Shown here: piece by piece, positions 1 through 26,524 of the stretch
Numbering within the stretch: the first letter of the stretch is position 1
Layout of the letters: every line of letters begins with the position of its first letter
DNA from: a virus
IMG/VR virus record: IMGVR_UViG_3300030419_006744
Coordinates: 5,590-32,113 of that record
Reading direction: 5' to 3' (one strand)
Length of the DNA stretch: 26,524 nt
Translations under genes and position numbers: made by a program
The notes under the pieces: model-generated
The model's input: only the letters and a program-made list of their open reading frames with translations
Database searches by the model: none
What the model was told of the DNA's origin: nothing

Positions 1-1279
1 CGGCGGGCTTAACGCATGTCGTTCTAGCGGCAGGCTTGATGCCAATCATCTTGGCTACTCTCTCATTTTCCTTGCGAACTGTGGTGGCAGCTGCTTTCAT
101 ATCTAGATCTGCTAGCTTACCAGATGCAATACCCGTCATTGAGACACCAATTAAAGCGTCTTTCTCGGTATTACGTGACCAAACATCTCTTAAATAATGA
201 AAATCAGTGTAGCCAGCCTGCAAAGTCGCAATAAAAGAAGCTGCTCGCGCGCGGTCTTCATAATCTTCTTGATCATTTAAATCCGTTGCATTAACTTCGA
301 CTAGGTTACAGAACTGATACGGACGCAAGGCGATCTCGCAACAAGGATTGGTACCCCAATCTTTATCGTTAGTAAAATAAAACCCGGGTTCTCCGCTGCC
401 AGATGCTTTAACGCGCTCCCAAAGATCCTTGAAAAATTCTTCCGTAACTCTATGTCTCATCAACACTATTGAATTGTTTGCCCTGCCTCGTTGGGGGTTT
501 TGTTCCCACCAATTTCCTGTTTTGGCCGCCAGCATTTCTTCATCATCGGCTGAAAACAATGATATAAGAGCAGCGCGACGAATCCCCCCGGCAAGAACAG
601 CGTCAGCAATATGACAAATAATGTCATGAACTTCGATAGGCTCAAGCTTGTCGCCGTTTTCTTTTTCATCTAGAATACCCTGGAGCTTTACTAAGCACTC
701 CTTAAGAGGTTGGGGCCCTGGAGCCTTCCCACCTGAAGTAATTAGTTTCGCACCCTTCGCACGGATATCACTAAAATCAAATCTTATTCTAGAGCCTCCT
801 TTAAAATAAGAACTCATCAAAGCCTTGACAGCATCTGCCCAGCCTTCTATCGAATCAGCTATTAAATATCTTCTAGTTCTCTTGTTGTTTGGTTTTTGAA
901 TTTCAGGAATTTTTTCAACGTGGTGTTTCTGGACAGAAAATCCAACACCCGTTCCCCCAAGTAAGAGAAACATGCATTCATTGAAAGCCAGAGCATGATC
1001 AATAGGAAGGTAGGCACAATTGTAAATCCTGTTAGGAGCCACTTCAATCGGCTTACCGCCGAATTGCATTGATCGCATGGACGGTAAAACTTTTTTTTCA
1101 TAAACATATTTATACACCTCGCTGATCTCTCTTTTTAAATCCGGATACTTTTTGATGTGCATTTTTTTATTGCGAGTAACTAGTTCGTCCCAAGTTTCAC
1201 GCCTTTTTTTGTCTTCTAGATAACGAGCATACTTCATGTACACAGTGATGTCTGATAAAATTTTACTAGCTATATCCAT
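1..1279 (-). CDS. nrdJ: Class II (adenosylcobalamin-dependent) ribonucleotide reductase, partial
   Basis: It reduces ribonucleotides to deoxyribonucleotides using a B12-derived radical and supplies precursors for phage DNA synthesis. The window holds the first 426 residues; the C-terminus lies beyond the left edge. Visible landmarks of the monomeric RTPR-like family are NCAYLPID (N87, C88), the glycine-rich GGTGVGFSV, NPCCEI (N311-I316), and a second Cys (C324) eleven residues after C313. That is the spacing of the thiyl-radical Cys and its redox partner in Lactobacillus RTPR. The last residues before the edge, TTCVKPA, resemble the family's T-x-S/V-K-P segment. No intein or break is seen. 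The ATG at 1277-1279 is preceded by AGGGGA, which lies beside the stop of the upstream helicase gene 12 nt away, so the two are probably co-transcribed. The class assignment is firm. Triphosphate versus diphosphate specificity is inferred only from resemblance to RTPR. Confidence 0.9.
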   Translation of the reverse strand, partial: MDIASKILSDITVYMKYARYLEDKKRRETWDELVTRNKKMHIKKYPDLKREISEVYKYVYEKKVLPSMRSMQFGGKPIEVAPNRIYNCAYLPIDHALAFNECMFLLLGGTGVGFSVQKHHVEKIPEIQKPNNKRTRRYLIADSIEGWADAVKALMSSYFKGGSRIRFDFSDIRAKGAKLITSGGKAPGPQPLKECLVKLQGILDEKENGDKLEPIEVHDIICHIADAVLAGGIRRAALISLFSADDEEMLAAKTGNWWEQNPQRGRANNSIVLMRHRVTEEFFKDLWERVKASGSGEPGFYFTNDKDWGTNPCCEIALRPYQFCNLVEVNATDLNDQEDYEDRARAASFIATLQAGYTDFHYLRDVWSRNTEKDALIGVSMTGIASGKLADLDMKAAATTVRKENERVAKMIGIKPAARTTCVKPA

Positions 1280-1291
1280 GGATTAGGTCCC

Positions 1292-2650
1292 CTATGTTGT
1301 TTTTCTGAAATTTTTATATTTTTCTTTTAAATTTTTAACTTCTCGCTTCGCAGAGTCTATTTCGATAGATTCTACAGTTTCTCCCGTACTTTCAAGAATT
1401 TCAATTTTGACTCTCGATGTGTCCATCTTGATGGGATATACAATCCCATCTGGGCCATTCCGATTCTTAGCAACAAAGATCCTTCCAGTATCAGCATTCT
1501 TATCTTTTATCGTCCTTGAAATTGAAAAAATAAAATCTGCAACAAAGCATTTGTTAAATGCTTCGGAAATCGATTCCATTGTAACTACTTCGGCATTTAA
1601 GCCCGATCTGTTAGTTTGTGAAGCAGTCCACACTGGACAGTCAAATTCTTGTGCAATTGCCCGCAGGCTCTCATAAATAGACTCCAATTCATTCCTTTTC
1701 TCTTTATAATTTCTGGTACTGCTCAATAAATCAGCATAGTCGACTATAACCATGTCAATTCCTTGAGCTTTTTCTTGTATTTTTTTTAAATGTTTTTTCA
1801 ATGTTTCTGGAGAAGCTGACCTCGTTGGGTATTCTTTTATTATCAAAGAGCCCGAGACGTCTTCCACAGCGCTGTAAACTAGTTCCTTCATTTGAAAGAG
1901 GTCGGTCAATGGAACGCCGCTTATACAGCTATCATACCTCTGCCCCACGACCGCTTCCGACAACTCCAGTGTATAATGTACCACGCTTTTGCCATTCTTA
2001 ACAGCTGTAGCACCCAAATGCGCAAGTGCCATGGATTTGCCTGCGCCAGTGGGTGCTATGACCACTCCTAGCTCTCTCTTGCCTAAGCCGTCTCTAATCA
2101 AACCATCTATGACAGGCCAGCCCGTTGAAACAGGGTCACGAGCCTTATAGGCATACCTCAACTCAAAATCTTTCTTGAAGTCATGGCCATAGTTTCGATC
2201 AGTCCCCAAGTGCAATGCTTCGTCAATCAAAATCTTAATTTCATCAAAAGAGTTGTTCTTGATAAGATCAACTGATTTTAATATTGCGCCTTTGAGTTTT
2301 TGCTTCTTGCAAAAATCGAGACTGGTATCTTTGATGTACTGCTCGTCGGATAAGGCGTTTGTATGCGCACGAACAAAATAGTCGCGAACCTGTCTTTGCA
2401 GAGCTTCGTTGTGGCTCTCCAAGCCACTCTTCAAGATAGACGCAACGATCTCCTTAGAGGGATGTACGCCATATTTAGATTTGTAATCATATAAAAGTCT
2501 GACAAAAACACGCAAGTAGTGGGGTTCAAAAAAATTTACGTCGAGGACCTCTTCGATTTGTTCCGAAAACGGCCGATCTTCTAAAATAATTTGAACTAAA
2601 TTTTCTTGAAATGTTTTTCCATACTTAGAAAAATCCACTGAATCGTGCAT
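1292..2650 (-). CDS. 41: DnaB/gp41-like replicative DNA helicase
   Basis: This is a hexameric 5'-3' helicase that unwinds duplex DNA at the phage replication fork. The 452 residues match the length of T4 gp41 and DnaB. Residues 1-150 are helical and correspond to the DnaB-type N-terminal domain. The RecA-like motor follows, with Walker A APTGAGKS (199-206), the ELS segment after strand 2 (about 229-231), Walker B VIVDYADLL (301-309) and the sensor TASQTNRSG (342-350). The ATG start at 2650 has an AGGGG Shine-Dalgarno. It lies downstream of the flap nuclease (40 nt gap) and just before the ribonucleotide reductase. No primase domain is fused to it, and no separate primase or loader gene is seen in the window. 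Confidence 0.92.
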   Translation of the reverse strand: MHDSVDFSKYGKTFQENLVQIILEDRPFSEQIEEVLDVNFFEPHYLRVFVRLLYDYKSKYGVHPSKEIVASILKSGLESHNEALQRQVRDYFVRAHTNALSDEQYIKDTSLDFCKKQKLKGAILKSVDLIKNNSFDEIKILIDEALHLGTDRNYGHDFKKDFELRYAYKARDPVSTGWPVIDGLIRDGLGKRELGVVIAPTGAGKSMALAHLGATAVKNGKSVVHYTLELSEAVVGQRYDSCISGVPLTDLFQMKELVYSAVEDVSGSLIIKEYPTRSASPETLKKHLKKIQEKAQGIDMVIVDYADLLSSTRNYKEKRNELESIYESLRAIAQEFDCPVWTASQTNRSGLNAEVVTMESISEAFNKCFVADFIFSISRTIKDKNADTGRIFVAKNRNGPDGIVYPIKMDTSRVKIEILESTGETVESIEIDSAKREVKNLKEKYKNFRKTT

Positions 2651-2690
2651 ACGAAACCCCTGATGCTTAAGTATAACTTAGAAACAGGTT

Positions 2691-3656
2691 TTACTCAGTA
2701 AAGCAAACTCTGTTTAAACTCTGAAATAAACTCGACCAGTTGTAATCGACAAATCCGTCTTCGATCATCATTTTGCGAATAGCAGTCTTATTCAGACTTA
2801 GATCTTGATTTAAGACAGAATCACGTATGATCTGCTTTCCTGACACACTAATACTTGGTGCGTAAAGTTGCATCATTTTGTAATTTCGTTCAAAAATCTC
2901 TTGCTTGTCTAGCAAGTTCTCGTACACTTTTAGCTTTCGTTCAGATAACATTTCCTTGCTATGCTGTAAAACTTCTGTCATTGTGTATGACTTTTCTTCC
3001 TTTAAGAAAGGAAATCGCTTGGAAACAGTTGCCAATCCGCAACCGCCGATTCCTTCCAAATTATCACTTTTATCGCCAGCCATTGCGCGCGCGATTGTCA
3101 TGTTATTTGGATGAATCCCAAATTTATCAATTATCGAATTTTTATTAAGAAATTCTTTTTGTATAGGCCGGTACAAAACAGTCTCATTGTCGAGAAGCTG
3201 AAAAAAGTCTTTATCACTGGATACGATAAGTTTTTGATCCCCCTCTAAAGCCGGAAGGCGACACGCATATGCAATCGCATCGTCTGCCTCAATATCAGGA
3301 AGCATAACTTGTGACACGGGCATGTGGTTGAAGTAATCAATAAGCCTAGTCTGTTGCCAGATCTTATTTTGTATCTCCTCACTCTCGCTAAGATTGCGTA
3401 TATCCCTATTCAAACGTATCGGACGTCGATTTCCCTTATAATCCTTTTTAAGAGATCGTCTTTTTTTCGATCCGCCGGCGCCGTCCCAGCATATAACTAC
3501 TCGATCGGGCTTTGTTTCCCGAAGAAGCTTTTGCATTATCTTTAAAGTACCCTTAAGGCCACCAATTGGCTGACCGTTTTCAGACAAGGACGGATCAACA
3601 ATATATGCACGAAAAAACATATTTAATTGATCTATTATTAGTATTCTCTTCGACAA
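2691..3656 (-). CDS. rnh: 5'-3' exonuclease / flap endonuclease (RNase H-like, T4 Rnh family)
   Basis: A FEN-superfamily nuclease of 321 residues (T4 RNase H is about 305) that would remove RNA primers and 5' flaps from lagging-strand fragments. The acidic metal ligands are in the expected places: D9 in LIIDQLN, D58 in ICWDGAG, E123/D125/D126 in DIEADDA, D148/D150 in SSDKDF, and D195/D198 in AGDKSDN. A helix-hairpin-helix-like segment GIGGCG follows at about 202-207. The start is most likely TTG (3654-3656): an in-frame stop lies just upstream, the next ATG would remove D9, and AGAGG/AAAGG sits before it. It follows the small 111-residue gene with only 10 nt between them. Confidence 0.88.
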   Translation of the reverse strand: MSKRILIIDQLNMFFRAYIVDPSLSENGQPIGGLKGTLKIMQKLLRETKPDRVVICWDGAGGSKKRRSLKKDYKGNRRPIRLNRDIRNLSESEEIQNKIWQQTRLIDYFNHMPVSQVMLPDIEADDAIAYACRLPALEGDQKLIVSSDKDFFQLLDNETVLYRPIQKEFLNKNSIIDKFGIHPNNMTIARAMAGDKSDNLEGIGGCGLATVSKRFPFLKEEKSYTMTEVLQHSKEMLSERKLKVYENLLDKQEIFERNYKMMQLYAPSISVSGKQIIRDSVLNQDLSLNKTAIRKMMIEDGFVDYNWSSLFQSLNRVCFTE

Positions 3657-3666
3657 CCTTTACCTC

Positions 3667-4002
3667 TCATCGCGTGTAGACGGCGCGCTTATCGATATCA
3701 AGCACTTTCTTGATCTCGAAATTTAACACCCCGTCGACTGATATAACTCTCTTTGACAAAGCATCTTTATATTGAGCCCAGTTTTGATTAGCACCAATAA
3801 CAAATTTAAGCTTAAGCAGGCTTTGCTCATGGTTTTCACTAATCGGCACTGCGGCCTCTGTCAGCGTAACTGTAGTTACACCTTCGATCTTTCTAATCAA
3901 AGTCAAAATATCAGTGAGGTTTTTATCACGCAACGAAGTTAAAACACTCATTGCCTGGAAAACCAAATCATCAACTTTGATTTCATTTAAATTGTTGTTC
4001 AT
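3667..4002 (-). CDS. Small protein of unknown function, possible ferredoxin-like fold
   Basis: 111 residues, not recognised. From residue 30 on, the order helix, strand (GVTTVTLTEA), strand (LLKLKFVIG), helix (NWAQYKDALSKRV), strand (VLNFEIKKV) suggests a small ferredoxin-like alpha/beta domain. This is read by eye only. There is no Cys and no membrane segment. The ATG has a very strong GAGGAGGAG Shine-Dalgarno. Two copies of the ACTATTTA motif lie in the 81-nt gap between the uvsX stop and this start, the nearer one 18 nt from the ATG. The gene may therefore start its own transcript, although it sits in the recombination/replication cluster (uvsX, rnh, helicase). Confidence 0.75.
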   Translation of the reverse strand: MNNNLNEIKVDDLVFQAMSVLTSLRDKNLTDILTLIRKIEGVTTVTLTEAAVPISENHEQSLLKLKFVIGANQNWAQYKDALSKRVISVDGVLNFEIKKVLDIDKRAVYTR

Positions 4003-4020
4003 TCTGCTCCTCCTCGATAT

Positions 4021-4028
4021 TAAATAGT
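4021..4028 (-). promoter_or_regulatory. ACTATTTA motif, candidate phage promoter element
   Basis: Exact ACTATTTA on the coding strand, 18 nt before the ATG of the 111-residue gene. The flanks CTTTAAG and ATAT closely match the copy at 7221. The promoter role is inferred from recurrence, orientation and spacing. Confidence 0.5.
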
Positions 4029-4051
4029 CTTAAAGCTTATAGCTTGTTCTC

Positions 4052-4059
4052 TAAATAGT
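4052..4059 (-). promoter_or_regulatory. ACTATTTA motif, second copy before the 111-residue gene
   Basis: Exact ACTATTTA on the coding strand, 49 nt before the ATG and about 30 nt upstream of the first copy. The two form a tandem pair in the short gap after uvsX. A function as a promoter is inference. Confidence 0.42.
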
Positions 4060-4083
4060 TTCAGGAACAAAAGAAACTGACAA

Positions 4084-5199
4084 TCAAGCTTCAGCATCAA
4101 CATCATAGAAGCTACCAGCATCAGTAGAGCGATCATCAAATTTTAAGATGACTTCTTCGTCTATAAGCTGCAATATACGCGTTCTAAACTTCTCGTCTTC
4201 TAGCTTCTCCAGCCATCGAGAAGATTGGAATTTCTCTTCTGATCCATCTTCGTGTGTCAAGGTGTACCAAGCTCCAGCAGACTTAATATGTTTGGAGCTT
4301 TTAATAGCATCAAACCAGCTTTCTTTGTCCTGCACCCCGATTTCGCCACCCCACAGAATTTTAAAAGAACACTGTCGGCCTTGAGTACCAAATCGGCTTT
4401 TCTTTAGTGTGCATTTAACTTCTGATCCAATTCTATAACCATGTTCGTCCTGAATAAACGATGCTTTGGCCTTCCTTCCAGTCAGCCAGATCCTTAGTGA
4501 ATATGCATAGTGCATGGCCTTTCCACCTGGAGTAACGTATGGAGTTGTCATGGCTTCAGCAACGTTACTTGTAATATTAGTTTTTAACTGATTAAGGACA
4601 ACAAAAGTAGACTTACTGTTCGCGATGGGCACCGTTAATTTAGACATACCTTTAGCTAAAATTCGAGCCTTTACTGCCATAGAAGATTGTGGATTAAAAT
4701 CACCTTCAATGTCAGAAACTGCCGGCGTTAGGGCTAAACTATCCCAGATGAAAAGCATCTGGCCTTCGTTAGAGCCAAGCAATTCTTCAATTGTCTCCAA
4801 AACAAATTCAACACTTTGTGCCTGAACATATAGTAAGCGGCTCAAATCACATCCAGCTTTCTCTAGAAAACCTGGATCAATAGCGGACTCAGAATCAAAA
4901 TAAACAACGTCAATATCCATCTTTTGCGCATTGGCTGCAATCTGCGCTGCCATATAGGACTTCCCAGCGCTTTCCAAGCCGGCAAGCTCCGTAACTTTTC
5001 CCACTGGAATTCCGGCGAGTTTTCCCCGGCATATCATACTATCTAGCCATCGAGATCCGGTAGGAATCCATTGCTTAACTTCCGTTGGGTTCTCGCCAGT
5101 TAGATCATGAGCGAGTTGAACTCCAGCCTTTTTATTGATAAGCTTTTTCATCTCTTCAATATTCAATTTGCCTATTTTTCTGTTTTTTGATGCAGCCAT
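4084..5199 (-). CDS. uvsX: RecA/UvsX-like recombinase
   Basis: A strand-exchange recombinase for recombination-dependent replication and repair; it would form filaments on single-stranded DNA alongside the gp32-like protein. The 371 residues compare with about 390 for T4 UvsX. The RecA core shows Walker A GLESAGKS (74-81), the catalytic Glu in FDSESAID (E104) and Walker B MLFIWDSLAL (148-157), followed by the L1/L2 DNA-binding region around residues 190-230. The C-terminus is acidic (DDRSTDAGSFYDVDAEA), a common autoregulatory feature of RecA proteins. The ATG at 5199 has AGGA upstream and lies 20 nt after the CCA end of the tRNA gene, so tRNA and uvsX may share a transcript. Confidence 0.93.
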   Translation of the reverse strand: MAASKNRKIGKLNIEEMKKLINKKAGVQLAHDLTGENPTEVKQWIPTGSRWLDSMICRGKLAGIPVGKVTELAGLESAGKSYMAAQIAANAQKMDIDVVYFDSESAIDPGFLEKAGCDLSRLLYVQAQSVEFVLETIEELLGSNEGQMLFIWDSLALTPAVSDIEGDFNPQSSMAVKARILAKGMSKLTVPIANSKSTFVVLNQLKTNITSNVAEAMTTPYVTPGGKAMHYAYSLRIWLTGRKAKASFIQDEHGYRIGSEVKCTLKKSRFGTQGRQCSFKILWGGEIGVQDKESWFDAIKSSKHIKSAGAWYTLTHEDGSEEKFQSSRWLEKLEDEKFRTRILQLIDEEVILKFDDRSTDAGSFYDVDAEA

Positions 5200-5219
5200 T
5201 TATATTCCTATAGTGTTAT

Positions 5220-5295
5220 TGGTATCCCCAGCGGGAGTCGAACCCGCGTTGCCGGCGTGAAAGGCCGGCGTCCTGGGCCTCTAGACGATGGGGAC
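5220..5295 (-). tRNA. tRNA-Glu (UUC), CCA encoded
   Basis: A full cloverleaf can be drawn. The acceptor GTCCCCA pairs with TGGGGAT (G1-U72 is a wobble). The D arm is GTCT/AGGAC. The anticodon stem CCGGC/GCCGG encloses the loop CTTTCAC, with anticodon TTC. The T arm is GCGGG-TTCGACT-CCCGC. The discriminator is A73, followed by encoded CCA (5220-5222). The first half closely resembles E. coli tRNA-Glu as I remember it. Its 5' end abuts the U-tract of the terminator that ends the gp32 unit, so its transcription probably depends on read-through or on processing of a longer RNA. Confidence 0.96.
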
Positions 5296-5345
5296 AAAAA
5301 ATTGACGCCCCTGGCCAAACTGATGTGTCCAGCACAGGGGCGTCA
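5296..5345 (-). terminator. Rho-independent terminator after the gp32-like gene
   Basis: On the coding strand TGACGCCCCTG (5345-5335) pairs perfectly with CAGGGGCGTCA (5313-5303), an 11-bp GC-rich stem with a loop of about 21 nt, then ATTTTTTG. It begins 5 nt after the gp32-like stop codon and runs straight into the tRNA 5' end. Confidence 0.85.
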
Positions 5346-5350
5346 CGAAA

Positions 5351-6097
5351 TTACCCAAGAAGTTCTTGGAACGCCTGATCAACAGTACTCGTCTCCGACG
5401 AGCTGTTGGTATACTTGGAAGCTTCGGAGGAAACTTCATCGGCATCAGAGTCACCAAGTAAATACTCATCGAGCATCCCTTGAACTTGCTCTGGGGTCTT
5501 TCGTTCGAAAACGCTAGCAAAATCAGGTACCTGATCGAGTACCTGGGCAACCTTCTCATCAGACTCCATAAGACGCGTGGGGCGGCGTCGTGGAGTGAGT
5601 GACGTCTGAGGAAACTGCGCTCCTGGAGGCTTGCCATATGTCAATACCAAGTCAGTACCCTCTTCAACATCAGTGATGTCGCCATAGTCAGGATTCAGAA
5701 CAAGGTTCAAAAGCTCCTGATAAGCAGTTTTGCCAAAGCCCCACAAGCGTACGCCTTCGGCTTCCTCGCCACGGACAATCACCGGTGCGAAGAAACGCTG
5801 ACGTGCCATGAGATTCTTGGCCATCTTGATGCTGTCATCTGTCCCCTCTTTAAACAAGGAGCGGACAAACGTATCCAACGGATCGTCTTCGCCAAAATTC
5901 TTCTTTGGACTCAAAAATCCAGGATTGTTTCCAACATTGTAGTGGAACCAGTACTCCTTGAAGGGGTCACCGTCCGGGGTTGGAACAATACGAATTGTCT
6001 GCTCCCCGTCTTGAGGGCGCCAGAAGACGCTCTTCTTATCACTCTTTTGCTGGAGGGCTGTAAGCTTAGCCCTCATCTTATCCATATCAATACCCAT
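5351..6097 (-). CDS. 32: gp32-like single-stranded DNA-binding protein
   Basis: It coats single-stranded DNA during replication, recombination and repair. The 248 residues (T4 gp32 has 301) begin with a basic segment (residues 1-22) where T4 gp32 has its cooperativity domain. The OB-fold core follows, with VFWRPQDGEQTIRIVP (24-39) and the family's PFKEYWFHY (45-53). The C-terminal third is acidic and Ser/Asp-rich and ends QAFQELLG, like the acidic tail that contacts partner proteins. The protein has no cysteine, so the structural zinc site of T4 gp32 is absent. The ATG has an AAGGAG site. It is followed at once by a terminator. The 82-nt leader carries a small hairpin that could be regulatory. 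Confidence 0.88.
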   Translation of the reverse strand: MGIDMDKMRAKLTALQQKSDKKSVFWRPQDGEQTIRIVPTPDGDPFKEYWFHYNVGNNPGFLSPKKNFGEDDPLDTFVRSLFKEGTDDSIKMAKNLMARQRFFAPVIVRGEEAEGVRLWGFGKTAYQELLNLVLNPDYGDITDVEEGTDLVLTYGKPPGAQFPQTSLTPRRRPTRLMESDEKVAQVLDQVPDFASVFERKTPEQVQGMLDEYLLGDSDADEVSSEASKYTNSSSETSTVDQAFQELLG

Positions 6098-6179
6098 TTG
6101 TTTCTCCTTTATAAGGTATAGTATACTCAGCTAATCTCCTGAGCATCTGGTTATAAAAATAGTTACATTTTATTGTTGT
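6098..6179 (-). promoter_or_regulatory. Leader of the gp32-like gene, possible autoregulatory structure
   Basis: This 82-nt gap contains CTCAG-GAGATTAG-CTGAG (5-bp stem, 8-nt loop; about 6128-6145), then TATACTATA and the AAGGAG site. A near copy of the recurrent motif (ACTATTTT, 6156-6163) lies about 60 nt before the ATG. T4 gp32 represses its own translation through a structured leader. Similar control here is a guess from position only. Confidence 0.3.
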
Positions 6180-7034
6180 TTAAACATTAATATCGTTTTT
6201 TTCACTTTGTATCATTGTAGTGTGTGTAAGGGAATACACATAATCTTCATCGTAGTCTGTTGCAAAAATCCCATACGAAGCCTTCACTAGACCACCGTCC
6301 GTCCTGTCTCTAACCTGCTGGGTTATCAACTTCAACAAGCCGCCATCTTCTTCAAGCTTCTTTCTGTTTAATGCATAATAGTATACCCTTTCTCTAGGTA
6401 AATTTAAATCAAAAAACAGTTTTTCTTCCGCATTTCTTATATCCATTACTCCGAACGTGGCAATACGTGCGGCAGTCATCGGACGAGAAAAAGTATTCAT
6501 TATCGATCGCGAATTCTTGAATATATTAACCATGTGAATAGTGTGAACAATCAAATTGTTAATCTTATCATGATAGCCAATAACCGGGATGTCGCCCAAT
6601 ATATCTTCGATCTTAGAATTATCAACGAGATATATCTTGCTTATAGCTGCAGATCTGGCATATTCCTGCAGAATGCCAAAAACAACTCTTTCCTGAAGAC
6701 GCTTGACTTCAGACAGCAACTCTGTCTCTGGCCTCACATACAGCACGCTAACATCTAAATGAGATAGCTGCTGCAAAACTCGCAGGGCTGCTCCAGAAAT
6801 TGTACCTGATCCGCCGAGAACCAATAAGCATGAAGTCTGTATGTTGCTAAAAAATTGTTTAAAATCTGGACAATTTTTTTCATACATCTCATGACTTTCT
6901 TGTTCAGGTAATAGAAACACATCTTCGCCGCTCCTCTCATCAGTATCAATTCGATATACTGTGTATTGAGGATAGCGCATGAATTTCTCAGCAATATTAC
7001 AGCCAGCTGTACCTAAGCCAACTATGTTTTCCAT
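6180..7034 (-). CDS. Divergent tubulin/FtsZ-superfamily GTPase-like protein
   Basis: 284 residues. The N-terminus reads IVGLGTAGCNIAEKF (4-18), the Rossmann-like first loop of FtsZ/tubulin. At 74-81 GGSGTISG occupies the place of the tubulin/FtsZ signature GGGTGTG. About 60 residues on, IYLVDNSKIEDIL (134-146) matches the FtsZ strand-loop containing the base-contacting Asn (here N139), and a long helix (159-181) follows in the position of H7. A clear catalytic T7 loop (N-x-D-x-x-D) is not visible, so GTP may be bound but poorly hydrolysed. If this is right, the protein could polymerise and act in DNA or capsid positioning, as phage PhuZ and TubZ do. It sits 12 nt after the Cys-rich gene and 82 nt before gp32. 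The ATG has AGAGG. A Rossmann-type nucleotide-binding protein is the main alternative. Confidence 0.6.
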   Translation of the reverse strand: MENIVGLGTAGCNIAEKFMRYPQYTVYRIDTDERSGEDVFLLPEQESHEMYEKNCPDFKQFFSNIQTSCLLVLGGSGTISGAALRVLQQLSHLDVSVLYVRPETELLSEVKRLQERVVFGILQEYARSAAISKIYLVDNSKIEDILGDIPVIGYHDKINNLIVHTIHMVNIFKNSRSIMNTFSRPMTAARIATFGVMDIRNAEEKLFFDLNLPRERVYYYALNRKKLEEDGGLLKLITQQVRDRTDGGLVKASYGIFATDYDEDYVYSLTHTTMIQSEKNDINV

Positions 7035-7046
7035 GTTGCCTCTTTC

Positions 7047-7193
7047 TTACTTCGTGGTCTTTTTACGAGGCCGGCCCCGGCGTCGAGCTACATTACAGGC
7101 TCCCTTGCAGCCCTCGCATGAGCAGCAGCCGCAGCAGCAGCAGCAATGTGATGAATTAAAAAGATTTCCTAATCTATGCAAAAATAGTCGCAT
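7047..7193 (-). CDS. 48-residue Cys-rich protein with AT-hook-like basic tail
   Basis: A short gene. It starts at ATG 7191-7193 with a near-perfect AGGAGG ten nt upstream and ends at TAA 7047-7049. After a 16-residue N-terminus (MRLFLHRLGNLFNSSH) come ten cysteines within 17 residues: CCCCCGCCSC (17-26), then EGC (29) and KGAC (33). The tail is basic, with RRRGRPRKK (37-45) containing the GRP core of an AT-hook. The Cys block could bind zinc or another metal as in metallothionein-like proteins, and the tail could sit in the minor groove of AT-rich DNA; both roles are inferred from composition. It directly precedes the tubulin-like gene (12 nt) and follows an ACTATTTA motif, so it is probably translated. 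I recognise no family. Confidence 0.75.
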   Translation of the reverse strand: MRLFLHRLGNLFNSSHCCCCCGCCSCEGCKGACNVARRRGRPRKKTTK

Positions 7194-7220
7194 TATAACT
7201 TTTCCTCCTGTGTTACATAT

Positions 7221-7228
7221 TAAATAGT
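7221..7228 (-). promoter_or_regulatory. ACTATTTA motif before the Cys-rich gene
   Basis: Exact copy one base past the polymerase stop codon, 27 nt before the ATG of the Cys-rich gene. Its flanks CTTTAAC and ATAT nearly repeat those of the copy at 4021. It could start a transcript covering the Cys-rich, tubulin-like and gp32-like genes, which ends at the terminator at 5296-5345. Confidence 0.5.
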
Positions 7229-7229
7229 G

Positions 7230-8411
7230 TTAAAGATTTAATTTCTTCATTTCTCTGAAATTTTTACCGGCGCTGACATTTACCTTAAAATCTCCCAGAC
7301 TACTGCTTCCAAATGCCTTAATAATATCTAATAACTTGTCTTTATCTTCTTCTTTGAAGTCTAAAACCACGCTATCATGGATACAAAAAGCTACAAAAGT
7401 ATCTAGATCAGATATGCTCTTGTTCAGCTGTATTAATTTTCTTAAGAAGAAGTCACTAGTTGTGCTTTGAATCAAGTAGTTTAGAGCATGATATTCATCG
7501 CTCTCTATGACCCTTTTAAAGGGGGTGGTTACCGCGCCATTGTTATGGTATTTTTTAAGAATTCTGTTTTTTGGAAATAATTTATCCAAAGCGTAGTTTT
7601 TCGCCATTGGATTATAGAGCCAAGAAAAAACTCGTTTTTTAGTCTCATCCCTGCTAAACTTGCCTCTAAACAGCTCCTTGTTTATGTAGGAGTGGATATC
7701 GCCTTCAGGCTGTTCAAGGCCTAGAAGGGCCCAAAAAACCCTCAATTCAGCTGCATTAAAATCTAGCTCTACAAACCAATCATTTTTAGGCTTTAAGATT
7801 TTTCGATATTCACGGTTAAAGGTTAGAACTGGAAAACTATTCTTAGTGGTGGTCAAACGTCCAGTTTTTGTGCCGAAAATATCATACTCTACATAAGGCA
7901 CTGACGTGGCTTGGCGTCGATAAAACTCCCTAGCTTTGATGCTACCTAGATCCAACTCTGTCAGATCAATATTTAAAGTTTGGTTTTTTATTTGATCAGT
8001 TAATTTTGTTAATTCAACCAAAAAATCATAATTCTCAGGCCTCTTGTAAGAAGAAAAAATATGCTCACATATTTTATCTTTAAGATAACAGTATTCTAAC
8101 AAAAACCTTTCTGGAACCAAATCATAAAAACAATTGTCTCTCAAAGAAATCTTGGCCGTGTTGAAGGAAATCATAAATGATTTAAGCTTGTTGTTAACGG
8201 CCTCCCATTCGTGTTTATACTCATCCGGACAAATCTTACCTAGATCAACATTCGAACAATATAAATTAGCATATTCTATATCTAAATCAGATAGATATGA
8301 TCCATAGCACCACGTCTTAGTAAGATCTATCGGCAAACTATCATAATGGATCTGGCCGTCGACATATACACCAACACATTCATTTTTGTCGTCTAAAGTT
8401 TGAAACAGCAT
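7230..8411 (-). CDS. Family A DNA polymerase, polymerase domain only
   Basis: A template-directed DNA polymerase of the Pol I/T7 family. Visible motifs: GTKTGRLTT (180-188); motif A VELDFNAAELRVF (214-226) with catalytic D217 and E222; motif B R254-x3-K258-x3-F262-x3-Y266; NYLIQSTTSDF (311-321); and motif C IHDSVVLDF (344-352) with catalytic D346. At 393 residues it is much shorter than Pol I or T7 polymerase, and no DxE-type 3'-5' exonuclease motifs are visible in the first 170 residues. Motif C reads HDS instead of the usual HDE. The ATG at 8411 has no clear Shine-Dalgarno and follows the upstream structural gene by 33 nt. Proofreading would have to come from another gene, or this may be a repair polymerase beside a second replicase outside the window. 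Confidence 0.9.
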   Translation of the reverse strand: MLFQTLDDKNECVGVYVDGQIHYDSLPIDLTKTWCYGSYLSDLDIEYANLYCSNVDLGKICPDEYKHEWEAVNNKLKSFMISFNTAKISLRDNCFYDLVPERFLLEYCYLKDKICEHIFSSYKRPENYDFLVELTKLTDQIKNQTLNIDLTELDLGSIKAREFYRRQATSVPYVEYDIFGTKTGRLTTTKNSFPVLTFNREYRKILKPKNDWFVELDFNAAELRVFWALLGLEQPEGDIHSYINKELFRGKFSRDETKKRVFSWLYNPMAKNYALDKLFPKNRILKKYHNNGAVTTPFKRVIESDEYHALNYLIQSTTSDFFLRKLIQLNKSISDLDTFVAFCIHDSVVLDFKEEDKDKLLDIIKAFGSSSLGDFKVNVSAGKNFREMKKLNL

Positions 8412-8444
8412 ATCACATATATTATAACAACAAGATATTAATAA

Positions 8445-10223
8445 TCAATAATGATATGTTTCTTTTATTTCATCAACCTGTTGGCGATCGTAGTAACTTT
8501 CTTCTGTAGCCTGTACTATCTCTTCTGCCTCTTCTTGGGAGATCTGCGACACTTTATCGCTTGTTGCGCCAGGAGTGTAGCCGACGACATTAATGTTTTT
8601 AGTTGGTGTATGCCTCTTTCTTATTGTTCCCTCGAACAAAGCATTAGCAAAATTTAACGCGTTTGTAGGGCCGCGATAATCAAGCTGAAACTGGACTCGT
8701 TTCATAATGTAATCCAAATGGCTATCAGACAAACTCTGTTTCGCCTCTCTTGCTCTTATTTTCAAATAGAACCTTATCCAATATGGCAACTGGTATTTCA
8801 ACGTAATCTCTTCTTTCGAAACACCTTTCACTCTCCTATAAAAAAGCTTGGTTGCCTTTTCAGAGCTACACCAATCGGTTTCAGGAATGCGTATAAACTC
8901 GTTTGCAGAAACAAAAGAATTATAATATGATCTCGCATATACTTTTAGCGTCTCAATATCCGTCATGAAAGATTGATAAAAGTATTTTTTAAAAACATTA
9001 TCATAAGAGATTTGTACGGTTGATTTTGGCTTCTCTTTCGGAGGGAGAACACTATGAATATGGCTTTCAACACCATGAGTGCGATCTGTAGAGTTCTGTC
9101 CCCATGGGGGCAAAGGGCTTCCAAAAGGATCGTGATCTTTGCTGCTGGCCGGCAGTATTTGCCAATTTTCTATAATATGGCCATGACAGATATCAGGGTA
9201 TTTTTCATGACAAGCTATATTTGCGTACCCGTTACCATTAGCGTCGACATGATATGTATGATTGTGTTTGTGGTCTAAAGAAGTTTCCCCAATAGCCAAA
9301 GGTTGAACAAGCCCAGTAGAAGTTGTTTGGCCGGCTGTGAGGTCATTAGATAAATTACCATTCAACATGTCTTGCACGCTAACGTTCTTTTTAAAGTAGT
9401 CTCTTGTTCCGTCTGGGAAAGTTTCTTTTGCGGCGCTGAAAGGCGCCAGCGATGTAATTCCGTATTCTCTCATATATGGTTCAAGTTTCGCGGAGCCAAT
9501 TTTGGCTATCAGACGCCAGGGGGCATTTCTATCAATATAAAAGCCATGTTTTGCAGCAGTTGCTGCGTATGCTTTAAAATTAATGTCTTCGTACATGTAT
9601 TCTTTTGGCAAATCCTTATCGTGATCCATTTTCATTATTTCCAGTATAAGACCGCTGACCCTAGGGTTGCAATATTTAGAATATATGTACCCAGTGCGTG
9701 TTACTGGAAATGCCGGAAGTACAGTGTCCATAAACTGCCAAAACAACTTCATGAAATTATCGAAATTAGTCATTTTAGACTTTCTCTCTGGCGACATTAA
9801 TATGAAGGCGTTAAACGCCTTATATAGCATGGTCATATGGCGATGATATTCTTTATGAACGCTAATCCAGCCTCTCTTTGGCTCGAACTCTCCAACAAAA
9901 AAACTATCAGCTTCGCTAGCTATTGTACCTAATGACATTGTTTTGTATTCTTCTCTGAAAGCTGTAAAGGCATCGGCAACAAAATCGAGAGCAAATATGG
10001 CGCCCCTTTTCGTTGGCAACTGCTTCAAATTGAATTCGGACGGATAAACAGCAGTATGCCAATAATCCGCCCTGCCGTAGTGATGCTTGGATTCCCATAG
10101 ATCGAGCGGAGGATATATTGAAGGCGTATCAACATAGTGCTTGAAAAAAGATCTTTCCAAAAAAAGACTTTTAGTTGTCAGCTCGTTTTCGCCGCGCGCA
10201 TATTTTCCGTATAAAATACCCAA
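8445..10223 (-). CDS. Structural/tail-associated protein with a His/Cys-rich insert
   Basis: 592 residues, not assigned to a family with certainty. The first 310 and last 190 residues are rich in Tyr, Phe, Lys and charged residues, without signal peptide or membrane segment. Between about 317 and 390 lies a distinct insert with a DHKHNHTYHVD run (H318, H320, H322, H325), CH...CHGH (C338-H349), and THGVESHIH (H383, H388, H390), together with Gly/Asn/Pro turns. This looks like a metal-binding, fibre-tip-like module. The last 80 residues are acidic. TTG at 10221-10223 is the best start, with GAGGT about ten nt upstream and no nearby in-frame ATG. Position after the hub-like gene suggests a baseplate or fibre-attachment role. 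Confidence 0.6.
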   Translation of the reverse strand: MGILYGKYARGENELTTKSLFLERSFFKHYVDTPSIYPPLDLWESKHHYGRADYWHTAVYPSEFNLKQLPTKRGAIFALDFVADAFTAFREEYKTMSLGTIASEADSFFVGEFEPKRGWISVHKEYHRHMTMLYKAFNAFILMSPERKSKMTNFDNFMKLFWQFMDTVLPAFPVTRTGYIYSKYCNPRVSGLILEIMKMDHDKDLPKEYMYEDINFKAYAATAAKHGFYIDRNAPWRLIAKIGSAKLEPYMREYGITSLAPFSAAKETFPDGTRDYFKKNVSVQDMLNGNLSNDLTAGQTTSTGLVQPLAIGETSLDHKHNHTYHVDANGNGYANIACHEKYPDICHGHIIENWQILPASSKDHDPFGSPLPPWGQNSTDRTHGVESHIHSVLPPKEKPKSTVQISYDNVFKKYFYQSFMTDIETLKVYARSYYNSFVSANEFIRIPETDWCSSEKATKLFYRRVKGVSKEEITLKYQLPYWIRFYLKIRAREAKQSLSDSHLDYIMKRVQFQLDYRGPTNALNFANALFEGTIRKRHTPTKNINVVGYTPGATSDKVSQISQEEAEEIVQATEESYYDRQQVDEIKETYHY

Positions 10224-10274
10224 TCTATCTACCTCATAATATATAGGCTTTAATTAATAAAATTTACTTCCGGC

Positions 10275-13139
10275 CTAAACGTTATCGTTGATCTCGTCCG
10301 TGATTTCTTGGAGTTCTTCTGCATCTGTCTGTAGGGAATCTTCCGCGCTTTGAGTGTGCAACGGGTTGCCGGGACCGCCGACCAACATAGCATCACGGAA
10401 TTTTTGGCCTGCAGCGGATGTCGGATCTGCCAAGATTCCTAGCATATTATTAATGCGATTAAACTGTGCTTCGGACTTACCCTTGTAAAAATCAGCATTA
10501 CCATCTGTTAGAAACACGCCTTCAAGTAAAGTTTCATATTTTCCACTCTCATATATATGCTCTACTTTGTTGACATGGTAGTAACCCTTCATCCCCAACG
10601 ACTCAGCCAAGCCTCGCTTGTGTGGCGACGCACCTTCAAATCCCATTTTTGAAGGATCGATGTAAAAAACCATACCAGGATAAAAAACAGTATTACCATA
10701 CATGGTAATATCACAGTTATACACCTCTTTCAGTCTTAATGTTGAAATACTTGATCGGGTACTAGGGTCTTTTTTAGTGTCGTCGATTTTATCGTTTTCC
10801 ATAATCCTGGCTTCTTGTAAATATGGTGTATCTAATCTCTTATATTTCGCTTGTTTTAACACTCCTCGGTCGGCACCTAGGCGAAAATGATAAATTCCGC
10901 CGGCTGCGTCCGCAGTCTCGTCCCCGGCCTTGTCTGTAGGCATCATATTGGTAACAAACACGTAACACACATGATCCATTTCTTCTGGTGGCAAAAGATG
11001 CGCTGCTGGATTTTGTTTGAGCATAGAAATTTTTTTCAATTGAGAATTTTGTAATGTCCTGCCTTCTCTTAAGGTAGTCTGCCCGTCAATCCTGGGTACA
11101 GTAAGAGACATCTGCAAGCCAAATTTTGTTCTTGTAACCGGGGTTGCGCCGGCGGAGAAACACGTACCACCTAAATATTTAATGCCTAAATCCTGCACCA
11201 TGTCTTTCATGAACACATACGGAGAGACCTCTAATCGCTCTCTTCTAACATACTTTTCAAACATCCAATTAAGAAACGCAGATAAGCCAATTGGTATATC
11301 AGATATGTTGACCCTTCTAGTCTCGTATGTTAGAGGATCAACATAAGTAAATGCCCCTAAAAGTATTTTTAAGTTTTCAGCGGAGGCGCTCACGGCAGGG
11401 TCTTTAACTGTGTTCATTGCATAATCCAATAGATCCCCCAAAAAAGTAAAATAAAGATTATAGTTCTCACCATCTGGCACAGGGGCTGCCATTTCGCCTT
11501 CCCCTGGGGCATAATCATACCTCTCATCTCCAATATTAGATAAGCCTTTATTTAGAGCATTCATTGCGTCTTGATATCCGTTGCCGCTGTCGTCCGAAAG
11601 AAGCGCAAAGGCGTCATCCAGTGCCTTTTGCATTTTTCCGCCTTGGCCTGAACCACCAGTATCGCTAGCCCATACTTCTCCTTCTTGGTCGAACCCATGA
11701 AGCTGGAAAATCTTTACTTCTTCGCTTGTTATAGAGCTAGTATTAGAAAAATTAATGGTATCGTCCGAACCGGTGGTCGCTATGCGCTCTACCAGAACCG
11801 TGACACCCCCGTATTCAGGTTTTGGTACACGGGGATCGATCGACTGTCTATAAACGCCCGGGGGTATCTTTGCCCAAAACAAGCTATGTTTTTTTTCTTT
11901 AAAGAATCCAGACAAAAAACTCTTATAGGCCCAACCCATCTCTTCTGATTTTAGCTGTCTTGCTTGCGCGACTGCTTTTTCATATTGTTCTTCTGCAGTA
12001 TCCAAATTCTCTTGGGCGCCTTGTGCTCCGAAAAAGCCTTTTAAGGCATCCCAGTTACTCTCCTCCTTTTCTGCTAGCTTGGCCGTTCTAAGTGCTTTTT
12101 GAGCTTTTTTGATCATTTGATTCGTTGATGCAATTTTTTTCTTGGCATATGCAAATATACTCTTATCACTACTTCTCATTTCATTCTCAAATCTTGCTAT
12201 ATACTTACAATCTAAAACCATCGAGCCGTCTTGATTAAAATTTATTGTGTGGCCGGCCAAACTTAAAGTCAATATCATTCTGGTATTTGTCAAGGTGTTT
12301 TTAATCATATTTGCGTTTGGTATGCCCTCGAAAATAGCAGATTTTTCTGGTACCGACCAGCCTAAAACAGCTCGCAGGCGAAAAGTCTCTTCTTTAAAAA
12401 CACGATCTTTTTCATATGTGTCATTTGGATTCCTAGTTATTAAATCTGAAAATGCTGCTGTATGGAATTGCCCAGACTTAGATTTTTTAGTATTTCGAAC
12501 TTTTATTAACTCAACAAAATCACGCACATAGATCTTCATATCGACTTCTAGCACAGTCTTTACTTCCGCTGGATTAGTACCGTTAAACTTTACATTAAGT
12601 GATTGCAACCCAATACCGTCGCCTTGGCCAGCCTTGTTCTTTAAAATATCCTCTGCTAGCGTTGGTCCGTAGCCATCAGCAAAAGGAAGTGCGATGGCTG
12701 TGCCTTTGCCGGATAAAAATGAACTATTTTTAGCAGTACCCTGATCAACGTCATAATAAACCTTGAACAATTGAATATGTGGCACCAATCGAGATAGTAC
12801 ATTTGATGGAATATTTAGCAGCGCGGCGCTGTCGGCGGTGCCAGCGAGTGAAGACACAACAAAGCCAGGATCAGCGTTCGTTGCAACTAAGTTTTTAAAT
12901 GTTTGAGCTAGGCCTCCGCCAGCTGTTTGATAGTTACTTGATCGCCCAGTAACAGCATTAGAGCCACCATCCGGATTCAATTTGTTTTCATAACCAAGGA
13001 GGCGTGAACGAGCATAGCGATTGAGATTTCGAACCAAATAACATTGTTCTCTCACTCGCAGGTCGCGGAAGCCCTTTTCGCCTTCAACCCAGGCAGATTG
13101 GACCTCTACGTTATCGCCATCAGGAGTTTCCCCTTCCAT
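10275..13139 (-). CDS. Large baseplate hub-like structural protein
   Basis: 954 residues. A C-terminal segment GYYHVNKVEHIYESGKYET (from about residue 852) and the following LLEGVFLTDG have the pattern of tail hub proteins (gp27/protein D type), where a strand carrying V-x-H-x-I is followed by G-x-(F/Y)-x-T-x-L. Residues around 335-400 are Lys/Glu/Ala-rich and probably form a coiled coil (KKKIASTNQMIKKAQKALRT and on). The C-terminal 25 residues are acidic. The ATG at 13139 has AGGG, next to the stop of the LysM gene ten nt upstream. Such order (LysM protein then hub) is common in contractile tails. Hub is the best guess, from one motif and position. Confidence 0.6.
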   Translation of the reverse strand: MEGETPDGDNVEVQSAWVEGEKGFRDLRVREQCYLVRNLNRYARSRLLGYENKLNPDGGSNAVTGRSSNYQTAGGGLAQTFKNLVATNADPGFVVSSLAGTADSAALLNIPSNVLSRLVPHIQLFKVYYDVDQGTAKNSSFLSGKGTAIALPFADGYGPTLAEDILKNKAGQGDGIGLQSLNVKFNGTNPAEVKTVLEVDMKIYVRDFVELIKVRNTKKSKSGQFHTAAFSDLITRNPNDTYEKDRVFKEETFRLRAVLGWSVPEKSAIFEGIPNANMIKNTLTNTRMILTLSLAGHTINFNQDGSMVLDCKYIARFENEMRSSDKSIFAYAKKKIASTNQMIKKAQKALRTAKLAEKEESNWDALKGFFGAQGAQENLDTAEEQYEKAVAQARQLKSEEMGWAYKSFLSGFFKEKKHSLFWAKIPPGVYRQSIDPRVPKPEYGGVTVLVERIATTGSDDTINFSNTSSITSEEVKIFQLHGFDQEGEVWASDTGGSGQGGKMQKALDDAFALLSDDSGNGYQDAMNALNKGLSNIGDERYDYAPGEGEMAAPVPDGENYNLYFTFLGDLLDYAMNTVKDPAVSASAENLKILLGAFTYVDPLTYETRRVNISDIPIGLSAFLNWMFEKYVRRERLEVSPYVFMKDMVQDLGIKYLGGTCFSAGATPVTRTKFGLQMSLTVPRIDGQTTLREGRTLQNSQLKKISMLKQNPAAHLLPPEEMDHVCYVFVTNMMPTDKAGDETADAAGGIYHFRLGADRGVLKQAKYKRLDTPYLQEARIMENDKIDDTKKDPSTRSSISTLRLKEVYNCDITMYGNTVFYPGMVFYIDPSKMGFEGASPHKRGLAESLGMKGYYHVNKVEHIYESGKYETLLEGVFLTDGNADFYKGKSEAQFNRINNMLGILADPTSAAGQKFRDAMLVGGPGNPLHTQSAEDSLQTDAEELQEITDEINDNV

Positions 13140-13148
13140 ATTAGTACC

Positions 13149-13493
13149 CTAGTATACCCCAGCATAAAGCAGCACGCGATCTAAAGGCAGAGGGATGAAA
13201 ATTGTTTGCCCTAGCCGAACATGGCTTTCAGTAGGAGTCTTGTTAAACAAGGCGATCGCCCACCAATATTTAGAATCACCGTAGTACTCGTGCGCCAATT
13301 TATAAAAACGATCACCAACTTTCCAAATATGGCGCGTGAACTCTAAATCGCTATGCTCGCCTTGTGTTGGGTAATCTATGACTGGAGAGCGATATTGGAG
13401 AATAAAGCTCTCTTTACCTCTAGATTTTCGCAACTTTCTATAAGCTTCTGCTGTGTTCATTGCTACATTTCTATTCATGTTTCTATTTGCCAT
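13149..13493 (-). CDS. 53: LysM-domain baseplate protein, gp53-like
   Basis: 114 residues. A LysM-type module fills residues 55-101: IWKVGDRFYKLAHEYYGDSK, then YWWAIALFN, then the closing VRLGQTIFIPLP. This D-R-x-Y-x-L-A-x-x-Y-Y-G-D...WW...G-Q-x-I-x-I-P pattern is typical of short contractile-tail baseplate proteins such as T4 gp53 and the LysM proteins next to phage hubs, where the module binds other baseplate parts and not necessarily peptidoglycan. T4 gp53 is longer (196 residues). The N-terminal 30 residues are basic. The Shine-Dalgarno before the ATG is weak. It lies between the Hint-domain tail protein (24 nt) and the hub-like gene. Confidence 0.75.
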   Translation of the reverse strand: MANRNMNRNVAMNTAEAYRKLRKSRGKESFILQYRSPVIDYPTQGEHSDLEFTRHIWKVGDRFYKLAHEYYGDSKYWWAIALFNKTPTESHVRLGQTIFIPLPLDRVLLYAGVY

Positions 13494-13517
13494 TTTTATG
13501 TATCCGTTAGTAGTTCA

Positions 13518-15041
13518 TTAGAGGAGCATCTTGTTGTGGACCAAGACGCCATCTGCAAAATAGTTTCTGTTATCTGAAACAGTAAAGTTGTATGTAGGTA
13601 TATCACCAGTTACGATTTCGTTGATTTCTGTTAGTGTTATTGTATCTCCACTATCAGTAATACATCTATCCCCCACTTCAATCAAACATGTGCCTTCAAG
13701 ATCTGTAGTCTTATAACGCGCAATGGTTAGATCAGGTTTATACGATGTCCATCCTTTCCCAACTACATAGTATGGGTGATCGTACGTATGTTGAGTTTTA
13801 ACGCCATTCGAGAACACAAACTCAACGATATCGCTATGCAATGGTTGCATCAACTCAAGAACAGACTTGGCCTCAGTTTCTTGAGTTTCTAAATTATAAG
13901 AGACAACCAAGTCACCAGCTTTTATATCTTCAATCTTAATGCTTTCTATCGTATTGTCAGGCCCGGGAACGCTGATCATTGTACCAGCAACAAAGCAAAC
14001 ACCCGCTGGAGCATCGCCGGTGGCTGCGCTTTCTTCACTGTTCTCTACGGCTTCATGCACTTCGCCGGCAGCATCTTGGCCGGCCACCTCTCCTCCGTCA
14101 CCAGCGGTCATTGCTTGATCCGCGCTACTGTCAGCTGCGGCGTTGTCGCCATCCCCATCTGCATCTGTTGGAGCACCTCCTCCGTCTGCGCCTTGCGCGC
14201 TGCCTCCAGCAGTATATGATTTCGACTTGGCATACGGAAAATTACTGAAACCGGAGCGAGGAGTGTGCGAAACAGTATATCCTAGCTCATGAGTATGCCA
14301 TACATGGAATGTTATATCCATACTAACTGATTGTGGATATATCTTGGCATGCTCTTCTAAAAGGTGGCCAGTGAAAACACCTTCATCCAAATTAGGGGTA
14401 TAGGTAATGCCAGCGATTCGCCCGGTGAGGCCTTGGGATTGTGCGCTGGGTGCTGGAGCACGGGATGAATCCTGTATTAGATTTGCTAACTTAAGCTTCC
14501 ACACTGGAGGAGATTGGATTATTCCCACGCTCGAACTCCACGATCCTGCCTTTACCGGTTCTATTTTATAAGTTGGATACAGACCTCGTATCAAAGCGGA
14601 GATCATTCTTTGATTTGCCCACGCTTCTTTGTTAGTTGCAGCCATAATATCAAAGCCCAAGTTGATAACTCTCTTTGTACCTTTAAATGTCTCGATCGGA
14701 TCCATTCTGCCATATACGTGTTCAGATGCCCACTCGGAAGAAAAGCTGTCATCAAATTTTGTCAGCCAGCAGCGAAAACGAATATTTGGGCTGTAAACAT
14801 TTCCGGCGTGTGTGTCGACCCGGGCATGCCTATCATGGTTGCCCCCAATATGTACAGGGTAGAACATAATATCATATTCCGGGCTGTATTGTTCGCCTCC
14901 AGAATAAAACTTATTTTGCGACACCCAGCGCCAGGAAGGAGAGTTTGGTGGATTACCAGGGCCTGCATCGCTTGTATCCGCGTCCTGCCACCAAGCTTTT
15001 GACCCCAATTCCGGCTCTTTTTCATCATCAAACCAAGACAT
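13518..15041 (-). CDS. Tail/baseplate protein with C-terminal Hint (intein-like) domain
   Basis: 507 residues in three parts. Residues 1-278 form a structural domain with a tail-tube-initiator-like segment (YGRMDPIETFKGTKRVINLG and the following helix ending GLYPTY). Residues 279-348 are a Gly/Ala/Asp-rich linker of low complexity. Residues 349-503 are a Hint domain: the N-terminal nucleophile is in CFVAGTMI (C349), then IEDIKAGDLVVSYN, block B as TYDHPYYV (T419, H422), and the C-terminal block NYFADGVLVHN with H502 and N503. Only KMLL follows. The +1 residue is Lys, not Cys/Ser/Thr, so normal splicing is unlikely; self-cleavage at either end remains possible. The arrangement resembles bacterial intein-like and toxin-associated HINT domains. 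The ATG has a strong CAGGAGG and ACTATTTA-like motifs upstream. Baseplate assignment is from context. Confidence 0.82.
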   Translation of the reverse strand: MSWFDDEKEPELGSKAWWQDADTSDAGPGNPPNSPSWRWVSQNKFYSGGEQYSPEYDIMFYPVHIGGNHDRHARVDTHAGNVYSPNIRFRCWLTKFDDSFSSEWASEHVYGRMDPIETFKGTKRVINLGFDIMAATNKEAWANQRMISALIRGLYPTYKIEPVKAGSWSSSVGIIQSPPVWKLKLANLIQDSSRAPAPSAQSQGLTGRIAGITYTPNLDEGVFTGHLLEEHAKIYPQSVSMDITFHVWHTHELGYTVSHTPRSGFSNFPYAKSKSYTAGGSAQGADGGGAPTDADGDGDNAAADSSADQAMTAGDGGEVAGQDAAGEVHEAVENSEESAATGDAPAGVCFVAGTMISVPGPDNTIESIKIEDIKAGDLVVSYNLETQETEAKSVLELMQPLHSDIVEFVFSNGVKTQHTYDHPYYVVGKGWTSYKPDLTIARYKTTDLEGTCLIEVGDRCITDSGDTITLTEINEIVTGDIPTYNFTVSDNRNYFADGVLVHNKMLL

Positions 15042-15063
15042 GTTTTATATTGCCTCCTGGTAG

Positions 15064-15071
15064 TAAATAGG
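15064..15071 (-). promoter_or_regulatory. CCTATTTA, near copy of the recurrent motif
   Basis: Seven of eight bases match ACTATTTA. It lies 22 nt before the ATG of the Hint-domain gene, the usual spacing, and just upstream of CAGGAGG. Confidence 0.4.
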
Positions 15072-15084
15072 ACTTCGTTTAGTT

Positions 15085-17841
15085 TTAAATAGTCTCATTG
15101 ACAACATTAGTCACTGCCCGGGCAAACTCTCGATCATTCACCTTTAAAACAACTTCTATTGGTTGGCCCGGGGAGGCTACCGCTCCTCTGGCGCCGCCTG
15201 CACCGGCTGCTGCTGCAGCGGCTTGTTGGCGTGTTGGTATAGGGGCTGCTGCTGCAGCTGTTCTTGCGCCGCCGGCGGCCATGACGGATGCGGCGCCGAC
15301 TGCAGTTATAGTTGCAGTGGCAGTAAAGGATTTCGAAAGTTCAGCCAAGCTGTCCATGGACGTGCCAAATGCAATTGTCTTATCTTCATCAATATTGTCT
15401 AATGCATCGGCTATTTCACCGATAGCTTCAGCAATTTTGGAGAAAGTGTCAAAATTAGTACTTATTTGCCCTAAACCAGCTAGCGAGGTGCCGATTGATT
15501 GTAGCTTGCTTTCGCTAACAAGCAGTAAGCCGATGCCAAGCCCTAACATGCCTTTTCCTAGTGACGCCATGCCAAAGGCAGCGACGGGAGCCCACAAGGC
15601 TAACTTCATTATTGATGGTGCCAGCTCAGCTAAGCCTACCGATGCAATAGCTATGCCTGCGCCCATCAAAAGTATGCCCGCGCCGAAGCCCATCATGCCG
15701 GCTGCAGCTGCTGGCAGGACTCCTGTATATATCAGGATGCCTAAAATAGCACCTAGGGCCACCATGCCTACAACTAGATATCCAATTGCTGTGACGGCGG
15801 CGCCTATTTGCTCGCCGCCCAGAGCGGCAAAAGATTTCACTAGCTGCGCTAGGCCTAAAGCGGCGATCGCGATTGCGCCGCCGATCATTAATACTGCAGC
15901 ACCAAATGCTAAAGTGGGTGCTACTGCAGCCCACGTCGAGGATGCGACCGCTTGGTTGATCGGTATCTGTTGCGTCTTCACCACGTTACTTTGCACCATT
16001 GGAGCGATGCTGCCTTGTTCGGCCGCTGTTTTGGCAGCTATAGACGCAGTTACACCTGTGTTGGTCGCTATCTCTTTCATCGAGTTGGCCATGTTAAGCT
16101 GTGCTTGTACTAGTGCTGCAGCTTGGCGTGCTCTGGTGATCTTCCACCAAAGTGCGCCAATGCTCAAGGCGATGGTGACACCAGAGACGACTTTGCCATA
16201 TTCAGCCATGAAAGATGCAGCAACTTTCAGTCCTTCGACCAAAGGACGTATTGCAATTGACATTGACTCAACCACTGCCTGAAACGACTGTGAGACATCC
16301 ATTGCTGCTTTAGCCCGCTCTTCCTGTTCTTTTTGAGATATTGCCAACAATTCAGATTGTGCAATTGCGTTGTCATATTCTGATAGGCTCTGGCCAAATA
16401 TTTTATTTGCCTCAGACATATTTGATATGCCGGCAGCGGCAGCAACGGCCTGTTTCTCGTGCCTGCCCATATCTTTCCATGCTTTACCACCCATCTCAAT
16501 AGACTCAATCATCATCCGAATTCTGTTTTCTTCAGTGGCTTCCATAAGCGAATATGCGTCCAAATTAGCGCCGAGGATCGAGTTCAGCTTTGCAGCAGAG
16601 GTGGCGGCGCCGTCAAAAGTGTCGAACTTCTTTGCTACACTCATCAATCCATCCATCGACACACCAGTTGCATGGGCTGCGGCCTGCAAGCCGGCGAAGA
16701 CCTCTATAGCATCGTCACCATACTTACCCAGCTCTGTTAAAGAAGCATTAAATTCACTCATAACAGCATTGACATCTTTTCCTAGCGAATCTGCTAATCC
16801 AACAAGTTGTTTTTGCATGTCCATAGCCACTTCATTGCTAAGCTGAAAGCCTTTTGTTAGTTCATTTAGCATCTTAGCGCTGTCGCGGCCGGAGACACCC
16901 ATCTTATCCATCTGAGCAACGTGGGTGGCCAGCGCTTCAGCGGACGCGTCGGAAGCGTCGCGAAAACCAACCATTTCTGATCTTAGAGCTTGTAAAGCGG
17001 CACTAGAGTCCTGTAAAGTTACTCCTAGATGACGATTTTTGTCGTTTACGTTTGTCAAGACCTGATCATACCTACCGGCGGCGCCAGTAGTCTTGTTGAA
17101 ACTAGCCAATGCGGCGTCTTGATCTTTAGCAAACTTAAGTGTTGATTGGCCGATTTTCATCAAAGTGGATCCAAGTACATTTTGCCACTTCAGGGCGTCT
17201 AAAGTGCTATCCGTAACCATAGCTAGCGCCTTGGAGAAACCGCCGGCGTCCCTAGAAGCTACAACCAGCTGACCTGTAAAGGTGCCTTTCCACGCATCAC
17301 TAATGCCGGTGGTCATACCAATTAATCGCTTTGATGAACCCTCAAGACCCTTGATAGCTTCAACAGACTCTTGCTGAATCTTTAATTGCTTTAGTTGTTG
17401 CTGTATTAAGGCTTCTGTTGCTTTCTGCTGTTCTTTGAGTCTTCCTAGGGTTTGTTCTAGAGTCTCATTTCCTTGTCTTCCGGCCTCAAGGGCCCGTTGG
17501 TCTTCTTCCGATAGGGCTTTTTTGCGCTCGATGGCCTGCTCAAGAGCTAGAATGTTCCTATCTTGCTCGCCAACAAGCTGCTCATTGGCTTCAATAGATT
17601 TTTCTAATTGCTTTGTTTCTTGTTCTCGCAGATCAAGCAATTTAAGCTGCAAATTGATGCGGTCGTTTAAAGTGTTTTTATCTTTATATTCTTCTAAGAC
17701 ACGCTCTTTGATGCTTTTTAATATTTCTCTATTAATCGCTACTTCTTTTTTGCGATCTTCAACCGTCTTGCCAACTTCATCAGCGTATTCTCTTTGGGCC
17801 TTTGCAAGCTCCTTGAGTTGTTCTTTTGTCATTTCACTCAT
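15085..17841 (-). CDS. Tail tape measure protein
   Basis: It sets tail length and lies inside the tail tube before DNA ejection. The 918 residues show the usual organisation: about 165 N-terminal residues of charged heptad-rich coiled coil (KEQLKELAKAQREYADEVGK and on), a long helical middle with many Ala, Ser, Asp and Met, then strongly hydrophobic segments at roughly 545-570, 650-680 and 690-790 (for example GAAVLMIGGAIAIAALGLA), and an Ala/Gly-rich C-terminal part ending VVNETI. No peptidoglycan hydrolase motif is seen. The ATG at 17841 has AGGA, 13 nt after the small gene upstream. The stop codon is embedded in an ACTATTTA motif. Confidence 0.93.
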   Translation of the reverse strand: MSEMTKEQLKELAKAQREYADEVGKTVEDRKKEVAINREILKSIKERVLEEYKDKNTLNDRINLQLKLLDLREQETKQLEKSIEANEQLVGEQDRNILALEQAIERKKALSEEDQRALEAGRQGNETLEQTLGRLKEQQKATEALIQQQLKQLKIQQESVEAIKGLEGSSKRLIGMTTGISDAWKGTFTGQLVVASRDAGGFSKALAMVTDSTLDALKWQNVLGSTLMKIGQSTLKFAKDQDAALASFNKTTGAAGRYDQVLTNVNDKNRHLGVTLQDSSAALQALRSEMVGFRDASDASAEALATHVAQMDKMGVSGRDSAKMLNELTKGFQLSNEVAMDMQKQLVGLADSLGKDVNAVMSEFNASLTELGKYGDDAIEVFAGLQAAAHATGVSMDGLMSVAKKFDTFDGAATSAAKLNSILGANLDAYSLMEATEENRIRMMIESIEMGGKAWKDMGRHEKQAVAAAAGISNMSEANKIFGQSLSEYDNAIAQSELLAISQKEQEERAKAAMDVSQSFQAVVESMSIAIRPLVEGLKVAASFMAEYGKVVSGVTIALSIGALWWKITRARQAAALVQAQLNMANSMKEIATNTGVTASIAAKTAAEQGSIAPMVQSNVVKTQQIPINQAVASSTWAAVAPTLAFGAAVLMIGGAIAIAALGLAQLVKSFAALGGEQIGAAVTAIGYLVVGMVALGAILGILIYTGVLPAAAAGMMGFGAGILLMGAGIAIASVGLAELAPSIMKLALWAPVAAFGMASLGKGMLGLGIGLLLVSESKLQSIGTSLAGLGQISTNFDTFSKIAEAIGEIADALDNIDEDKTIAFGTSMDSLAELSKSFTATATITAVGAASVMAAGGARTAAAAAPIPTRQQAAAAAAGAGGARGAVASPGQPIEVVLKVNDREFARAVTNVVNETI
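15086..15093 (-). promoter_or_regulatory. ACTATTTA motif overlapping the tape measure stop
   Basis: Exact copy. Its last bases form the TAA stop of the tape measure gene. It lies 44 nt before the Hint-domain gene and forms a pair with the near copy at 15064. Confidence 0.42.
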
Positions 17842-17854
17842 TCAACGTAGTTTC

Positions 17855-18181
17855 CTATTTGAACGGCCATTTTAAACCAGTTGTGCGCTCAAATTTGGCA
17901 ATAGAAGAAGCTAGCTCAGCTTTGCTCTTATAGGTTCTAGGATTTTGTAATCCATAATCCCTCAAAGCCGTCATATATCTCTTTTCACTTCGTACCGTAT
18001 TGGCAAAGGCTGCAACGTCAGCACGAGATCCTTTAATCTGGACTGGGACTCCAATATCTTCACCGAACATTTGCTGCAAAACTAATTTAATTGCTGAGCC
18101 AAACATAGTTAGCCAGCTTTCATTAAGATTGCCGCTTCTCGCAGCTGTTAAGTCAATTATTCTGGGTGTTAAATCATTCAT
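17855..18181 (-). CDS. Small protein between assembly chaperones and tape measure, unknown
   Basis: 108 residues, basic at the C-terminus (ERTTGLKWPFK), mostly helical by eye, without Cys or membrane segment. I do not recognise the family. Its position, after a terminator and an ACTATTTA motif and immediately before the tape measure, suggests a role in tail assembly or tape measure folding. The ATG at 18181 follows TTAGAGGA. The stop is 13 nt before the tape measure start, so the two are probably translated from one message. Confidence 0.7.
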   Translation of the reverse strand: MNDLTPRIIDLTAARSGNLNESWLTMFGSAIKLVLQQMFGEDIGVPVQIKGSRADVAAFANTVRSEKRYMTALRDYGLQNPRTYKSKAELASSIAKFERTTGLKWPFK

Positions 18182-18199
18182 ATAAAGAAATCCTCTAAG

Positions 18200-18207
18200 T
18201 AAATAGT
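18200..18207 (-). promoter_or_regulatory. ACTATTTA motif before the tape measure unit
   Basis: Exact copy 18 nt before the ATG of the 108-residue gene and directly downstream of the terminator at 18211-18249. Termination followed at once by this motif is the arrangement expected of a promoter. Confidence 0.55.
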
Positions 18208-18210
18208 TTC

Positions 18211-18249
18211 AAATAAAAATAAAAGGCCAAAACCTAAGCTTTGACCTTT
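18211..18249 (-). terminator. Rho-independent terminator inside the tail cluster
   Basis: On the coding strand AAAGGTCAAA (18249-18240) pairs with TTTGGCCTTT (18231-18222), ten pairs with one G-U, and an eight-nt loop. TTTTATTTTTATTT follows. It begins 3 nt after the stop of the ORF that overlaps the gp26-like gene. Confidence 0.78.
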
Positions 18250-18252
18250 ATT

Positions 18253-18522
18253 CTAGCCTCTTTTTCTTTTGGCCTTTTCTATTTGTTCTTTTTCTGACTC
18301 AAGTTGTCTTGCAAGACGATGGATAAACCACCTACGAATCTTGATTGGCAAGCTATATGCTTCAGTAAAGCTCCAGCCGCCAAAATACTTTAATGTAAAG
18401 ATCTCATCGTAGACGCTCTCTATATATTCATCGCCCAGGCCAAAAAAAGTCCGCAGTGAGCGGAACCTCCATCTGCTGTGAGTACCCACATGAATCACAG
18501 GTAAAGTCTTGCGTAAGATCAA
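18253..18522 (-). CDS. Overlapping ORF after the gp26-like gene, probable frameshift extension
   Basis: An open frame in the +1 register relative to the gp26-like gene. The plausible protein part starts at about 18441 (GLGDEYIESVYDEIFTLKYF, then GGWSFTEAYSLPIKIRRWF) and ends with a charged helix (RQLESEKEQIEKAKRKRG). No ATG exists. Possible starts are TTG at 18520-18522 without a Shine-Dalgarno, CTG at 18454-18456 with GGAGG nine nt upstream, or entry by ribosomal frameshift on the run of seven T at 18442-18448. A frameshift would join 288 residues of the gp26-like protein to these 62, giving about 350. The arrangement, just before the tape measure region, copies the G/G-T tail chaperone pairs of other phages. 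The true N-terminus is uncertain. Confidence 0.6.
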   Translation of the reverse strand: MILRKTLPVIHVGTHSRWRFRSLRTFFGLGDEYIESVYDEIFTLKYFGGWSFTEAYSLPIKIRRWFIHRLARQLESEKEQIEKAKRKRG

Positions 18523-19306
18523 TATTAGGCATCAACGATGAATACGCTTGGCGCAAGAATCTTGAATCTGAAGCCGGCATATGCTCTATTAGCTCACCAA
18601 TAGTTTTTTTACTATTGCTGCCGTTGACAGATACAATAAACATTCGCAACTGATCGGTTAAAATCGAGTCACCTTGGAGGCCATGGTTCTTTCTTTTTTT
18701 AGAAAAAGCGACGTATTGGTTTTCATCTGATCCTGTCAAAAGCTTGATTTCAACTTTTGCTTTCATCTTCGGCAACTCTACAATAAAAGTAGCATTATCC
18801 GTCATGATAAACGTTTCATCTTCTTCTTCAAGTTCCAAATAGCCACCAGTTATCTTTGAATCTTCTAAATCGAATTCATGCTTGCCGTTGGCAGTGCATG
18901 ACGGACATGATACAGAAGTAGAATAATTAGCGCCGTAGCCTGTAATCCTTGTCGCAACGACCAACGCGTTCTTGTCACCGACAAGCATATCTTCGATCTT
19001 AAGATTCTTGTCAACAATGACATTTTGCAACAATCTATCAACTGCAACACCCTTTTTAAGAAGATTTCTAGATGCTAGGATATCTTCATCTTTAGCCGTC
19101 ATATATCGAATTTCAATGTACTCCTTGTTATGTAGGGGGTGGCCTTCAGGATATAACTTTCCTTTTGAGGGCAAATCTACAAACTCAGTCGGAGTCGAAA
19201 ACGATAATGGAGCGGCGGTGGGCTCCGGGCCAGCTTGGTCAACTGGGCCAACAGGAGGCTCGGACGCCTGCGCAGGCTGCCCTAACCTATCCGTATTATT
19301 TCTCAT
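18428..19306 (-). CDS. 26: gp26-like baseplate hub / tail assembly protein
   Basis: 292 residues. After a Pro/Ala-rich N-terminus (1-35) come the family features FVDLPSKGKLYPEG (42-55), YMTAKDEDIL (68-77), a GDKNALVVATRITGYG segment (110-125), and a terminal FFWP (287-290). Two CxxC pairs, CPSC (134-137) and CDSC (270-273), probably form a zinc ribbon. This is the T4-like gp26/baseplate-assembly type of protein. Its place between the tail tube gene and the tape measure is also the position of tail assembly chaperones. The ATG has AGAGGT. The end overlaps the next ORF around a run of seven T, where the frame may change. Confidence 0.78.
   Translation of the reverse strand: MRNNTDRLGQPAQASEPPVGPVDQAGPEPTAAPLSFSTPTEFVDLPSKGKLYPEGHPLHNKEYIEIRYMTAKDEDILASRNLLKKGVAVDRLLQNVIVDKNLKIEDMLVGDKNALVVATRITGYGANYSTSVSCPSCTANGKHEFDLEDSKITGGYLELEEEDETFIMTDNATFIVELPKMKAKVEIKLLTGSDENQYVAFSKKRKNHGLQGDSILTDQLRMFIVSVNGSNSKKTIGELIEHMPASDSRFLRQAYSSLMPNIDLTQDFTCDSCGYSQQMEVPLTADFFWPGR
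18442..18448 (-). promoter_or_regulatory. Run of seven T, candidate +1 frameshift site
   Basis: The gp26-like frame reads GAC TTT TTT TGG CCT. Slipping one base forward lets the Phe tRNA re-pair perfectly on TTT and the ribosome continue with GGC CTG GGC in the overlapping ORF. A GGAGG lies 17 nt upstream and could stimulate pausing or serve as a start site. Transcript slippage on the T run is an alternative. Confidence 0.45.
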
Positions 19307-19340
19307 TTTAACCTCTTCTAATTAGTGAATTTATTTTATG

Positions 19341-19862
19341 CTAGACTGTAGTATCTTTGGTAGCAAAGTCATAACGTATTACCATGTCAATATTTACCAT
19401 ATCATCAGATTCGTAGCTAAGCTCTCCGTACTTTACTTCCTTAACCCAAGCATTATTCAAGTCCCATGCTTCGATGACAAGACCATCGGAGTCGATTTGC
19501 TCTATTCTAACGTTACCAAGAGCGAAGATCGCGTCAGCGCGATTAATCATAACCTGGGCCTGTTCAGGAGTCTCAGGATTATTGTAGCCTGAAGAATTGA
19601 TAATATCCATAGTAATTTTTGACGCGTCGGGAGAAACTGGATCGGCTAATGTCACGTCGATCGTTTGCCACTCTAATCTACCAGGAAAATAAAACGTATG
19701 ATTCAAAAACTTATGAGGAGTTTCTGAAATCTGGAAACTTGGCTTTGTGACCTTCTTAGCCACCCAAGAAGGAACTTGGCGGTCTCCTTCGCCCATATAA
19801 AGTAAGAACTTAAAAGATCTTTTAGGCTGTACTGTTGGATCTGACCAGAACTTGTTGGACAT
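19341..19862 (-). CDS. 19: Tail tube protein, gp19-like
   Basis: The subunit of the inner tail tube. The 173 residues are close to T4 gp19 (163). Landmarks are FKFLLYMGEG near the start, VAKKVTKPSFQISE (34-47) in the place of the conserved tube-forming strand, NHTFYFPGRLEWQTIDVTLADP (by parts; 54-75), and the C-terminal beta segment ending RYDFATKDTTV. It follows the sheath gene at 45 nt, the normal order. The ATG has GGAGA. Confidence 0.92.
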   Translation of the reverse strand: MSNKFWSDPTVQPKRSFKFLLYMGEGDRQVPSWVAKKVTKPSFQISETPHKFLNHTFYFPGRLEWQTIDVTLADPVSPDASKITMDIINSSGYNNPETPEQAQVMINRADAIFALGNVRIEQIDSDGLVIEAWDLNNAWVKEVKYGELSYESDDMVNIDMVIRYDFATKDTTV

Positions 19863-19907
19863 TTATTTATTTCTCCTGTTATTATTAACTAGTTAGCAAA
19901 TTTATTT

Positions 19908-22802
19908 TTAATCTTCGAAAGAAGCTCCCGAATCTGTGATAACAAAATCGATTGCAATGAACTCAATAGCGCGCGCGGGCTTCAAGTAAATCTTCGCATA
20001 CATAATGTTTCTATCAATCAAATCAGGCGTCGTAGTGGTCTCATCAAGAATAATCTTGAAGTCAACCAAGCCCAAGCGTGCCTTGACGCTTCTCAAGAAC
20101 GGGTTAGCGCGTCCGATGAAGCCGTTCCAAGTCTCGCGAACATTTTGCGCGAACAATGTCGTAGCAGCAATTCGCGAAATCTCTTTCTTGACAAAGATCA
20201 TCAATCTTCTGACATTGATTCTATCAAGAGCAGAACGCGTCGTCTGCAATGTCTTCTGCCCGAAGACAACAATACCTTCTGCTGGGAATTTGGCAATCGG
20301 GTTGACGTTAGCTTCGTAAAGCTTGTCGCGCTTTTTCACAGTAAGACGTTCACGGACTCCAGTAACGGGAATACCAGCGGATCCTTCCGTAAGCCCGCCT
20401 CTGGTGAATCCAGCGGGAGCAAACCACAACTCGGAGCGTGCTTGACTGCTTGAGAACGTACCCAGCGCGACGACCGAAGGCGGCACCCAGAGCAATTGAT
20501 TGCTGAAAGTGTCTCTAACTTGCACCCATGGGTAGTATGCGCATCCGTAGCTCGTATTGAGTCCTCTATTCTTCAAGCTAGTCAGAGTAGAATCGACCGA
20601 CCCCATTCTGCTAGCAATTGCATCAGTTGATTCATCCGGTGGAGTGTATCCATTTTCCAAATCAATAATTGCCAATGCGTCGGCTCTTTGCTCACAATTA
20701 GTAATGAGCTTGTCAGTAAGCTTGGTGTTGGTGATACCTGGAACAACTGCTACGTTGTATTCCACATCCTCTGGGTCCTTGACTGTATCAATAGCTCTCT
20801 TAATACTATTATAAGCGTAGCTATCTAATTCCGTCGCCTCGGCGCCCATGCCACTGTTTCTGAATGGGTTTTGCTCATGAATATCAAGTCCATCAGAGCC
20901 GCCATGGAAAAGCATGGTATATCTATCAAATCCCTTATCGAGAACCTTTTGATAGCCTCCGCTTACTGCAGTGATTGAACCTTCGGCTCTACGGGAACCA
21001 GAAACATAGTGTGCCTGGATGCCGTGCTGTCTTAGGTCGTCAAGTGTAAATAAGAATGAATTATCCAAATATGTACCACTAGCGAACTGGCCATCATCAG
21101 AGATGTCGGACGACTTCATTCTCAAAACATCAATGATGCTATCATCGTGTTTGATTGACCCCGTGCCAGGGCGGTGTTCGGTCGTATCGATTCCAAAATA
21201 TGCGTTTTCCGGAGCGGGGAGGTCACCGTCCATGCTGCTAGAGCGCAGCGTCAAGGCCGGCATTTCCCAAGCACACGAAATATTGTAGGTACCAACGTTA
21301 ATTCCAATACTGGACGATGGCATGCCAACTGAGCCGGAGACCTGGAATGCACTGCCGGAGGCCAGAGCTTGGCCGGCTTCACCCTCAATGGTGCTCAGAA
21401 GCTGAGATCCGGAAGCATAAGAAATTGTTTTATATTTCGGAGGACCATAGAATCCAAATGGCAATAGTTCTTTCGATGAAAGTGTGCCTTCGTCGACAGC
21501 AGGGTCGACCTCGACGTATACGTAAGAAGACTGGTTATCATAGTCACCTTTCTCTGTGTGTCGTCGCTCAGTATCAGACCATGTAAGATACTTGTCACCA
21601 ATCTTTCTAGCGATATAGTTAACAGAATTGCGATTAAGGTTACACCTAGTGAACCTTTCAACAACCTTAATACTTCCATCGTGATCATCCAGCTTTCTAA
21701 TCGTAACCGTAAACGATCCGAATGGAGTGGACTTGGAAGTAGAAGCCTTAATATCCTCAATAGAAACCTTGAGATTCTCTTGGATCCACTTGCCGGCGCC
21801 GCGTGTGCGCAGCCTGAACAGCTTCTGCATGGCCTCTGAGGTGTAATCGGACGCTTCATTCATATCTTGTGCGAAAGTCCACCCTGTACGAGCCTGGGTG
21901 AAGCCTCTCTGGAACTTATGTCCTGCAACGTTACTGCTCGCCTGCAAGGGCATAATAACACCCCAACGAGTCTTAGAAGTCGATCCTGTAACTTTAGACT
22001 TAAGATGCTTGTCAAAAGACTCTCCTAACCAATAGTATTTTCTGTTGTCGGCGGTGGTGATGGATGTGTTTGAGAGGGTTGGATTAGTATTGAACACCTT
22101 TCTAATGTACTTGTCCGAATCCTCATTAAAGTTAAATACAATAACCTTGTTTGAAGTACCACTGGTACCATCGTTAACAACAGCCTTGAATTCGTAATCG
22201 TCTCCAACAGTACTAATCATCGTCATAGTACCACTCAGGGAGCCGACGCCGGCGATCGCGGTACCATCTTCGCTGTATTGGGCTCGTCCGGAGCCACTAA
22301 GTAAAATATGGCCCTTGTCGAAATACCAAACAGCTGCAAGAGCGCCGGTTACGTCGGTCGGAGTAGCGACTGAAGAAGAGTTGATAACAAACAAGCCATA
22401 GGCTCCGCCAGCTTCATATGTAGTACCAGGATCTGCGGCGGTTTTCCAACCGGCCTCGCCAGAACCATCAGTCAAGTTTTCATGCTGGGCGCCCAAGAGA
22501 CGCACATATGTAATGGGGCTGCTGTTTCTCAGGTAAGCCTGGGCGGCGTACGCACCATACATCGGAGAAGTCAAATTCTCTTCACGATAAAAATCTGTTG
22601 AAATGCCGCCGGCTGCGGTTTGTCCAAAAATATCTACAAATTCTGAAAAAGAAGTAACACGAACAGGCACCATGCCGGGACCTTTGCGTGAACGGCCGAT
22701 AATTACCGGTCCTAAATCTTCTGGCGATGCTGGTAATTGGGAATTGTCAATTTCATTAACAAAAATTCCTGGTGATACAAACTTAAATTTTTTGACTGAC
22801 AT
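19908..22802 (-). CDS. 18: Contractile tail sheath protein, gp18-like (extra long)
   Basis: The contractile outer sheath subunit. The N-terminus KFVSPGIFVNEIDNS (7-21) and the following PVIIGRSRKGPG (32-43) are typical of sheath proteins. The core VKDPEDVEYNVAVVPGI and the C-terminal domain (RSALDRINVRRLMIFVKKEI, then NPFLRSVKARLGL) match the family well. At 964 residues it is about 300 longer than T4 gp18 (659). The extra length falls in the middle (about 110-600), which is rich in Gly, Ser and Thr and probably forms surface-exposed domains. It starts at ATG 22802 with GGGAGAG. A 97-nt leader containing one ACTATTTA motif precedes it. Confidence 0.93.
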   Translation of the reverse strand: MSVKKFKFVSPGIFVNEIDNSQLPASPEDLGPVIIGRSRKGPGMVPVRVTSFSEFVDIFGQTAAGGISTDFYREENLTSPMYGAYAAQAYLRNSSPITYVRLLGAQHENLTDGSGEAGWKTAADPGTTYEAGGAYGLFVINSSSVATPTDVTGALAAVWYFDKGHILLSGSGRAQYSEDGTAIAGVGSLSGTMTMISTVGDDYEFKAVVNDGTSGTSNKVIVFNFNEDSDKYIRKVFNTNPTLSNTSITTADNRKYYWLGESFDKHLKSKVTGSTSKTRWGVIMPLQASSNVAGHKFQRGFTQARTGWTFAQDMNEASDYTSEAMQKLFRLRTRGAGKWIQENLKVSIEDIKASTSKSTPFGSFTVTIRKLDDHDGSIKVVERFTRCNLNRNSVNYIARKIGDKYLTWSDTERRHTEKGDYDNQSSYVYVEVDPAVDEGTLSSKELLPFGFYGPPKYKTISYASGSQLLSTIEGEAGQALASGSAFQVSGSVGMPSSSIGINVGTYNISCAWEMPALTLRSSSMDGDLPAPENAYFGIDTTEHRPGTGSIKHDDSIIDVLRMKSSDISDDGQFASGTYLDNSFLFTLDDLRQHGIQAHYVSGSRRAEGSITAVSGGYQKVLDKGFDRYTMLFHGGSDGLDIHEQNPFRNSGMGAEATELDSYAYNSIKRAIDTVKDPEDVEYNVAVVPGITNTKLTDKLITNCEQRADALAIIDLENGYTPPDESTDAIASRMGSVDSTLTSLKNRGLNTSYGCAYYPWVQVRDTFSNQLLWVPPSVVALGTFSSSQARSELWFAPAGFTRGGLTEGSAGIPVTGVRERLTVKKRDKLYEANVNPIAKFPAEGIVVFGQKTLQTTRSALDRINVRRLMIFVKKEISRIAATTLFAQNVRETWNGFIGRANPFLRSVKARLGLVDFKIILDETTTTPDLIDRNIMYAKIYLKPARAIEFIAIDFVITDSGASFED

Positions 22803-22865
22803 TTAACTGCTCTCCCGTAAAAAATCATTAAAACTTACTTATTGGAACTAGTATACGTTCTGAAG

Positions 22866-22873
22866 TAAATAGT
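22866..22873 (-). promoter_or_regulatory. ACTATTTA motif in the sheath leader
   Basis: Exact copy 63 nt before the sheath ATG. The flank ACTT matches that of the copy at 18200. The longer leader distinguishes it from most other copies. Confidence 0.45.
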
Positions 22874-22899
22874 AATATATATCCTCAAAAGTCCAAAAA

Positions 22900-23790
22900 T
22901 TAAGGACGTATAAAGCCTTCATCCCCAATGTGTTCTAGGTCGTCCTCAGTAATTGCCCTTTCTCTTGGAAATTTAACCTCTACCGAGTTTTCTCTGTAGA
23001 CAATTTTTGGCTGCGGATCGTTCTTGCCGGCACCCATCAAATATCCTATAACTTTAGTACTTACTGTGGCTTGGTATTTTCTCTCTTCCTCATCTAGTTT
23101 TGCAACATTGTTATCCATAGAATAGTCTGATTCGAAGAATGCTTCGTACTCATGTTCATCTCTTCTTAATACAACATAATTAGGCCCAGGATTTCTCGCA
23201 CCCATATTTGCTATTAATGGCGTCATTATCTCATTCATTTGCTGCAGGTATTCGGTTCTCATTGTTATTTCATAGTTTGCCTCAATATAGACAGGCAAAG
23301 GAACCGTGACAGTTTGATATACAATTTTTGAATTTTTTCTAGGATAGTTTAATTGGCTGTGAAGGCGATAAGCATCCGATCTAGCAAAATTCGCTGTCTT
23401 GTCCTGCTTTATCTTTCTCGCTACAGTAATTGCGCCGCCGGCTTTATCAGGGTTGTTAGGAATATTCGCAAACACGGCAGCTTTTTTTGATATATCTTTG
23501 CTTATATTCTTCCTTTCAACCGTAATAACTGGTAATTTAAACAGTCCTCTCTTATCTCTTATTTTCCTGGAATTTTTAATTTGATATGAGCGCTCGGCTG
23601 AAACCCATATGACAGGTACCTTAGTCCAACCTTTGTTTGTGGTCGTAAATATGTTCAATGTCTTATCAAGATAATCGAACACTGATGCGTCGATAGTTTC
23701 TATAGTCGATGGCATTAAGACTTCTTCTTTAATTATTGTAGGATCGTCGACCCCAGTATACGAATAGTCCCTGTTGCTTCTATTGCCCAT
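22900..23790 (-). CDS. 15: Tail completion / sheath stabiliser protein, gp15-like
   Basis: 296 residues (T4 gp15 has 272). I see no diagnostic motif, but it is an alpha/beta protein with a central region of beta strands (KIVYQTVTVPLPVYIEANYE) and a charged C-terminus, placed between the gp14-like and sheath genes exactly where gp15 sits in T4-like phages. gp15 caps the tail and joins it to the neck. The ATG at 23790 lies inside the end of the upstream gene (11-nt overlap) with GAGAGGGG before it, which points to translational coupling. The assignment rests mainly on gene order. Confidence 0.55.
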   Translation of the reverse strand: MGNRSNRDYSYTGVDDPTIIKEEVLMPSTIETIDASVFDYLDKTLNIFTTTNKGWTKVPVIWVSAERSYQIKNSRKIRDKRGLFKLPVITVERKNISKDISKKAAVFANIPNNPDKAGGAITVARKIKQDKTANFARSDAYRLHSQLNYPRKNSKIVYQTVTVPLPVYIEANYEITMRTEYLQQMNEIMTPLIANMGARNPGPNYVVLRRDEHEYEAFFESDYSMDNNVAKLDEEERKYQATVSTKVIGYLMGAGKNDPQPKIVYRENSVEVKFPRERAITEDDLEHIGDEGFIRP

Positions 23791-24274
23791 CGAACAGCCC
23801 CTCTCTAGCTCTGATACATTTAGCTACAATTTCAAAATTTTCGCCAGCTCTACCAAATAGTTCTTTTGGTTCGTTTAATCCAACGATTTCGTAAAAATAC
23901 TTACCATATAAAACAAAATCACCTTCTCTCGCAAATAGATTCTGGTCATCTGTTAGTCTTTTTTTATGAAAATAGATTTCTAATGAAGCATTCTTGTCCA
24001 TACCATAGTTCTCTGAAGTCGTCTCAAGCCCACCCCACTTAACCAAAGCATGCACTCTAATTGGCGGTAAAAATGTCTTATTTATGGCCTCTCCGTAGAC
24101 TGGATGGAAATTGGTGCTATCGACATCAATGGGATAGTAGGCGATGACCTGTCCTATAACCCTCTCGATTAGTTCGTCGTTAACTTGCTTAACAAAGTCT
24201 TTCTCTTTTTTATTAGTAAAAAGAGGCGGAGGAGGAGCAGTAGGCTGTGTCCATTTATTTGTTTCATCTGCCAA
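23780..24274 (-). CDS. 14: Neck protein, gp14-like
   Basis: 164 residues, shorter than T4 gp14 (256). IAYYPIDVDSTNFHPVYGEA (43-62) followed by the P-P-I-R strand, the YGMDKNASLEIYFHKKRL segment, and FAREGDFVLYGKYFYEIVGL correspond in order to the T4 gp14 pattern YYVPREYVSPDLIFGED ... EGDLIYFPMDNSLFEI. It would form part of the collar that closes the head and receives the tail. TTG at 24272-24274 is the likely start, with GGAGGG upstream. It overlaps the next gene by 11 nt. Confidence 0.68.
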   Translation of the reverse strand: MADETNKWTQPTAPPPPLFTNKKEKDFVKQVNDELIERVIGQVIAYYPIDVDSTNFHPVYGEAINKTFLPPIRVHALVKWGGLETTSENYGMDKNASLEIYFHKKRLTDDQNLFAREGDFVLYGKYFYEIVGLNEPKELFGRAGENFEIVAKCIRAREGLFDGQ

Positions 24275-24292
24275 GACCTAGACCCTCCGTAA

Positions 24293-25597
24293 TTACCCTA
24301 CGTATATACCAGTAGGAACCTTTTCAAGTACCTCGTTGGCAGATTTAATAATAGCTCCCTCGGTTTCTACAAGCTTGGAGTATGTAAGCTCATCCATAAT
24401 CGTCTTCAATTCTTCTCTGAGTTTTTCCTGCTCTTCCTTGGCTTGGGATAATAGTTCACTATGATTCAGTGTTATACTCTCGCCAGGAATAGGTATAGTT
24501 GAAAATTTTCCTCTAATCTGCCCCAACATTTCTTTTGCCAAGGCCAAAGCAAATCTTCGAATCCACTGCTTGCCAATACTGTTGATATTTTGATAAGGAA
24601 TATTAGCAAAAGGCAATGTGTTAACATTATTAACGCCTGAAACTCCATTTTCCCTGTCGCTCTCTTCTTCCCAGGAGTTTGTCGGAATAGTGAATCGGAT
24701 CCACATTTGCGCTGGAGAGTGGCCATGGGGCTGCGGATAGATTCGTAATTTATTGTTTTTAATTTCATATGAGAAGTGCGAATTTCTGGTATATATGGCG
24801 TCCTCATAGGCCATGGCCTGAAGTTTATTCTGCCAAGTAGGAATAACTTCCCAAGTAGAATCATCAGAATACTGTCCATAATTCGACAGGTTTCCAACAG
24901 CATTTAGGCCGCCATAATATCCATAAAACCTCCACATTGCATGTGGGGTTCTATAGAAAACTTTTTTAATCAAAATTCGTTTATTACCAATTTTACCATA
25001 ATAAGGAAAATCAGAATTATCGGAATCGACAGCTGACGATGAAATTATAGATTGTAGATCATAATCTTGCTGGCCCTCGACAGGTGTGAACGATGCAGAA
25101 TATTCATGCTCGTTACCTCCCATGCCACTCTCTCTAGAAATGCCTTCACTTGCTTTCCTGGCATAGGAAAAGCTAAACTTTGGAAATTTCAAGGCAACGT
25201 GCGAGGCGCTTAGATCTGAATCTCCACCTAGATCTTTCATTGATCCATCGTGATCAAACGTACCTGTTGTGTCACCCAAGGCATTGTTAAGCATATTCTT
25301 AGCTTGATGTAGATTAACTAAATAACCATACTCCAAAACAGCCTCTTCATAAGCAGAATAAATGTTTTCTTCGGTCAATTCAACATCTAGAACATCGCCG
25401 CCTAGCTTTTTGTAAGTGTAGGCTACTTGATCCAAGGCACCAGATATAAAGTTTGCATCATAATAATCAGTGTTATCGGAATCTGCATATATTCCAAATG
25501 CATAAGACGTAGTAGTCTGCGCAGTTGCCACAGTGCCTGTTACAGGCAAAATAGCTCTGCTTGTGGTGCTTTCCGGTGTTAAAGTTGGTAATGCCAT
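24293..25597 (-). CDS. 13: Neck protein, gp13-like
   Basis: 434 residues (T4 gp13 has 309). The helical N-terminal part (LTEENIYSAYEEAVLEYGYL), a central beta region with the aromatic-rich MWRFYGYYGGLNAV, the KLRIYPQPHG segment, and the end with LGQIRGKFSTIPIPGESITL followed by a Lys/Glu-rich helix are typical of the T4-like head completion/neck protein. It lies directly after the capsid gene and its terminator and before the gp14-like gene (18 nt). Its ATG follows TAGAGGG and an ACTATTTA motif. The extra length falls in the middle. Confidence 0.72.
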   Translation of the reverse strand: MALPTLTPESTTSRAILPVTGTVATAQTTTSYAFGIYADSDNTDYYDANFISGALDQVAYTYKKLGGDVLDVELTEENIYSAYEEAVLEYGYLVNLHQAKNMLNNALGDTTGTFDHDGSMKDLGGDSDLSASHVALKFPKFSFSYARKASEGISRESGMGGNEHEYSASFTPVEGQQDYDLQSIISSSAVDSDNSDFPYYGKIGNKRILIKKVFYRTPHAMWRFYGYYGGLNAVGNLSNYGQYSDDSTWEVIPTWQNKLQAMAYEDAIYTRNSHFSYEIKNNKLRIYPQPHGHSPAQMWIRFTIPTNSWEEESDRENGVSGVNNVNTLPFANIPYQNINSIGKQWIRRFALALAKEMLGQIRGKFSTIPIPGESITLNHSELLSQAKEEQEKLREELKTIMDELTYSKLVETEGAIIKSANEVLEKVPTGIYVG

Positions 25598-25618
25598 ACA
25601 TTTTGCCCTCTACTAGTT

Positions 25619-25626
25619 TAAATAGT
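25619..25626 (-). promoter_or_regulatory. ACTATTTA motif before the neck genes
   Basis: Exact copy 21 nt before the gp13-like ATG, just downstream of the capsid terminator. This is the second case of terminator followed at once by the motif. Confidence 0.55.
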
Positions 25627-25632
25627 ATGTGA

Positions 25633-25674
25633 CCAAAAGAAAACCCCACCTTGATTTGATTCAAGGTGGGGTTT
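25633..25674 (-). terminator. Strong rho-independent terminator after the capsid gene
   Basis: AAACCCCACCTTGA and TCAAGGTGGGGTTT form a perfect 14-bp stem with a six-nt loop, followed on the coding strand by TTCTTTTGG. It lies 22 nt after the capsid stop codon. Confidence 0.9.
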
Positions 25675-25696
25675 CTTAAATTACTTGGCTAAAATC

Positions 25697-26524
25697 TTAG
25701 CCTAAGAGGTCATCAACAATAACCAATCCGTACATGTCCGGACGAACCATCTTCTTGGCGTATCGGGTCATGACTCCCTTGCGGGGCACGAAGTCCTCAA
25801 CACCGAAGATTGTCGGCGTGACCTGCAGCGGGACATAAGGAGCGTATACGTAGCCACTCTCAAGGAAGCTACCACCCTTACGGCCTACCAGTACGACATT
25901 GCGCATGAAGTAAGGATCGACATAGACGTCCCACTTCTTGCTCAGGCTACCAACCTTCACAGCACCAACGGTGCCACGATCAGCATCATGAGTAACGCTA
26001 GCGCGGAAGCCGGAAGTAAACTCCAAGATGTTAGCAACTTCAGGCGAAACCACCAAGAAGTTAGCACCACCACGGAGAGTCTTGCGGTGAATCTGCGCAG
26101 ACACGTCGTTAATGGTCTCGACAAGAGTCTCGTACCACTCACTCACAGTACCGGTGAAGTCCGGACCACCTTCGTCCTTGGAATCAGTACCAGCACCAAG
26201 GACGTTGACAGCGGCACCAGTGCCTCTGTTGACGAACTTGCCAGGGCGACGAGACCAATGCATCGTGTCGGCCGTAGAACCGTTCACAAGATCAGCAAGG
26301 ATCTCACGATCGATCTCAAGAGCAATTTGCTCAGAGAGAATGCTCGTAAGCTCAACCTCGGCATCCAGGTTGTGGTATGCGTTGAGGTCCTGACCAAGCT
26401 CCGGAGTCCACTTAGCCTTCAGCTTCTTGGTCACTGCGGTGACGGACACGCTGTCGACCTTGATGTCGATTTCGGGAATTCCCTCATCATTCTCAAGACC
26501 CCAGGTATCAGTACCAACAACGGC
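25697..26524 (-). CDS. 23: Major capsid protein, gp23-like, C-terminal part
   Basis: The main shell subunit of the head. The window holds the last 275 codons; the frame is open to the right edge, so the first Met inside the window is not the start. Segments such as WGLENDEGIPEIDIKVDS, VTKKLKAKWTPELGQDLNAY, LTSILSEQIALEIDREIL, and the C-terminal GSFLESGYVYAPYVPLQV followed by KGVMTRYAKKMV are typical of T4-like gp23. Codon third positions look richer in C and G than in the neighbouring genes, as often seen in very highly expressed phage genes. A strong terminator follows. Confidence 0.95.
   Translation of the reverse strand, partial: AVVGTDTWGLENDEGIPEIDIKVDSVSVTAVTKKLKAKWTPELGQDLNAYHNLDAEVELTSILSEQIALEIDREILADLVNGSTADTMHWSRRPGKFVNRGTGAAVNVLGAGTDSKDEGGPDFTGTVSEWYETLVETINDVSAQIHRKTLRGGANFLVVSPEVANILEFTSGFRASVTHDADRGTVGAVKVGSLSKKWDVYVDPYFMRNVVLVGRKGGSFLESGYVYAPYVPLQVTPTIFGVEDFVPRKGVMTRYAKKMVRPDMYGLVIVDDLLG

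Follow-up and report, generated by a model that had tools for sequence, protein, structure and literature searches.

A reduced protein of predicted tubulin fold encoded among the replication genes of probable marine Far-T4 phages

What would a tubulin-like protein be doing among the replication genes of a T4-type phage? The phage tubulins known so far, PhuZ and TubZ, form dynamic filaments, either in jumbo phages or as part of a partition system. The question arises from a stretch of 26,524 nucleotides (the window) that belongs to a 32-kb virus record and in which an open reading frame at 6180-7034 on the minus strand encodes a protein of 284 amino acids, here called TUB; its start codon is ATG and is preceded by AGAGG. 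An earlier note had read the product as a divergent tubulin/FtsZ-like protein because three motifs, GLGTAGCN (residues 6-13), GGSGTISG (74-81), and VDNSKI (137-142), were placed as in FtsZ and tubulin, and had set it in a replication cluster beside the single-strand DNA-binding protein gp32.

Relatives of TUB are encoded in at least 564 stretches of IMG/VR, a count that still includes redundancy, and the loci first fetched yielded 92 distinct homologues with 28 to 57% identity to the window protein. Close pairs have dN/dS values of 0.03 to 0.08, so the gene is under strong purifying selection; the same values rule out a chance open reading frame at 6180-7034. Pfam, PHROGs, and searches by sequence all fail to recognize the family. 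The window protein has no significant match in Pfam, PHROGs, or the PDB sequences, nor by tblastn against 50,697 phage records, and for the tubulin/FtsZ family PF00091 it has no match above the gathering score; weak, below-threshold matches to PF00091 occur in 8 of 67 family members (best E 0.003). PHROG matches below 1e-3 are limited to a few members (phrog_29734, n = 5; phrog_24038, n = 1) and are inconsistent across the family, and the PDB-sequence matches to AF1502 and a bridge-like lipid transfer protein, with E of 0.3 to 0.5, were dismissed as noise. Among 84,980 genomes of bacteria and archaea, scanned by pattern, no relative was found.

The case for a tubulin-superfamily protein comes from the predicted structure. 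The AlphaFold2 model, built on an alignment of 25 family members that included sequences from a sub-clade with a degenerate T4 loop, reached a pLDDT of 91.4 and a pTM of 0.89, and contains a Rossmann-type GTP-binding domain, the core helix H7, and a second alpha/beta domain. Foldseek ranked FtsZ and TubZ at the top (E about 1e-13, query TM-score, TMq, about 0.73; E 8e-14 for FtsZ), and VIA-align gave Z scores of 25.2 for CetZ, 24.2 for TubZ (range 23-24), 23.1 for FtsZ, and 22 for tubulin over 261 to 281 aligned residues. Residues 1-284 of the model aligned to the superfamily, and the listed top structural matches all belong to it; among viral models, the best match was an uncultured-phage "FtsZ," followed by phage proteins annotated as cell-division or tubulin-like. 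The comparison with FtsZ and PhuZ that the earlier note had proposed thus recovered the tubulin two-domain arrangement, at the level of a predicted model, and gave no better match to another Rossmann-type family. For a member with a degenerate T4 loop (L015), a prediction from the single sequence without an alignment had a pLDDT of 41 and was uninformative about the fold of that sub-clade.

Profile comparison, another check proposed there, pointed the same way with less force. The TUB profile matched PhuZ with an hhalign E of 3e-5 from T1 to T4, and its match to FtsZ, weak by itself (E 0.027, probability 2%), was collinear for T1, T4, T6, and H7 over 162 columns; FtsZ against PhuZ gave 1.5e-8. 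Unrelated controls scored 0.16 and 0.48, with no unrelated Rossmann family among them, and it is therefore the fold comparison that carries the tubulin assignment. The short motifs do not carry it either, since family members have a degenerate T4 signature. With these grounds, we take TUB to have the two-domain fold of the tubulin/FtsZ superfamily, as modeled.

We mapped the kept and lost elements on the model and counted residue conservation among 67 family members. The glycine loop T1 (GLGTAGCN, residues 6-13; 6996-7019, minus strand, as for all window features below) is well kept, with G6 in 66, G8 in 67, and G11 in 61 members. Strand S5 and loop T6 (IYLVDN; 6618-6635) hold Asn139, an asparagine in 66/67 that hhalign aligns to the N165 region of FtsZ, and the core helix H7 (residues 154-173; 6516-6575), a helix by DSSP, holds an aromatic residue or histidine at 155 and Asn159, each in 67/67. 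By alignment, we take Asn139, the aromatic/His 155, and Asn159 to be N206, Y224, and N228 of tubulin. The parts of a guanine site are thus present: a glycine-rich T1, the asparagine of T6, and the asparagine of H7 with its aromatic or histidine partner. The most conserved motif of the family, QEYARS at the end of H5 (residues 123-128; 6651-6668; R127 and S128 in 67/67, Q123 in 66/67), and E52 in the T3 region, with E49 nearly as constant, are new invariants of TUB.

The motif reading of the earlier note held in part: all three motifs are present, and T1 and T6 are kept, but GGSGTISG, at the position of the T4 loop (residues 74-81; 6792-6815), is not conserved. The canonical signature GGG[TS]G[TS]G occurs in 0/67 members; the window has GSGTISG and a sub-clade has GSSYSSN or GASYSSN. 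That note had also seen no catalytic T7 loop in the window protein, and we found the absence to extend across the family. The equivalent of T7 and H8 (residues 174-190; 6465-6515) is coil with a two-residue strand by DSSP, and the NxDxxD acids, invariant as D209 and D212 in FtsZ and as D201 and D204 in PhuZ, have no conserved counterpart there (best acidic column 47/67). No H8 helix is predicted between H7 and the next strand, H2 is shrunk to six residues with H2/T3 reduced, and the modeled chain stops after the last strand and a short disordered tail, with no H11. Judged by its motifs, TUB would not pass for a canonical tubulin/FtsZ GTPase for all its predicted tubulin fold.

The placement in a replication cluster proved to be a property of the whole phage group. 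Upstream of TUB lies a family-A DNA polymerase, PolA, of 393 amino acids (7230-8411; PF00476 E 3e-13, phrog_17 E 3e-14), and the next gene downstream encodes the gp32-like protein (5351-6097; phrog_1192 E 8e-24), an adjacency that is conserved. The operon goes on with a UvsX/RecA recombinase (4084-5199; phrog_97 E 4e-57), a 5'-3' exonuclease (2691-3656; PF02739 E 1e-27), and a DnaB-like replicative helicase (1292-2650; phrog_19 E 1e-73, PF03796 E 3e-22). Where the contig is long enough, loci retrieved with TUB as bait share the order PolA, TUB, gp32, UvsX, sometimes p111, 5'-3' exonuclease, DnaB, and RNR, with inserted genes sometimes present; at 73 of 103 loci the reading frame of TUB overlaps the stop codon of PolA, the commonest overlap being 4 bases. 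With gp32 as a separate bait, in a set that shares some contigs with the former, 77 loci extended far enough upstream, and TUB was present at 76 of them (58/59 and 18/18); at the sole exception (L160) a gene cassette is inserted and the contig then ends. TUB co-diverges with both neighbors: distances among its sequences correlate with those of PolA at rho 0.78 and with those of gp32 at rho 0.66 (p 0.001). TUB is a core gene, near-universal in the phage group, between PolA and gp32.

Several smaller observations concern the same region. The window PolA consists of the polymerase domain with no recognizable proofreading domain, and a 3'-5' exonuclease is either elsewhere in the genome or missing. 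Between PolA and TUB, an unlisted 48-amino-acid open reading frame (7047-7193, minus strand) with a strong AGGAGG site encodes a poly-Cys stretch followed by the AT-hook-like RRRGRPRKK, and was not found in the PolA-TUB gaps of other loci. In some of those gaps (L001, L040, L041, L062, L072, L074, L113, and L115), small proteins starting MKITK..LK.II.EE(V) recur, sometimes with a next protein starting M..MKLIMENWR; others appear by eye to hold a MazG-like gene (L047 and L069) or a cytidylyltransferase-like gene (L007). The p111 family (111 amino acids; window 3667-4002, minus strand), which has no Pfam and no significant PHROG match, is encoded at some of the loci, where it separates UvsX from the exonuclease. 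A scan for Bacteroidota-type promoters gave 2 matches against 0.55 expected and was uninformative, and the T4 late promoter TATAAATA was not enriched. Outside the operon, a tail-region protein (13518-15041, minus strand) carries a HINT/intein-like domain at its C-terminus (PF07591 E 3e-10) and ends in VHNKMLL, leaving almost no C-extein.

By major capsid protein, the closest cultured phages are Flavobacterium phage immuto (51% identity), Microcystis phage Mel-JY01 (46%), and Rhodothermus phage RM378 (40%). Each of the three scores higher than other T4-type phages and cyanophages do, and LR756508, a huge uncultured-phage record, is 52% identical. The Far-T4 phages have RM378 as their reference isolate (PMC4360716), and subsequent studies connect them with marine Bacteroidetes/Flavobacteriales (PMC7198788, PMC13037479). 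In immuto and LR756508, the operon is the same but the genes at the TUB site are unrelated, and Mel-JY01, which shares the operon, has there a 428-amino-acid protein without tubulin motifs; a tubulin at this site in the three was rejected, as the genes are not tubulin-like by sequence. Immuto and LR756508 also share a similar protein of 129 to 151 amino acids in the gap between PolA and gp32 (L242:1346-1801 and L244:3785-4174). As relatives share the operon and carry other genes at the site, TUB was either gained in the marine lineage or kept only there.

Our preferred reading, to which we give about even weight for and against, is that TUB is a nucleotide-binding, hydrolysis-defective scaffold or switch of tubulin fold at the replication complex and not a dynamic cytomotive filament. 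The protein would be made together with the replisome, that is, with polymerase, single-strand binding protein, recombinase, exonuclease, and helicase. The retained T1, T6 asparagine, and H7 asparagine with its aromatic partner would keep a guanine-type nucleotide site, and loss of the T7 acids, which activate hydrolysis in the neighboring subunit, would leave no GTP-driven dynamics; H2/T3, reduced in the model, and H8, missing from it, are elements of the canonical head-to-tail interface. TUB may then act as a static oligomer, not cycling GTP, that tethers replication proteins or DNA, or it may be a monomer that serves polymerase or gp32 as an adaptor. From the conserved site, the lost motifs, and the operon we thus infer nucleotide binding, the absence of GTP-driven dynamics, and a role in replication. 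Gene neighborhood is no proof of a physical or functional link, and the operon could also have fixed a protein for host takeover. No tubulin homologue was detected in immuto or LR756508, although both have the operon, which in general therefore does not need TUB. A stronger version, in which a hydrolysis-dead tubulin is an integral, near-universal replisome component of a major ocean-phage clade, as partner of the polymerase or single-strand binding protein or as scaffold of replication foci, we consider possible but rather doubtful. To our knowledge, no phage or cell has a tubulin fold as an integral part of its replisome.

The loss of elements also bears on whether TUB could be a filament-forming cytoskeleton in the manner of PhuZ or TubZ, positioning phage DNA or capsids through a re-invented interface. 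The full tubulin fold of the model and the residue conservation along H7 and where H5 ends are compatible with this, and the hydrolysis-dead PhuZ mutant D198A still forms filaments, and does so at every expression level that was tried (PMC10299810), so loss of the T7 acids does not exclude polymerization. Yet TUB lacks, besides these acids, H8 and the C-terminal H11 and tail, and its H2 is short; for PhuZ, the extended C-terminus is critical for polymerization (PMC3678025). Taken together, these missing or reduced elements of the model (H8, H2/T3, and the C-terminal tail) make a canonical dynamic protofilament less likely, and the gene sits in a replisome operon and not beside a DNA-binding adaptor or a shell gene. 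We judge a positioning filament unlikely.

The same trimmed, FtsZ-like fold, with one interface face predicted to be lost, would suit a decoy that binds host FtsZ by the retained face, caps or poisons its filaments, and stops division. The conserved QEYARS at the end of H5 could form that face, which canonical topology would place opposite the nucleotide. Anti-host genes, however, are usually small and variable, and TUB keeps a strict core position inside the replisome operon, overlaps the polymerase gene, and resembles FtsZ only remotely (hhalign E 0.027); a division blocker therefore seems to us improbable, though still a serious contender. Poorest in our estimate is reuse of the Rossmann/tubulin core outside tubulin biology, as an enzyme of nucleotide metabolism or nucleic acids or as a nucleotide-free structural adaptor. 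The phosphate loop T4 is degenerate in 67/67 members, strongly so in a sub-clade, and some members have weak scores against TrkA_N and other Rossmann models, which speaks for such reuse, but both tubulin domains are present, the listed top structural matches are all of the tubulin superfamily, and the guanine-contact positions are among the best conserved.

If the reading as a replication scaffold or switch is true, the reach of the tubulin fold extends to the replication of phage DNA, and TUB offers a test of whether a protein of this fold can scaffold replication, or act as a nucleotide switch, when it does not cycle GTP; the gene is also usable as a marker for this poorly known marine group. 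We found no paper combining "Far-T4" and "tubulin" in the literature searched, which leaves most subscription papers outside, and the main texts of the Far-T4 papers that we examined mention neither tubulin nor FtsZ.

Among known systems, FtsZ and CetZ resemble the TUB model over its whole two-domain length (Z 22-25), in T1, T6, and the base-binding positions of H7, and the FtsZ profile is collinear from T1 to H7. TUB differs from them in its 284 amino acids, its reduced H2/T3, the lack of H8, T7 acids, and GGGTGTG, the absence of a cell-division context, and an identity of 12 to 16%. PhuZ of Chimalliviridae is likewise a phage-encoded tubulin fold, with profile similarity only from T1 to T4, but it has T7 acids and a C-terminal H11 and tail and forms dynamic spindles, whereas TUB has neither the acids nor the H11 and tail and occurs in T4-type phages. 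PhuZ is also an accessory, present in 66% of nucleus-forming phages and dispensable (PMC10299810), and TUB is near-universal in its group and lies in a replisome operon. TubZ, the partition tubulin of plasmids and phages, matches in structure (Z 23-24); TUB is shorter, lacks H11, and is found in T4-type phages, and where the TubZRC cassette brings TubR and tubC, the neighbors of TUB are replication genes with no TubR-like cassette recognized. TUB is not PhuZ and probably not TubZ. The diverged family FtsZl1, judged by its authors to lack some filament elements (PMC2875224, Makarova and Koonin 2010), sets a precedent for divergent members of the superfamily that may not form filaments, but this cellular family lacks T6-H7, which is the best-kept part of TUB. 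The best viral structural match, A0A6J5RW92, an "FtsZ cell division GTPase" of an uncultured Caudovirales phage (TMq 0.80, 19% identity), has 452 amino acids against 284. TUB is a distinct, reduced tubulin family, one for which we found no description in the searchable literature, and it belongs to the core genes of a group of ocean phages that is abundant and for the most part uncultured.

Follow-up and report, generated by a model that had tools for sequence, protein, structure and literature searches.

The window (the whole stretch of DNA that was analysed, 26.5 kb) belongs to a 32,113-base virus record that encodes a T4-type capsid protein, sheath, UvsX/RecA, a gp32-type SSB and a DnaB-type helicase. 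The first matches listed for the capsid protein were about 40–52% identical over 250 aa; they include Flavobacterium phage immuto, Microcystis phage Mel-JY01 and Rhodothermus phage RM378, as well as two uncultured records of 484 and 595 kb. A 507-aa protein of the tail region (13518–15041, minus strand) has a C-terminus that appeared Hint/intein-like by eye (GVCFVAGT... ending HNKMLL).

The gene under study, here called X, encodes a 48-aa product, MRLFLHRLGNLFNSSHCCCCCGCCSCEGCKGACNVARRRGRPRKKTTK, and its ORF runs from 7193 to 7047 on the minus strand (Table 1); the plus-strand reading of the same segment contains stops. The preliminary description of this DNA had proposed an ORF with ten Cys followed by RRRGRPRKK, a Shine-Dalgarno sequence, a tight junction to the next gene and a candidate promoter. 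The ORF was recovered, although on the minus strand, with its ten Cys within residues 17–33, and so were the AGGAGG motif 10 nt before the ATG and the 12-nt gap (7035–7046) that separates X from the downstream gene. The promoter was not: a sigma-70-type scan of positions 6900–7500 gave no minus-strand site, and its single plus-strand match scored below the shuffle mean of 1.4. No RNA element of Rfam matched the locus. A gap of 36 nt separates X from the stop codon of the polymerase-like gene upstream. The downstream neighbour gave no PHROG or Pfam match and has 38 relatives among viral contigs; its 284-aa product, with a glycine-rich GLGTAGCN N-terminus, appeared faintly FtsZ/tubulin-like by eye.

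Table 1. Gene X, its parts and its immediate neighbours in the window.
Feature	Position	Strand	Basis
X, gene of a 48-aa Cys-cluster microprotein	7047–7193	minus	ORF and translation; relatives in frame
Shine-Dalgarno sequence of X, AGGAGG	7204–7209	minus	sequence; 10 nt before ATG
X residues 1–15, amphipathic helix MRLFLHRLGNLFNSS	7149–7193	minus	alignments; AF2 helix 2–11, low confidence
X residues 16–24, HCCCCCGCC block	7122–7148	minus	exact in 45/49 loci with the N-terminus plus His-Cys
X residues 25–33, SCEGCKGAC, last three Cys, spacing variable in the family	7095–7121	minus	family alignment
X residues 37–45, RRRGRPRKK, AT-hook-like tail	7059–7085	minus	Pfam AT_hook 11.6 bits; family comparison
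Upstream neighbour, DNA polymerase A-like protein	7230–8411	minus	DNA_pol_A 3.3e-13; phrog_17
Downstream neighbour, no family assigned	6180–7034	minus	relatives in IMG/VR without X beside them

X is a true member of a widespread, highly conserved family of phage microproteins. A protein-level scan of IMG/VR yielded nine relatives, and a DNA pattern for HCCCCCGCC yielded at least 80 loci, i.e. at least 79 besides the window, which overlap the nine. Family counts are based on the matches listed, comprising 80 rows (including the window) that correspond to 70 distinct proteins; they leave out L129, which has no start codon and is not a member, and a second, truncated copy in L107. In the latter record (minus strand) an intact X is closely followed by a degenerate second Cys block, an arrangement that resembles a decaying tandem duplication.

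The proteins of the family are about 31–49 aa long and share a helix signature at the N-terminus (MKx[FLIV]LH[KR]LxNLFN), followed by the HCCCCCGCC block and three more Cys. Where the N-terminus spans 15 residues (59 members), H6 is kept in 58, L8 in 57, F12 in 56, L11 in 54 and N13 in 50; H6, L8, L11 and F12 are thus near-invariant, and N10 and N13 are strongly conserved. The helix is strongly amphipathic (moment 0.59 vs 0.31 in other proteins). A Shine-Dalgarno-like motif precedes 75 of the 78 testable members, compared with 17% of 15,128 ATGs of the same loci. Where the preliminary description had pointed to stops or frameshifts in relatives as a test of the gene, we found the frame kept, with many synonymous changes. 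A chance ORF is ruled out by these in-frame relatives and synonymous changes together with a block-blind scan (below), and the view of X as a real, short, easily missed phage gene carrying a metal-binding-like block holds.

Since the HCCCCCGCC pattern had itself selected on the block, the block-blind scan used the helix signature followed by His-Cys. It produced 49 matches (44 known members, L187 and four variants), in 45 of which HCCCCCGCC is exact; L187 is cut at the block and was counted as exact via L160, which lies on a contig of equal length and reads HCCCCCGCC. Of the four variants, HCCCCCYCC and HCCCCCDCC belong to proteins with a total of ten Cys, HCCCCGTC and HCSCCCETC to proteins with nine. 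No match to the helix signature had A, G or T as the first base of codon 16, which indicates that helix and block form one unit. The total number of Cys is ten in 65 of the 70 distinct members. Exactly three of them follow the block in 65/70, four in four members and two in one, and their spacing varies (CxxxCC, CxxCxxxC, CCC and others). Both TGT and TGC occur at each of the seven Cys codons of the block in the 72 distinct DNA sequences. A number of Cys that is held while their spacing drifts would be expected of a metal-thiolate cluster rather than of a fixed zinc finger.

None of the 70 members had a significant match in Pfam, NCBIfam or PHROGs, the best stray matches having E values of 0.18 (AT_hook), 0.32, and 1.5 and above. 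Metallothionein models matched none of them at E up to 10, and the PDB contained no relative of X and no homologous metalloprotein. The AF2 model of X (pLDDT 61, pTM 0.28) comprises helix 2–11 and two short low-confidence helices, with no confident fold. Two further candidates were dropped: a beta-clamp-binding motif in LxNLF, whose register does not fit, and a RiPP precursor, given that core and leader are equally conserved and that the listed neighbour families include no modification enzyme. As far as our searches of the open-access literature show, the family is without an earlier description; the titles and abstract openings returned contain no account of it.

Metallothioneins, such as bacterial SmtA and yeast Cup1, are very small proteins with about 30% Cys and with CC and CxC motifs, in which the number of thiols is kept as their spacing drifts. 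X resembles them in its very small size, its CC/CxC motifs, its richness in Cys (ten in 31–49 aa in 65/70 members) and its steady number of thiols at drifting spacing. It differs from them in (i) the lack of a match to any Pfam metallothionein family, (ii) the nearly invariant run of five consecutive Cys plus Gly, which is stricter than in ordinary metallothioneins, and (iii) the fixed amphipathic N-terminal helix and a distribution that was phage-only in the searches made.

The X profile matched all 50 of the X-carrying records examined; 49 of them, among which are records of 284–289 kb, have just one copy. X is operonic: it shares its strand with the upstream gene in 73 of 74 loci, at a median gap of about 12 nt, and with the downstream gene in 66 of 73, where the latter often overlaps the stop codon of X. 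Across the family, the immediate neighbours form 58 different family pairs among the matches listed. Conserved synteny with the neighbours of the window was rejected: relatives of the two flanking genes occur in 28 records, three of which were already known to carry X, and X is present in none of the other 25 that were tested. X is therefore not tied to the locus of the window. In L111 and L136 it stands beside a different type of tail module (baseplate-J-like neighbours, judged by eye), and in L089, L109, L110 and L157 it lies within the head gene cluster, beside the portal gene gp20 and/or the prohead protease gene gp21.

A cellular origin of X was also rejected. Among 302 stretches encoding HCCCCCG in GTDB contigs there was a single relative of X, on a virus-like contig whose 101,404 bases equal the length of an IMG/VR virus record (L187); the bacterial family concerned has X in 1 of 129 genomes, and the gp23 of that MAG is on a different contig (C13) from X (C25). 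A tblastn search of isolate phages revealed no X and one irrelevant match, a weak negative since BLAST masks low complexity. In a profile search of five phage records similar by portal or capsid, X was found in none.

Many of the genes downstream of X, otherwise unrelated, were found to share one of two 14-residue N-terminal tags, a K type (MK[IL]TK..L..II[KR]E) or a W type (MK.[LI][LM]..W[RK].[YF][LI].E). With position 14 left free, Glu is present there in 82/83 distinct tags of the K type and in 22/27 of the W type. Counting one locus per distinct X, which partly removes the phylogenetic relatedness of loci, 28 of 58 genes next downstream of X (48%) were tagged, compared with 16 of 151 (11%) three to six positions upstream (Fisher p 1.4e-8). 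By position, the tagged fraction is 6–14% at three to six genes upstream, 23% just upstream and 48% just downstream, followed by 38, 33, 23, 23 and 20% further downstream. The false-positive rate of the tag detector was 1 in 2013 internal segments. Of the 70 thinned loci, 35 have a tag on one or both immediate neighbours and the other 35 on neither, and the 26.5 kb of the window contain no recognisable tagged gene. X thus tends to head arrays of tagged genes, an association that is new. One array of otherwise unrelated genes sharing N-terminal tags that end in [LI]xE extends over L160:4030–11413.

The tags look like capsid targeting sequences (CTSs) of injected head proteins of uncultured T4-like phages. 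Their [LI]xE end is in line with the known T4 cleavage rule, and a T4-type prohead protease is encoded in 27 of the 38 X-carrying records. A hydrophobic mask of positions 4, 5, 8, 11 and 12 fits 52 of 54 X N-termini as well as the W-type tag, compared with 2 of 442 untagged neighbours, while similarity of the X helix to the tags at the residue level is weak (AUC 0.63 and 0.76). The helix is without the Trp8 of the W-type tag, and no Glu14 is listed for any of the 59 members whose N-terminus has 15 residues, so that X would not be cleaved like the tagged proteins. It may bind the tag receptor without cleavage, or be merely another amphipathic helix. X is like the CTS-bearing internal head proteins of the T4 type (PMC3012670, PMC7411985) in its short N-terminal amphipathic helix, in its clustering with tagged genes and in the presence of a T4-type protease in most of the genomes. 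It is unlike them in having no cleavage-site Glu and in its body, which is a Cys cluster.

X is, in short, a conserved, single-copy, operon-embedded protein of 31–49 aa, composed of an amphipathic helix and a part with one His and about ten Cys. Metal-thiolate chemistry is most likely the basis of X, and the family probably binds metal. We tentatively favour, as a reading with a substantial chance of being wrong, a phage metal-thiolate (metallothionein-like) microprotein, docked by its helix on a phage partner and with a metal role in assembly or early infection. The Cys/His block would fold, in the manner of metallothioneins, around a small soft-metal cluster (Zn(II), Cu(I) or Fe(II)) in the reducing cytoplasm, and the conserved helix would attach this cluster to a single, specific partner from the phage. 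The best candidate for this partner would be the head-assembly core, as the recipient of the tagged proteins whose genes neighbour X, because the helix has the hydrophobic register of the tag of its neighbours. X could then deliver, hold or buffer metal while virions are assembled or early in infection. Docking of this kind leaves the locus of the window unexplained, since no recognisable tagged gene is present there, and X and the tagged genes may co-occur merely because both sit in variable islands.

It is possible, if somewhat doubtful, that X is instead a free cytoplasmic metal/redox buffer, a phage mini-metallothionein that protects the cell or supplies Zn/Cu to phage metalloenzymes, with a helix that touches the membrane or its partners loosely. 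The ten thiols kept with plastic spacing and the strong amphipathicity of the helix are consistent with such a buffer, as is the zinc-ribbon primase often found directly upstream of X (family F2 in 13 of 80 rows; Pfam DNAG_N/CHC2). In contrast, the single copy and the near-invariant helix, with its conserved polar residues, suggest a specific partner, as in the favoured reading.

An extension of the favoured reading, which we regard as unlikely, would make X a virion-targeted metal-thiolate cargo, which deeply branching T4-like phages of the sea would produce together with arrays of tagged proteins. An uncleaved form of the tag would dock X in the prohead, a preloaded metal cluster would travel with the genome, and in some lineages the AT-hook would hold X on the packaged DNA.

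A role in iron-sulphur or sulphur trafficking with phage IscU, IscA or NfuA, e.g. as a carrier of Fe or persulphide, is improbable on the present evidence. At least one of the three genes is present in 11 of 38 records with X and in 0 of 6 without it, and in six of these 11 records one of them lies no more than about 4 kb from X, compared with 1 of 27 for the control gp21 (distances measured by hand); in L090, IscU is about 45 nt from X. However, 27 of the 38 records are without all three genes, and among the six close cases L108, L125, L132 and L156 have neighbour families in common and may be one lineage, so that the independent events may number three. Cysteine synthase (CysK) is not linked likewise, being encoded in 7 of 38 records with X and near it in 1 of the 7, and the PDB has no Fe-S protein with the Cys pattern of X. 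We regard the link as a lead only. Phage-encoded IscU, IscA, NfuA and cysteine synthase were observed in L090, L108, L125, L160 and other records with X; IscU and A-type carriers encoded by marine T4-like genomes have already been described (PMC5332604).

We give a similarly small chance to a host-takeover or counter-defence peptide, with the helix on a host target and the Cys block as a structural knob. X is small and single-copy, its many different neighbour pairs are reminiscent of accessory phage genes, and it is absent from cells apart from the one virus-like contig. Nevertheless, it has no PADLOC or PHROG relative, the PADLOC result leading us to reject a known defence or counter-defence family, and its extreme conservation across unrelated phages is unlike that of fast-evolving counter-defence genes.

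The preliminary description had seen the defining trait of X in the combination of a metal block with a DNA-binding tail. This found no support, as RRRGRPRK is present in only 4 of the 70 distinct members (the window, L001/L102, L002/L003 and L006/L123), which also means that DNA binding is not the core function; the tail is a minority add-on of the family. It shares with the AT-hook (PF02178) an RGRP core with Arg and Lys flanks, in the window and the three relatives, and differs from it in scoring under the Pfam cut-off (11.6 vs 17.4 bits) and in being absent from 66/70 members. In the few members that carry it the tail does look selected, because over RRRGRPRK the window differs from each of the other tailed forms at 8 of 24 nt and at no amino acid. 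A primase or polymerase adjoins X in 4/4 tailed rows with a called upstream gene, compared with 12/70 untailed rows, two of these four tailed rows being near-identical, so that they stand for about two lineages; a fifth row (L102) is truncated by the end of its record. Primase and X are separated by a tagged gene in L001. We rejected the idea that a programmed stop or readthrough links the short forms to the long ones, as no hidden RRRGRPRK was found downstream in any frame in six short members ending in N- extensions (L082, L083, L084, L092, L120 and L138) and three others. In the window phage and its three relatives, the basic extension could tether the Cys knob to DNA, as an accessory trait.

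The tail, with its synonymous-only variation, and the adjoining primase or polymerase genes speak for the proposal of the preliminary description that the form in the window is a DNA-binding metal sensor or nucleoid effector, which the rarity of the tail, its AT_hook score and the small number of lineages nevertheless make very unlikely.

Dozens of unrelated contigs of marine phages carry X, with one copy per genome, and it is absent from PHROGs and from the isolates checked. Being so small, conserved, single-copy and widespread, it must serve a need of many ocean phages. Should it prove to bind metal, X would, as far as our searches show, represent a viral metal-thiolate protein not described before, with a bearing on the handling of Zn, Cu or Fe by phages in metal-poor water; if it were indeed a virion cargo, it would found a new class of viral protein. 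Through its link to arrays of capsid-tag-like genes, X offers a testable route to the proteins that uncultured T4-like phages inject, a set that is poorly known.

Follow-up and report, generated by a model that had tools for sequence, protein, structure and literature searches.

A gp26-like gene of T4-related phages with a probable +1 frameshift into a proposed tail-chaperone extension

According to the Atkins 2016 review (PMC5009743), frameshifting to give G-T is widely conserved among phages with long tails, 'except T4'. For T4 itself, both gp26 and gp51 have been listed among the hub assembly chaperones, and gp51 is missing from the final particle (PMC3004832); the T4 tail review describes gp51 as essential with unknown function. 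The gp51 of cyanophages and vibriophages was reported to be without the first ~200 residues and to resemble the C-terminus of the T4 protein, with frameshifting unmentioned (Sullivan et al., 2010, PMC3037559), and a two-gene form of the chaperone has already been proposed for phage 0305phi8-36 (PMC2147016). In the literature that we searched (most subscription papers and preprints were outside the search), the papers found mention neither frameshifting in the gp26 family nor DUF6760.

The DNA analysed here (the window) is a stretch of 26,524 nucleotides, which carries a T4-like structural operon on its minus strand and is part of a 32-kb virus record (IMG/VR record IMGVR_UViG_3300030419_006744, positions 5,590 to 32,113). 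The operon runs in the order gp23-type capsid protein, sheath, tube, gp26-like protein, ORF2, a 108-aa ORF, tape measure protein and further tail genes. On that strand, the tail tube protein is gp19-like (19341..19862; phrog_4542, 6.7e-25), the gp26-like 0-frame ORF, which is the proposed 'G' product, encodes 292 aa (18428..19306; PF12322 (T4_baseplate), 5e-15; phrog_150, 1.1e-16), and the tape measure protein (15085..17841, 918 aa) was recognised by a weak match to phrog_167 (E = 0.0024) and by its position after the tube and the gp26-like gene. Overlapping ORFs in different frames thus sit between the tube (19862-19341) and the tape measure (17841-15085), which is the arrangement by which G/G-T pairs are recognised. 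The 108-aa ORF (17855..18181, minus strand), located between the proposed chaperone pair and the tape measure, had no family match in Pfam and PHROG profile searches; an ORF of ~110 aa is found in the same place in HTVC008M. A tail/baseplate-region protein on the same strand (13518-15041) has a C-terminal Hint/intein-like domain (PF07591, PF08517, PF14890) ending in ...FADGVLVHNKMLL, and because Ser, Thr and Cys are absent after HN, this structural gene may carry a Hint domain that does not splice.

The junction in the window

The 3' end of the gp26-like ORF reads ...CTC ACT GCG GAC TTT TTT TGG CCT GGG CGA TGA, in which the slip site GAC TTT TTT TGG (18440..18451, minus strand) contains a run of seven T (18448-18442), and 21 nt span the stretch between its first T and the end of the 0-frame stop TGA (18428..18430). 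Directly after this run, the +1 frame reads GGC CTG GGC GAT GAA ... (18441-18253), and this is the beginning of ORF2 (18253..18441, minus strand; 62 aa, GLGDEYIESVYDEIF...), the proposed 'T' extension. An earlier note on this DNA had described the two frames as overlapping at TTTTTTT, with the second ORF in the +1 frame, lacking an ATG and protein-like only past the T run, and all of these points were confirmed: no ATG was found in the +1 frame upstream of ORF2 in the window, and the homology of ORF2 to its relatives starts at 18441, with the GGC right behind the run. The listed ORF start at 18522 is merely the first TTG past a stop. Counting codons from the GGC, the only candidate starts for ORF2 in the window are one TTG (-27) and two GTG (-19 and -16), and none of them is conserved.

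From the site, its conservation, the coding selection on ORF2 and the lack of a conserved start, all read from sequence, we consider it very probable that the gp26-like gene gives a tail-assembly chaperone in two forms through a +1 frameshift at UUU, with the T-like ORF2 domain on the long form; that the fusion is made, in what ratio and with which partners, is what we infer. Most ribosomes would stop 4-5 codons past the T run and release the short G-like form. In a minority, the P site would hold tRNA-Phe on UUU while the A site presents UGG (Trp); the tRNA would then slip by +1 to the UUU that overlaps, or to UUC in variants, and these ribosomes would read on into ORF2 and add the helical 62-residue domain, giving the junction ..TADFF|GLGDE.. 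and a fusion of about 350 aa. The A-site codon UGG is a sense codon, neither a stop nor demonstrably rare, which counts against this reading. The same frame could be reached by -2 frameshifting, of which phage Mu is a known case (PMC5009743), since the seven T allow the P-site UUU to re-pair with the UUU two bases upstream; the product would hold one extra Phe (ADFFFGL), so that the expected junction peptide is TADFFGLGDE for +1 and TADFFFGLGDE for -2.

Conservation of the site and of ORF2 among relatives

The junction was read in 80 IMG/VR relatives of the window (clade A, 48-58% identity) and in 79 scored relatives of Flavobacterium phage immuto (clade B), giving 160 loci with the window included, of which 103 were left once near-copies were removed (55 in clade A and 48 in clade B). 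This comparison, which the earlier note had proposed, recovered an equivalent slip site with a conserved +1 ORF in all 160 scored loci across the two clades. Among the 103 non-redundant relatives, the run begins 18-33 nt before the last base of the 0-frame stop, counted as for the window. The non-redundant sites of the window clade were TTT TTT TGG (52) and TTC TTT TGG (3), and those of the immuto clade were TTT CTT TGG (24), TTT TTT TGG (20), TTT CTA TGG (3) and TTT CTT TAC (1). The first codon of the site was TTT in 52/55 and 48/48 of the two clades, compared with 72-74% usage elsewhere. We also scored 96 further relatives of Mel-JY01 and LR756508 with an ORF2 HMM (partial overlap with the earlier 160 is possible); ORF2 was in the +1 frame in 94 of the 96, which added CTT TTT TGG and TTT TTT TAC to the site variants, along with a group that carries TTC TTT TGG. 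The arrangement of the window is shared by Microcystis phage Mel-JY01 (TTT TTT TGG), Flavobacterium phage immuto (TTT CTT TGG), Bacillus phage SP-15 (TTT TTT CAC), Streptococcus phage GXN1 (TTC TTT CGT), Listeria phage LIS04 (TTT TTT AGT) and LR756508 (TTT CTA TTC). The programmed +1 frameshift put forward in the earlier note is strongly supported by this comparative evidence.

All +1 site variants contain UUU in frame with U or C as the next base, and tRNA-Phe could therefore move forward by one base and pair with UUU or UUC. A slip of -2 would place tRNA-Phe on UCU in the relatives with TTC TTT TGG and would also be mismatched in those with TTT CTT TGG, TTT CTA TGG and TTC TTT CGT, whereas +1 fits all of them, which makes the -2 reading improbable. 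Transcriptional slippage on the seven T could likewise produce an edited mRNA with both ORFs in frame, and the window does offer a homopolymer run of 7. However, runs of 3-4 T are too short for polymerase slippage, and the same arrangement is found with such runs (TTC TTT TGG, TTT CTT TGG, TTT CTA TGG), leaving a very small chance for this explanation. The variants mismatched at -2 and the runs of 3-4 T together therefore favour the +1 shift over both. Homopolymer runs are also prone to sequencing error, and the frame break might in principle be an error of sequencing or assembly, or the mark of a dead gene; but the same break occurs in more than 250 assembled loci (the sets may partly overlap), non-homopolymer variants included, and both frames are under purifying selection, so that this reading is refuted by the relatives and carries hardly any probability.

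Purifying selection on ORF2 is strong (dN/dS of 0.047 in the window clade and 0.107 in the immuto clade). Among pairs at least 75% identical in the window clade, the differences at +1 codon positions 1, 2 and 3 numbered 252, 75 and 783. Across 19 relatives, 13 columns of ORF2 are invariant, and the first of these are the Gly-Leu straight after the slip site (GL..Y..).

A further possibility is that ORF2 is a separate small protein, made by re-initiation or from an internal start other than AUG (the CTG, or a TTG or GTG upstream). The earlier note had named, as the competing explanation, a CTG with a well-spaced GGAGG, and the spacing did not hold: the GGAGG lies at 18470-18466 and the CTG at 18438-18436, and the gap of 27 nt is far outside normal Shine-Dalgarno spacing. 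The CTG is invariant in the immuto clade (48/48), which would suit a start codon, but in the window clade the same position is CTA in 41 of the 55 non-redundant loci, CTC in 7, CTG in only 5, CAA in 1 and TTA in 1. The CTG start thus fails because the codon is variable in the clade of the window and the SD-like element is 27 nt off. No positionally conserved start codon for ORF2 was found among the relatives compared, and between the preceding +1 stop and codon +8, ATG, GTG and TTG were all absent from 18 of the 103 non-redundant relatives (8/55 and 10/48). Relatives whose second ORF has its own ATG and no slippery run, which the earlier note had named as evidence against frameshifting, do exist in the L314/L320 lineage and were found only there: ORF2 has an ATG just past the stop and a different N-terminus, in line with a separate start, but the site is also lost (TTC TTG TAT; TTC CTT TGG). 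Since the site is lost where an ATG exists, this lineage is a natural contrast that ties the site to the missing start. Several phages with ORF2 in the -1 frame (S-PM2, KVP40) also have an ATG just past the gp26 stop, and the upstream SD-like element is strong and conserved beyond coding need, as a separate start would have it; weighed with the points above, we regard such a start as unlikely and +1 frameshifting as the better account of ORF2.

The GGAGG (18466..18470, minus strand), 17 nt from its last base to the T run, is a candidate stimulator, and in the window and its relatives it appears conserved beyond what coding needs. In the window clade, the Glu codon at -7 that makes the GGAGG is GAG in 33/33 (GAG usage is 39%), with a predicted anti-SD pairing that averages -10.5 kcal/mol compared with -6.4 in synonymous resampling, and in the immuto clade a GGAGGG-type element lies further upstream (-10.2 vs. 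-8.3); these counts and duplex energies are descriptive because the rows are related. A downstream stimulatory structure was unsupported (mean z between -0.03 and -0.60).

In two contigs (L003/L222 and L004/L224), ORF2 is in the -1 frame beside a run of eight T (GAT TTT TTT TGG). An insertion of 4 nt past the slip site is the apparent cause, and this is possibly a real switch of slip direction. A scan for the GAT-T8 pattern obtained three lineages of the gp26-like gene and one unrelated match (L223): L219/L221 (same sample) and L220 have ORF2 in +1, and L222/L224, which are L003/L004, have it in -1. With ORF2 in both frames among GAT-T8 lineages, the link from the T8 run to a compensatory switch is weak, and this explanation was set aside.

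A proposed chaperone pair and its relation to T4 gp26 and gp51

The gp26-like protein of the window matches PF12322 with 56.2 bits (cut-off 24.5) over positions 8-219 of the 219 of the profile. The two halves were modelled separately with AF2. Among the PDB matches to the gp26-like model (pLDDT 89.9), the HK97 tail assembly chaperone (gp13, 2ob9) ranks first with a modest score (VIA-align Z 5.7, next 3.8): the N-terminal region aligns over 87 residues with an rmsd of 5.3, and the Foldseek probability of 0.30 (E = 1.1) is the highest among the matches listed. The match suggested by the model is the functionally expected one, at modest strength. The ORF2 model is all-helical with three helices (pLDDT 92.4), and Foldseek found no PDB relative of this fold. 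On the gene order and the HK97 chaperone match, a G/G-T pair is the best reading, and by analogy the gp26-like protein and ORF2 are likely such a chaperone pair made by +1 frameshifting. As with lambda G and G-T, coating of the tape measure would fall to the short form, and bringing in the subunits of the tail tube to the long one; the tape measure protein would then be the expected client of the pair, and the tail tube protein the expected partner of the T extension. Read as 18253-18447 (minus strand), ORF2 also has sub-threshold similarity to DUF6760 (PF20546; E = 0.0034, 17.9 bits with a cut-off of 27), a possible link to other contractile systems; a genome scan of DUF6760 for extracellular contractile injection systems found only phage-like contigs in MAGs.

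T4 gp26 and gp51 both match PF12322 (8.8e-64 and 3.9e-52), gp26 as a full-length member and gp51 with an extra C-terminus. Using an HMM built from the ORF2s of the +1 and -1 types together, with T4 left out, the gp51 C-terminus came top among 124 T4 ORFs (i-Evalue 8e-5, with all others at 1.1 or worse). T4 gp51 was found with the combined and the -1-type HMMs and was not found with an HMM of the +1 ORF2s alone. Similarity of the small ORF after gp26 to the T4 gp51 C-terminus is already annotated in the KVP40 record. In S-PM2, HTVC008M, phiM12, phiW-14, KVP40, RaK2, L177 and Cassandra, a gp51-like ORF lies in the -1 frame beside U_UUU_UUC or U_UUU_UUU, and in HTVC008M no ATG was found before the middle of the domain. 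The same chaperone pair is probably made via -1 frameshifting in some other T4-like phages, which we offer as a hypothesis because several of those with the -1-frame ORF have an ATG near the stop. In RaK2 (L092:4780-4971) and Cassandra (L091:4831-5037), the -1-frame gp51-like second ORF is unannotated in the public record. The phrog_150 'baseplate hub' profile (noted at its positions 227-282) spans both halves; in S-PM2, HTVC008M and phiM12 it matches gp26 and, separately, the -1-frame ORF. Given this coverage of both halves, fused forms are apparently already in that family.

In a tree of 43 rows, a single change is enough to account for the +1 phages (support 90/74). Both T4 genes group with cyanophage-type rows, and the deep order is uncertain because of long branches. 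These data suggest that T4 genes 26 and 51 are the short and long forms held as two paralogous genes. It seems fairly likely to us that T4 is no exception: the ancestral gp26 would have been a G/G-T frameshift gene, with a direction that depends on the lineage (-1 at U_UUU_UUY, +1 at UUU_Y), and in T4 it would have split into 26 and 51, with gp51 as the G-T. If true, frameshifting in T4's gp26 family, +1 in one branch and apparently -1 in others, would end the 'except T4', gp51 would gain a testable role as G-T, and the first ~200 residues of T4 gp51 that are missing from cyanophage gp51 would be explained. A required protein ratio would also have outlasted changes of decoding mechanism, and many genes of marine and freshwater phages would have their annotation corrected.

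Comparison with known systems

Lambda G/G-T resembles the window in having overlapping ORFs before the tape measure, a short product and a frameshifted long one with a small C-terminal extension, and a non-structural chaperone role (inferred for the window). Unlike the window, lambda slips by -1, and the +1 pair is of unrelated sequence (the T4 gp26 family, PF12322), with a G part of 292 aa that has zinc-ribbon-like Cys pairs, unlike lambda G. T4 gp26/gp51 share with the window the PF12322 protein and a gp51 C-terminal extension that matches ORF2, but T4 has a gene for each of the two paralogues, on opposite strands, and uses no frameshift. The short 'gp51' of cyanophages and KVP40, like ORF2, follows gp26 as a small ORF and shares homology with the C-terminus of T4 gp51; unlike ORF2, it is in the -1 frame by U_UUU_UUC/U_UUU_UUU and is annotated as a separate gene, in several cases with an ATG near the stop.

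At prfB (RF2), as proposed for the window, a pyrimidine-rich P-site codon (CUU U) re-pairs by +1 onto UUU. The prfB site differs in having a stop in the A site, where the window has UGG, and an SD-like element at a spacing of about 3 nt, compared with 17 nt upstream in the window. The +1 sites described here would form a family of UUU_Y sites in which the A-site codon is sense; the bacterial sites, by contrast, depend on a stop codon. In the PRFect paper, the P-site codon reported as most slippery for +1 at prfB is CUU, followed by CCC and UUU (PMC10885494). Programmed +1 frameshifting in the tail genes of tailed viruses, as in the window, is known from Listeria PSA and from the tail chaperone of HSTV-2 (PMC5009743). 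In PSA, unlike the window, the shifts occur on CCC codons and fall in the genes of the capsid and the tail shaft, which are not chaperones; HSTV-2 differs as an archaeal myovirus, and its +1 shift, like the one proposed here, lies in a tail chaperone.
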